A stretch of 45,699 bases of DNA from an uncultured bacterium (GCA_903929735.1 CAIYVW010000037.1:1-45699); one strand, 5' to 3'; counted from the stretch's first letter, positions 1 to 45,699 are shown. A program made the numbers and translations. The notes: a model not told the origin generated them from the sequence alone.

Positions 1-20
1 AATAAAATTATTTAAAATAA

Positions 21-722
21 TTAACCATTTAAATAGTTACTATTAATAGCATTAATAAATTGATTTTGAATATTACCATCTCCTGATGGATAAAACTTAT
101 TATTAACATTAGTTAAATCATTTGATGGCAAGTGGAAAATATCTTTATTAGATTCATCATTATTTTTATCATTACCATCTTTCCAAATAATTCCTGTATT
201 ATTTTTACATCTACATAAATGATTATTAATTTTACCTCCATTAGAGGATTTATAAATACTTCTATCTTTGTCTGATTGAGGACAGTTAAATTCTCCATTA
301 TACATAGCATAATGTTTACTTTCTAATACTTCATATAAATCAATATTTATATCGTGATACGAACTATAAAGATTACAACTATTTTCATCTTTTTTACTTC
401 CAGACTGACTTGTAATTAATATAAAACATTTATTTAATTTTTCATTAAAGTGACTTACATAAGTATCACTTTGTTTATAATTACTATTTTTAAACCAATT
501 TTGTGATTGAGTTGAACATTTTGCTTGTAAATCAGCCTTTAGACTTGTTTTATTTCCAAAAAATGAACTAGTGTTGTTTGAAATTAAATTTGTACCTAGT
601 AAAGATTTAATAGATTTATTATTTGATTTTATAAAAAAAATAACAATTATTAAAATGACAACAATAACACACGAAGCTATGAGCACATATTTTGTTTTAT
701 TCTCTTTTTTGTTGTTTTCCAT
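21..722 (-). CDS. Hypothetical single-pass membrane-anchored protein
   Basis: Unrecognised 233-aa protein. A short charged N-terminus (residues 1-11) is followed by one hydrophobic helix at about residues 13-31 (KYVLIASCVIVVILIIVIFF). A long polar, Asn/Ser/Lys-rich domain of about 200 residues follows, presumably outside the membrane. That domain holds several cysteines (near residues 69, 99, 116, 146, 169 and 171), one pair as C-R-C, which could form disulfides or bind metal. Small anchored proteins with a segment like LNKCFILITS are common in Parcubacteria, but I know no function. It reads leftward and ends 20 bases from the window edge, so downstream operon partners cannot be seen. The coding potential is convincing from length and the clear membrane anchor; the function is unknown. 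Confidence 0.7.
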   Translation of the reverse strand: MENNKKENKTKYVLIASCVIVVILIIVIFFIKSNNKSIKSLLGTNLISNNTSSFFGNKTSLKADLQAKCSTQSQNWFKNSNYKQSDTYVSHFNEKLNKCFILITSQSGSKKDENSCNLYSSYHDINIDLYEVLESKHYAMYNGEFNCPQSDKDRSIYKSSNGGKINNHLCRCKNNTGIIWKDGNDKNNDESNKDIFHLPSNDLTNVNNKFYPSGDGNIQNQFINAINSNYLNG

Positions 723-922
723 AGTGTTTATATTATATCGCAGATACAGAAAAATTAATAGAGTTCAACATTGTATAAATAGCAGAACCGATAAGAATAA
801 CACAAAAACAAAGAGTGTAACAAATAGCATTAGATACCCTACTTGATTATGTTTGTATGAAATTATAATTATATTAAAACAGATTTTAAAAGTTGTTACT
901 TATACTTTATATATATTGAAAC

Positions 923-1360
923 TTATTTAAGCAATAACTGAGCTCGTAAAATCACTTTTCTAAAATCAAAATTTTGTTTATATCTTAATAAAAAATCATC
1001 AATTTCAATTATCTCTCTATTAAAAACATCATCACTTGTTGTAAATTTCCCTAGCTTAAAATTACTAGTTATATAAATAAGCATAACTTTCTCTTCATAT
1101 TCTTCTTTATCTGACCCTAAAATGGCAAGTAATTTCGGGTTTGAAAAACTAGCACCAGCTTCTTCTTCTACTTCTCGTATTAATGCTTCTTCTGGTGTTT
1201 CCCCTTCTTCAACATGACCTCCTGGAATATCCCAACCACGTTCATTCTCTGTAACTAAAATTTTTGAACCATTTAATGCAATCAAAAAAACTGCACTAAT
1301 TAATTCATTTTTAGGAAGAACAGTACTTTCATTAATATATCTAGTTGAAAATTTTGCCAT
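923..1360 (-). CDS. Nudix hydrolase
   Basis: A 145-aa MutT/Nudix-family pyrophosphohydrolase, expected to cleave a nucleoside diphosphate linked to another moiety using Mg2+ held by the Nudix-box glutamates. The complete box G-x5-E-x7-R-E-x2-E-E-x-G is present at about residues 47-69: GGHVEEGE, then seven residues, then REVEEEAGA. The preceding strand ends in ERGWDIPGG, typical of the fold. The length is that of a single-domain Nudix enzyme. The substrate cannot be read from the sequence. The next gene upstream on the same strand (SRPBCC protein) is 65 bases away. Family assignment is secure; specificity is open. Confidence 0.9.
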   Translation of the reverse strand: MAKFSTRYINESTVLPKNELISAVFLIALNGSKILVTENERGWDIPGGHVEEGETPEEALIREVEEEAGASFSNPKLLAILGSDKEEYEEKVMLIYITSNFKLGKFTTSDDVFNREIIEIDDFLLRYKQNFDFRKVILRAQLLLK

Positions 1361-1425
1361 AATTTAAATTATTGACTGTCTGGGTCAACGTGGGAACATT
1401 TTTAACACAAAATAAGGGTTGAATA

Positions 1426-1878
1426 CTATTTATTTTTTTCTAAAATCTTTTTAAGTTGATCAATAACTGCTTTTTCCCAGACCTTCATTGAATACCACTT
1501 AATAAGTGGCGTTGCAACTATCCGTAGCCACGCCTTATGAATTGTAACCTTATAAATGTAGTCAATTAAAGTTCCTTCTCTATGTACAGAAAGCAGCAAC
1601 TCCTCATGTCCAGAAGTCCCAAACTGATAACTATCATTGTCTGAAATGAAACCTTTTCCAGGTAGAATTTGAGTTTTCATCTTTACCTTAAAACTTCTTC
1701 CAAATGATTTTACTGTCGCTTCCATCTCTAAATTATTTCTATCCCGTTTATTAATCTGTACCGATTCTGCAACCTTTGGAAAATACTCTGGTAATTTTTC
1801 GAAGTCGGTCATTATTCTAGATACATCTTCAATTGGAGCTTTAATAACCCATTGTTTATGAAGTGTAATTTCTTTCAT
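1426..1878 (-). CDS. SRPBCC / START-like ligand-binding protein
   Basis: A 150-aa protein with the pattern of the SRPBCC (Bet v1/START-like, polyketide cyclase/dehydrase) fold. The N-terminal strand HKQWVIKAPIEDVSRIMTDFEKLPEYFPKV is the usual start of such proteins (an 'I-x-A-P-x-E-x-V' strand, then a helix with an L-P-x-Y/W-x-P motif). Central beta strands and a long C-terminal amphipathic helix (about residues 125-150, ending LKKILEKNK) follow. These proteins bind lipids, quinones or other hydrophobic ligands; RatA/Coq10-like members belong here. No catalytic residues can be assigned. Fold call is moderately strong; the ligand is unknown. Confidence 0.7.
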   Translation of the reverse strand: MKEITLHKQWVIKAPIEDVSRIMTDFEKLPEYFPKVAESVQINKRDRNNLEMEATVKSFGRSFKVKMKTQILPGKGFISDNDSYQFGTSGHEELLLSVHREGTLIDYIYKVTIHKAWLRIVATPLIKWYSMKVWEKAVIDQLKKILEKNK

Positions 1879-1912
1879 AAATATATTATAGCAAAATTTT
1901 AATTAAAAACCC

Positions 1913-2125
1913 TTGCTGCCAGATCTGGACCGTGAGTACACTTCTCTCCTTCGACTAAAACTTTTTCGTCAAAAAGTTTTGTCTAGGCACCAGCTCATCC
2001 ATTTTCTCTGGTGAGAAAATATGATTCCGCTGTTCTCGTCCAGGGCGAAAGCAAAGAAGTTTGCTTTCTTCTGGCAGCAATTTAAAAAACCTTATTTGCA
2101 TAAGGTTTTTTAAATGGCTGCCAGA
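1913..2125. repeat. Palindromic hairpin array flanked by partial tRNA-Gln 3'-end copies
   Basis: The roughly 200 bases downstream of tRNA-Gln are a string of perfect hairpins, mostly with 4-base loops: 1957-1966/1971-1980, 2001-2008/2013-2020, 2047-2055/2060-2068, and a 26-bp stem with one mismatch at 2070-2095/2100-2125 whose right arm is the tRNA 3' end itself. The tRNA 3' end (2115-2132 on +) recurs as a direct copy at 1913-1930 (16 of 18 bases equal) and as an inverted copy at 2070-2079. No ORF is present. It looks like a small structured insertion that duplicated the tRNA tail. It may be related to the palindrome inside ligA, with which it shares GGACGAG and a GAGCYGGTGCC-type core. Confidence 0.6.
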
Positions 2126-2188
2126 CCTGGACTCGAACCAAGATAACCTCCTCCAGAGGGAGGTGTCCTACCATTAGACGATCTGGCA
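2115..2188 (-). tRNA. tRNA-Gln (anticodon CTG)
   Basis: Full cloverleaf on the reverse strand: acceptor TGCCAGA/TCTGGCA, D stem GTC/GAC, anticodon stem CCTCC/GGAGG with loop CTCTGGA (anticodon CTG), T stem CTTGG/CCAGG with loop TTCGAGT. CCA is encoded. The U1-A72 pair is typical of bacterial tRNA-Gln. The acceptor 3' strand takes part in the neighbouring palindromic array. Confidence 0.95.
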
Positions 2189-2274
2189 ATATCTAAGAAC
2201 ATCCATATCTTAACACAAAATATTAAAAAATACAGTTTGGAAACATCGAATTTTTAAGGTAGAATAATACCTAT

Positions 2275-3000
2275 ATGAATACAGAAATAAAATATGAGCC
2301 TAGGCACATAACAACAGATGATATTAAAAATGGTTGTATGACCCTTACAGGTGGAGATGGAGAAGAGACAAAGCTTTGCATGATACAAGAAGAATTTCGT
2401 GATGGGATAGATACAGTCAAAGAGATAGGACCATCTGTCACTTTTTATGGATCAGCTAGACTTAAGCCAGATCATCCTGAATATATTAAAGCTTATAATC
2501 TTTCAAATAGAATCGCTAAAGAATTAGGCTATGCGATCATATCAGGCGGAGGAGCAGGAATCATGGAGGCAGCAAATAAGGGAGCATTTGATGCTGGGGT
2601 GTTATCTGTGGGATTAACAATCAGATTACCTCATGAACAAGCAACAAACCCTTATGTAACAAAAGAAGTCCCCTTTCATTTTTTCTTTGCTAGGCAAGTA
2701 TCAATGTCATATATTACAGAAGCTTGTATCTTTTGTGCAGGAGGAACAGGTACTCTATATGAATTCTTTGAAATGCTTACACATTTACAAACTGGTAAAA
2801 TAGGACCTATTCCCGTAATCTTATATGGAACAGAATTCTGGACCCCAATAAAAAAGATATTAGAAGAACAATTTGTAGAAAAATATAAAACTATATCTGC
2901 ATCTGACTTAGAAAGATTCATAGTCACTGATGATGTAGATCAAATTCTTGAAGTCATAAGAATTAGTAAAATAAGAAATGGTGATGATGAATTGAATTAA
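2275..3000 (+). CDS. LOG-family nucleotide phosphate-binding protein
   Basis: A 241-aa Rossmann-fold protein of the LOG (lonely guy)/TIGR00730 group, members of which are nucleoside 5'-monophosphate phosphoribohydrolases or related nucleotide binders. Visible motifs: the strand SVTFYGSARLKPDHP at about residue 57, the phosphate-binding IISGGGAGIMEAANKGA at about 92-108, and AGGTGTLYEFFEML at about 160-173, equivalent to the family's PGGxGTxxE. The first Pro of that motif is Ala here. Length fits the family. It converges on pyrG across a shared terminator; its upstream neighbour is tRNA-Gln on the other strand. Family assignment is strong; the exact substrate is unproven. Confidence 0.88.
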   Translation: MNTEIKYEPRHITTDDIKNGCMTLTGGDGEETKLCMIQEEFRDGIDTVKEIGPSVTFYGSARLKPDHPEYIKAYNLSNRIAKELGYAIISGGGAGIMEAANKGAFDAGVLSVGLTIRLPHEQATNPYVTKEVPFHFFFARQVSMSYITEACIFCAGGTGTLYEFFEMLTHLQTGKIGPIPVILYGTEFWTPIKKILEEQFVEKYKTISASDLERFIVTDDVDQILEVIRISKIRNGDDELN

Positions 3001-3086
3001 TTACTAATTACTGATTAATAATTCAAATAAGAAATACTAAAATGCGTGGGCAAAGCCCATGCATTTTATATTAGTAATTAGTAATT
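2999..3086. terminator. Bidirectional terminator inside a larger inverted repeat
   Basis: A hairpin at 3039-3051/3055-3067 (AAAATGCGTGGGC paired to GCCCATGCATTTT, one G-U pair) has A/T tracts on both sides. An outer perfect 14-bp inverted repeat, 2999-3012/3073-3086, encloses it and overlaps the stop codons of both convergent genes (LOG and pyrG). Confidence 0.8.
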
Positions 3087-4764
3087 ATTTTTTCTTCTGA
3101 CATGCTTTTATAAAAGCTGTAAACAGTGGATGAGGAGCAAGTGGTCTAGCTTTGAATTCTGGATGGAATTGAGTACCCAAGAAGAATGGATGCTTACTTT
3201 CTGGTAATTCTGCTATTTCACAAAGTTTACCATCAGGAGAAAGTCCAGAGAATACAAGTCCTGCTTCTTCTAATGCCTCTCTGTATTCATTATTTACTTC
3301 GTAACGGTGTCTATGTCTTTCTGAGATAGATAAAGACTTATAAGCCTTACCTGCTATACTACCTTTCTTTAAAACAGCTTGATAAGCACCCAAGCGCATA
3401 CTGCCTCCCATTTTCTTTTTCTCTATTTTATCTTTTTGATCTTCCATGACATCAATAACTATATCTTTAGCATTAGGATTTACTTCTCTTGTATTTGCAT
3501 CTTTAAGCTTCAAAACATTTCGAGCGTATTCTATTACAAGAAGTTGCATACCATAACACAAACCAAAGTAAGGAATATTATTCTTTCTAGCATATTCAAT
3601 AGTTTTTAGAATCCCTTCTATACCTCTAGACCCGAAACCCCCAGGAACAATAATTCCATCATATTTAGAAAGTTCCTTTAGTTTATTTGGATCTTTTTCA
3701 AAATCCATAGATGAAATCCAAGTAAGAGTTGGCTTACTCCCACAAGCATATCCAGAATATTTTATAGCTTCAATAACTGAAAGATAAGAATCTGAAAGAG
3801 TGAAATCTCCCGTATTAAAATACTTACCAACTATAGCAATCTTCACTTCATTATTTTTCACATGAGTAGAATGAGCAAACTTTTTCCATTTTAAAGATCC
3901 TTCATTTACAGCTGGACCACAAGTCATACCAACAGTATCACAAATCATATCTCCTAGACCTTCTTTCTCAAAATTTATAGGAATATCATAAATACTATCT
4001 ACATCAGGAGCGGAAATAACATGATCGATAGGAACATTACAGAACATAGAAAGCTTTTCTTTTCTCTTTTCATCTAGAGGCATCTTACTACGAGCAATTA
4101 TAATATCTGGTTGAATTCCTGATGCATTTAAAGTCCTAACTGCATGTTGAGTGGGCTTTGTCTTCATCTCTCCAATATTTCCAGGTACTGGCAAATAAGA
4201 AACCATTACAAAGAAAACACTATTTGATTTTCGAAGTTTCATTATACGAGCAGCTTCCAAGAAAAGAATATTCTCATATTCACCAACAGTTCCTCCTATT
4301 TCTATTAATACAACATCAGCATTAGCATTATCACGAGCTTTCTCGATACGACGAATAACTTCAAGAGGTATATGAGGAACTACTTGTACACAAGCTCCAT
4401 TATATTCTAGATTTCTTTCACGCTCTATGACACTTTGATATACACGTCCTGTTGTCATGTAGTTTGCACGAGATAAATCTACACCCAAGAAACGTTCATA
4501 GTTACCCATGTCCTGATCAGTTTCATCTCCATCATCAAGAACAAAAACTTCCCCATGCTCTGTTGGGTTCATAGTACCTGCATCTATATTTATATATGGA
4601 TCAATCTTAATAGCTGTCACACGCTGACCTCTATCAGAAAGAATACGAGCAATAGAAGAAGCGGTAACTCCCTTACCTACACCTGAAATAACACCACCAA
4701 CTACAAAAATATATTTACAGTTAGAAGTTTTATTCTCTAGCTTCTTTTTAGATAATTCTTTCAT
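3085..4764 (-). CDS. pyrG: CTP synthase
   Basis: A 559-aa CTP synthase, amidating UTP to CTP with ATP and glutamine. The N-terminal synthetase domain (to about residue 285) starts with the P-loop-like VVGGVISGVGKGVTASS, then KIDPYINIDAGTMNP and HGEVFVLDDGDETD, the ATP/Mg and UTP sites. A C-terminal class I glutamine amidotransferase domain carries PGGFGSRG, the nucleophile loop FGLCYGMQLL (Cys), and the catalytic His-Glu in GTQFHPEF. Full length compared with about 535-550 aa in other bacteria. It is followed leftward by a shared terminator and lies 3 bases downstream of ftsX on the same strand. Confidence 0.97.
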   Translation of the reverse strand: MKELSKKKLENKTSNCKYIFVVGGVISGVGKGVTASSIARILSDRGQRVTAIKIDPYINIDAGTMNPTEHGEVFVLDDGDETDQDMGNYERFLGVDLSRANYMTTGRVYQSVIERERNLEYNGACVQVVPHIPLEVIRRIEKARDNANADVVLIEIGGTVGEYENILFLEAARIMKLRKSNSVFFVMVSYLPVPGNIGEMKTKPTQHAVRTLNASGIQPDIIIARSKMPLDEKRKEKLSMFCNVPIDHVISAPDVDSIYDIPINFEKEGLGDMICDTVGMTCGPAVNEGSLKWKKFAHSTHVKNNEVKIAIVGKYFNTGDFTLSDSYLSVIEAIKYSGYACGSKPTLTWISSMDFEKDPNKLKELSKYDGIIVPGGFGSRGIEGILKTIEYARKNNIPYFGLCYGMQLLVIEYARNVLKLKDANTREVNPNAKDIVIDVMEDQKDKIEKKKMGGSMRLGAYQAVLKKGSIAGKAYKSLSISERHRHRYEVNNEYREALEEAGLVFSGLSPDGKLCEIAELPESKHPFFLGTQFHPEFKARPLAPHPLFTAFIKACQKKK

Positions 4765-4767
4765 ATT

Positions 4768-5688
4768 TTATTTTCTTAAATATCTACTTATAGCAAAAAA
4801 GCTAGAAATACTACCAAGTAAAATACCAGACCCTAGCATTATAACGAATAACTGCAAGAAGTTTGATTTATAATAATTATATAAATTAATACCCAAGAAG
4901 TCAGTCATATTATTACCCATCCAAATAGATATAGGGATGAAAAGTAGTATAGTCATGAAAGCTGCACAAACACCGACTAAAACACCAGAGACTATAAACG
5001 GACCTCTGACATACTTAGGACCTGCACCTACAAGCTTCATAACACTAATCTCATCTTTGGACATAAAGATAATAAGACGAATAGTATTAAAAGTTATTAT
5101 TATTGAAATAATTATAAGGACCAAAGATACAGCAAATCCTAGACTTCTTGCTCCAGTTATAATAGAAGTAAGTCTATCTATGACTAGCTTATTCTGATGG
5201 TAGTCTACTTTATCTATGATAGTTAAAGCTCCTTTCGATAGATCATTATCACTTTCGAAATACTTAGCTATACTTTCATATTGAGATGGGTCGTTTGCTT
5301 TTATATTAAGTGAGGCACCTAGTGGATTATCGCTAAGTTCATCTAGAGCTTGTAGTGTTAGATAGTCATTGGAATGTTTATCTTTGAAATTAGTTAAAGC
5401 CTCTTCTGCTGTTGTATAAGATATGTTTTTGACTTCTGGTAATTTAGAAAGAGAATCTTCAACTTTTTTAATAGCGGAATCTTCAGCTCCAGGAACAAAG
5501 TAAATTGTAACATCTACTTTTTCTTTCATATCACTCAAAGAAGAATTTAATGCCGCTTGAACGAAAATAAGAGATGTTATCACAAAAAGAGTAACGGTCA
5601 TAATAAGAATACTAGCGACAGAAGTAAAACCACTTCGTACAAAGTTATGCCAACCTGATCTTATTATTCTTTTGGTGTGAATCAACAT
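4768..5688 (-). CDS. ftsX: Cell division ABC transporter permease FtsX
   Basis: A 306-aa membrane subunit of the FtsEX complex, which couples ATP hydrolysis in the cytoplasm to peptidoglycan hydrolase activation at the septum. The N-terminal tail RIIRSGWHNFVRSGFTSVAS is followed by the first membrane helix (about 24-46). An extracellular loop (about 50-165) follows, then three C-terminal membrane helices (about 180-200, 230-255, 275-298). This four-helix arrangement with a large first loop is the FtsX signature. It lies 6 bases downstream of ftsE and 3 bases upstream of pyrG, so the genes look co-transcribed. Confidence 0.94.
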   Translation of the reverse strand: MLIHTKRIIRSGWHNFVRSGFTSVASILIMTVTLFVITSLIFVQAALNSSLSDMKEKVDVTIYFVPGAEDSAIKKVEDSLSKLPEVKNISYTTAEEALTNFKDKHSNDYLTLQALDELSDNPLGASLNIKANDPSQYESIAKYFESDNDLSKGALTIIDKVDYHQNKLVIDRLTSIITGARSLGFAVSLVLIIISIIITFNTIRLIIFMSKDEISVMKLVGAGPKYVRGPFIVSGVLVGVCAAFMTILLFIPISIWMGNNMTDFLGINLYNYYKSNFLQLFVIMLGSGILLGSISSFFAISRYLRK

Positions 5689-5694
5689 ATACGA

Positions 5695-6375
5695 TTATTG
5701 TAACATATATTTACCTTCTTTATTATCCCTAATGACACGGCCATTTTCTAATGTTATAACTCTCTTCTTTATCTGATCTACAATACTTTTATTGTGAGTT
5801 GTTAGAATAACAGTAGTGCCTAAATCATTTATTTTCTTAAGAATATTTATAACTTCATTTGCATTAGATGGATCTAAGTTACCTGTTGGTTCATCAGCAA
5901 TTATTAGATCTGGCTGAGTTATAATAGCTCGAGCAATTGCTAAACGCTGCTTCTCTCCTCCTGAAAGTTGATGTGGAAAATGAAAAGATCTATTGGTCAT
6001 ATCCACCAGTTCTAGAACATGAGGAACATCTTCCTGTATCTCTTCATCTGTTTTACCTGTTGACTCCATAGCAAAAGCTATATTCTCATAAGCTGTTTTA
6101 TTGGAAAGAAGTCGAAAATCTTGAAAAACAATACCTACCTTACGACGAAAATTCATAAGATCTCTCTTAGATAATTTATGTATATCAGTTGACTCGAAGA
6201 ACACAGTCCCTGAAGTTGGAGACTCTTCAGCTAAGATTAGCTTAGTTAAAGTTGTCTTACCAGCACCTGAATGACCTACTATAGAGACAAATTCTCCAGG
6301 GGCGATTGATATAGTGACATCTTCTAGAGAAGAATTATCTTTATATTTTTTTGTTACATTATTGAAGTAAAGCAT
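5695..6375 (-). CDS. ftsE: Cell division ATP-binding protein FtsE
   Basis: A 226-aa ABC ATPase partner of FtsX. Walker A GHSGAGKTTL, Q-loop VGIVFQDFRLL, signature LSGGEKQRLAIARA, Walker B LIIADEPTGNLD and the switch His in TTHNKS are all present in order. The reading frame stays open upstream to 6423, but I start at the ATG at 6375 because the protein then begins MLYFNNVTKKY, the normal FtsE N-terminus; the upstream extension lies in the tail of prfB. It sits just upstream of ftsX, and its start overlaps nothing if prfB ends at 6392. Confidence 0.94.
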   Translation of the reverse strand: MLYFNNVTKKYKDNSSLEDVTISIAPGEFVSIVGHSGAGKTTLTKLILAEESPTSGTVFFESTDIHKLSKRDLMNFRRKVGIVFQDFRLLSNKTAYENIAFAMESTGKTDEEIQEDVPHVLELVDMTNRSFHFPHQLSGGEKQRLAIARAIITQPDLIIADEPTGNLDPSNANEVINILKKINDLGTTVILTTHNKSIVDQIKKRVITLENGRVIRDNKEGKYMLQ

Positions 6376-6391
6376 TATTGTTTTAATTTTA

Positions 6392-7279
6392 TCACATTGT
6401 TGACTCTGCAACAATAAATTCATCTATCATGCCACTTTCAAGCACGGCGTCAACATCTCGAACTTCTACATTCGTCCTATGATCTTTTACCATCTTGTAA
6501 GGATGAAGCACATATGAACGAATTTGACTTCCCCATTCTATCTCTGTCGATTTGGTTGGAGAAAGTCCTGCTTTTTCTTTTATTTTGTCAACTTCCCTTT
6601 TTTTATAAAGTTTACCTTTTATCATTTCTATTGCTTTTTCACGGTTCTGTTCTTGAGATCGTTCAGTGGTAACATGAACAGATATATTTGTAGGCAAATG
6701 AATTATTCTAACTGCTGTTTCGCGTTTGTTTACATTCTGACCTCCTGGACCTCCTGCCTTAGAAAATTCAATCTTTAAATCTTCAGGGCGAATTTCTACA
6801 ACAGAATCGTCTTTCTGTAATTTAGGAACTATCTCTACAAGAGAGAATGAAGTATGCCTCAAGGACTTGGCATTAAAAGGAGAAATTCTAACCAAACGAT
6901 GAACACCTGATTCATTCTTTAAAGTCCCATAAGCTCCCTTACCAACAACTTCAAGAGAAATATTCCTATATCCGCCAACATCATTCTTATTCTCATGAAG
7001 CAATACTACTTGCCACCCTATCCTTTCGATGTATTTTAAATACATATGCAAAAGCATAGATGAAAAATCTTCCGCATCATCCCCTCCCGCACCAGAAAGG
7101 ATGGAAAGTATTGCATTACTTTTATCATATTTCTGACTTCCCATAAGTTCATCTTTAAGTTCACTAATTTTTTTTATTACAGACTGAGCTTTAATTTTAT
7201 CAATCCAAAAGTCAGACTTCAGCATATCATTTTCTAATATCTCTATCTTTTTTTTTATATCATCTTTTTCCTGTGCCAT
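6392..7279 (-). CDS. prfB: Peptide chain release factor 2
   Basis: Class I release factor that reads UAA/UGA. The discriminating SPF tripeptide is visible (VRISPFNAKS), as is the catalytic GGQ loop (KAGGPGGQNVNKRETAVRI). The frame is open to 7306, but the ATG at 7279 (MAQEKDDIKKK) is the more natural start. The product is then 295 aa, well below the roughly 365 aa of typical RF2, because N-terminal domain 1 is reduced to a short helical segment. No CTTTGAC-type programmed frameshift site exists in the gene, unlike in many bacteria. The presence of RF2 fits UGA being a normal stop here. Confidence 0.93.
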   Translation of the reverse strand: MAQEKDDIKKKIEILENDMLKSDFWIDKIKAQSVIKKISELKDELMGSQKYDKSNAILSILSGAGGDDAEDFSSMLLHMYLKYIERIGWQVVLLHENKNDVGGYRNISLEVVGKGAYGTLKNESGVHRLVRISPFNAKSLRHTSFSLVEIVPKLQKDDSVVEIRPEDLKIEFSKAGGPGGQNVNKRETAVRIIHLPTNISVHVTTERSQEQNREKAIEMIKGKLYKKREVDKIKEKAGLSPTKSTEIEWGSQIRSYVLHPYKMVKDHRTNVEVRDVDAVLESGMIDEFIVAESTM

Positions 7280-7306
7280 TTGTCTATCATACCAGAAAAA
7301 ACACAT

Positions 7307-7341
7307 AGAGGTCCAACCTCTAAATCAGAGGTTCAACCTCT
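7307..7341 (-). terminator. Tandem hairpin terminator after the PLP enzyme gene
   Basis: Two nearly identical 6-bp hairpins (AGAGGTTGAACCTCT and AGAGGTTGGACCTCT on the reverse strand; 7327-7341 and 7307-7321). The second is followed by a T-rich run. The first overlaps the last codons and stop of the upstream gene. Confidence 0.65.
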
Positions 7342-8365
7342 GTTCTGATTTGAAATACTTTTTAGGTAAAATTGAAAAATAATCATCTATATAAGGATGC
7401 ATCATATCACAAGCAACAAAAGCAATAACTACTTCTTTATTTTTATTACGATATTTATTCAAAGTCTTATTTTTTTTCATTTCTTTTATCATTTTTTCTA
7501 TCATAGCTAGTTGCATACCTGTTGAAGGACCAACAAAAAGTCCAAGTCGTATAAGAGCCAAGCTTCTTTCATAAGCTGAAACTGCATCAATAGGAATAAC
7601 TTGGTCTACTATGTCATACCAAGGAATACCAAGCTTAAGTATTGCCTCATCAACACGAGGACCTGGAATAGAAGAACCTTTCTTTATGGAAGATCCAGCT
7701 ATATATATGTCTTTATTTTTAGATTTAAGATAAGAACCTGCTCCATAAATAGTACCAGCTGTACCAATAGTCGAAGCAAAAATAGTAAGATCACCTCCCA
7801 GTTGTGACCAAAGTTCTTTAGCCACATATTCTTCACCAGCACTTGTATTACCAGGATTAATATATTGATTAAGATTATGCCACCCTTTCTTTTTACCTAA
7901 TTGCTTGGCTTCATAGACACCTCCTATTTTACTATGAACATCAGGGCTTCTTGGTCCATGAGAAATCATTAAATCTGCACCAACTAATTTAAGTAATCTT
8001 TTTTTGTGTTCTGGTACATCAGGAGTGATAATCGCATGTAAATTTGGTATTCCAAAATGTCTAGATAAAATAGCCAAAGATAAAACTGTATTACCAGATG
8101 AATACTCAACTAAATGCTTTGTTGAACTTAATGTTTCTTTATCCATCTGTGAAAGCATCTGCCATGACGGCATAGACTTTATATTCCCTAATGGAACAAA
8201 TTGCATAAGTTTTACAAAAATTCTCACTCCATCTTTACTGAACTTATTTACAGAATCAGGCAACTCTACAACAGGCGTCATACCAAGTGAACCTGGAGTA
8301 AGAAAATCAGTTATTGCTTTTTTGCCTTCAAAAACTTTTGAGTTATTGTTTATATTTTTCTTCAT
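7325..8365 (-). CDS. Cysteine synthase-like fold-type II PLP enzyme
   Basis: A 346-aa beta-family PLP-dependent enzyme resembling cysteine synthase/cystathionine beta-synthase. The PLP-lysine lies in PLGNIKSMPSW (usual form NPGGSVKDR), the substrate loop is SSGNTVLSLA, the phosphate-binding loop is GTAGTIYGAGSYLK (usual GTGGTL.G.G), and a C-terminal GLFVGPSTGMQL matches the G-x-S-S-G region. The residues around the PLP-lysine are diverged, so the substrate may not be O-acetylserine. It stands alone between tandem hairpins and tRNA-Thr. Fold is certain; reaction is uncertain. Confidence 0.82.
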   Translation of the reverse strand: MKKNINNNSKVFEGKKAITDFLTPGSLGMTPVVELPDSVNKFSKDGVRIFVKLMQFVPLGNIKSMPSWQMLSQMDKETLSSTKHLVEYSSGNTVLSLAILSRHFGIPNLHAIITPDVPEHKKRLLKLVGADLMISHGPRSPDVHSKIGGVYEAKQLGKKKGWHNLNQYINPGNTSAGEEYVAKELWSQLGGDLTIFASTIGTAGTIYGAGSYLKSKNKDIYIAGSSIKKGSSIPGPRVDEAILKLGIPWYDIVDQVIPIDAVSAYERSLALIRLGLFVGPSTGMQLAMIEKMIKEMKKNKTLNKYRNKNKEVVIAFVACDMMHPYIDDYFSILPKKYFKSEQRLNL

Positions 8366-8404
8366 AAAAAAATTAATTTTATATTTTCTATATTACACCG
8401 TCAG

Positions 8405-8477
8405 AGCCAAAGGCCAGGATCGAACTGGCGACCTACGGTTTACGATACCATCGCTCTACCAACTGAGCTACTTCGGC
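8405..8477 (-). tRNA. tRNA-Thr (anticodon CGT)
   Basis: Reverse-strand cloverleaf: acceptor GCCGAAG/CTTTGGC, D arm GCTC/GAGC, anticodon stem ATGGT/ACCGT with loop ATCGTAA (anticodon CGT), T stem GCCAG/CTGGC with loop TTCGATC. CCA is not encoded. Confidence 0.94.
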
Positions 8478-8580
8478 TCTCGCGGGGCAAACTAAAAAAT
8501 ATTAATAAAAACAATCCATATAATAATTTTTACTACAATATAATAACACTATTTGTTCATTTTGACATAATACCCCTAAA

Positions 8581-9069
8581 ATGGTAAATTTTGAGAAAAT
8601 AAATTCTAAAATTATGAAGTTAGAAAATTTCTTATTGAGTTTCAGAAACTCAATAGGTTCCCAGATCTTTAGGAGTTACCTAGACAAGAATGGTAACGAT
8701 GTTCTCAAAGACGGAGATTTGTCTTGTGCTTATTATATATCTTCTATGCTATTACTGCATGGTTTAATAGACAAACCACATTTCACCGTTCAAGGAACAT
8801 TAAAAGCAATGAAGGAAGCTGGCTGGCAAAACATAAAAACTCCTAAGATTGGATCAATTGTTGTCTGGGGTTCTGTTCATCAGAATGGAGCTGACCATAA
8901 ACATTTAGGTCTTTATATAGGAGAACAGCAAGCAATATCAAACCGTAGTTCTCTTGGTATGCCAGGAGAACACCCACTACATTATTCTGGCTTAGATAAA
9001 GACGGAATGAAGAAAAAAGCACCAGTTTTGGAAGTGTATTGGCATTCTGCTTTAGGTAAAGTAGAATAG
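8581..9069 (+). CDS. NlpC/P60- or CHAP-like cysteine peptidase/amidase
   Basis: A 162-aa protein that looks like a papain-fold cell-wall peptidase. A candidate catalytic Cys occurs at the start of a helix (DLSCAYYISSMLLLHGLI, about residue 49). A strand with the candidate His follows (HKHLGLYIGEQQAISN, about 103-118), where the polar Asn could complete the triad. The region GSIVVWG between them matches the G-D-x-V-x-W/F strand of NlpC/P60 and CHAP domains. No signal peptide is seen. The next gene (YkuD-like) starts 6 bases later on the same strand, so the pair is probably an operon acting on peptidoglycan. Moderate confidence. Confidence 0.65.
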   Translation: MVNFEKINSKIMKLENFLLSFRNSIGSQIFRSYLDKNGNDVLKDGDLSCAYYISSMLLLHGLIDKPHFTVQGTLKAMKEAGWQNIKTPKIGSIVVWGSVHQNGADHKHLGLYIGEQQAISNRSSLGMPGEHPLHYSGLDKDGMKKKAPVLEVYWHSALGKVE

Positions 9070-9075
9070 TTATAT

Positions 9076-9582
9076 ATGGAAACCATTATCTATGCAAATT
9101 ATGAAAAGAGATTACTGTCTATTGATAGTGTCTCTTTTTTTTGTGTTTTTGGAAGAGATGGAACTACTGAAAATAAAATAGAAGGAGATTGGAAAACTCC
9201 AACTGGAAACTTCCCTATTAGAAAAGTATATTACAGAAAAGATCGCCTAGGAGAATTAGTTGGAGATATAGAATACATACCACTATCACCAATAGATGCT
9301 TGGTGTGATGATATAAATAAAAAAGAATATAATACTTTTGTAAATTTACCTTTTGATGGAAATTATGAAAATTTATGGAGAGATGATGAAATGTATGACA
9401 TTATAATCATACTAGGATACAACGACGACCCAATAATACAAAATAAAGGTAGTGCAATATTTATACATGTAACAAAAGAGAATATGGAGTATACGAAGGG
9501 ATGTCTTGCTTTAAGAAAAGAAGATATATATTTCCTGTTAAATAAAATAAATTCAAAAACAAGAATAGAAATTTCTTTATAA
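9076..9582 (+). CDS. L,D-transpeptidase (YkuD-like)
   Basis: A 168-aa protein with the YkuD catalytic signature: His, then about 10 residues, then T-K-G-C-L-A-L (IFIHVTKENMEYTKGCLAL), the Cys being the acyl-enzyme nucleophile. The N-terminal part, with GDWKTPTGNFPIRKVYYR, is the usual 'TPTG.F.I' strand of these enzymes. They form 3-3 crosslinks or attach proteins to peptidoglycan. There is no obvious signal peptide or membrane anchor. It follows the NlpC/P60-like gene by 6 bases, suggesting a two-gene cell-wall unit. Family confidence is high; exact role unknown. Confidence 0.85.
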   Translation: METIIYANYEKRLLSIDSVSFFCVFGRDGTTENKIEGDWKTPTGNFPIRKVYYRKDRLGELVGDIEYIPLSPIDAWCDDINKKEYNTFVNLPFDGNYENLWRDDEMYDIIIILGYNDDPIIQNKGSAIFIHVTKENMEYTKGCLALRKEDIYFLLNKINSKTRIEISL

Positions 9583-9588
9583 ATCTTG

Positions 9589-9660
9589 AGCCGTCAGTGA
9601 GAATCGGACTCACGCTCTCTCCCTTACCAAGGGAGTGCTTTGCCACTAAGCTATGACGGC
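9589..9660 (-). tRNA. tRNA-Thr (anticodon GGT)
   Basis: Reverse-strand cloverleaf: acceptor GCCGTCA/TGACGGC, anticodon stem CTCCC/GGGAG with loop TTGGTAA (anticodon GGT), T stem GTGAG/CTCAC with loop TCCGATT. The first T-loop bases are TC rather than TT. Confidence 0.93.
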
Positions 9661-9740
9661 TAACATATAAATTCAATTTATTAAGAATACTATAAAATAT
9701 ATCTTTTTCAAAGTTTGCAAATTTTATGATTTCGGGTTAT

Positions 9741-9746
9741 TATAAT
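9741..9746 (+). promoter_or_regulatory. Possible -10 box for the tRNA cluster
   Basis: A perfect TATAAT about 108 bases upstream of the initiator tRNA and in its orientation. A TTGCAA lies 20 bases upstream, a little too far for a good -35. Weak call. Confidence 0.35.
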
Positions 9747-9800
9747 CGGGTATTGGAAATTATAGTGATATAAAAAAGATATATCATAAAGAAAGATAGA

Positions 9801-9814
9801 CTCATAACCTTAAG
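9801..9814 (+). repeat. Partial copy of the initiator tRNA anticodon arm
   Basis: CTCATAACCTTAAG occurs here and again inside the initiator tRNA at 9884-9897, 83 bases away in the same orientation. The flanking bases do not form a second tRNA. It is consistent with an old integration or recombination scar in the anticodon arm. Confidence 0.5.
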
Positions 9815-9853
9815 GTTGCGAGATTAAAGAAATCAGTAATAGCTTTTATATAT

Positions 9854-9924
9854 AGCGGGATAGAGAAATGGTATCTCGTAAGGCTCATAACCTTAAGATC
9901 TTGGTTCGATTCCAAGTCCCGCAA
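9854..9924 (+). tRNA. Initiator tRNA-Met (anticodon CAT)
   Basis: Acceptor pairs GCGGGA/TCCCGC begin at position 2. Positions 1 and 72 are both A, so unpaired, which is the initiator hallmark. This numbering also puts the invariant U at position 8. D stem GAGA/TCTC, anticodon stem TAAGG/CCTTA with loop CTCATAA, T stem CTTGG/CCAAG with loop TTCGATT. The three G-C pairs usual next to the initiator anticodon loop are reduced to two. Confidence 0.8.
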
Positions 9925-9968
9925 CAATAGGCACGTGACATGCCCAATATGTCTCAAGTGCTTAAAAT

Positions 9969-10042
9969 GTCGATGTAGCTCAGTTAGTGAGAGCGGGCGT
10001 TTCATAAGCGCCAGGTCACAGGTGCAACTCCTGTCATCGACA
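9969..10042 (+). tRNA. tRNA-Met (anticodon CAT, elongator or Ile2)
   Basis: Acceptor GTCGATG/CATCGAC fully paired, D stem GCTC/GAGC, anticodon stem GGCGT/GCGCC with loop TTCATAA, T stem ACAGG/CCTGT. The T loop reads TGCAACT, with G in place of the usual second T (position 55), which is unusual. CAT could also be a lysidine-modified Ile tRNA; the sequence alone does not decide. Confidence 0.88.
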
Positions 10043-10092
10043 CAATAGAGTAGAATTTTTTTCTATTTTATGTTATCTTGATAAAGTAATTT

Positions 10093-10166
10093 GCAGTCGT
10101 AGCTCAATTGGTTAGAGCACCCGCCTGTCACGTGGGAGGTTGAGGGTTCAAATCCCTTCGACTGCG
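10093..10166 (+). tRNA. tRNA-Asp (anticodon GTC), integration target
   Basis: Acceptor GCAGTCG/CGACTGC, D stem GCTC/GAGC, anticodon stem CCCGC/GTGGG with loop CTGTCAC (anticodon GTC), T stem GAGGG/CCCTT with loop TTCAAAT. It is the last gene of the forward tRNA cluster and its 3' end is the left boundary of the 12-kb element. The recombinase gene on the other strand ends inside its anticodon loop, overlapping by 39 bases. Confidence 0.95.
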
Positions 10167-11777
10167 CAGTATTGGACAAAGCACCCCTAAACGGGTGTTT
10201 TGTTCTTTTGTAGCAAAGGTTTTTTCCAGTTCCAACCGATTTATTTCACTTTCTACAGCTTTTCGCTTTTTCTCTATTGGTTCTAGCCAATCGTTTGGTA
10301 AAATAAAGAGTTTTTGGTCTTTTACTATATAGTTCCAACCAAGTGCAGTAAATATACTTTTCTTATCTTCTATTGTAGTTTCAGGGTCTTCAAACTTGAT
10401 TTTTGCTACTTGTGCAAAGTTGAATACTTGTTCGGTGTATTGTAACCAGTTCAATGCTCGGCTTTCAGTTTCATTGATTTTCTGCTTTAAGATTGCAATT
10501 TTTTCAATCAGTTCATTTTTTCTTGAAGCATACTGCTCATCATTTATTAGATCACGCATACGCATTGTTATTAAGTTATCTAGCTCTCTTTGAGATACCT
10601 CAATATCGCCTAATTGTGTTTTATAAATTAGCTCCCTTTCTCGGACTTCATCTGAGTGTTCTTCTGCAAGTATTCTTAATGCCCAATCTCTAAACTTTTC
10701 AGAAATCGTATATTTGTCTATTTCTTCCTTTATCATATCTTCCATATTTTTCAATGGAATAAAAGCTCTTTGGGAACAATTTTCTGTTCCTTTCTTTCGG
10801 TGTGAACAATAATAAAATGTGTAATCTTTTAATTCGTTTTTAGTTTTTATCAATTTAGTTTTTGTACAAGCTGTAACAGAACTTCCACATTCGCCACATA
10901 TCATTGTGCCAGTGTATGTGAATATATGACTCTTAGCTCTAGGTTTTCCATATCTCCCTAATAATTTTTGAACCATATCAAACTCATCCATTGTAATCAT
11001 TGGTTCGTGTTTACCATTTCCAACTTCTCCATTGTAAATAAAAAGACCAGTATAAAATATATTTGTTAAGATATTATACATAGTACTTTTATTTATTTTT
11101 CCACCTCCACGATGCCGTGTCGTTCGTGTTCTCATACCCCAATCATCACTCATTATTTTTAAGAGCTTAGGAATTGTATATTCTCCAGTTAGCATCATAT
11201 TCCACGCTTTCTTAATAAGTTCAAATCGTTCAGGGTCTTTGATTATGTAATTTTCACCACGAACTTCGTGTTTAGTATTTAAGTATCCGAGAGGAGCCAA
11301 TACTGGAGCTAATCCCTTAATAATTTTTTTATCAATTCCACTCTTTACTGCTTTCGCTAAATCTTTACTAAACTGACTAGACATTCCACTCTCTACACTG
11401 ATGATAATTGCATTGTCAGACGGTAAGTATTCTTTTTCCTTGGTCTGTATTGACTGTACTTTTCCGTCAGCAAGTAATTGTTGTAATATTCCACTCTCAA
11501 GAGGATTACGGGAGAGACGATTTAGATGCCAACAAATAATTCCATTTGCTTCACCCTTTTCTATTCTACGGATCATCTCACTAAATGCGGGTCTATTATT
11601 TGGTAGTTTGGCAGACCGACTCTCAGAGAAACTATCAATAACTTCTAAATCATATCTTGTGATAGTTTTTCTATTTTCTTCGTGTTGTCTGTCTATTGAT
11701 TGCACTTGTCTATCTTCTCCTTCAGAAGATTTACGTGCATATTCAAAGTATTTAATTTTTGATGTTTGTTTTGTCAT
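10128..11777 (-). CDS. Large serine recombinase (integrase)
   Basis: A 549-aa site-specific recombinase. An N-terminal resolvase domain (about 8-150) contains YARKSSEGEDRQVQSIDRQ with the nucleophilic Ser, then CWHLNRLSRNPLESG. A Recombinase domain follows (about 165-275, with STMYNILTNIFYTGLFIYNG). A zinc ribbon (CGECGSS ... YYCSHRKKG ... C) and a long C-terminal coiled coil (about 375-470) complete it. These enzymes integrate and excise elements through a covalent Ser-DNA intermediate. The last codons (RRDLNPQPPT) are antisense tRNA-Asp, and the TGA stop lies on the anticodon. A TATAAT at 11917-11912 and a structured leader precede the start. Confidence 0.95.
   Translation of the reverse strand: MTKQTSKIKYFEYARKSSEGEDRQVQSIDRQHEENRKTITRYDLEVIDSFSESRSAKLPNNRPAFSEMIRRIEKGEANGIICWHLNRLSRNPLESGILQQLLADGKVQSIQTKEKEYLPSDNAIIISVESGMSSQFSKDLAKAVKSGIDKKIIKGLAPVLAPLGYLNTKHEVRGENYIIKDPERFELIKKAWNMMLTGEYTIPKLLKIMSDDWGMRTRTTRHRGGGKINKSTMYNILTNIFYTGLFIYNGEVGNGKHEPMITMDEFDMVQKLLGRYGKPRAKSHIFTYTGTMICGECGSSVTACTKTKLIKTKNELKDYTFYYCSHRKKGTENCSQRAFIPLKNMEDMIKEEIDKYTISEKFRDWALRILAEEHSDEVRERELIYKTQLGDIEVSQRELDNLITMRMRDLINDEQYASRKNELIEKIAILKQKINETESRALNWLQYTEQVFNFAQVAKIKFEDPETTIEDKKSIFTALGWNYIVKDQKLFILPNDWLEPIEKKRKAVESEINRLELEKTFATKEQNTRLGVLCPILRSRRDLNPQPPT
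10164..10168. other. Putative attL core (GCGCA)
   Basis: Last acceptor bases and discriminator of tRNA-Asp plus CA. The same five bases occur at 22199-22203. The element-side half-site TGGACAAAG lies at 10173-10181. Assignment rests on the dyad formed when both ends are joined. Confidence 0.6.
10178..10206 (+). terminator. Element-borne terminator downstream of tRNA-Asp
   Basis: GCACCC, a six-base loop, GGGTG and a T-rich tail (TTTTGTTCTTTT) on the forward strand. It lies inside the antisense recombinase coding region. It would end the tRNA cluster transcript now that the native terminator is 12 kb away. Confidence 0.6.
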
Positions 11778-11905
11778 ATACCATAAAAGGACGGTTCTGG
11801 TTGACCCAATATACTTACCAAGAGGCAGTTTTACTGGCAGAACCGCCCTTTTATGGACAGTAAGACATATAAAATGCCTCTGGCAAAAATCGTATATGGG
11901 TCAAC
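11778..11905 (-). promoter_or_regulatory. Structured leader of the recombinase gene with interleaved helices
   Basis: On the reverse strand a TATAAT (11917-11912) is followed six bases later by the first helix strand, so transcription should begin at it. Helix B: 11905-11892 with 11814-11800. Helix C, nested inside it: 11883-11870 with 11833-11818. Helix A, 19 bp with one G-U pair: 11856-11838 (CCATAAAAGGGCGGTTCTG) with 11799-11781. The 5' strand of A lies inside the B/C loop and its partner lies outside, so A crosses B and C. The 3' strand of A ends four bases before the ATG. This is a pseudoknot or a pair of exclusive folds. No known riboswitch class was recognised. Confidence 0.55.
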
Positions 11906-11912
11906 ACTTACA

Positions 11913-13094
11913 TTATATACCTTTTTCCAAAGAAGTTAAGTTTATAAACTCAAAGTTTTCAAGTGCATTGTTTACGAAAGATATGCAATTTGAGTAAGGC
12001 AATCCTTGTATAAGTTCTGATGCTAATTCAATCTTTTTATTTAATCTTTCTGGGTGATTTGTATCCCATATATCAAAGATTGCTCCTCGTACTTCTTTTG
12101 CTCCGTGATCTTTTATTGCAATAGCCAGACCATAAGAGATAAGAGCTTTATTCAAGGTATGAGATTTCTCATCTAATTTTTGTGCTTCAGCTAGTATGTG
12201 CAAAAGAAGTGTTAATTTGTCAGTGATAGCAAAAAGAGACAGTTGGTTTTCTGGTCTATTGATAATAGTGTGCCAAGAATTGATAACAAGCGACTTCATT
12301 AAATTAGGAGTAAACAAATCCTTAAAAAGAAGTTGTGTCTCATATTCTCTTCCTAGAAGTGGGTTTATATATTTTCTTGCCGTTTGGTTTTTCTTTATAC
12401 GGTATTCGTATCTGAATATCTCTTTATTTTCAAGATTATGAGAAATAATAAATTGTCTTTCATAATCAATATGCTCTTTGTCGGTACGTTTATTTTTTGG
12501 TCTAAGCGAGTCAGAAACTTTGTCATAGATAGACCAATCTGTTGTTCCTGCATATATATTTAGAACTCGTGAACCTTTCTTGTTTTGTTTGTCTGATATA
12601 TCAAATACCTTGCTAATATCTATTTTGCCAAGTTCGTTTATTATTTCCCTCATTTTGATATTTTTGGGAAGTAATATGTTTTTACAAGCGTGTACGGCTA
12701 CAACTTGGGCTTTTGAGATAACTTCTGTTTCTATTGTTATTCCTACACTTTGTAATGCCGACCTAAGAGCAGAGAATACTCTTTGTTGATCTGTATTGCT
12801 TACTTCTTGAACACTATTCCAATAAAGTAATTTTGGAATAGATAGTTCAATTTTAAGAATATGTTGTATGTCTTTCCTGTCTTTTGTTAATGTTTCAAAA
12901 AGTTCAACCCGTGGCAAGTACTCTTCTTGAAACTTGGGTCTTAATACAAATCTTTTAAGATAAGGGTGTCTAGAGGTACGTTCTGTTTGAGACAACTCTT
13001 CATAAGTTCGTCTTGTTATTTCTGGTAAAAACAAAGAAAAGTTTGAAATCTTAAAAGTACGTGGGCTGTATATTTTTATAATAACTGTGTCCAT
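11913..13094 (-). CDS. Putative replication initiator (gpII/X or Rep_trans-like)
   Basis: A protein of about 393 aa if started at the ATG at 13094 (MDTVIIKIYSPRTFKISNF); the frame is open to 13136. The central part has LNIYAGTTDWSIYDKVSDSL followed some 40 residues later by IFRYEYRIKKNQTARKY. This order (a 'Y-x-G-x-x-x-x-x-x-I-Y-D-K' strand, then 'R-x-E-x-x-x-K') is typical of rolling-circle initiators related to filamentous-phage gpII and Rep_trans. No catalytic Tyr can be assigned with certainty. It heads the replication/integration side of the element, with small plasmid-type ORFs just upstream and the recombinase downstream. Moderate-low confidence in function. Confidence 0.5.
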   Translation of the reverse strand: MDTVIIKIYSPRTFKISNFSLFLPEITRRTYEELSQTERTSRHPYLKRFVLRPKFQEEYLPRVELFETLTKDRKDIQHILKIELSIPKLLYWNSVQEVSNTDQQRVFSALRSALQSVGITIETEVISKAQVVAVHACKNILLPKNIKMREIINELGKIDISKVFDISDKQNKKGSRVLNIYAGTTDWSIYDKVSDSLRPKNKRTDKEHIDYERQFIISHNLENKEIFRYEYRIKKNQTARKYINPLLGREYETQLLFKDLFTPNLMKSLVINSWHTIINRPENQLSLFAITDKLTLLLHILAEAQKLDEKSHTLNKALISYGLAIAIKDHGAKEVRGAIFDIWDTNHPERLNKKIELASELIQGLPYSNCISFVNNALENFEFINLTSLEKGI

Positions 13095-13141
13095 AGTAAT
13101 TTTTATGTTGTCGGTGGATTTCAAGGAACCCTGCACAACAT

Positions 13142-13321
13142 TTACTTTTGATTTTTCAAAAGTTCAGTATGCTGTGCATTTTTATTCGGACGATAAAGTA
13201 CAGAAATCAAACGCAAAAGTTTGATGCCTTGTTCATACGCATCTTTCTTGCTGATTTCTTCTCCAAAATGCTCTTTGTAGAGATTTTGAAACTCTATGAC
13301 TTTTTCATCTGAAAGGTTCAT
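13142..13321 (-). CDS. Small element-borne ORF (59 aa)
   Basis: A 59-aa ORF, ATG at 13321, TAA at 13142-13144, beginning MNLSDEKVIEFQNLYKEHFG and containing a second helix around DAYEQGIKLLRLISVLYRP. Short proteins of this pattern (D-x-x-V-I-E-F-Q-x-L-Y ... G-x-x-L-L-R-L-x-x-x-I/L-Y-x-P) recur on bacterial plasmids and integrative elements; the function is unknown. It lies 4 bases downstream of the 86-aa gene and 47 bases upstream of the initiator start, so it is probably in the same operon. Confidence 0.7.
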   Translation of the reverse strand: MNLSDEKVIEFQNLYKEHFGEEISKKDAYEQGIKLLRLISVLYRPNKNAQHTELLKNQK

Positions 13322-13325
13322 AGAG

Positions 13326-13586
13326 CTATCTGCTATACAACTTATTTTTAAGAGCTTTTAAGTGATCGAAGTACGACCTAGCTTTTACTTCTAACTTATC
13401 TGCAAAGTATTTGTTCGCTGTTTCTTCTATTCCTCTTTGCTTTCGGAATACAAAAAGAGCTTTTCTTGGATCGTTTTTCTCGACCGTTAAAAGCTCATAA
13501 TCCGCACACAGAAGTGCGGTACTGCAACCCAAATCATAAGTGGTGAACACAGATGATGGGTCGCCTATAGAAATCTTTTTACTCAT
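13326..13586 (-). CDS. DUF5659-like small protein
   Basis: An 86-aa protein resembling the DUF5659 pattern: an N-terminal 'T-T-x-x-L-x-x-A-x-x-L' strand/helix (TYDLGCSTALLCADYELLTVE), the central strand KALFVFRKQRGIEETANKYF, and a C-terminal helix ending FDHLKALKNKLYSR. Proteins of this type are found next to plasmid and element replication genes; the role is unknown. It is the first gene of a short reverse operon running into the 59-aa ORF and the initiator. Confidence 0.6.
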   Translation of the reverse strand: MSKKISIGDPSSVFTTYDLGCSTALLCADYELLTVEKNDPRKALFVFRKQRGIEETANKYFADKLEVKARSYFDHLKALKNKLYSR

Positions 13587-13659
13587 AGTGATTTTCTATT
13601 TTAATAGTAATATGAGAGTTTCGTGCTCTCATTTACAGGGGACGAAAAATCACAGAAGT

Positions 13660-13687
13660 AAAAAACCACAACAGAAATATGTTGTGG
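13660..13687 (-). terminator. Rho-independent terminator of the 508-aa gene
   Basis: Reverse-strand hairpin CCACAACA/TGTTGTGG with a six-base loop, followed by six Ts, 26 bases after the stop codon of the upstream gene. Confidence 0.85.
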
Positions 13688-13712
13688 CCTCTATGCTTTG
13701 CTCTACTTTATA

Positions 13713-15239
13713 TTATTGTGAAAAATCACCGTCTATATCTTCTTCCACAGGTGCTGTCATTTCAGAAAATACTTCTTCAGAGTCAGAATACCTATTTTGT
13801 GGTTTTTCTTTTTTGTCAGCATTGTACCTTATGTTGAACTTTGCTTTATATACACCGCCTATGTCTGTTTCAAATGGGTCTGTTTCGTTTTGAAATATCT
13901 TACGTAAAATGTCCGTGATTTTTTGTTTTTGTTTCTTCTTACTTTCGCGTTCTTTTTTTGTGACAGGAAGCGTCTGACCATTACCCCTAGCTAGTTTTAA
14001 TAGAAAAGCCCAATTTTCATCAGCTTTCCCATTTCTACCATCTTCACACCCCATCCCCTCAAAAGAAGACGGTTTTGTGCTTTTGCTGTCTGATAAAAGT
14101 ATATTGGTTTCATCGAGGAATGTTATTGAAACTTTTACCCATTCCGTTCTAGGAAACTGTTGTAGAGTGACCTTTTTTCCACTGCTTTTTTTAATGATGT
14201 TTTCTTCAACATTCTTTATATTTATATTGATGTCTTTCTCTTGGATGTTATTTTCAAAACGATGGGTATGCTCGTGCTTAATTGTTTGCTCTTTGTCTTC
14301 CCCAAAAATATGATTAAAATCTTCCTTGTATTTTGGTGCTTCCTTTTTGTAAAAGTTATTAGTTCTTTGTATCTGAAGTTTATTTAGTTTCTCTATTTCA
14401 CCAGAGATTGCTTCAAGAAAGAAAGCATTTGCCACATCTGTTTTATGTATTTCTGAATTATTTTCAAATAAATCTTTATCTGCTATTTCTTCTCTTAATT
14501 CGATGATTTGTGGCACAATAAAATCTTCCCAAACACCATCAAAAAACTCAGGACAGATATACAAACTGGTTATTGGTTCAATAAGTGTCTGATATGCCTT
14601 GTTGTTCTTAATTTCCAAAAATGTATCGTCGGAATTAACAATTTTTATTAACTTATTTCTAAGTATTTTGAAATAATCATTTAATTCGTCTATTCCAGAA
14701 GTGGGAAAGTAAATACCCGAACCATAATACGCTACCAGTATTGCTTCATAGTAAGAATAATAAACTTTTACTAAGTATATTTTTTCATTAACCGATAAAT
14801 CGTCTATTTTAGACAGATTGAAGTTTTTTATAAGTTCAGCTTTTGTTTTTAATTTGTCGATACCTGATTGTTGGTTAAAATCAAAACCACTCAAGAATAA
14901 TAATTTTGAACCTATTTCATTTGCTTTTTTAATAAGTTCTTTTTCTGAAGCTGTTATTTCTTTTTCGTGTAAAATTGCGCTGTCCTCAATATATTTAGTT
15001 AGATTTGTTATTATTACACCCACTAGTGCATCCTCTTCAGCTTTCCATATTCCACGTAATCTATTTGCCTTTGATCTACTGGAAAAATCAAAATCATACT
15101 TTGTGTCATAGATGTTTATCTTGAACTCATCTTGAAAGAACTGCTCCATTGTTCGGTCACTAAAATCAAGGACATATCCACCTTGCATCCCAAACAGTTT
15201 TTCCAGTATTGCTTTGTCGGTTCCTTTAATTTGGCTCAT
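13713..15239 (-). CDS. Possible defence-associated protein with C-terminal winged helix
   Basis: A 508-aa protein with no firm family. The N-terminal 80 residues (MQGGYVLDFSDRTMEQFF, then NIYDTKYDFDFSSRSKANRL) form a module I associate with proteins in defence islands and abortive-infection contexts. The middle (about 100-300) is mainly helical. A charged linker with a His-rich patch (KHEHTHRF, about 315) follows. The C-terminal part (about 365-420: EWVKVSITFLDETNILLSD, then FEGMGCEDGRNGKADENWAF) resembles a small winged-helix module seen at the ends of other defence-type proteins. It is transcribed divergently from mod across the structured leader and has its own terminator. The defence role is inference from pattern and position. 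Confidence 0.45.
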   Translation of the reverse strand: MSQIKGTDKAILEKLFGMQGGYVLDFSDRTMEQFFQDEFKINIYDTKYDFDFSSRSKANRLRGIWKAEEDALVGVIITNLTKYIEDSAILHEKEITASEKELIKKANEIGSKLLFLSGFDFNQQSGIDKLKTKAELIKNFNLSKIDDLSVNEKIYLVKVYYSYYEAILVAYYGSGIYFPTSGIDELNDYFKILRNKLIKIVNSDDTFLEIKNNKAYQTLIEPITSLYICPEFFDGVWEDFIVPQIIELREEIADKDLFENNSEIHKTDVANAFFLEAISGEIEKLNKLQIQRTNNFYKKEAPKYKEDFNHIFGEDKEQTIKHEHTHRFENNIQEKDININIKNVEENIIKKSSGKKVTLQQFPRTEWVKVSITFLDETNILLSDSKSTKPSSFEGMGCEDGRNGKADENWAFLLKLARGNGQTLPVTKKERESKKKQKQKITDILRKIFQNETDPFETDIGGVYKAKFNIRYNADKKEKPQNRYSDSEEVFSEMTAPVEEDIDGDFSQ

Positions 15240-15309
15240 AGTAATTGTAATTTATCCTTAAACAATTTGATTTTACCATATTTTACTATGAAGATTAAGC
15301 ATTTTTTGT

Positions 15310-15315
15310 TATACT
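15310..15315 (+). promoter_or_regulatory. -10 box of the mod promoter
   Basis: TATACT placed so that transcription would start at about 15320-15322, exactly where the long helix of the structured leader begins. The -35 region is not clear. Confidence 0.5.
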
Positions 15316-15319
15316 GGAT

Positions 15320-15497
15320 GTGCGCATAAGTCAGTTTTCAATCAAGGTTTATTTACCTTGGTTACCAATCGTGTTCAGCATAGGCACTCTATGTGGGATA
15401 CAGGATTGGTAACCTTTTGGCTACTGACTTGTGCGCACCCACTGGAGTGCCTATTTTGCGTTTCAGTGGAAGACATCTGTATTAGCGCACTATGTCT
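15320..15497 (+). ncRNA. Pseudoknotted structured leader or RNA upstream of mod
   Basis: Helix A: 15320-15335 with 15423-15438 (GTGCGCATAAGTCAGT, 16 bp with one U-G). Inside it are a hairpin at 15343-15348/15355-15360 and helix B, 15360-15370 with 15404-15414 (11 bp). Helix C, 15380-15389 with 15445-15454 (ATAGGCACTC, 10 bp), starts inside B and ends outside A, making a pseudoknot. Its 3' strand is the loop of helix D, 15439-15444/15464-15469. The mod ATG is in a further hairpin, AGACAT/ATGTCT (15471-15476/15492-15497), and GCGCAC just before it (15485-15490) could instead pair with the GTGCGC of helix A. It may be a regulatory leader, a free-standing RNA, or a single-stranded-DNA origin. Confidence 0.6.
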
Positions 15498-17201
15498 CAA
15501 CAAAATAAATTACAATTACACGAAAAAGAGCTTCTTGCTCGTATTTCAGAACTTGAGTTAGAAATTAAAAAACTTAAGGATAGAAAATATGGACTTATTT
15601 GGGAAGATAAACCAGAAGAGGTTGTTTTGCAATGCAAAGCCAATATCCCTATTTTAAGAGAAGTTAAGAATAGAAAAATTGTTTCTGATAATTTAACACC
15701 AAACAATCTTTTGATTGAGGGTGACAATTATCACTCTCTTTCTGTTTTGAACTATACTCACAGGAAAAGTGTTGACCTTGTATATATTGATCCACCTTAT
15801 AACACAGGAGCTAAAAACTGGAGGTACAACAATGATTATGTTGATGGAGATGATGATTGGAGACATAGTAAATGGGTATCTTATATGAATAGAAGATTGC
15901 TCTTAGCAAAGAATGTACTAAAAGACAAAGGTGTTCTTGTCTGTGCTATTGATGAAAACGAACACGCCAATCTTGGATTACTTATACATCAGATTTTTAC
16001 GAATTACACGATTGACTGCGTTACAGTAGTTCATAATCCTAGAGGTGTTCAGGGTAAAAACTTTTCGTATAATCACGAGTATATCTATTTTGCCTATCCA
16101 AATGATGGAGGAAAATATATTCTAGATGCTGAAAGAGAAGAGACACTTGAAAGAAACTTTAGAGTTGACGGTAGTAACTCGCCAAGATCAACCTCAAAGA
16201 CAATGTTTTTCCCAATTATTATAGAAGATAAAAAGATTGTTGGTTTTGGTGATGTTGCTGATGTGAATTATCACCCAAAGCAACAAACTGAACATAGAAA
16301 GAATGGGCAGATTTACGTATGGCCAATAGATATAAACGGTATTGAAAGAAAGTGGTCTTTTTCTAGAAATAGTATAGAAGAAATTAAAGACCAGTTAATT
16401 TTCAAGAACAGAAAAGATAGATACGAAATCTATAGGCAAAAAGATGCTTCCCCCTATAGAACAGTGTGGATCAATTCTAAATATGATGCTAATGAATATG
16501 GCTCAAAATTAGTTAATTCTATTATTGATACAAACTTTCCTTTTCCCAAATCAATTTATAATGTTCTAGAGTGTGTATCAGCTACTGTTGGGAATAATAA
16601 AACTGCAACAGTTTTAGATTTTTTTGCTGGTTCAGGAACTACAGGTCACGCTGTCCTAGAACTGAATAAGCAAGATGGTGGTAATCGTAAGTTTATTCTT
16701 TGTACAAATAATGAAAATAATATATGTGAAGAAGTTACTTATGAACGTATTAAAAGAGTTATAAAAGGATATAAAAATAAGAAAGGTGAAAAAATTGAAG
16801 GTCTTGGTGGTAATTTATCATATTACAAAACCGATTTAGTGAACATAGAAAAAATACACAAGATTTCAGATGAAGAAAAAATTAAGGTTACTTATCAAGC
16901 TGGTGAAATGATAGCAGTAAGAGAAGATACCTTAAATGAAATAGAAAAAAATGAATGGTGGCAGATTTTTGAAGGAAATAATAATATCACTGCTATTTAT
17001 TTCAAAGAAGATAAAGAGAAAATTAAAGAACTGATAAAAAAACTTATTTCTAAATTTGAGAATGATAAAACTTCCGTAACTCTTTATATTTTCGGTTGGG
17101 GTAAAAATGAATACAAAAATGAATATAGTTCAGGCCTAGTTCGTGTCGAGGACATTCCTGAACCTATACTGGAAGTTTATAAAGAAATAAATCGTTTATA
17201 A
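15492..17201 (+). CDS. mod: Type III restriction-modification methyltransferase (Mod)
   Basis: A 569-aa N6-adenine DNA methyltransferase of the beta class: the catalytic DPPY motif (VDLVYIDPPYNTG, about residue 90) precedes the SAM-binding motif (VLDFFAGSGTTGHAVLEL, about 374). Between them lies the target-recognition region (about 170-350). The N-terminal coiled coil (about 1-35) and the sequence around WVSYMNRRLLLAKNVLKDKG are typical of type III Mod. Mod both methylates one strand of the site and gives the Mod-Res complex its specificity. res starts 3 bases later. The start codon lies in a hairpin of the structured leader and lacks an obvious Shine-Dalgarno. Confidence 0.95.
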   Translation: MSQQNKLQLHEKELLARISELELEIKKLKDRKYGLIWEDKPEEVVLQCKANIPILREVKNRKIVSDNLTPNNLLIEGDNYHSLSVLNYTHRKSVDLVYIDPPYNTGAKNWRYNNDYVDGDDDWRHSKWVSYMNRRLLLAKNVLKDKGVLVCAIDENEHANLGLLIHQIFTNYTIDCVTVVHNPRGVQGKNFSYNHEYIYFAYPNDGGKYILDAEREETLERNFRVDGSNSPRSTSKTMFFPIIIEDKKIVGFGDVADVNYHPKQQTEHRKNGQIYVWPIDINGIERKWSFSRNSIEEIKDQLIFKNRKDRYEIYRQKDASPYRTVWINSKYDANEYGSKLVNSIIDTNFPFPKSIYNVLECVSATVGNNKTATVLDFFAGSGTTGHAVLELNKQDGGNRKFILCTNNENNICEEVTYERIKRVIKGYKNKKGEKIEGLGGNLSYYKTDLVNIEKIHKISDEEKIKVTYQAGEMIAVREDTLNEIEKNEWWQIFEGNNNITAIYFKEDKEKIKELIKKLISKFENDKTSVTLYIFGWGKNEYKNEYSSGLVRVEDIPEPILEVYKEINRL

Positions 17202-17204
17202 TTT

Positions 17205-19502
17205 ATGCTTATACTTAAACCATTTCAAGAAACAGCAATATCTCAGCTTAAAGACAAGTTTTTAACTTTATGGAAACTTGGTGATACAAATGTTAATTTA
17301 ACTTTCAAATCTCCAACTGGTTCGGGAAAAACAATAATGATGGCTCAATTCTTGAGAGATATTGTTTCTGACCCACGATTTGCAAGTGCAGATGTCGGTT
17401 TTATTTGGATTACAAACTCTGACTCTCTCGCAATGCAATCAAAAGATAAACTTTTTACGTATTACGGAGGAGCTAGCGAAAATCCACTTATTGATCTGAA
17501 CAATCTACGAGATGGTGTTATTCCTAAGAACGGGGTTTTCTTTATAAACTGGCAGAAACTTGTATCAAAATCAAAAGATAATCGTAAACTTCGCACTGAG
17601 GGTGAGTCAAATACCACCTTTGATATGTATCTAGAAAATACACATATACTTAAACGTGATGTTGTATTGATTATTGATGAAGAGCATATTGCTTCCGATA
17701 CAGTTCTTGCTAGTGATTTAATTAAGAATGTTATTAAGCCAAGAATTATAATTGGTGTTTCAGCTACCCCTCAAACAAAAGGTATTACTGTAGATGTTGA
17801 CCGTAAGGATGTTGTACGAGAGGGTTTAATAAAAGAAAAAATTGTATTTCAAACAGCTGAAGATTTAGAAAATAAAGAATATAAAAATATGGATCAGGAT
17901 GATGTTCTTCTTACTTTAGCTTTTGAGAAAAGAAACGAGCTTGTTGAATACTATAAAAAACTTAAGATTGATATTAACCCACTTGTTTTAATACAACTTC
18001 CAAATGACGATAAAGCAAGAAAAGATACTGCTAATATGACCAAGCAAGATTTGGTTATAAACTTTCTTAAGTCAAAAGGAATACTCACTCACGAAATAGC
18101 CGTCTGGCTTTCAGACGATAAGGTAAATCTTGCAGACGTAGAAGCAAGTAATTCACCAGTATCATTTTTACTTTTCAAACAAGCAGTAGCTACAGGATGG
18201 GATTGTCCACGAGCAAGTATCTTGGTGATGTTCCGTGAGATTAAAAATCCTACATTTGCTATCCAAACATCAGGTCGTATTTTACGTATGCCACTTGGAG
18301 TACATTTTTCAGTACCAGAACTTAATCTCGGTTATTTATACACAAACTATAAACGAAATGAAGTACTTGTTGGTTATGCAAAATCTGCTGACCAAAATAG
18401 ACCAGCAATAAATGGAAGTTACAGGAAAACGGCTGTAGAACCAATTGTTCTTGACTCAGTGTTTATGAGCCGTACTGACTATAACGATTTAGGTGATAGC
18501 TTCCAAGAAACTTTCAAAAAGGTAGCAAATAATTATTTTGGTATTTTAGAAAAAGATACAAAAGCAAATGTTATAAAAAAGTTCAATGATAAAAAACTTT
18601 CTTTAGACAAAAAAGTTACAAATGGCCTTATTGTTGATGTTGAGATTGATGACTATGATAATTTCAAGCAGGAACTTCTTTCTGAGGGAAGTAGTTATGA
18701 GCAAGAAATGTCACAGCATGATTTAGAGAGATTATATAATCTTTTCTGTTTTAATATCATATCTAAACAAATTGATGAGGATAAAAAGTTTGCTCCAGAG
18801 CGTTCTTGGGGTAAATTAAAAACCGCCTTAAATGTGTGGCTTCTTGGTCTCCTTAAAGAACAGCGATTACAAATCTATCACATTATTGTAAATGATTTCT
18901 TAAAAGTGAACAGTGTTTTGAGTAGCGTAATTGGTAAAGCATTATCTACATACAGACCAATTCGTGAGCAAGAAATAAATCATAAATCTCAAAGATCCAA
19001 ACGAACTGAGCAAATTGAAATACCAAGACCATCCCTTTTCTATACTGACCAATATGAAGAAATGAAAGTAAAGAAAAGTGCAATGCAACCATTCTTTATA
19101 GAAAAAGATTATACAGGCAAGAAAAATGAGACAAACTTTATTAAATCATTAGAAGAAAATGATAGTGTTCTCTGGTGGTATAAAAATGGTGATTTGGGTA
19201 GTGAGTTTTTCTCTATTCCATATTATGATCCAACAACCAACAAAGAAAGTTTGTTTTATCCTGACTGGGTTATAAGAAATGAAAAAGGTGTTTACATAAT
19301 AGATACAAAAGGTGGTGATACAGCAAAGGGGGCAAAAGAACGTGCTGAAGCGCTCCAAGCGTGGATAAAAAGCAAGAAAGGTTATTATGGAGGTATCGCT
19401 GTCCAAGATGGCTCAAATGGCTGGAAAATCAACGATAGTGCTAAATACGAGTATACTACTGCTCTTAAGGGATGGAAAGATTTAGAAGATTTTTTGAATT
19501 GA
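17205..19502 (+). CDS. res: Type III restriction endonuclease (Res)
   Basis: A 765-aa SF2 helicase-nuclease. Walker A SPTGSGKTIMMAQF (about residue 38), motif II DEEH (VVLIIDEEHIAS, about 160), motif III GVSATPQ, and motif VI QTSGRILRMPLG are visible. The C-terminal nuclease has the PD...D-x-K pattern in FYPDWVIRNEKGVYIIDTKGG (about 685-705). It is somewhat shorter than the roughly 900-970 aa of classic EcoP-type Res but keeps all key motifs, so it should be active. It is translationally linked to mod and ends 10 bases before the convergent RT gene. Confidence 0.93.
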   Translation: MLILKPFQETAISQLKDKFLTLWKLGDTNVNLTFKSPTGSGKTIMMAQFLRDIVSDPRFASADVGFIWITNSDSLAMQSKDKLFTYYGGASENPLIDLNNLRDGVIPKNGVFFINWQKLVSKSKDNRKLRTEGESNTTFDMYLENTHILKRDVVLIIDEEHIASDTVLASDLIKNVIKPRIIIGVSATPQTKGITVDVDRKDVVREGLIKEKIVFQTAEDLENKEYKNMDQDDVLLTLAFEKRNELVEYYKKLKIDINPLVLIQLPNDDKARKDTANMTKQDLVINFLKSKGILTHEIAVWLSDDKVNLADVEASNSPVSFLLFKQAVATGWDCPRASILVMFREIKNPTFAIQTSGRILRMPLGVHFSVPELNLGYLYTNYKRNEVLVGYAKSADQNRPAINGSYRKTAVEPIVLDSVFMSRTDYNDLGDSFQETFKKVANNYFGILEKDTKANVIKKFNDKKLSLDKKVTNGLIVDVEIDDYDNFKQELLSEGSSYEQEMSQHDLERLYNLFCFNIISKQIDEDKKFAPERSWGKLKTALNVWLLGLLKEQRLQIYHIIVNDFLKVNSVLSSVIGKALSTYRPIREQEINHKSQRSKRTEQIEIPRPSLFYTDQYEEMKVKKSAMQPFFIEKDYTGKKNETNFIKSLEENDSVLWWYKNGDLGSEFFSIPYYDPTTNKESLFYPDWVIRNEKGVYIIDTKGGDTAKGAKERAEALQAWIKSKKGYYGGIAVQDGSNGWKINDSAKYEYTTALKGWKDLEDFLN

Positions 19503-19512
19503 TTATAAAGAA

Positions 19513-20538
19513 TTATTTTTTATTCATATATTTTGTTGATATTTCGTTAGTTATCTTTCTTGCATTACCGTGACTTAAAAGTCCTAAGTATGACTGAACT
19601 GTATCTATCTTGCCCTCTTTTAGTTTAATACGTTTCCACATTCTACGTTTAGTTACTGTTCTAATTACACGATGATTTGGAAAATGTACCCATCCAAGAA
19701 AATCAATTCCAGAAACCAGTGTGTTTATAGATACTTTGTTATGGTGAAGTGATAACTTAAGCTGTTCTTTAAGAAAATTAGATATTTGAGGAAGTATGTT
19801 TTTTTCAATCCATTCTTTGTTTTCAGACATAACAATAAAATCGTCTGCGTAACGAATATAGTATTTTATTTTTAGTTTGTGTTTAATAAATTGATCAAAC
19901 TCATTCATATAGATGTTTACAAGCAATTGTGAGGTGAGATTACCAAGAGGTAATCCGACATCTTCTTTGGTTGAATGAAAACTTTTAATTATTTCTGACA
20001 AAAGTGAGGTAACGTCGTCATCTCTAATATATTTTTTAATAATTTCAATAAGGATATTCTGGTCAATGGAAGCAAAAAACTTTCTTATATCACCCTTCAA
20101 AACCCACACTGTCCTTGTATTATTCTTTGATACTTTGTTAGAGAAAGTCCTAAATCTTTGTATCGCCTTATGTGTTCCTTTATTTTTTCTACAAGAATAT
20201 GAGTCAGAAGTAAAAGTCCTATCAAAAAATGGATAGAGTACACGATAGATAGCGTGGTGAAGTAATCTGTCTCGTACTTTTGCTTTATGTATACTTCGTG
20301 GCTTTGGGTCAGAAATGTTGAAGGCGTAATAATCAGAATGCTTATATGTTTTATTTAAGAGTTCATTGTGTAGGTCTATTATATTATCCATTAAGTTTCG
20401 TTCAAAATCTAAAACATCCTTCCTTAATTTTTTGTCTATTGAAAACTCTTTCCAAGCAAATAGAAGATTATTAAGAGAAATGATATGTTTATATGTATGA
20501 ATAAATTGAATACGAATCATATTAAAAATAGTGTTCAA
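19513..20538 (-). CDS. DGR reverse transcriptase
   Basis: A 341-aa reverse transcriptase. Domain 4 reads GLPLGNLTSQLLVNIYMNEFD; the S-Q in place of the retroviral/group II S-P is the DGR-type signature. The catalytic YADD is in YYIRYADDFIVMSE. Upstream motifs include RSIHKAKVRDRLLHHAIYRV and VLKGDIRKFFASID (first catalytic Asp). The C-terminus has DFLGWVHFPNHRV and a short thumb. No maturase or endonuclease domain exists, unlike group II introns. The enzyme copies TR RNA with errors at adenines. ATGs at 20538 or 20520 are possible starts; either overlaps the 5' end of the divergent avd. Confidence 0.94.
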   Translation of the reverse strand: MNTIFNMIRIQFIHTYKHIISLNNLLFAWKEFSIDKKLRKDVLDFERNLMDNIIDLHNELLNKTYKHSDYYAFNISDPKPRSIHKAKVRDRLLHHAIYRVLYPFFDRTFTSDSYSCRKNKGTHKAIQRFRTFSNKVSKNNTRTVWVLKGDIRKFFASIDQNILIEIIKKYIRDDDVTSLLSEIIKSFHSTKEDVGLPLGNLTSQLLVNIYMNEFDQFIKHKLKIKYYIRYADDFIVMSENKEWIEKNILPQISNFLKEQLKLSLHHNKVSINTLVSGIDFLGWVHFPNHRVIRTVTKRRMWKRIKLKEGKIDTVQSYLGLLSHGNARKITNEISTKYMNKK

Positions 20539-20901
20539 ACTCCAACACTTTTGCCAGTACTACATAAACTAAAAACTGTGTATCTTCTATGGTATAGCTA
20601 TTATCAGATTTTACCCAAAGAACATCGTTATTCTCTTGGAATAAAAATAGATAGCTTGTTTGTAGAAATAATGGAAGCCATCTCTTTGGCTGGATTTCTT
20701 ACTAAAGGAGAAAAACAACCTTACGTAAGATTATCAATCAGAAAGGTTGATACTTTGAAAATCTTACTGATGATTTTATGGGAGACAAAATCTATTGATA
20801 ATAAAAAGTACATTGCACTTTCTGTCCCCTTAGATGAGGTAGGAAGAATGCTTGGTGGTTGGAATGGACAGCTTACAAAACAAAACTCTCCCATCACATA
20901 G
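20485..20901 (+). CDS. avd: DGR accessory variability determinant (Avd)
   Basis: A 138-aa (or 134-aa from the ATG at 20497) four-helix-bundle protein of the Avd/S23-like family. It has a helix around LHKLKTVYLLWYSYYQILPK, the basic turn PKEHRYSLGIKIDSL, and the C-terminal signature VPLDEVGRMLGGWNGQL, closely like the EVGR-I-L-G-x-W end of Avd. Avd forms a positively charged pentamer that binds RT and the TR RNA and is required for mutagenic homing. Unusually, the gene is on the strand opposite to RT, TR and target. It converges on TR and its 5' end overlaps the divergent RT gene by at least 24 bases. Confidence 0.85.
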   Translation: MFICMNKLNTNHIKNSVQTPTLLPVLHKLKTVYLLWYSYYQILPKEHRYSLGIKIDSLFVEIMEAISLAGFLTKGEKQPYVRLSIRKVDTLKILLMILWETKSIDNKKYIALSVPLDEVGRMLGGWNGQLTKQNSPIT

Positions 20902-20920
20902 AAAGGAGAGAAATGAAAAG

Positions 20921-21048
20921 ATTTGCGAGAACAGCAGACGGGTTATTAGCGTTCCAATCATTCTCAAGCCAATTGTAGTTCCAGTTCCACTTACCATCGT
21001 TCCAGTACAAGTACAGGACGTAACGGTTACCGTTAGAGTTCCGAAGAA
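20921..21048 (-). repeat. DGR template repeat (TR)
   Basis: 128 bases aligned without gaps to VR (21405-21532). 20 substitutions are present, all at T on the + strand, i.e. A in the sense of the target gene. 20 of the 34 A positions differ and none of the other 94. Read in the target frame, TR is rich in AAC/AAT (Asn) codons, 17 in all, which is the usual design because A changes in these codons sample many residues. It is non-coding itself and lies just beyond the 3' end of avd. Confidence 0.97.
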
Positions 21049-21281
21049 ACATATAGAGTATCATCTATTCCACCACCTCTTGAATACTCTCAAGGTTGTA
21101 TATTACTCGTGATAATAATCACTCAATACTCTATACCAAGTATCTTCATTTTTTTGAAGTTTCTGCATACATCACTCTACTTGAAACCTTAATCTCAAGT
21201 ATTCTGAATGTATGGATACTGGTTTCGGTAGCGGAAAATCGTAATCGTCCGCATATTCACCTACTACCGTATTTAGTTTAA
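21049..21281 (-). other. Leader and spacer upstream of TR (no gene)
   Basis: No convincing ORF. On the reverse strand it precedes TR and contains an inverted repeat TATAGAGTAT/ATACTCTATA (21126-21135 paired with 21052-21061), whose inner arm almost touches the TR 5' end. Smaller hairpins lie inside (CTTGA/TCAAG and GTGAT/ATCAC). It probably holds the TR promoter and a structured 5' part of the TR RNA. I could not pick a clear promoter. Confidence 0.4.
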
Positions 21282-21316
21282 CACAAAAAAATAACCCCTG
21301 TATAAAAATACAGGGG
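21282..21316 (-). terminator. Terminator of the DGR target gene
   Basis: Reverse-strand perfect 9-bp hairpin CCCCTGTAT/ATACAGGGG with a 4-base loop (21295-21316), followed by TTATTTTTTT. A second stem, GGAGG/CCTCC at 21318-21335 followed by eight Ts on the + strand, lies between it and VR. Hairpins just after VR are also part of the homing signal in some DGRs, so a double role is possible. Confidence 0.8.
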
Positions 21317-21371
21317 CGGAGGATAAAGTACCTCCAATTTTTTTTCGCGAAATGCACAAAGGACAAAGGGT

Positions 21372-22031
21372 CTAAGAAACCAAAGTTTCAGAAACCAGAG
21401 TGCTACTTGCGAGAACAGCAGACGGGCCATCAGCGAACCAATCACGCCCAAGCCAATAGTAGTTCCAGTCCCACTCACCACCGTCCCAGCACAAGTACAG
21501 GACGTAACGGCGACCGCCAGAGTCCCGAAGAACAGTTCCATCAAAGAAAATAAAAGTTGTATTCCCGTTTGTTTTTTCTTTCCATTTTTCAGGAATGAGG
21601 ATTTGGTTTTCCCAAAGTGTTTTGAAAATACCAGCATCCAAACGAATACGATTTGTTTTTTCTTTGAGACGTTTGAGTTTGTCTTCACCTTTAATGATTT
21701 TCTCTCCTTTTTCCAAGGTTGAGTCAAACATAACCTCAGTTAGGTCAATTTCGGTGAGAGCAATTGCTCTTTCGTCTTGTTCTTCAATAGACCATCCGTC
21801 ACCAATAAAGGTTTTGGGATCAAACAGGATAGAGCGGTCAATGCTGATTACCCTTGGGCTATCAACTATAACTTTTCCACCATTTTTAAGGAATGCAGTA
21901 AATTGTTTACCTGCTTCCGTAGGGTCATCTACAATCTTTTGTAAAATTGTGTGTTCCAAGACATCCCAATTAACATTGGTTGCAAGGATTTGGATAACCG
22001 TGTGAGACTGACCAATAGATGGCTTACTCAT
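21372..22031 (-). CDS. DGR target protein with C-terminal variable domain
   Basis: A 219-aa protein from the ATG at 22031, chosen because AGGAGG lies 5 bases upstream; the frame is open to 22061. The N-terminal part (about 1-155) is unrecognised but includes a segment of the type seen in other Patescibacteria DGR targets (IGDGWSIEEQDERAIAL). The C-terminal part (about 160-208) starts TTFIFFDGTVLRD and has the aromatic/Gly-rich pattern YVLYLCWDGGEWDWNYYWLG of a C-type-lectin-like variable domain. VR covers this part. No signal peptide or membrane helix is seen, so the diversified binding surface may act inside the cell or be exported by an unseen route. The ligand is unknown. Confidence 0.88.
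   Translation of the reverse strand: MSKPSIGQSHTVIQILATNVNWDVLEHTILQKIVDDPTEAGKQFTAFLKNGGKVIVDSPRVISIDRSILFDPKTFIGDGWSIEEQDERAIALTEIDLTEVMFDSTLEKGEKIIKGEDKLKRLKEKTNRIRLDAGIFKTLWENQILIPEKWKEKTNGNTTFIFFDGTVLRDSGGRRYVLYLCWDGGEWDWNYYWLGRDWFADGPSAVLASSTLVSETLVS
21405..21532 (-). repeat. DGR variable repeat (VR)
   Basis: The variable copy, forming codons of the C-terminal part of the target gene. Compared with TR, 15 codons differ: several Asn to Asp or Gly, Asn to Arg (twice), Asn to Tyr, Phe and Ser, plus Tyr to Cys, Asp to Gly, Lys to Glu and Glu to Gly. All need only A substitutions. Its 3' border (21405) is 33 bases from the stop codon. Confidence 0.97.
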
Positions 22032-22075
22032 AATTACCTCCTTTTTTAATAAGAACAACATCGTTCTTGGTTTAT

Positions 22076-22105
22076 ATTATAGCATAATATAACACATTAT
22101 GTCAA
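22076..22105 (-). promoter_or_regulatory. Strong promoter of the DGR target gene
   Basis: Reverse-strand consensus TTGACA (22105-22100), 18-base spacer, consensus TATAAT (22081-22076). The predicted start is near 22069, giving a leader of about 38 bases with a hairpin AAGAAC/GTTCTT and then AGGAGG. This is the best consensus promoter in the window. Confidence 0.85.
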
Positions 22106-22198
22106 TATGACTAGTTTTTCTGATTTTTCCTTTAGATTTGGTATATAAATATAACCGTTATGTTCCCTTACCCTAGTTCCCACTTCGTCCACTAAATC

Positions 22199-22203
22199 GC
22201 GCA
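22199..22203. other. Putative attR core (GCGCA)
   Basis: Matches attL at 10164-10168. The element-side half-site CTTCGTCCA lies at 22183-22191. The chromosomal side continues after 3 bases into the terminator at 22207-22230. Confidence 0.6.
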
Positions 22204-22206
22204 AAT

Positions 22207-22230
22207 AAAAAGAGGCTTATGCCTCTTTTT
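22207..22230 (+). terminator. Orphan terminator, probably the original tRNA-Asp terminator
   Basis: Perfect hairpin AAAAAGAGGC/GCCTCTTTTT with a 4-base loop. No forward gene ends here now. With the element removed it would lie 38 bases after tRNA-Asp's T loop and a few bases after its 3' end. Confidence 0.8.
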
Positions 22231-22311
22231 GCTTATTTGACTTAAAGCTAGATTAATAGTAATTTAAGTTTAAATAAACAGTTCTAGTATTAACTTTAAA
22301 TTCTTTGAAAA

Positions 22312-23625
22312 ATGGAAAAGAAACAGTTATTTCTAATAGACACAAATGTCTTTCTTCACGACCACGGATCTGTCCGAAGGTTTGGGAAAAATGACATAGG
22401 AATTCCAATTCAAGTTATAATTGAATTGGATAACTTCAAAAAAGGAAAGGAGCCAATTAATTATTGTGCCAGAGATGTCTTACGTGAGATAGAATCTTTA
22501 CCTAGTAAGCAAATTTATGATGGAGGTGCTTCTCTCGGGGAGAATCTTGGTAAACTTAGAATTATTGTTGGACATCCTTACCACAGCGAAGTTAAGAAAA
22601 TTTTTCCAGAACAAACTATGGATCATTTGATATTAAACGCTGCATACTGCTTGAATCATTCCAAAAAAGTTAAGGAATCAAACACTGAAGTGATCTTAGT
22701 ATCAAAAGATGTGAATCTACGATTAAAAGCAGGGGCTCTTGGATTAATGGCGGAAGATTATCAAAATGATAAAGTTCTTGATGTACCATCCTTATTCGGA
22801 GAAATAAGAAAATTCGAAATAGAGGAAGAGGAAATTACAGAGCTATACACGAAAAAACATATTGAATTCAAAGCCAGAGAAGCATTCTTTCAGAATGAAT
22901 TTATGATATTAAATGCTTCCAAAAGAACAGCCTTATCTTGCTTTAAGAATGATGTTTTTACTTTAATCAAAGATGACCTACGCCCTTTTGGAATTAAAGC
23001 TAGAAATTCCGAACAGTCATTTGCCCTTCATGCACTACTTGATCCAAAGATTTCATTAGTAACAATGACTGGTAAAGCTGGAACAGGAAAAACTCTTTTA
23101 GCTATTGCTGCAGGTTTGCATTTAATGAAAAATAACCAATACGAGCAAATATACTTTACGAGAGAAGCTATGGGGCTTTCAAATAAAGATATTGGTTTTC
23201 TTCCTGGGGGTATAAATGATAAATTATCTCCCTATATGCAAGGACTGCAAGATAATATATCTTTACTTAAAAGTATCAAGGGTAACAAAAAGATCATTGA
23301 AGATTATGAAAAAAGTGGAGAGTTAAAGCTTGAAGCTTTAACTTTCATAAGGGGTAGAAGTATCCCTAATACTTTCTTTATTATCGATGAAGCACAAAAC
23401 CTGACACATCAAGAAGTTAAAACTATTCTTACCAGAGCAGGAGTAGGAACTAAGATAATATTAATCGGAGATGTCATGCAGATAGATACTCCTTTTATTG
23501 ATTTATCATCTAACGGATTGAGTCACGTCATCTCGTCTATGAGAGGTCAGAGTGTTTACTCACAAATAAACTTAGTAAAAGGCGAACGTTCTGAATTAGC
23601 AGAACTTGCTGCTAACTTACTTTAA
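22312..23625 (+). CDS. PhoH-family ATPase with N-terminal PIN domain
   Basis: A 437-aa two-domain protein. Residues 1-150 form a PIN nuclease domain: LFLIDTNVFLHD (first acidic residue), VIIELDNFKKG, and VILVSKDVNLRLKA. Residues 205-437 form a PhoH ATPase with Walker A MTGKAGTGKTLLAIAAG, Walker B TFFIIDEAQNLTHQEVKT, and the arginine-containing GVGTKIILIGDVMQIDTP. This PIN-PhoH order is that of the YlaK/PhoH2 group, thought to act as RNA helicase-nucleases. It is the first intact chromosomal gene right of the element. Confidence 0.93.
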   Translation: MEKKQLFLIDTNVFLHDHGSVRRFGKNDIGIPIQVIIELDNFKKGKEPINYCARDVLREIESLPSKQIYDGGASLGENLGKLRIIVGHPYHSEVKKIFPEQTMDHLILNAAYCLNHSKKVKESNTEVILVSKDVNLRLKAGALGLMAEDYQNDKVLDVPSLFGEIRKFEIEEEEITELYTKKHIEFKAREAFFQNEFMILNASKRTALSCFKNDVFTLIKDDLRPFGIKARNSEQSFALHALLDPKISLVTMTGKAGTGKTLLAIAAGLHLMKNNQYEQIYFTREAMGLSNKDIGFLPGGINDKLSPYMQGLQDNISLLKSIKGNKKIIEDYEKSGELKLEALTFIRGRSIPNTFFIIDEAQNLTHQEVKTILTRAGVGTKIILIGDVMQIDTPFIDLSSNGLSHVISSMRGQSVYSQINLVKGERSELAELAANLL

Positions 23626-23651
23626 TCTAAAATCCATTTTAGAACATTTTA

Positions 23652-23681
23652 AAAACCCCAGCACTGTTGTGTTGGGGTTTT
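23652..23681. terminator. Bidirectional terminator
   Basis: AAAACCCCA/TGGGGTTTT stem with an inner CAC/GTG, A-rich on one side and T-rich on the other, between convergent genes. Confidence 0.85.
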
Positions 23682-24294
23682 ATATTACATCTAAGTCTTC
23701 AAAAATATTCTGATAAAGTTTAATCACTCGACGCCCTTCTACCTGACTCATAGGGAAATCTGTACCTTCGTGAGCAATCTTATTTCGAATAATATGTGCA
23801 TCCCAAGCGTCTTGTATACTACGATAGCCATTCGAGGTGGCTTCTTCTAAAAGTTCCGCCATTGTATCTCCTACTATACCGCGCTCTTTAAAAGTTTCTT
23901 CAAGAAGACTATCAGCTTCTAGTACAGCAATCCTCCAATCAGATTCATTTGGACTTTCAATTAGTGTAAGAATATATTTCCAACGTGGATTAGAAGTTCT
24001 TTCTAGTTCTTTATCTTTAGCTAAAGCATGATTGATTTCATGTTCAATTTCCATTTTATCAAAAACTTGTATTTCATACATTCGAACAAGAGAAAAGATA
24101 ATTATGAATAATGCTAATATAGAAATGCATACTGAAATAATACCAATATTCTCCCATGTTCTTGGATTTGTTATTGTGGCTACGAAAGGATCAATAGAAG
24201 AAGCAGCCTTATTAAAAACATATTCCATATTCAAATAAGTAGGATCAAATAGAGGTTGAGCAGTTACAGATTGTATAGAGTTTGTTGGTTGCAT
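23680..24294 (-). CDS. Hypothetical membrane protein with C-terminal HEPN-like helices
   Basis: A 204-aa protein. The N-terminal 45 residues are probably outside the cytoplasm. One membrane helix lies at about 52-74 (IGIISVCISILALFIIIFSLV), followed by a helical cytoplasmic part. The C-terminal segment AWDAHIIRNKIAHEGTDFPMS has the R-N-x-I-A-H motif found in HEPN-like helical bundles, and SNGYRSIQDAWD precedes it. Proteins of this layout are frequent in Parcubacteria with no assigned role. It is separated by 9 bases from gatA upstream on the same strand. The HEPN link is tentative. Confidence 0.65.
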   Translation of the reverse strand: MQPTNSIQSVTAQPLFDPTYLNMEYVFNKAASSIDPFVATITNPRTWENIGIISVCISILALFIIIFSLVRMYEIQVFDKMEIEHEINHALAKDKELERTSNPRWKYILTLIESPNESDWRIAVLEADSLLEETFKERGIVGDTMAELLEEATSNGYRSIQDAWDAHIIRNKIAHEGTDFPMSQVEGRRVIKLYQNIFEDLDVI

Positions 24295-24303
24295 ACAAGT
24301 TTA

Positions 24304-25719
24304 TTATACCTGTTTTTCAAAATCTTTCCCAATTGTGAATAGAATATCTTCACGAAATAAAGGTGCCATAATGTGTAAACTAAAAGGCAGACCTATATCA
24401 TTTTTACCAGAAGGTAAAGACATAGCTGGAATTCCTGCGATATTAGCTGGAACTGAAAATAAATCAGACAAATACATACCTACAGGATCTTCTAATTTTT
24501 CACCAAATTTAAATGGCATAAAAGGAGAAGTAGGTGTAATAATAGCATCCACTTCTAAAAATGCTTTTTCAAATTCTTGCTTTATAGCATTACGAACTTT
24601 AATAGCTTTATTATAGTAAGCATCATAATAACCATGAGAAAGAATATAAGTTCCAAGTAGTATACGACGTCGAACTTCTCTTCCGAAACCTTTACCTCGA
24701 CTCTTTGTATAAACATCAAAAAGTTTATCAGCTTCTACATGTAGACCATAACGTATACCATCATAACGAGCCAAGTTACTAGAAACTTCCGCAGGAGAGA
24801 TAATATAGTAAACAGCAAGAGAATATTTTATAAGAGGGAGAGAAATATCAACTATTTCATAACCTGCTTTTTCTAATCTCTTACAATTTTCTTCAAAATT
24901 CTTAATTATATCACTCTCTACTCCATCACCTGTTAAGAAAGATCTAGGTACACCAATTTTCTTTTTAAGTGGCTTGGGTAGAATTCTTTCTTCTTTTTTT
25001 ACTGAAGTACTATCCTTATCATCATAATCATTTATAGCATTAAAAAGTATTTCCGTGTCTTCTGTGTTTTTACCAAAAGAACCGACTTGATCAAGAGAAC
25101 TTCCCATAGATATAATTCCATATCGAGAAACTGCTCCATAAGTAGGCTTTAATCCTACCAAACCACAAAAGGCGGCTGGCTGACGAATAGAACCTCCTGT
25201 ATCACTTCCTAGGGCTACTAAAGCTCCATCCATAGCTAATGCTGCAACTGAGCCTCCTGAAGACCCTCCAGGAACTCGACTAGTATCTATTGGATTTTTT
25301 GTATTTCCATATGCACTTGTTTCAGTAGAAGAGCCCATAGCAAATTCATCCATGTTTGTTCTTCCTAAGAAAACAACTCCTTGATTCTTTAATTGTTTTA
25401 CAATAGAAGAATCATAAGTAGCTTTATAATTTTCTAACATATGAGATGAGGCAGAAGCTATATGGCCCTCAAATAACATATTGTCCTTAAGAGCAATAGG
25501 AATCCCTGTCATTAATGTAGCTGTACCATTTGCAAACATTTGTTCAGCTATCTTAACTTGATCATCTATATCATTATAAATTTCAATATATGCATTTATA
25601 TCTTTATTTTTCTCATTAATAACACTCAGGTAAGCATCAATCAAATCACTAACTGTAAAATCCCCTTTTGTAAGATGATCATGAGCCTTTTTAATTGTAA
25701 GATTTCTTAAATCAATCAT
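24304..25719 (-). CDS. gatA: Glutamyl/aspartyl-tRNA amidotransferase subunit A
   Basis: A 471-aa amidase-signature enzyme that releases ammonia from glutamine for the conversion of Glu-tRNA(Gln) or Asp-tRNA(Asn). The Ser-cisSer-Lys triad is visible: Lys in PIALKDNMLFEG, cis-Ser and nucleophile Ser in PGGSSGGSVAALAMDGALVALGSD followed by TGGSIRQPAAFCG. Length is normal. The start overlaps the gatC stop by 4 bases, so they are coupled. gatB is not in this window. Confidence 0.96.
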   Translation of the reverse strand: MIDLRNLTIKKAHDHLTKGDFTVSDLIDAYLSVINEKNKDINAYIEIYNDIDDQVKIAEQMFANGTATLMTGIPIALKDNMLFEGHIASASSHMLENYKATYDSSIVKQLKNQGVVFLGRTNMDEFAMGSSTETSAYGNTKNPIDTSRVPGGSSGGSVAALAMDGALVALGSDTGGSIRQPAAFCGLVGLKPTYGAVSRYGIISMGSSLDQVGSFGKNTEDTEILFNAINDYDDKDSTSVKKEERILPKPLKKKIGVPRSFLTGDGVESDIIKNFEENCKRLEKAGYEIVDISLPLIKYSLAVYYIISPAEVSSNLARYDGIRYGLHVEADKLFDVYTKSRGKGFGREVRRRILLGTYILSHGYYDAYYNKAIKVRNAIKQEFEKAFLEVDAIITPTSPFMPFKFGEKLEDPVGMYLSDLFSVPANIAGIPAMSLPSGKNDIGLPFSLHIMAPLFREDILFTIGKDFEKQV

Positions 25720-26012
25720 AATATTTGTTTTACTTTTATAAATCCACTTTCTGTATCTGGAACTTCAGCCATTATCTTTTCTGTATATTCTCCTCTTGTA
25801 TTTGTTGCTATATCTTCACGCATAATATTATGTAATTTATGATTTTCAATATTATCTGTAGCAACTTCATCTCCGCTTAAATTAGAAACTTCTTGGACTT
25901 GTCCAACATAAGAAAGAATCGATCCAAAACTCTTGGCGATTTCTTTCATTTCATCCTCATCCATATCAATGCGAGCCATAACGGCTAATTTCTTAATATC
26001 TTCTATTTCCAT
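25716..26012 (-). CDS. gatC: Glutamyl/aspartyl-tRNA amidotransferase subunit C
   Basis: A 98-aa subunit that wraps around GatA and stabilises it. It begins MEIEDIKKLAVMARIDMDEDE, the normal GatC N-terminal helix ('L-A-x-L-A-R-I/L'), and ends VPDTESGFIKVKQIL, matching the family's 'V-P-x-x-x-x-x-x-F-x-V-P-x-V/I' tail. It overlaps gatA by 4 bases and lies 72 bases downstream of ligA, with a terminator in between. Confidence 0.93.
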   Translation of the reverse strand: MEIEDIKKLAVMARIDMDEDEMKEIAKSFGSILSYVGQVQEVSNLSGDEVATDNIENHKLHNIMREDIATNTRGEYTEKIMAEVPDTESGFIKVKQIL

Positions 26013-26043
26013 ATGAAAAGAATAACATATTTCTATGATTTTT

Positions 26044-26072
26044 AAAATAATCCCTAAATTAAGGATTATTTT
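26044..26072 (-). terminator. Terminator of ligA
   Basis: AAAATAATCC/GGATTATTTT stem with a 9-base loop, ending in Ts on the reverse strand, 12 bases after the ligA stop. Confidence 0.75.
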
Positions 26073-26084
26073 AATAAAGACTTT

Positions 26085-28178
<2,094 letters not shown>

Positions 28179-28649
28179 TTAATAATCAATTTTAACAGCA
28201 CGTTCTACTGTTCGCATACTACTAGTATTACAAACATTATAACCCTTGGCTACAATATTCGTCGTAATAGCAGATCCAGTATCAGTCTTGGTCACTATAA
28301 TTCTAAAACATTTATTACTAGATACACTATCTAAGGCTATTGGATTCAAATTATAAGTAGTAACTGAACCATTCACAATAGGAGTTGGATAATCCAAAGT
28401 ATAACCACCACATACCCAAGGATTAGTAGGAGGCAGCATATTATATTGATTATCTAAATACATAGCGCATTCTGAAGCAATATCTGACTGATAAAATGCA
28501 GTCATTGAATCCTGAGAAACAGCAGAAAGAATTAATTGCTTATAAGCAGCATTTGATAAACCTATAGTTATAAGAGCAATAATAGCTACAACTACCATTG
28601 TAAAAAGTATTGCATATCCTTCATTTTTAATTGTTTTTTTATTTTTCAT
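28179..28649 (-). CDS. PilX-like minor pilin
   Basis: A 156-aa protein with a short basic leader and a hydrophobic segment at about 10-32 (NEGYAILFTMVVVAIIALITIGLS), resembling PilX-type minor pilins, which often have weak processing sites. The G-F-T-L-I-E motif is replaced by EGYAILFTM, and the conserved Glu at +5 of type IV pilins is absent. Later cysteines may form a disulfide. It is the last gene of the minor pilin set, adjacent to the pilV-like gene and 3 bases upstream of ligA. The call depends mainly on context. Confidence 0.7.
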   Translation of the reverse strand: MKNKKTIKNEGYAILFTMVVVAIIALITIGLSNAAYKQLILSAVSQDSMTAFYQSDIASECAMYLDNQYNMLPPTNPWVCGGYTLDYPTPIVNGSVTTYNLNPIALDSVSSNKCFRIIVTKTDTGSAITTNIVAKGYNVCNTSSMRTVERAVKIDY

Positions 28650-29270
28650 TTAATTTTGCCAATTCAAAAGACTTTCTTCTAATGTTTGTGTCTTTGTAGA
28701 AGTACCATTTTTCCAGTCGACAGTAACTATAACTTTTACTTCGTCATCACTCACTTTAGTCATCTTAATAGTTCTTCTAAAATTACTAGTGACACCAGTA
28801 CCGTTCCCACTATAAAAAATAGTAGCATTATCAGCACTATTATAAATTAGATATGGGCATGTACCACTACAACTACCTATATCATTATAAGTCATATTAG
28901 TAGGATCATATGATTCAATTTTTAAATAACAACCACTAGATGAAAAACAGTACAAACTTGGATAACCGTATCTTGTTAAAAATTGAATCCAGCCCCCTCC
29001 TGTATCTTTCTGTTGGAAAGCTATAGAGTCTCGACTATTTCTTACAGAATCTATACCTTCTTGTAAAAGAAAATTAGCTGTTATGGCATTGTTTGCATAA
29101 CGAGCTGATGTTGCAGAAGAAGCAGTTAAGCTAAGCATAGAAGCAATAGAAACTGTCAAAATAAATATTGCTACTATTGCTTCTACTATTGTAAAACCCC
29201 CAGAAGTATTCCTCTGACTTTTTTCTAAAAATTCACAATATTTTTTATAAATTTTAAATAATTTTTTCAT
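28650..29270 (-). CDS. PilV-like minor pilin
   Basis: About 206 aa from the ATG at 29270 (MKKLFKIYKKYCEF); the open frame to 29330 overlaps the previous gene. After a 25-residue basic leader comes the prepilin site SGGFTIVEAIVAIFILTVSIASML, with the conserved Glu at position 5 of the mature protein. Several Cys and a beta-rich C-terminus (VKVIVTVDWKNG) fit a pseudopilin head. It starts 1 base after the pilW-like stop, suggesting translational coupling. It is probably a priming or tip pilin processed by PilD. Confidence 0.82.
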   Translation of the reverse strand: MKKLFKIYKKYCEFLEKSQRNTSGGFTIVEAIVAIFILTVSIASMLSLTASSATSARYANNAITANFLLQEGIDSVRNSRDSIAFQQKDTGGGWIQFLTRYGYPSLYCFSSSGCYLKIESYDPTNMTYNDIGSCSGTCPYLIYNSADNATIFYSGNGTGVTSNFRRTIKMTKVSDDEVKVIVTVDWKNGTSTKTQTLEESLLNWQN

Positions 29271-29271
29271 A

Positions 29272-29913
29272 TTAATTTTCTGTTGAACGTTGTGATGCCA
29301 TTGATTGAAGTATAAATGGAGTGGCCACACCTTTTATAGTAACTACTCCCTTTACTAAAATTTTAACACTTGATTGAACATTAATATTTGGTGCTGTATT
29401 ATCAGACCCTCTCACATAAAATTTTAAAGTTGTTATATTTACATTAGTGGAAACAATGTCTGAACATGTTTTATATGTAGTATATTCACATCGCTCTATA
29501 CCTCTAGTACCATCTGGTCTGGCATCCGTAAGTTTATAAGCAACTCTACTTGAACTTGAACCTACTTGTGGATTAAAAGCAATAATATTCCCACCAGAAG
29601 TAGCACAATCCAAAGAATAACCAATAGAAGCCATATTAACTACATCTGTCTCACATTCATAATGTGTTCCTGTTCTAAGCTCACGAGTTATACTCTCCAT
29701 AGCAAAATTTACATTATCTACCGCTGTTCTTAATTTCTGGGCTGTTTTAGCCAGATTAGAAGAAACAACAAGAGAGCCCACCCCCATAAGCATAATAATA
29801 GTAAAAAGTGTTGTAGCAACCATTAATTCTATTAAAGTAAAACCACTAAGATTATTTGATCTTCTATGGTTGCCATTAATCCTATTATTTTTAAAATTAA
29901 TATAAAAAATCAT
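29272..29913 (-). CDS. PilW-like minor pilin
   Basis: A 213-aa prepilin: a 22-residue leader with basic residues, then the cleavage region SGFTLIELMVATTLFTIIMLMGVG (Glu5 present), a helix with NVNFAMESITRELRTG, the typical PilW/GspJ spine, and a beta-rich C-terminal domain. It sits between a FimT-like and a PilV-like gene with gaps of 1 base each, the standard minor-pilin order. Confidence 0.85.
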   Translation of the reverse strand: MIFYINFKNNRINGNHRRSNNLSGFTLIELMVATTLFTIIMLMGVGSLVVSSNLAKTAQKLRTAVDNVNFAMESITRELRTGTHYECETDVVNMASIGYSLDCATSGGNIIAFNPQVGSSSSRVAYKLTDARPDGTRGIERCEYTTYKTCSDIVSTNVNITTLKFYVRGSDNTAPNINVQSSVKILVKGVVTIKGVATPFILQSMASQRSTEN

Positions 29914-29914
29914 A

Positions 29915-30592
29915 TTATTGAATACTTATTTGACCTGTATTTTGAACTGATATAGTTTTAGTCTTTTCATTTGGAGATACTTGACCATTTGAGATAATAA
30001 TACTTACACTAGAAATATTACTAACACAAGATGATGCCATAGTAGCTCTATAACAAAAATAGGCTCTAGGGTCAGGACGAGAAAAAATAATATCCAATGT
30101 TGACCCAGCAGGTTCAACTGTAACAGTTCCATTTATTGTTACATCTATTTCTTTTATTTTATCCGCTGTCGATATACTAAAAGCTTCAAGACAAGTAGTA
30201 GATCCTCCACAGGCACCTGTCCCTGTAACAGTATAATATTTATTTGAGGGACTTGTGTAAAACATTAGGAAAGACTTAGTAGAAGCATTTAGAGGGTCTG
30301 TCGTAGTAGTATCAGTAGAAAAATGCATTCCATAACTTTCAGAAAAGTCTCCTCCCACTGCAGCACGAGCTCCTATCGCAAAACTTTGAGCTTTACGTAT
30401 GGACATTGCTATATCATCTGCAATATTTTGCATTGAAACACTTGACCTAAAACTTCCATAATTAAAAATAACAGTAGATGATATAACAAGAAAGATAGAT
30501 ATAACAACAATCAACTCAATTAAAGTTAATCCTTTATTATAAGTTGAATCTAAATGATTTCTTTTTAATTTTAAATTATTAATAATCATCAA
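29915..30592 (-). CDS. FimT/GspH-like minor pilin
   Basis: A 225-aa prepilin with leader then KGLTLIELIVVISIFLVISS (Glu5 present). The helix ADDIAMSIRKAQSFAIGARA resembles the GspH/FimT 'L-x-x-x-L-x-x-A-R-x-x-A' spine. A beta-rich head with a Cys pair (GACGGSTTC) follows. It lies 9 bases downstream of pilD and 1 base upstream of the pilW-like gene. Confidence 0.83.
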   Translation of the reverse strand: MMIINNLKLKRNHLDSTYNKGLTLIELIVVISIFLVISSTVIFNYGSFRSSVSMQNIADDIAMSIRKAQSFAIGARAAVGGDFSESYGMHFSTDTTTTDPLNASTKSFLMFYTSPSNKYYTVTGTGACGGSTTCLEAFSISTADKIKEIDVTINGTVTVEPAGSTLDIIFSRPDPRAYFCYRATMASSCVSNISSVSIIISNGQVSPNEKTKTISVQNTGQISIQ

Positions 30593-30601
30593 AATATTAA
30601 A

Positions 30602-31414
30602 TTAAAAATGGAAAAATGAAGATAATGTAAAGATATCTAAACTAAACAAAAAAACAATAAGGGCACCAATTATCAAAAAAGGAGCAAATGGTATTTCTGA
30701 CTTCATATTTATTTTCTTTTTAGAAGCAAACATCACCAAAAGACTTATAACTGCCCCAATCCAAAATGACAAAATAATAGATGCTATACCTAATGATAAT
30801 CCTAGCATCCATCCTATACCTAACATTAACTTTGCATCCCCTAACCCCATCCATTTACCTCTAGATAAAAGCCACAAAAGAGCAAAAGGAGAAGCTAGTA
30901 TAGGACCAGCTAAAATATAAGATAGATTTGGATGTATAAATAATTGACCTACACTCATATGATTTATAAAAATAGATAAGAATGAAGCAATGATAAAGAC
31001 TAAAACTAATTTATCAGGTATAACCTTATGACGAATATCATAAACAGAAATAACTATTAATATAGAAAAAATAAAAACAAAATAAGTTACAAGGAATAAG
31101 TATGATAGTGGTACAAAATATAAAGCTGGAAGAAAATGATATGCAATTAAAACAAAAACTAATCCTGTAACAAACTCAACTATAGGATACTGATGAGATA
31201 TGACTTCTTTGCATCGAAGACATTTACCTGATTGCATTACATATGAAAGTATCGGTATAAGTTCATACCAACGAAGTGTTCTATTACAAGTCATACAGAT
31301 AGACCTGCCTTTTACTATAGTTCTGCCAGTATTAAATCGATAAATGACGACATTCAAAAAACTTCCAATAATTGTTCCTAGTAAAAATATAAAGACAAAA
31401 ATAAGGATATTCAT
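30602..31414 (-). CDS. pilD: Prepilin peptidase PilD
   Basis: A 270-aa polytopic aspartic peptidase that cleaves prepilin leaders and methylates the new N-terminus. The N-terminal GTIIGSFLNVVIYR and a cytoplasmic zinc site (CMTC and CLRC, about 41-44 and 65-68) mark the methylase part. Catalytic Asps lie in ISVYDIRHKVIPD and in the GxGD motif MGLGDAKLMLG. About eight membrane helices are present. It is encoded between the major pilin genes and the minor pilins it should process. Confidence 0.95.
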   Translation of the reverse strand: MNILIFVFIFLLGTIIGSFLNVVIYRFNTGRTIVKGRSICMTCNRTLRWYELIPILSYVMQSGKCLRCKEVISHQYPIVEFVTGLVFVLIAYHFLPALYFVPLSYLFLVTYFVFIFSILIVISVYDIRHKVIPDKLVLVFIIASFLSIFINHMSVGQLFIHPNLSYILAGPILASPFALLWLLSRGKWMGLGDAKLMLGIGWMLGLSLGIASIILSFWIGAVISLLVMFASKKKINMKSEIPFAPFLIIGALIVFLFSLDIFTLSSFFHF

Positions 31415-31444
31415 AGAGCTATTATAACATTATAAAAATTAAAT

Positions 31445-31482
31445 AAAAATAGAGATATCCATAAATGGATATCTCTATTTTT
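31445..31482 (-). terminator. Terminator after the first major pilin gene
   Basis: Perfect 16-bp hairpin AAAAATAGAGATATCC/GGATATCTCTATTTTT with a 6-base loop, 12 bases after the stop. Confidence 0.88.
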
Positions 31483-31494
31483 AGAATAGAAAGA

Positions 31495-31953
31495 TTATTG
31501 ACAAAAAGCATTAGTACCTCCTATAGAAGTTGTAGTCACAATACCCTTCCTAGTATAATCTACACAATAGAAAGATCCAGAAACTGTACTTAATGGAACT
31601 TCTGCCGCCCATCCAGTAGAAGTATCATTACATCTTACAGCAGATGTTCCTGTACCGTTAACTGTAACAGCTAAATTATAACCATTTGATTTACCGGAAC
31701 TAAGAACCATACTATTTATACCTTTTGGAGTTAGGGCATCTGAAGCAGTAGCACATACATTTGTATAATTGAAACTGTTATTATAATATAAATCGGCCTG
31801 AATACGAGCTTGATTCATACCTGTTTTAACCGCAGCATCATTACCTTTACTTCTAGCACTATTTAATGCAGCCAAAACAACTGATGCTAAAATACCTATA
31901 ATTGCAATAACAACCAAAAGTTCGATAAGTGTAAAACCTTTATTTTTTTCCAT
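31495..31953 (-). CDS. Type IV major pilin (PilA-like), copy 1
   Basis: A 152-aa prepilin with a short leader MEKNKG, cleavage before FTLIELLVVIAIIGILASVV, Glu5, then an N-terminal helix through NSARSKGNDAAVKTGMNQAR and a head with C-terminal Cys pair. The first 80 coding bases (31870-31949) are identical to those of copy 2, while the head domains differ strongly. It has its own terminator and a gap of about 117 bases to copy 2, so the two pilins are probably separate transcription units or processed apart. Confidence 0.93.
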   Translation of the reverse strand: MEKNKGFTLIELLVVIAIIGILASVVLAALNSARSKGNDAAVKTGMNQARIQADLYYNNSFNYTNVCATASDALTPKGINSMVLSSGKSNGYNLAVTVNGTGTSAVRCNDTSTGWAAEVPLSTVSGSFYCVDYTRKGIVTTTSIGGTNAFCQ

Positions 31954-32011
31954 AGTAATTCAAAAGAAATTAATATACTTTTATTAATATAATTATTATA
32001 TCACAAAAAAT

Positions 32012-32047
32012 AAAAAACATCCTCATTAATTAATGAGGATGTTTTTT
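32012..32047 (-). terminator. Terminator after the second major pilin gene
   Basis: Perfect 18-bp palindrome centred at 32029/32030 (arms AAAAAACATCCTCATTAA) ending in a T run, 24 bases after the stop. Confidence 0.85.
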
Positions 32048-32070
32048 ACAGATTAAAAGTAAAATCTATT

Positions 32071-32508
32071 TTATAGACAAGTTACGTCAGCTGAAGATGC
32101 TCCTGCAGTAATCTTTGTGCCTGTATTCTGAACAGACAAACCTGATGAGTCAACACACCACCACTTTGTTGTATCTGATTTTAAAGTAGCTTCCATAGCC
32201 CATCCAGTAGCATTATCTCCACACTTAACGTTTGTTCCTCCTGCACCTGTTGCTCCTGTTACCATTGTAGCTATTCCTCCTGGAGTAGCAGTGTTAGCTG
32301 CGGCACAAACACCGGCATAACTATTTGAATTATCTGTATAATAAAGCTCAGCTTGAGCACGAGCATTATTTATATTTGACTTAATAGCAGCGTCTGCTCC
32401 TTTACTACGAGCAGTATTCAAAGAAGCCAAAACAACTGATGCTAAAATACCTATAATTGCAATAACAACCAAAAGTTCGATAAGTGTAAAACCTTTATTT
32501 TTTTTCAT
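32071..32508 (-). CDS. Type IV major pilin (PilA-like), copy 2
   Basis: A 145-aa prepilin with leader MKKNKG and the same FTLIELLVVIAIIGILASVV region as copy 1, then NTARSKGADAAIKSNINNAR and a Gly/Ala/Thr-rich head with cysteines at both ends (VCAAAN, CGDN, WWCVD, terminal VTCL). Its leader on the reverse strand contains a strong nested hairpin (32515-32550). It is likely a pilus subunit; which copy is dominant cannot be told. Confidence 0.93.
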   Translation of the reverse strand: MKKNKGFTLIELLVVIAIIGILASVVLASLNTARSKGADAAIKSNINNARAQAELYYTDNSNSYAGVCAAANTATPGGIATMVTGATGAGGTNVKCGDNATGWAMEATLKSDTTKWWCVDSSGLSVQNTGTKITAGASSADVTCL

Positions 32509-32514
32509 AATTTA

Positions 32515-32550
32515 TTTTCCGCTTTTATGCGGATCCGCTTTTGCGGAAAA
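32515..32550 (-). promoter_or_regulatory. Nested hairpin in the leader of pilin copy 2
   Basis: Outer arms TTTTCCGC/GCGGAAAA enclose two GCGG/CCGC hairpins, 7 bases upstream of the ATG. It would sit at or over the ribosome-binding region, so it may control or stabilise the message. Confidence 0.5.
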
Positions 32551-32666
32551 TATTAATTAAACTTATAATAATTTGTCTTTTATATAAAAGACGCGACCTT
32601 ACTTTTTAATATGTTTATTATATCATATATAAAAATTAAAAGCACAATATCTATATAATGTGGATA

Positions 32667-32710
32667 AATATTAGAAAAGCTCCATTATACTATGGAGCTT
32701 TTCTAATATT
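32667..32710 (-). terminator. Terminator after pilC
   Basis: Perfect 19-bp hairpin (arms at 32667-32685 and 32692-32710) with a 6-base loop, just after the pilC stop. It separates the pilus machinery genes from the pilin genes. Confidence 0.88.
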
Positions 32711-32723
32711 TCTTTTATGTTAT

Positions 32724-33932
32724 TTAATTTACACCTCCTGCAATATTATATATCGGCATCAAAACAGATGTTAAGAGTAATCCAACTCCGAGACCAAGTG
32801 CAACTATCATCATAGGCTCAATAAGACCCACAAGAGTATCTACTGCCTCATTCACCTCACGAGCGTAGAATTTACCTAATGTCTTTAAAATACTACCAAG
32901 CGACCCCGTCTCTTCTCCTACGTGAACCATACCAGACATTATAGGAGGTATCTCTGGATATGAAGCTAATGCTTCCGAGAGAGACTTACCACTTTTAACT
33001 TTTTCTGCTGCATCTTTTAGTAAATCCTCAAAAATTCTATTACCAACAACGACAGAGGTAAGCTCAATAGCACGAATAATAGTAATACCTGATGAAAGCA
33101 TCGTATCCATATTATCAGATATTCTAGAAAGATAAAGTTTTATATATATACTTTTGAAAACTGGAATTGAAATCTTTGCCCTATCTATATATTTCATACC
33201 TGAAATAGTTTTAGTTAGTCTAAAAATATAAAGCCCGAAAACAACTAAGCCAAGAACAACAAATAAACCATATTTAGTTAGCATATCACTTATACCAAAA
33301 ACTAACTTTGTAGAAAAAGGAATTTCTTGACCTGAATCTCTAATAATAGATTCAAGTCTAGGAACTATGAAAACAAACATAAGAGTCATAACAACAAGGA
33401 AAACCCCTATAACGAAACCTGGATAGATAAGTGCATTCTTTGTCTTGGAAGTTAATTGATATTGACGATCCAAATAATCAGCCAAATAAGCAAATGTTTG
33501 AGTTAACTTTCCTGACTCTTCTCCAGCTCTTATCATATTTATATAAAACACAGAAAAAGTGTCGGGATGACGAGATAGTGCTTCAGAAATAGAAACTCCA
33601 GCCTCTATATCAGTAGATATAGTATTTAAAACTTTCACTAAAGCAGGATTTTCAGTGTTTGTAGCAAGCAAGTTAAAAGCTTTCAGAGCAGATACTTGAG
33701 CTTCGAACAAAGTTGAAATCTGCCTAGACATAATAACTATGTCTTTCATTTTTACTTTTTTATCAAAAAATGACAAATGTAAAATACCATTATTACCACC
33801 CTCTTCTTTAATAGAAGAAACAATAAGTCCTCTGCGTTGTAGAGATGAAATAGCAGAATCCTTAGAAGAAGCATCTATCGAGCCTGACTTTTTTTCTCCT
33901 ATATTTGTAATAGCTTCGTATTTAAATAACAT
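32724..33932 (-). CDS. pilC: Type IV pilus inner-membrane platform protein PilC
   Basis: A 402-aa GspF/PilC-family protein with two tandem T2SF domains (about 65-190 and 265-390). The repeated 'F-x-x-x-L-x-x-x-I-x-x-G-x-x-L-x-x-A' helices are visible (ISTDIEAGVSISEALSRHP and AAEKVKSGKSLSEALASYP). Membrane helices lie at about 167-190, 218-235 and 375-398. It anchors the PilB and PilT motors. It starts 4 bases after pilT. Confidence 0.95.
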   Translation of the reverse strand: MLFKYEAITNIGEKKSGSIDASSKDSAISSLQRRGLIVSSIKEEGGNNGILHLSFFDKKVKMKDIVIMSRQISTLFEAQVSALKAFNLLATNTENPALVKVLNTISTDIEAGVSISEALSRHPDTFSVFYINMIRAGEESGKLTQTFAYLADYLDRQYQLTSKTKNALIYPGFVIGVFLVVMTLMFVFIVPRLESIIRDSGQEIPFSTKLVFGISDMLTKYGLFVVLGLVVFGLYIFRLTKTISGMKYIDRAKISIPVFKSIYIKLYLSRISDNMDTMLSSGITIIRAIELTSVVVGNRIFEDLLKDAAEKVKSGKSLSEALASYPEIPPIMSGMVHVGEETGSLGSILKTLGKFYAREVNEAVDTLVGLIEPMMIVALGLGVGLLLTSVLMPIYNIAGGVN

Positions 33933-33936
33933 AAAT

Positions 33937-34995
33937 TTATAACATTCTTTCTAGAGCCTTAGGATTAAATGAGTACTGATATGCACTTTCGAGAGAAATT
34001 TCACCTTTTGCTACGAGTTCCACTAAGTATCTGTTCATATCTATCATACCCTGTTCAGAAGATGTTTCTATCACTGTATTTATCTCATGAGTTCTTTTCT
34101 CTCTTATAAGGTTTGCCACAGCATTATTATTTATAAGTAATTCAAAAGCAGGAATACGTCCTCCAACTACTCGAGGTATAAGACGCTGAGATAAAATACC
34201 AACTAAACTAGAAGCTAGTTGAAGTCTTATCTGGTCTTGTTGATTTGCGGGGAATGAATCTATAATACGATCTATTGTCTGAGGTGCATTATTCGTGTGT
34301 AGTGTAGAGAATACTAAATGTCCAGTTTCAGCAGCTGTTACAGCAGCAGACATTGTCTCAATATTTCTCATTTCTCCTATAAGTATAACGTTTACATCCT
34401 CACGAAATGCTGCCTTTAGTGCTTGAGGAAAGTCATTAGTATCTAAGCCAACTTCTCTTTGATCTATAATAGACTTATCTTGCTGATACACATACTCAAT
34501 AGGATCTTCAATTGTTATGATATGAGTGGTACTTTCACTATTTATATAATTAATCATAGTAGAAAGAGTTGTAGACTTGCCTTGACCAACAGGACCAACA
34601 ACTAAAAAGAAACCTTGTTTTCTCATAGCAAAATTCTTTAATGATTCTGGAAGATTTAAATCTTCAAAACTTTTAGATTTTGGAACAAGTCTTAAGGCAA
34701 CACATATACCTCCTTTCTGAAAGAAAGCATTCCCTCTTAGATGAGTTAAGCCTTTAAAGGAAAAAGAAAAATCTAATTCTTTTGTGTCTATGAATTTTTT
34801 AATTTTTTCTGGATCTAATAATACACCTAAAATACCCATCATATTTTCATGGGTTAGAGCTTCTTTATTTGAAAGAAAAATAAGCTGACCATTTATACGA
34901 ACGGCTGGTTTACGTCCAACACCCATATGTAAATCTGATCCATCTTCATGAATCAAGCTAGTTAATATTTCATCTAAAAATTTATTATAATCCAT
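33937..34995 (-). CDS. pilT: Pilus retraction ATPase PilT
   Basis: A 352-aa hexameric ATPase that powers pilus retraction. An N-terminal PAS-like domain (GSDLHMGVGRKPAVRINGQL) is followed by the core with Walker A VGPVGQGKSTTLS (usual GPTGSGKST, here V and Q), Asp box IEDPIEYVYQ, Walker B VILIGEMRNIETM and the His box TGHLVFSTLHTNNA. The family AIRNLIREK motif is recognisable as AVANLIREKRTHEI. Its start overlaps the response-regulator stop by 11 bases. Confidence 0.94.
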   Translation of the reverse strand: MDYNKFLDEILTSLIHEDGSDLHMGVGRKPAVRINGQLIFLSNKEALTHENMMGILGVLLDPEKIKKFIDTKELDFSFSFKGLTHLRGNAFFQKGGICVALRLVPKSKSFEDLNLPESLKNFAMRKQGFFLVVGPVGQGKSTTLSTMINYINSESTTHIITIEDPIEYVYQQDKSIIDQREVGLDTNDFPQALKAAFREDVNVILIGEMRNIETMSAAVTAAETGHLVFSTLHTNNAPQTIDRIIDSFPANQQDQIRLQLASSLVGILSQRLIPRVVGGRIPAFELLINNNAVANLIREKRTHEINTVIETSSEQGMIDMNRYLVELVAKGEISLESAYQYSFNPKALERML

Positions 34996-35389
34996 TCTTT
35001 AAATTGTTATTTTCATTAATAATACTTCTAACTTTTTCTATAACTTCAGTAGGAGTACTAGAAGCTTTTACTATATAACCTACTGCTCCTAGAGACTGAC
35101 CACGTGCTATATCTAATGGTTGACCTCTATTTGATAAGATAATTCTTAAAGCACTAGGTACCAACTTCTCTTCATTCATTTTTTCCATAAATTCAAAACC
35201 GTCCATAACAGGCATAACTATATCTAAAAGTATAATATCAGGCACTAAACCAGAGTGTAACAAATCTAGAGCTATCTCTGGACCTAGAGCTGGATAAACA
35301 TCAAAACTGGATTTCTTAAACTTCAATGAATACATATCCAGAAGAAAGTTATCATCATCTACAATAAGAATTTTTTTATTTAATTCCAT
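34985..35389 (-). CDS. Single-domain response regulator (CheY-like)
   Basis: About 134 aa from the ATG at 35389 (MELNKKILIVDDDNF); the frame is open to 35410. The acidic pair DD follows the first strand, the phospho-acceptor Asp is in IILLDIVMPVMDG, the Thr/Ser position is in RIILSNRG and the Lys in YIVKASS. No output domain exists, so it works by protein contact. Its position between pilB and pilT, overlapping pilT by 11 bases, suggests a PilG/PilH-like role in switching between extension and retraction. No sensor kinase is present in the window. Confidence 0.88.
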   Translation of the reverse strand: MELNKKILIVDDDNFLLDMYSLKFKKSSFDVYPALGPEIALDLLHSGLVPDIILLDIVMPVMDGFEFMEKMNEEKLVPSALRIILSNRGQPLDIARGQSLGAVGYIVKASSTPTEVIEKVRSIINENNNLKNGL

Positions 35390-35433
35390 AATATATATAT
35401 TATAATACAATCACAATTGTTTTCCTATACTAA

Positions 35434-37152
35434 CTAAAAATTATATATTTCTTTAAAAGGCACTAAACCATTAATACTTTTAACAATGGCATCTTCTCGA
35501 ATAGTAAGCATACCTCTGGAACGTGCCAGTTTATAGATCTCTTGTTCTTGTGGCCTTTTAAGTATTATATCTCTCATTTCTTTATCTATTTTAAACATTT
35601 CATAGACAGGAACACGTCCTTTCATACCAGATGGACATTCAGGAGATGGAACTGCTTCATAGAATGAATTTCCAAAATTAATTTTGGATTTAAATTCTTC
35701 TGGTAAATCAGCAAAATGTGTTTCTATCATGAGCTTTGTTGCTTCATCCATAGGAACTTCTTTTTTAGACTCAGGATATATTTTACGAGCTAAACGTTGA
35801 GCAATACAAAGAACTAAAGTAGGAGCTATAAGATATGGATCTATACCCATATCTATAAGACGAGGAATTGCTCCGACTGCACTATTCGTATGCAGAGTTG
35901 AAAGAACTAGGTGACCAGTAAGAGCTGCCTGAATAGCTAGTTCTGCTGTTTCTTTATCACGAATCTCTCCCACCATTATAATATTTGGGTCTTGTCTTAA
36001 TATAGAACGAAGTCCAGAAGCAAATGTATATCCAATTTCTGGAGCAACTTGAGACTGATTTATACCTTCCATGTGATACTCAACTGGATCTTCTAGAGAA
36101 ACAATATTATCTTTCTCATGGTCTAATTCATTCAACATAGAGTAAAGAGTTGTTGTTTTACCAGAACCTGTTGGCCCAGTAATAAGAATAAGACCGTAAG
36201 GCATATGTAAAGCTTCTCTTACAAGTTCAAGATTCCCTAGAGACATATCAAGATCATTCAAAGGTTTAACACCTCTTTGAGAATCAAGAATACGCATAAC
36301 AATTTTCTCTCCATAATAAGAAGGCATTGTAGACACACGGTAATCAATCTTTCTTCCTTCTATCTTTGCTGAAAAACCTCCATCTTGAGGCTTACGTTTT
36401 TCATCTAATCTTAATTTAGAAAGAATTTTAATACGAGCAACTACTCCATTATAAACAGCAACAGGAAGTATAAGAGAAGTATGTAATATACCATCTACAC
36501 GAAAACGAACTTTTATTTTGTCCCCCGTATGTTCTATATGTATATCTGAGGCATTACCTTCAACTGCATGTCTTAGAATAACTGCTACAATTTTTATAAT
36601 CGGAGCATCTTCTGTAATTTTCTCATCTTCCTTTTTTTCTCCTTCTTTTTTTTCTTTAGATTTATCGCCCCCTGCTATTGCTATCTCTTGATCTAATTCT
36701 GATAAAACTAAGTCAACTTCACTTCCCAAAGAATCGTATTTTTCTATTAATTTATTATAGACAGAATTACTAATTAAAAATAACTTAAATGGCTTATCCA
36801 TTTTAGCTGTAATAAAAGTTAAGACATCTATAGCCTGAACGTTCTCTGGGTCCACAATACCAATTTCAAGAATATTGTTAGTTACTCCTATAGGAACAAA
36901 GCGATAACTTTTAGCAGTTTCTACTGGAATTATTTTAAGAACAGATGGAACAACTAGACTTGGATCTATTTTTTTAATAGGAATATTAAAAATTGACCCT
37001 TTTATTTCAAGAATTAAATCTTCATCTATATTGTTATGTATAAGTGCCTGCTCTATATCTCCGTTGTACTTATCTTCAGCTGTTTTTACTATCTCAGGTA
37101 CTTGGTCTTCTTGTAAAAGGCCACGTTTTACTAATTCTTCTAAGATTATCAT
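35434..37152 (-). CDS. pilB: Pilus assembly ATPase PilB
   Basis: A 572-aa GspE/PilB ATPase that drives pilus extension. The N-terminal T2SSE_N/MshEN domain (about 1-150) begins MIILEELVKRGLLQEDQV. The core has Walker A ILITGPTGSGKTTTLYSML, Asp box SLEDPVEYHMEGINQ, Walker B NIIMVGEIRDKETAE and His box TGHLVLSTLHTNSA. The C-terminal CxxC zinc site of many PilB proteins is reduced to a single Cys (SPECPSGMKGRVPVYE). An acidic/basic linker of about 20 residues (KSKEKKEGEKKEDEK) joins the domains. It lies 2 bases after the PilP-like gene. Confidence 0.95.
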   Translation of the reverse strand: MIILEELVKRGLLQEDQVPEIVKTAEDKYNGDIEQALIHNNIDEDLILEIKGSIFNIPIKKIDPSLVVPSVLKIIPVETAKSYRFVPIGVTNNILEIGIVDPENVQAIDVLTFITAKMDKPFKLFLISNSVYNKLIEKYDSLGSEVDLVLSELDQEIAIAGGDKSKEKKEGEKKEDEKITEDAPIIKIVAVILRHAVEGNASDIHIEHTGDKIKVRFRVDGILHTSLILPVAVYNGVVARIKILSKLRLDEKRKPQDGGFSAKIEGRKIDYRVSTMPSYYGEKIVMRILDSQRGVKPLNDLDMSLGNLELVREALHMPYGLILITGPTGSGKTTTLYSMLNELDHEKDNIVSLEDPVEYHMEGINQSQVAPEIGYTFASGLRSILRQDPNIIMVGEIRDKETAELAIQAALTGHLVLSTLHTNSAVGAIPRLIDMGIDPYLIAPTLVLCIAQRLARKIYPESKKEVPMDEATKLMIETHFADLPEEFKSKINFGNSFYEAVPSPECPSGMKGRVPVYEMFKIDKEMRDIILKRPQEQEIYKLARSRGMLTIREDAIVKSINGLVPFKEIYNF

Positions 37153-37154
37153 AT

Positions 37155-37790
37155 TTAGTTAGTATTAAATGACATTATTTGCCCACTGGTTAAAACTCCA
37201 TTTATAACTGCTACTGCGCGATAGTAATATGTAGTTTTCGGATTTAACAAAATAATAGTTGAAGAAAAATTACCAATAAGAGAGGCAGTAAGTTTTGGAG
37301 TTACTTTGCCGAAATTTTGATCGATTCCATATTCAAAGTATATATTATTTGAAGTTGTTCCTTCTAATGAACCATTTAGTATCACAGACCTAGCTGTAAT
37401 ACCAGTAGCTGGATTAGTTTTAAGTAGAGGAACTAAATTGTTCTGAACACCTAGATTATCTGTAGGAGAAAAAGGATTTATACGTCCATAAGGAACAGGG
37501 TCTAATTTAATATTATTATCAACTAGAAGAGTAAAAGACTTATCTGTAAGTAAAGAGGTATCTACCTTTATAGTAGTAAGTGATTTTAACTTATCAAGAA
37601 AGGCTGTATCTTCAGCTGTATTACTATTAGCGTTATTTGTAGTTGCAGAAGTAGTACCTAGAGATGAAGTAATAGCACTATCTGATGAAGCCGCTTCTGA
37701 TTTCAAATCATTATAAAAATAACTATAAACACCAAGAGATATGAATCCAAGTATAGAAACTATTAAAAATTTATTATATTTTCTATGCAT
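37155..37790 (-). CDS. PilP-like lipid-free pilus alignment protein with Fn3-like C-terminus
   Basis: A 211-aa protein in the position where pilP follows pilO. It has an N-terminal membrane segment (about 8-26), a Ser/Thr/Asn-rich linker, then PVPYGRINPFSPTDNLG at about 96-112, which resembles the 'G-R-x-N-P-F' start of PilP-type proteins. Residues about 130-211 have the pattern of a fibronectin-type III fold (YFEYGIDQNFGKV, then LLNPKTTYYYRAVAVINGVLTSG). It would link the PilMNO inner complex to the envelope exterior. Whether it is a true PilP homologue is uncertain. Confidence 0.65.
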   Translation of the reverse strand: MHRKYNKFLIVSILGFISLGVYSYFYNDLKSEAASSDSAITSSLGTTSATTNNANSNTAEDTAFLDKLKSLTTIKVDTSLLTDKSFTLLVDNNIKLDPVPYGRINPFSPTDNLGVQNNLVPLLKTNPATGITARSVILNGSLEGTTSNNIYFEYGIDQNFGKVTPKLTASLIGNFSSTIILLNPKTTYYYRAVAVINGVLTSGQIMSFNTN

Positions 37791-37792
37791 AA

Positions 37793-38383
37793 TTATTTAA
37801 GCCAATAAGTCTCAGCTTTTATTATATAATGATAGCTATTTGGGTCGACTCCAGCAGCTAATTTACCACTTGTATCAGGGACTAAGAATGACATAGATTT
37901 GATATCTACTAATCTTAAGTTGTATTCTAAATCTTTTAAGAAAGGCACAAATTTATCATAACTACCATCAGTAGAAAATTCTATAGGAAAAACTCCATAA
38001 GGTAGATTATCTTTGGAAACAGATGAAACTACTAAATTAGTATTGGCAGGAGCAGCATCATTTTTAACGGTTTCAAATTTAATATCTTTGATGGGCATAT
38101 TATGAAGACTAGCAATACGTTCAATCTCTAATATAAATTGAATATTGTTAACAGAACTTGGTAGAAAATCGCTTAAACGATCTTTGTCTTCTTGTTTAAT
38201 CTGATTATAAGACGTAAGTAAAGAATCTTCTGTTTTCTGAAGAGCAGTCGAATTATCTAATGCTTTATTATAATCTTGTATATCTGTCTTAAGCAAAGTG
38301 ATCTCATTATATTTCGGATTTATAAAAAATATAAAAATTAGAATTGATGCAATTATAGCTATTATTGGAAAAATAAATTTCAT
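37793..38383 (-). CDS. pilO: PilO-like pilus assembly protein
   Basis: A 196-aa protein: one N-terminal membrane helix (about 3-22), a coiled coil (about 26-75, with YNQIKQEDKDRLSDFLPSS), then a ferredoxin-like domain beginning INNIQFILEIERIASLHNM-type sequence (here VNNIQFILEIERIASLH). The 'L-P-x-x-x-x-x-x-x-x-L-x-x-x-I-x-x-x-A' spacing is typical of PilO. It lies 2 bases downstream of the PilN-like gene. It forms the inner-membrane alignment complex with PilN and PilM. Confidence 0.85.
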   Translation of the reverse strand: MKFIFPIIAIIASILIFIFFINPKYNEITLLKTDIQDYNKALDNSTALQKTEDSLLTSYNQIKQEDKDRLSDFLPSSVNNIQFILEIERIASLHNMPIKDIKFETVKNDAAPANTNLVVSSVSKDNLPYGVFPIEFSTDGSYDKFVPFLKDLEYNLRLVDIKSMSFLVPDTSGKLAAGVDPNSYHYIIKAETYWLK

Positions 38384-38385
38384 AA

Positions 38386-39144
38386 TTATGGAGTAGTATT
38401 AGTTGGTGGTAATGAAGGATTAGATGGAGCTGCACTTACTGTAGGATTAGTTACATTAGTAGATGGAGTTACTGCATTTGTAGGAGTGTTACTAGGAGTA
38501 GTAGGAACAGCTGGAGAATTAGTATTACCAACAGGTTCACTGATTTTATTTACGATATTATTACTATAAGAAAGTAGAGCTTTATCAACATCAAATGAAA
38601 GACTGAAAGTTACATAATTATTTTTATCTTTAGTTAAATCTGAAAAAATTACGTTTTTAAACATAGCACCTTCTGTTGTATTAAAAACATCTGCCTGAAG
38701 AGCAATGGATTTGTAATCTCGAGCTATACCTGTTAATTTTACTGAAAAGATATTATTAACTGTACTATGTTGAAAAGTTGTGTATTGAATAGAAGTTAAA
38801 GTAAGCTTATTAAGAAGCTCGAATAAAGGAGAAAGAACGATATGATTTTCTAATATTTTCTTTGAAGCACTAGTCCTTTTATCAAAAAGTTCCAACTCTG
38901 CTATTGTATCTTTATCAAAACTGGCTCTTATTTTTAATAACTGTGTATGTAGATCTTCTCTATTTTTATCTAAATAACCCTTATATATAAATAAACCACC
39001 TGCAATTAAAGATACAATTAGAACAAGAGAAAAAGAAAATACAATAGGTATACTTATACTGCTTGTACCATCAACAATACCACTATTATTATTTGAAATA
39101 ATAGGCTTCTTGGGAATAAAAGATGTTTGAAATGAATTCTCCAT
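38386..39144 (-). CDS. pilN: PilN-like pilus assembly protein
   Basis: A 252-aa protein with a cytoplasmic N-terminus (about 1-30), one membrane helix (about 31-53), a coiled coil (YLDKNREDLHTQLLKIRASF), and a small periplasmic-type domain (VLSPLFELLNKLTLTSIQYTTF). The layout is that of PilN, although the usual N-terminal I-N-L-L-P motif that binds PilM is not obvious. The C-terminal 45 residues are Pro/Thr/Ser/Asn repeats, probably a flexible tail. It is located 3 bases after pilM. Confidence 0.78.
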   Translation of the reverse strand: MENSFQTSFIPKKPIISNNNSGIVDGTSSISIPIVFSFSLVLIVSLIAGGLFIYKGYLDKNREDLHTQLLKIRASFDKDTIAELELFDKRTSASKKILENHIVLSPLFELLNKLTLTSIQYTTFQHSTVNNIFSVKLTGIARDYKSIALQADVFNTTEGAMFKNVIFSDLTKDKNNYVTFSLSFDVDKALLSYSNNIVNKISEPVGNTNSPAVPTTPSNTPTNAVTPSTNVTNPTVSAAPSNPSLPPTNTTP

Positions 39145-39147
39145 AAA

Positions 39148-40296
39148 TTAAGATAACTGCCTTAACGCTAAACCAACAGCAACACTAAACTCTGGTCCAC
39201 TAATTTTTAATATTGGTTCAAGGAATGCAGGAGCTTCAGTTTTAGAAAAAGGATCGCTGTATACTACTTCTGTATGAAAATTTGATACTGCTCTATCCAT
39301 AAGACCTTTCACTAGAGAACCACCACCGGTTAAAATAACTTTACTGATGTTTCTATTATACTTCTTCTGATAAGCAAACACAACATTATTTGTATCTGCA
39401 AAAATATAATCCATAGCTAATCTGATTATGTCTCCTACATTAGGATTACTATTTGAATCTAGTCCGACTTCTCTTTTAAGTTTTTCGGCATCTCCAAAAG
39501 AAATTCCTAGTGACGAAGCAATATTTTTTGTAATATCCCCTCCTCCTCTGTTTACTACATGGAAAACATGGACTACCCCCTCTTCTATTATTGAAAGTTT
39601 AGTTTTTGATGCACCAAAATCCATAAGAAGAACAGGTGCAAGATCGTGACTAAAAGAAGCTCTTATATTACTAAAAATTTCAACTTCAAAAGAATCGGAA
39701 TGTATTTCAGTCTTTTTTAAAATCTCTTGATATCGAGATAATATATCATTATGAATCGCAACAACAAGAACTTCCGTTTTTGTATCTCGAACAATAGGAG
39801 TTGTAGAAGGATTCATAATATTATTTTCTGTAGAATCTACTTCTCTTGGTAATACAAACCAATCTAAACTTACTTCTGAAACAGGGACCGGAATATATTT
39901 GCGTGCTTCTATAGGAATTACCTGAGAAAATTTATCTTCGGTTATTTTGTCTGGTATAGACATAGTAAAAATCAAACTTGAAGATGAAGGTATCGCTATA
40001 GCTCCAGACTTAATTGTTACATTAGATTCTTTCATAACATCAAGCAAAGCTTGTATTATACCTTCAGTCGGTAAATTAGTAACAGATCCTATATCTGATT
40101 TACCGTAGGGTCCTAATGCTATAGCTCCATAAGTTTCAAGTACGGCTTTACCATTTTTCTTTTTAAGCTGAACTACTTTTATAGCTGAAGATCCAATATC
40201 TATACCCAAAACACTAGTATCCTTCTTTTCAGATGTAAAAATATTTGACAAGCTAGCTAGTCCTGATGCAAATACATTTTTAAGCGAATTATCCAT
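39148..40296 (-). CDS. pilM: Type IV pilus actin-like protein PilM
   Basis: About 382 aa from the ATG at 40296. An actin-fold ATP-binding protein: phosphate-1 VLGIDIGSSAIKVVQL, phosphate-2 PVLLMDFGASKTKLSIIEEG, and adenosine motif SKVILTGGGSLVKGL, all in the order of PilM/FtsA. The central segment MSIPDKITEDKFSQVIPIEARKYIPVPVSEV is characteristic of PilM. It binds the PilN N-terminus on the cytoplasmic face. It is the first gene of the long pilus operon; comF starts 45 bases away on the other strand. Confidence 0.94.
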   Translation of the reverse strand: MDNSLKNVFASGLASLSNIFTSEKKDTSVLGIDIGSSAIKVVQLKKKNGKAVLETYGAIALGPYGKSDIGSVTNLPTEGIIQALLDVMKESNVTIKSGAIAIPSSSSLIFTMSIPDKITEDKFSQVIPIEARKYIPVPVSEVSLDWFVLPREVDSTENNIMNPSTTPIVRDTKTEVLVVAIHNDILSRYQEILKKTEIHSDSFEVEIFSNIRASFSHDLAPVLLMDFGASKTKLSIIEEGVVHVFHVVNRGGGDITKNIASSLGISFGDAEKLKREVGLDSNSNPNVGDIIRLAMDYIFADTNNVVFAYQKKYNRNISKVILTGGGSLVKGLMDRAVSNFHTEVVYSDPFSKTEAPAFLEPILKISGPEFSVAVGLALRQLS

Positions 40297-40340
40297 AATT
40301 ATTACTTTCCAGTATATCACATATATAGTAAAATTAAGAA

Positions 40341-41015
40341 GTGGAAAAAGTGCTTTTAAAATTAAAAGTCATTTTAAATTTTCTATTAGAGATAATACTT
40401 CCTTCTAAATGTCTTGGATGTAAAAAACGACAAGAAATACTCTGCTCTGATTGTCTTGATAGAATAGATAAAGCAGAAAGAGAGACAGAGAAAGATATAC
40501 TAGCACTTTATGATTACAGAAACCCTATTATTAAAGATGCTATTTGGAAATTAAAGTATTACCATAAAGGTATCATAGGTCAAAAACTAGGACAGGTCTT
40601 ATTCATAGAATTTCTAGAAGAAATATATTCTCTTAAAACTTTCAATGAAGGTAGTCCTATTTATGTTATCCCTGTACCCATCTCTCAAGAAAGGAAAAGG
40701 TCTCGTGGCTATAACCAAACAGAGATTATAGCTAAAAGCTTTTGTAATCAAACAGATAAAAATGTTTTAAAGATTAAAACAAATATTATTTTTAAGAATA
40801 AAAATACAATCCCTCAAGCTAAATTAACAAATAGAAACAAAAGACTAAAGAATATAAAAGGAGCTTTCGAGATCAAAAACCGAGAAGAGATTAAAAATAA
40901 AATTATAATTATAATAGACGATGTTACAACAACAGGAGGAACAATGCTTGAAATTATTAATTTATTAAAAAAATCAGGAGCTAAAAAAGTTATAGGTTTT
41001 GCCGTTGCGCACTAA
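40341..41015 (+). CDS. comF: ComF family phosphoribosyltransferase-like protein
   Basis: A 224-aa protein with an N-terminal zinc site (CLGCKKRQEILCSDC, about 23-37) and a C-terminal PRTase domain with the PRPP loop IIIIIDDVTTTGGTMLE (about 190-206). The signature VIPVPISQERKRSRGYNQTEIIA (about 107-130) is that of ComF/GntX proteins, linked in other bacteria to DNA uptake during competence. The start is GTG at 40341. It is divergent from the pilus operon, which also supports DNA uptake; that link is an inference. Confidence 0.9.
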   Translation: MEKVLLKLKVILNFLLEIILPSKCLGCKKRQEILCSDCLDRIDKAERETEKDILALYDYRNPIIKDAIWKLKYYHKGIIGQKLGQVLFIEFLEEIYSLKTFNEGSPIYVIPVPISQERKRSRGYNQTEIIAKSFCNQTDKNVLKIKTNIIFKNKNTIPQAKLTNRNKRLKNIKGAFEIKNREEIKNKIIIIIDDVTTTGGTMLEIINLLKKSGAKKVIGFAVAH

Positions 41016-41099
41016 GAGGTCCAACTACGAGTTTAGACCTATTAAAATTTTGAGACCAATATTGGATATATATAATAAATTTGGTATTCTATACACAAT

Positions 41100-42293
41100 A
41101 TGAGTAAAGACAAAAAGTATTGTGTGGACTGTGGAGGAGCTCAAGTGAATCATAGAGCTGTTTATTTTTCTATATGGTTAAGTTCTATGATCGAACCTTG
41201 GACAAGTTGGATGAATTATTTAATACCTGAAAATAAAATAGAATCAATAGGTCCTGTTTTAATAAAGATTTTAACAATTCTTCGCCTCGGTAATATAACT
41301 AAAAAACCTAACAGTAAAGATAGTGGTAGAGCTCAAGTACTATGGGAAGAAGCAATAAGAAGAGGAATAACAATGGAAGAATTCCATTTGTTTGGAATAG
41401 GAACAGATGTTTTTATTTCAAGATATAAGGGAGAAATGAGATTTTTTGATGTGTTACCTAGAACAAAAGATTATAATCCTAAAGGTTTAGAATGGATGGA
41501 TAATAAAAATGAAATGAAGAAGCATTTTAGAAAAGCTGGTATACCAGTTGCTGCAGGTGGAATAGCAAGTAGTAGAAAAGAAGCTATCTCATTATTTAAC
41601 TCTTTGAATAAACCAGTAATTGCAAAACCAAACCTAGGATCTAGGAGTAGGCATACAACTACCCATATATCTGACGAAAAAGAACTTATTATAGCATACG
41701 ACAAAGCACACCAACTATCTCCTTGGGTAATGATAGAAGAAGAACTTTCTGGATATGTTTTCAGAGGAACTCTAATAGGTAAAAAATTTATAGCCTGTTT
41801 AAGAAGAGAACCAGCCTATGTCATCGGTGATGGAATCCATAATATAAAAGAATTAATTGAATTAGAAAATAAAAATCCTCTACGTCAGGGTCCTATCTTT
41901 CATCAAATATCTCTAGATGAAGAAGCTATAAAAGAACTTACACATTGGAACAAAACACCAGACACAATACCTAATAAGAATGAAGTTGTAACATTAGGAC
42001 AAAAGACTAGTCGAGCAGTAGGAGGAGGAATAACAGATATGACAGAAGTAATACACCCTGACAATATAGCAATGCTAGAAAAAATAGGAGAAGTATTAGA
42101 TGATCCACTAATAGGAGTAGACTTTATAATGGATGATGTATCAATCTCATGGAAAGATCAACCAAGAAGTGGAGTCATCGAATGTAATAGTGCACCTTTC
42201 ATTGATCTTCACCACTTCCCTCTAGTAGGAAAACCTCACAATGTAGCCTCTGCTCTCTGGGATATAATTTATCCAGAATCTAAAATAAAATAA
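41100..42293 (+). CDS. ATP-grasp family protein (cyanophycin synthetase-like core)
   Basis: A 397-aa protein. From about residue 135 an ATP-grasp fold is visible: KAGIPVAAGGIASSRKEAISLF, the ATP-binding Lys in KPVIAKPNLGSRSRHTTTHI, and MIEEELSGYVFRGTLIGKKFIACLRREPAYVIGDG, which resembles the cyanophycin synthetase/glutamate-cysteine ligase-like core ('R-R-x-P-A-x-V-x-G-D-G'). The metal-ligand end reads GVIECNSAPFIDLHH. The N-terminal 100 residues are unrecognised (CVDCGG at the start). It probably forms an amide bond between an amino acid or peptide and a carboxylate; substrates unknown. Confidence 0.75.
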   Translation: MSKDKKYCVDCGGAQVNHRAVYFSIWLSSMIEPWTSWMNYLIPENKIESIGPVLIKILTILRLGNITKKPNSKDSGRAQVLWEEAIRRGITMEEFHLFGIGTDVFISRYKGEMRFFDVLPRTKDYNPKGLEWMDNKNEMKKHFRKAGIPVAAGGIASSRKEAISLFNSLNKPVIAKPNLGSRSRHTTTHISDEKELIIAYDKAHQLSPWVMIEEELSGYVFRGTLIGKKFIACLRREPAYVIGDGIHNIKELIELENKNPLRQGPIFHQISLDEEAIKELTHWNKTPDTIPNKNEVVTLGQKTSRAVGGGITDMTEVIHPDNIAMLEKIGEVLDDPLIGVDFIMDDVSISWKDQPRSGVIECNSAPFIDLHHFPLVGKPHNVASALWDIIYPESKIK

Positions 42294-42295
42294 AT

Positions 42296-42325
42296 AAAAA
42301 CAGTGGATTTTAATCCACTGTTTTT
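42296..42325. terminator. Bidirectional terminator
   Basis: Stem AAAAACAGTGGATT/AATCCACTGTTTTT between convergent genes. Confidence 0.85.
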
Positions 42326-42866
42326 ATTTATTATGAATTTTTCTTCCATTTTTAATTATAAACGGATCATCTACTGTGATTTCAGAATCAGGAGCAGTCT
42401 TCCTGTCCATCCTCAAGTGAGATATATGTTTCCTTGAAACTATGTAATCTCCAAGAAACTTTTTAAAATCTTCAATCTTTGATTCTTCGTTTATTTCTAC
42501 AAAGTGCTCAAATGGTTTACTCTCAGGTGTAAATTCATGATGCCCTCTTATTTCCCCATCTTTAAAAACACGAAGATGGTATTGATTATCAAAATCTTCA
42601 AGCTTCCGCCAAGAAAGAACTTGTCCATTATCTTTCCATGCAACGAAGTGGTTACCAAAACCCCATTCAGTATGTAAATGTTTTTCAAGTTCCTCTAAAG
42701 TTTTCCCAGGAGCTAGCCATCCTATATGGTAGGGCTGTCTACCCTTTTCATGCCACACTAAATGCCACTTTAGAAAATGCTTCTGGACCCATGGAAAATA
42801 TCTATATAAATGTTTCCATATATTCTTTTTTATTTTTTGACCCGTAGTCAATTCTACTTTTTCCAT
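42324..42866 (-). CDS. Hypothetical protein
   Basis: A 180-aa soluble-looking protein that I do not recognise. It is rich in His, Trp and aromatic residues in its first half (WKHLYRYFPWVQKHFLKWHLVW, then RQPYHIGWLAPGKTLEELEKHL), followed by a strand-rich stretch (FVAWKDNGQVLSWRKLEDFDNQYHLRVFKDGEIRGHHEF). No membrane helix or cysteine motif is present. It converges with the ATP-grasp gene across a terminator. A 47-aa membrane ORF lies just upstream. Confidence 0.65.
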   Translation of the reverse strand: MEKVELTTGQKIKKNIWKHLYRYFPWVQKHFLKWHLVWHEKGRQPYHIGWLAPGKTLEELEKHLHTEWGFGNHFVAWKDNGQVLSWRKLEDFDNQYHLRVFKDGEIRGHHEFTPESKPFEHFVEINEESKIEDFKKFLGDYIVSRKHISHLRMDRKTAPDSEITVDDPFIIKNGRKIHNK

Positions 42867-42877
42867 ATAATTATATA

Positions 42878-43021
42878 TTACAAATTATTAACACTATTAC
42901 TACTTGCCATACTATCTACAACATAACTCTCTAGCTTCTTTGACATAAAAGAAAATACGACAATATTGAAAATAATCATAACAGAAACTATTAACCAAGT
43001 TTTATTAAACTGAGGTTTCAT
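42878..43021 (-). CDS. Small membrane protein (47 aa)
   Basis: A short ORF, ATG at 43021, TAA at 42878-42880. One hydrophobic helix at about residues 8-26 (TWLIVSVMIIFNIVVFSFM) follows a basic N-terminus, and a Ser/Asn-rich tail follows. It is collinear with the downstream 180-aa gene (11 bases apart). It is too short for a family call; it could be chance, but the helix and position support it. Confidence 0.45.
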   Translation of the reverse strand: MKPQFNKTWLIVSVMIIFNIVVFSFMSKKLESYVVDSMASSNSVNNL

Positions 43022-43104
43022 ACTTCGTATTATATACTAAAACTTAGTATATCAAAATAAGAGCCACAGAATTGTTCTGCAGCTCTTAATTTTAATTAAT
43101 TCGG

Positions 43105-43497
43105 CTAGTTTTTTGACTCTACCGAAAGTGTAGCATGGGGCACGGCACGAAGCCGTTCTTTAGGAATAAGAAGACCAGTTTCTCTGCAAATACCATAGCT
43201 ACCGTTTTCAATTCTTACGAGAGAATCGTTAAGGTTCTTAATGTATTTTTCTAGTCTCAAGACAATCTTTGTTGTCTCTTCTTTTGAGAGAGACTCAGAT
43301 CCTCCATCTCCTGATAAGTCCTTATGGACAGGAGAAGTATCATCTGTGCCATTACCATCTCGGTGACTCAAGCTGTTTTTGTAAAACAAAAGATCTTCTT
43401 TTGCTTTTTTTAATTTTTTAAGGATTAAATCCTTAAACTCTCTCAGCTCATCATAAGAATACCTCGTCTTTGTTCCTTCTTGTTTCAATAGTCCCAT
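43105..43497 (-). CDS. DksA/TraR-like protein lacking zinc-finger cysteines
   Basis: A 130-aa protein with a long N-terminal coiled-coil hairpin (about 12-95, with the acidic tip DGNGTDDTSPVHKD) and a C-terminal DksA/TraR-type finger RIENGSYGICRETGLLIPKERLRAVPHATLSVE. In the family this reads 'Y-G-x-C-x-x-C-G-x-x-I-x-x-x-R-L-x-A-x-P-x-A-x-x-C-x-x-C'. Here only the first Cys remains; the others are Thr, Ser and Ser, so zinc binding is lost as in other C-less DksA variants. DksA proteins enter the RNA polymerase secondary channel. Role here is inferred. Confidence 0.85.
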   Translation of the reverse strand: MGLLKQEGTKTRYSYDELREFKDLILKKLKKAKEDLLFYKNSLSHRDGNGTDDTSPVHKDLSGDGGSESLSKEETTKIVLRLEKYIKNLNDSLVRIENGSYGICRETGLLIPKERLRAVPHATLSVESKN

Positions 43498-43581
43498 TTT
43501 TAAAAAGATTTAAAAAAATCCTAAATTAGATTTTTTATTTGTCAAAATATTAAACTATTTAAGGCTTTTTGTCAAAATAAT

Positions 43582-43616
43582 AAAAAAGAGCAGAATTTTA
43601 ATTCCTGCTCTTTTTT
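43582..43616. terminator. Bidirectional terminator
   Basis: AAAAAAGAGCAG/CTGCTCTTTTTT stem with an 11-base loop, downstream of the 58-aa ORF and upstream of the DksA-like gene. Confidence 0.85.
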
Positions 43617-43632
43617 ATTATTTAATTTTTAT

Positions 43633-43809
43633 TTAGAAAGAAATCCAATGAGCCAAATAAGCCACAAATAAAATAGAAGCAAGTAATCCCAATATCCCCT
43701 GATATCTAGTAAGAACAGAGATAGCAACTACTGCTATAATAATTTTTATCCAACCCAAAGCAAGGACTGTGCCCCAAACTGTTTGTAATAATATTTGAAT
43801 TGTATTCAT
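43633..43809 (-). CDS. Small membrane protein (58 aa)
   Basis: ATG at 43809, TAA at 43633-43635. Two hydrophobic helices (about 6-33 and 38-56) connected by a short basic turn (LTRYQG), with Trp residues at the membrane edges. Not recognised. It is followed directly by a good terminator, which supports its being a real transcript end. It lies 75 bases downstream of enolase. Confidence 0.55.
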   Translation of the reverse strand: MNTIQILLQTVWGTVLALGWIKIIIAVVAISVLTRYQGILGLLASILFVAYLAHWISF

Positions 43810-43884
43810 ATATTTATTGTATCTTAAAAGTAATATTTTGAATAGACTAAAATTAAAAGATTCCTAATATTTTAATTAAAAAAA

Positions 43885-45183
<1,299 letters not shown>

Positions 45184-45199
45184 TTAATTAATAATAATG

Positions 45200-45286
45200 C
45201 GGAACCAGCGAGATTCGAACTCGCGAGGGCTTTTACACCCTGCCTCTTTAGCAAAGAGGTACGTTAGACCACTCTGACACGGTTCC
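45200..45286 (-). tRNA. tRNA-Ser (anticodon GCT)
   Basis: Reverse-strand class II tRNA: acceptor GGAACCG/TGGTTCC (one G-U), anticodon stem CCTCT/AGAGG with loop TTGCTAA (anticodon GCT), long variable arm, T stem GCGAG/CTCGC with loop TTCGAAT. This is the normal decoder of AGC/AGU. Confidence 0.95.
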
Positions 45287-45376
45287 CTTTACTTTGTATA
45301 AAATAACATATTTTAAAACCTTTCCCAAATTAGAAATATTTTGAAAATATATTAAATATGCTAAGATTAGAAAACT

Positions 45377-45512
45377 GGAGGCGTGGATATGAAATATAAA
45401 CTGCTTTATATTTCATCCGTTCAGATACTTTTATCTGAAAAGCTATATGCTTCAAGCATAGCTTTAGGGAAGGGCCCAGGAGGGCGCGAAGACACGATGA
45501 CGAGTGAAACGA
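45377..45512 (+). repeat. Palindromic hairpin array with a copy of the tRNA-Ser 5' end
   Basis: The first 12 bases of the following tRNA-Ser (GGAGGCGTGGAT, 45513-45524) also occur at 45377-45388. Between the copies are perfect hairpins with 4-base loops: 45389-45400/45405-45416 (12 bp, loop CTGC) and 45420-45427/45432-45439 (8 bp, loop CTTT). An AAGCT..AGCTT hairpin and a GC-rich tail containing GGGCCC follow. No ORF. The layout parallels the array beside tRNA-Gln. Confidence 0.55.
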
Positions 45513-45599
45513 GGAGGCGTGGATGAGTGGTTTAAATCAACAGTTTACTAAACTGTCGAACCTTTACCGGTTCCGTGAGTTCGAATCTCACCGCCTCCG
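45513..45599 (+). tRNA. tRNA-Ser-like gene with unusual anticodon ACT
   Basis: A complete class II cloverleaf: acceptor GGAGGCG/CGCCTCC, D stem GAT/ATC, anticodon stem ACAGT/ACTGT with loop TTACTAA, variable arm GAACC/GGTTC, T stem GTGAG/CTCAC with loop TTCGAAT. By position the anticodon is ACT, one base different from the GCT of the neighbouring tRNA-Ser. A34 in the AGY box is unusual. Its 3' end overlaps the last codons of a serine recombinase. Confidence 0.85.
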
Positions 45600-45699
45600 C
45601 ATAACAAGATTTTTATCGCACAAAAGGTCAAATTCCTTTTGTTTATCAATAGTTTTCAGAGGTTCTAACCGTTTACTAATTGCGTTTACCTCTTTTGAA
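45588..45699 (-). CDS. Second serine recombinase, C-terminal fragment (cut by window edge)
   Basis: The last 36 complete codons of a reverse-strand ORF that enters from the right edge and stops (TGA) in the T arm of tRNA-Ser. The peptide (SKEVNAISKRLEPLKTIDKQ, then EFDLLCDKNLVMRRR) matches the pattern and position of the C-terminus of the recombinase at tRNA-Asp (KAVESEINRLELEKTFATKE, then NTRLGVLCPILRSRR). Both are charged coiled-coil tails with a late L-L-C or V-L-C and arginines, followed by a tRNA. It is therefore probably the integrase of a second element inserted at tRNA-Ser. Only the tail is visible. Confidence 0.55.
   Translation of the reverse strand, partial: SKEVNAISKRLEPLKTIDKQKEFDLLCDKNLVMRRR

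What the first reader, a model, noticed from the sequence alone, without database searches (positions are those of the whole stretch)
19513..22105. Complete diversity-generating retroelement with exact adenine-specific TR-to-VR changes
TR (20921-21048) and VR (21405-21532) align over 128 bases without gaps. All 20 differences are at A of the sense strand (34 A positions; none of the 94 other positions changed). They alter 15 codons of the target, mostly Asn codons. An RT with the GNLTSQ motif and YADD, an Avd, a target with a C-terminal lectin-like variable domain, a consensus promoter and a terminator are all present, so the system looks intact and recently active. DGRs are established in Patescibacteria; this one is notable for its mobile context and gene arrangement.
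Basis: partly seen in the sequence, partly recalled or inferred. Interest (0 to 1): 0.88.

Follow-up and report, generated by a model that had tools for sequence, protein, structure and literature searches.

The report
DGR with a structured 5' RNA leader
This is a complete gene-diversifying retroelement from an ultra-small (Patescibacteria) bacterium, and its template RNA carries a large conserved folded leader on the opposite side from the textbook Bordetella phage system, together with an inverted helper gene, which suggests this whole bacterial lineage starts mutagenic DNA copying in its own way.

Summary
RT, target and a divergent Avd are present.

The new part lies around the TR. In 36 loci, the ~230 nt between promoter and TR is a conserved structured RNA: 32 of 38 pairs change on both sides, covariation score 0.86 against 0.29 in shuffles. 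It ends right at the TR start (median 1 nt). A hairpin plus T-tract follows the TR within ~10-15 nt. The leader's linker is complementary to the sequence just 3' of the TR, and cognate pairs beat permuted ones (0/20000). avd is inverted, lying between TR and RT, in every relative where it was found (37/37 and 77/77 loci, 12/12 viral contigs). Phage DGRs tested have avd in sense and lack the RNA.

Best reading: a stand-alone ~400 nt template RNA whose RT-Avd scaffold sits 5' of the TR, a permutation of phage BPP-1, where it sits 3'. The structure is well supported; its role in priming is inferred. One hairpin resembles the Rfam orphan RT-7. The locus lies near a tRNA-Asp-linked serine recombinase and a type III R-M system. 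Activity and target function remain untested.

The parts
22076..22105 (-). Promoter of the target gene, TTGACA-18-TATAAT
   Evidence: 12 of 12 consensus matches with TG before the -10
21372..22031 (-). Target gene, 219 aa; small protein, short helical N-terminus, variable C-terminal domain
   Evidence: ORF with AGGAGG ribosome site before ATG 22031; relatives across the phylum, many beside DGRs; AlphaFold model confident for about residues 61-212, N-terminus poor
21405..21532 (-). Variable repeat VR, in the 3' end of the target gene
21376..21389 (-). Small hairpin GAAAC-TTTG-GTTTC after VR, in a stretch of CTTTG-like repeats; weak
   Evidence: 5 bp stem; hairpins not much enriched in relatives; CTTKG/CTTAG words 2.86 per locus against 0.45 in shuffles
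21284..21317 (-). Terminator of the target gene
   Evidence: 10 bp stem and T-tract
21267..21281 (-). -10 region of the template RNA promoter
   Evidence: TA.A.T-like columns conserved in 30 of 30 leaders
21050..21281 (-). Structured leader of the template RNA (model R1; the transcript probably starts near 21267)
   Evidence: A4 alignment, covariation; model found in 64 of 147 family genomes and 55 of 287 phylum genomes
21231..21252 (-). Leader hairpin H1
   Evidence: helix 1, 7 of 8 pairs covary; coordinates
21178..21201 (-). Leader hairpin H2 with loop motif GRYYAMGRYUU; resembles a hairpin of Rfam RT-7
   Evidence: helix 3, 7 of 8 pairs covary; RF03028 22.6 bits, below threshold
21139..21151 (-). 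Leader linker L, complementary to L'
   Evidence: cognate pairing beats permuted pairing; coordinates
21052..21137 (-). Leader domain D3, closed by a 12 bp stem that ends next to the TR
   Evidence: helices 5-7, 98.6% of closing-stem cells paired
20921..21048 (-). Template repeat TR
20911..20920 (-). L', directly 3' of the TR, complementary to L
20877..20910 (-). Hairpin and T-tract behind the TR: probable terminator of the template RNA; overlaps the 3' end of avd
   Evidence: present in 36 of 36 loci, 19% of shuffles
20485..20901 (+). avd, inverted relative to RT; start codon uncertain (ORF start overlaps the RT 5' end)
   Evidence: Avd profile hits; opposite to RT in all relatives where found
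19513..20538 (-). DGR reverse transcriptase (a likely ATG start lies at 20520)
   Evidence: phrog_1423 3.5e-103; best solved relative 8ub7, 1.3e-53 for the alignment
15492..19502 (+). Neighbour: type III restriction-modification genes (15492-17201 Mod, 17205-19502 Res)
   Evidence: same recombinase-Mod-Res-DGR order in L042
10128..11777 (-). Neighbour: large serine recombinase whose 3' end overlaps tRNA-Asp (10093-10167)

Best explanation
It is an intact diversity-generating retroelement of the Patescibacteria lineage. The target gene has its own promoter and terminator. A second promoter makes a stand-alone non-coding template RNA of about 400 nt: structured leader (H1, H2, linker L, domain D3), then TR, then L', then a terminator hairpin. 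L pairs with L', so the 3' end of the TR, where cDNA synthesis must start, is held against the leader. The leader recruits RT-Avd and positions initiation at the TR/L' border, the job done in BPP-1 by the Sp segment 3' of the TR. The RT copies the TR, misincorporates opposite A, and the cDNA replaces VR in the target gene. Since no spacer is needed between TR and RT, that space is taken by avd on the other strand, whose last codons overlap the terminator. Shown: parts, order, A-specificity, RNA conservation and covariation, L-L' complementarity, inverted avd. Inferred: transcript ends, binding of RT-Avd to the leader, the priming site, present activity.
For: TR/VR: 20 of 20 differences at A; over 36 family loci 634 of 641, over 63 named loci 1072 of 1100 (the two sets share some loci). 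Leader: 96.6% of cells paired, 32 of 38 pairs change on both sides, covariation 0.858 against 0.294 (sd 0.014) in shuffles and at most 0.175 in slid versions. Model R1 found in 72 of 80 named loci, 64 of 147 family genomes, 55 of 287 phylum genomes. The TR starts a median of 1 nt after the RNA. Hairpin and T-tract behind the TR in 36 of 36. L-L' duplex: cognate -7.56 against -6.26 (sd 0.23) kcal/mol in 49 loci and -6.34 against -4.63 (sd 0.28) in 36 loci, 0 of 20000 permutations each; compensatory cases such as L029/L040. avd opposite to RT in 37 of 37, 77 of 77 and 12 of 12 viral contigs; 13 phage-type loci have avd in sense and no R1 match.
Against: No transcript data: the promoter, 5' end and terminator are read from sequence. 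Permutation tests of L-L' do not fully remove shared ancestry, and some loci pair weakly. The R1 E-values are rough. No variation within a population was seen, so activity is not shown. The leader could instead control expression or stability. Avd scores lie below curated cut-offs.
Confidence: 0.75

Rival explanations
1. The leader is a cis-regulatory RNA (riboswitch- or attenuator-like) that controls how much template RNA or RT is made, while cDNA priming uses sequence 3' of the TR as in BPP-1.
For: It follows a promoter, as leaders do. The hairpin and T-tract after the TR could be a conditional terminator between TR and RT.
Against: The leader ends at the TR itself (median 1 nt), pairs with the TR 3' flank, and occurs only in the architecture with inverted avd. 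Only ~10-15 nt separate TR and hairpin, too short for an Sp-like scaffold unless RNA reads through.
Confidence: 0.12
2. The sequence behind the TR is not a terminator; RNA reads through into RT and the antisense of avd serves as the spacer, so the scaffold is split between both sides of the TR.
For: RT has no strong promoter of its own in the scan, so read-through may be needed for RT. In BPP-1 the spacer lies exactly there (PMC12875486).
Against: Stem plus T-tract is kept with changed stems in 36 of 36 loci. The antisense region codes for a conserved protein, Avd. Covarying structure beyond the hairpin was not sought there.
Confidence: 0.1
3. An ordinary BPP-1-like DGR whose flanks are conserved only because the loci are closely related.
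For: Same protein families as known DGRs.
Against: RNA pairs change on both sides in 334 cells against 101 in shuffles; R1 is found in many families of the phylum.
Confidence: 0.03
4. A decayed DGR of this lineage that is no longer active (compatible with the best explanation for its relatives).
For: No population variation could be checked; some relatives have RT fragments.
Against: All genes are open, no non-A change between TR and VR, leader and L-L' pairing intact.
Confidence: 0.1

Closest known systems
Bordetella phage BPP-1 DGR (mtd-VR, avd, TR, brt; NC_005357)
   Same: A-specific TR to VR transfer, DGR reverse transcriptase, Avd, VR at the 3' end of the target gene; the RT alignment's best solved match is 8ub7, which I know to be the BPP-1 RT
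   Different: There all parts are on one strand with avd before TR, and the structured scaffold Sp lies 3' of the TR (PMC12875486). Here avd is inverted between TR and RT, the structured RNA lies 5' of the TR, and a terminator follows the TR.
Patescibacteria DGRs, clade 2 of Roux et al. 2021 (PMC8144416)
   Same: Restricted to Patescibacteria, cellular, targets without recognised domains
   Different: That paper's main text mentions neither Avd nor strand. Membership in clade 2 by tree was not tested here.
Rfam RF03028, RT-7 RNA
   Same: The H2 hairpin with its GUCAAGG-type loop and AGAGUG match (22.6 bits); two sub-threshold RT-7 hits in genome G298 lie inside R1 hits
   Different: Far below its gathering score of 116.8 bits; no match at gathering in 55 relatives. 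Probably a distant relative of the leader; I could not read the paper that described it.

Membership tests
Diversity-generating retroelement | Template and variable repeat differing at A of the template | tested here: met
   20 of 20
Diversity-generating retroelement | DGR-type reverse transcriptase | tested here: met
   phrog_1423 3.5e-103; 8ub7 is the best solved match of the alignment, 1.3e-53
Diversity-generating retroelement | VR in the 3' end of a target gene | tested here: met
   VR 21405-21532 in gene 21372-22031
Diversity-generating retroelement | Avd accessory protein | tested here: met
   bAvd 1.2e-8, NCBIfam 3.5e-14, PHROG 1.3e-11, though below curated cut-offs
Diversity-generating retroelement | IMH / IMH* difference at the 3' ends of VR and TR | tested here: inconclusive
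   Not seen in the window; several relatives show a constant A (TR) to C (VR) there
Diversity-generating retroelement | C-type lectin fold of the target | tested here: inconclusive
   Model confident for about 61-212, but best PDB match E = 1.5; a few C-type lectins among weak hits
Diversity-generating retroelement | Retrohoming activity | not testable with these tools
   Needs reads of the population or an experiment
BPP-1 type organisation | avd on the same strand as RT, 5' of the TR | tested here: not met
   avd inverted, between TR and RT
BPP-1 type organisation | Structured spacer (Sp) 3' of the TR | tested here: not met
   Hairpin and T-tract follow ~10-15 nt after the TR in 36 of 36; covarying structure lies 5'. 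Read-through into a longer spacer is not excluded
BPP-1 type organisation | 7-10 bp GC-rich hairpin with GRNA loop after VR (PMC3240598) | tested here: not met
   Only a 5 bp hairpin with TTTG loop; not much enriched in relatives
Rfam RT-7 (RF03028) | Score above the family's gathering threshold | tested here: not met
   22.6 against 116.8 bits
Roux clade 2 of DGRs | RT falls in clade 2 of the RT tree | not tested
   Reference RTs not at hand; the 80 best genome hits are titled as Patescibacteria groups or unnamed bacteria

The most novel reading that the evidence does not exclude
The Patescibacteria DGR lineage uses a permuted template RNA: a 5' leader, not the 3' spacer, binds RT-Avd, and a leader nucleotide next to the L-L' helix (conserved UUGG, facing the TR 3' end) primes cDNA synthesis, making a self-contained RNA-cDNA unit independent of the RT and avd transcripts.
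Probability: 0.5. Interest if true: 0.85.

Novelty: new variant of a known kind. Interest (0 to 1): 0.7.

Why it matters
Mechanistic work on DGRs rests almost wholly on BPP-1. A phylum-wide lineage with a different template RNA shows which parts of the mechanism are general. A compact, stand-alone RNA of about 400 nt with its own promoter and terminator is easy to reconstitute, and it gives an RNA model with which DGRs can be found even where VR is far away. It also gives a direct test of where cDNA synthesis starts in Patescibacteria, whose DGR targets remain unexplained (PMC8144416).

Tried and rejected
(1) The VR-TR interval as a small gene: a frame with 'VVGEY..LPKPVS.H.EY' is open in about 9 of 36 loci but broken in the rest; covariation shows it is RNA. 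(2) Antisense avd as the spacer of the template RNA: dropped as first choice after the hairpin plus T-tract behind the TR proved universal, kept as a rival. (3) BPP-1-like hairpin after VR: not found. (4) attR copy of the tRNA-Asp end: none of 10 nt or more on the same strand. (5) Lectin fold by sequence or structure search: no significant match. (6) Empty site through PhoH neighbours: orthologues too diverged to define the limits. (7) Counting pairs of the 3' hairpin with the fixed-column tool failed twice on string length; done by script. (8) An exact-pattern scan of viral contigs for the D3 core found nothing.

Full report
Observation. The minus strand carries the sense of target, template RNA and RT. 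TR 20921-21048 and VR 21405-21532 align without gaps; the 20 differences are all at TR adenines, with none at 94 other positions. Two copies exist in the genome, one TR and one VR. 15 codons of the target change. RT, an Avd below curated cut-offs and a target of 219 aa are present. So the finding is real and not chance.

Relatives. RT relatives occur in 77 of 147 genomes of the same family. I fetched about 40 of these loci and 80 loci from named genome records, titled as Patescibacteria groups or unnamed bacteria. In 36 family loci (window included) with a TR/VR pair, 634 of 641 mismatches are at A. In 63 named loci it is 1072 of 1100; a few loci are in both sets.

Gene order. avd is on the strand opposite to RT, between TR and RT, in 37 of 37 family loci and 77 of 77 named loci. 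In viral contigs, 12 of 12 loci with an Avd and RT identity of 44-60% have it inverted, whereas 11 loci with an Avd and RT identity of at most 36% have it in sense. Bacillus phage BalMu-1 and a Vibrio phage also have it in sense, as does BPP-1 by annotation.

Leader RNA. The interval between the target terminator and the TR aligns across loci. A consensus fold gives 38 pairs, 32 with changes on both sides. 96.6% of cells pair; the covariation score is 0.858 against 0.294 (sd 0.014) for shuffles, and sliding the partners destroys it. Two hairpins share a loop motif; a 12 bp stem closes the last domain directly before the TR. A covariance model R1 finds it in 64 of 147 family genomes, 55 of 287 genomes drawn over the phylum, 72 of 80 named loci, 12 viral contigs with this RT type, and none of the phage-type loci. 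The TR begins a median of 1 nt behind it. A TATAAT-like box opens the alignment.

3' side. Behind the TR come about 10-15 nt and a hairpin followed by TTTT in 36 of 36 loci; 19% of shuffled flanks have one. The stems differ in sequence. The hairpin overlaps the 3' end of avd, whose conserved tail (KQNSP or KTPP) is the other strand of the T-tract and stem.

Clamp. The leader linker before the closing stem is complementary to the sequence directly 3' of the TR. Within two subgroups, cognate duplex energies beat permuted ones in all of 20000 permutations. Changes are matched in several loci: L029 AACAAGA/TCTTGTT and L040 AACAATA/TATTGTT; L126 AAATAAAGT/ACTTTATTT; L142 AAATGAAGC/GCTTCATTT. The TR/VR homology ends where this partner begins. 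Shared ancestry is not fully removed by permutation, so I call this well supported rather than proven.

Mechanism. In BPP-1 the TR RNA is flanked 5' by avd sequence and 3' by the spacer Sp, which folds, recruits RT-Avd, and offers an internal adenine as primer (PMC12875486). Here the only large conserved fold found is 5' of the TR, the RNA seems to end just after the TR, and the 3' end of the TR is tied back to the leader. The simplest reading is a permuted template RNA. Binding and priming are inferred.

Known RNAs. None of 55 loci searched reached a gathering score of any Rfam family at the leader. RT-7 (RF03028) matches hairpin H2 in the window at 22.6 bits, and its two weak hits in genome G298 fall inside R1 hits. 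RT-7 is therefore probably a distant relative. The paper that described it was not readable here, so I cannot say whether a link to DGRs was noted. Nine literature searches found no report of a 5' leader or of a lineage-wide inverted avd in DGRs; two main DGR papers (DOIs 10.1093/nar/gkx1150 and 10.1038/nmicrobiol.2017.45) were not held.

Target. No domain or PDB match by sequence. The model is confident for about residues 61-212 and poor for the helical N-terminus; structure searches gave no significant match. Relatives across the phylum share parts, and the N-terminal module occurs with different C-termini (L089, L091). No dedicated tool for membrane anchors or signal peptides was at hand.

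Surroundings. The serine recombinase 10128-11777 overlaps tRNA-Asp, and four of its closest relatives also abut tRNA-Asp. Type III R-M genes lie between it and the DGR; L042 repeats the order recombinase, Mod, Res, DGR with diverged sequences. No second attachment site was found, so a mobile island is likely but not delimited.

Verdict. The DGR itself is a member of a known kind. Its template RNA and inverted avd define a variant that looks general for Patescibacteria and that I could not find described.

Noticed in passing
L261 (IMG/VR 3300031215_001417), 1-2797: A contig with a 125 nt direct terminal repeat that closes to 2672 bp and holds exactly one DGR cassette: target, leader RNA, TR, inverted avd and RT. 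It may be a DGR minicircle, or a tandem repeat collapsed in assembly.
   Followed up: partly
window 21290-21404 and the 110 nt after VR in 36 loci: Words CTTTG, CTTGG or CTTAG recur after VR, 2.86 per locus against 0.45 in shuffles; possibly a target-side recognition element in place of the BPP-1 hairpin.
   Followed up: partly
window 20877-20910: The conserved Avd tail (KQNSP, KTPP) is the antisense of the template RNA terminator: a protein end apparently dictated by an RNA element.
   Followed up: partly
window 20485-20538: The 5' ends of avd and RT overlap head to head, and avd transcripts could run on as antisense over the TR and leader.
   Followed up: no
window 10093-19502; L042: Serine recombinase at tRNA-Asp with type III R-M next to a DGR; the order recombinase, Mod, Res, DGR recurs with diverged genes in L042.
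   Followed up: partly
L089, L091: The N-terminal helical module of the target is joined to different C-terminal domains, which suggests module exchange among targets.
   Followed up: no
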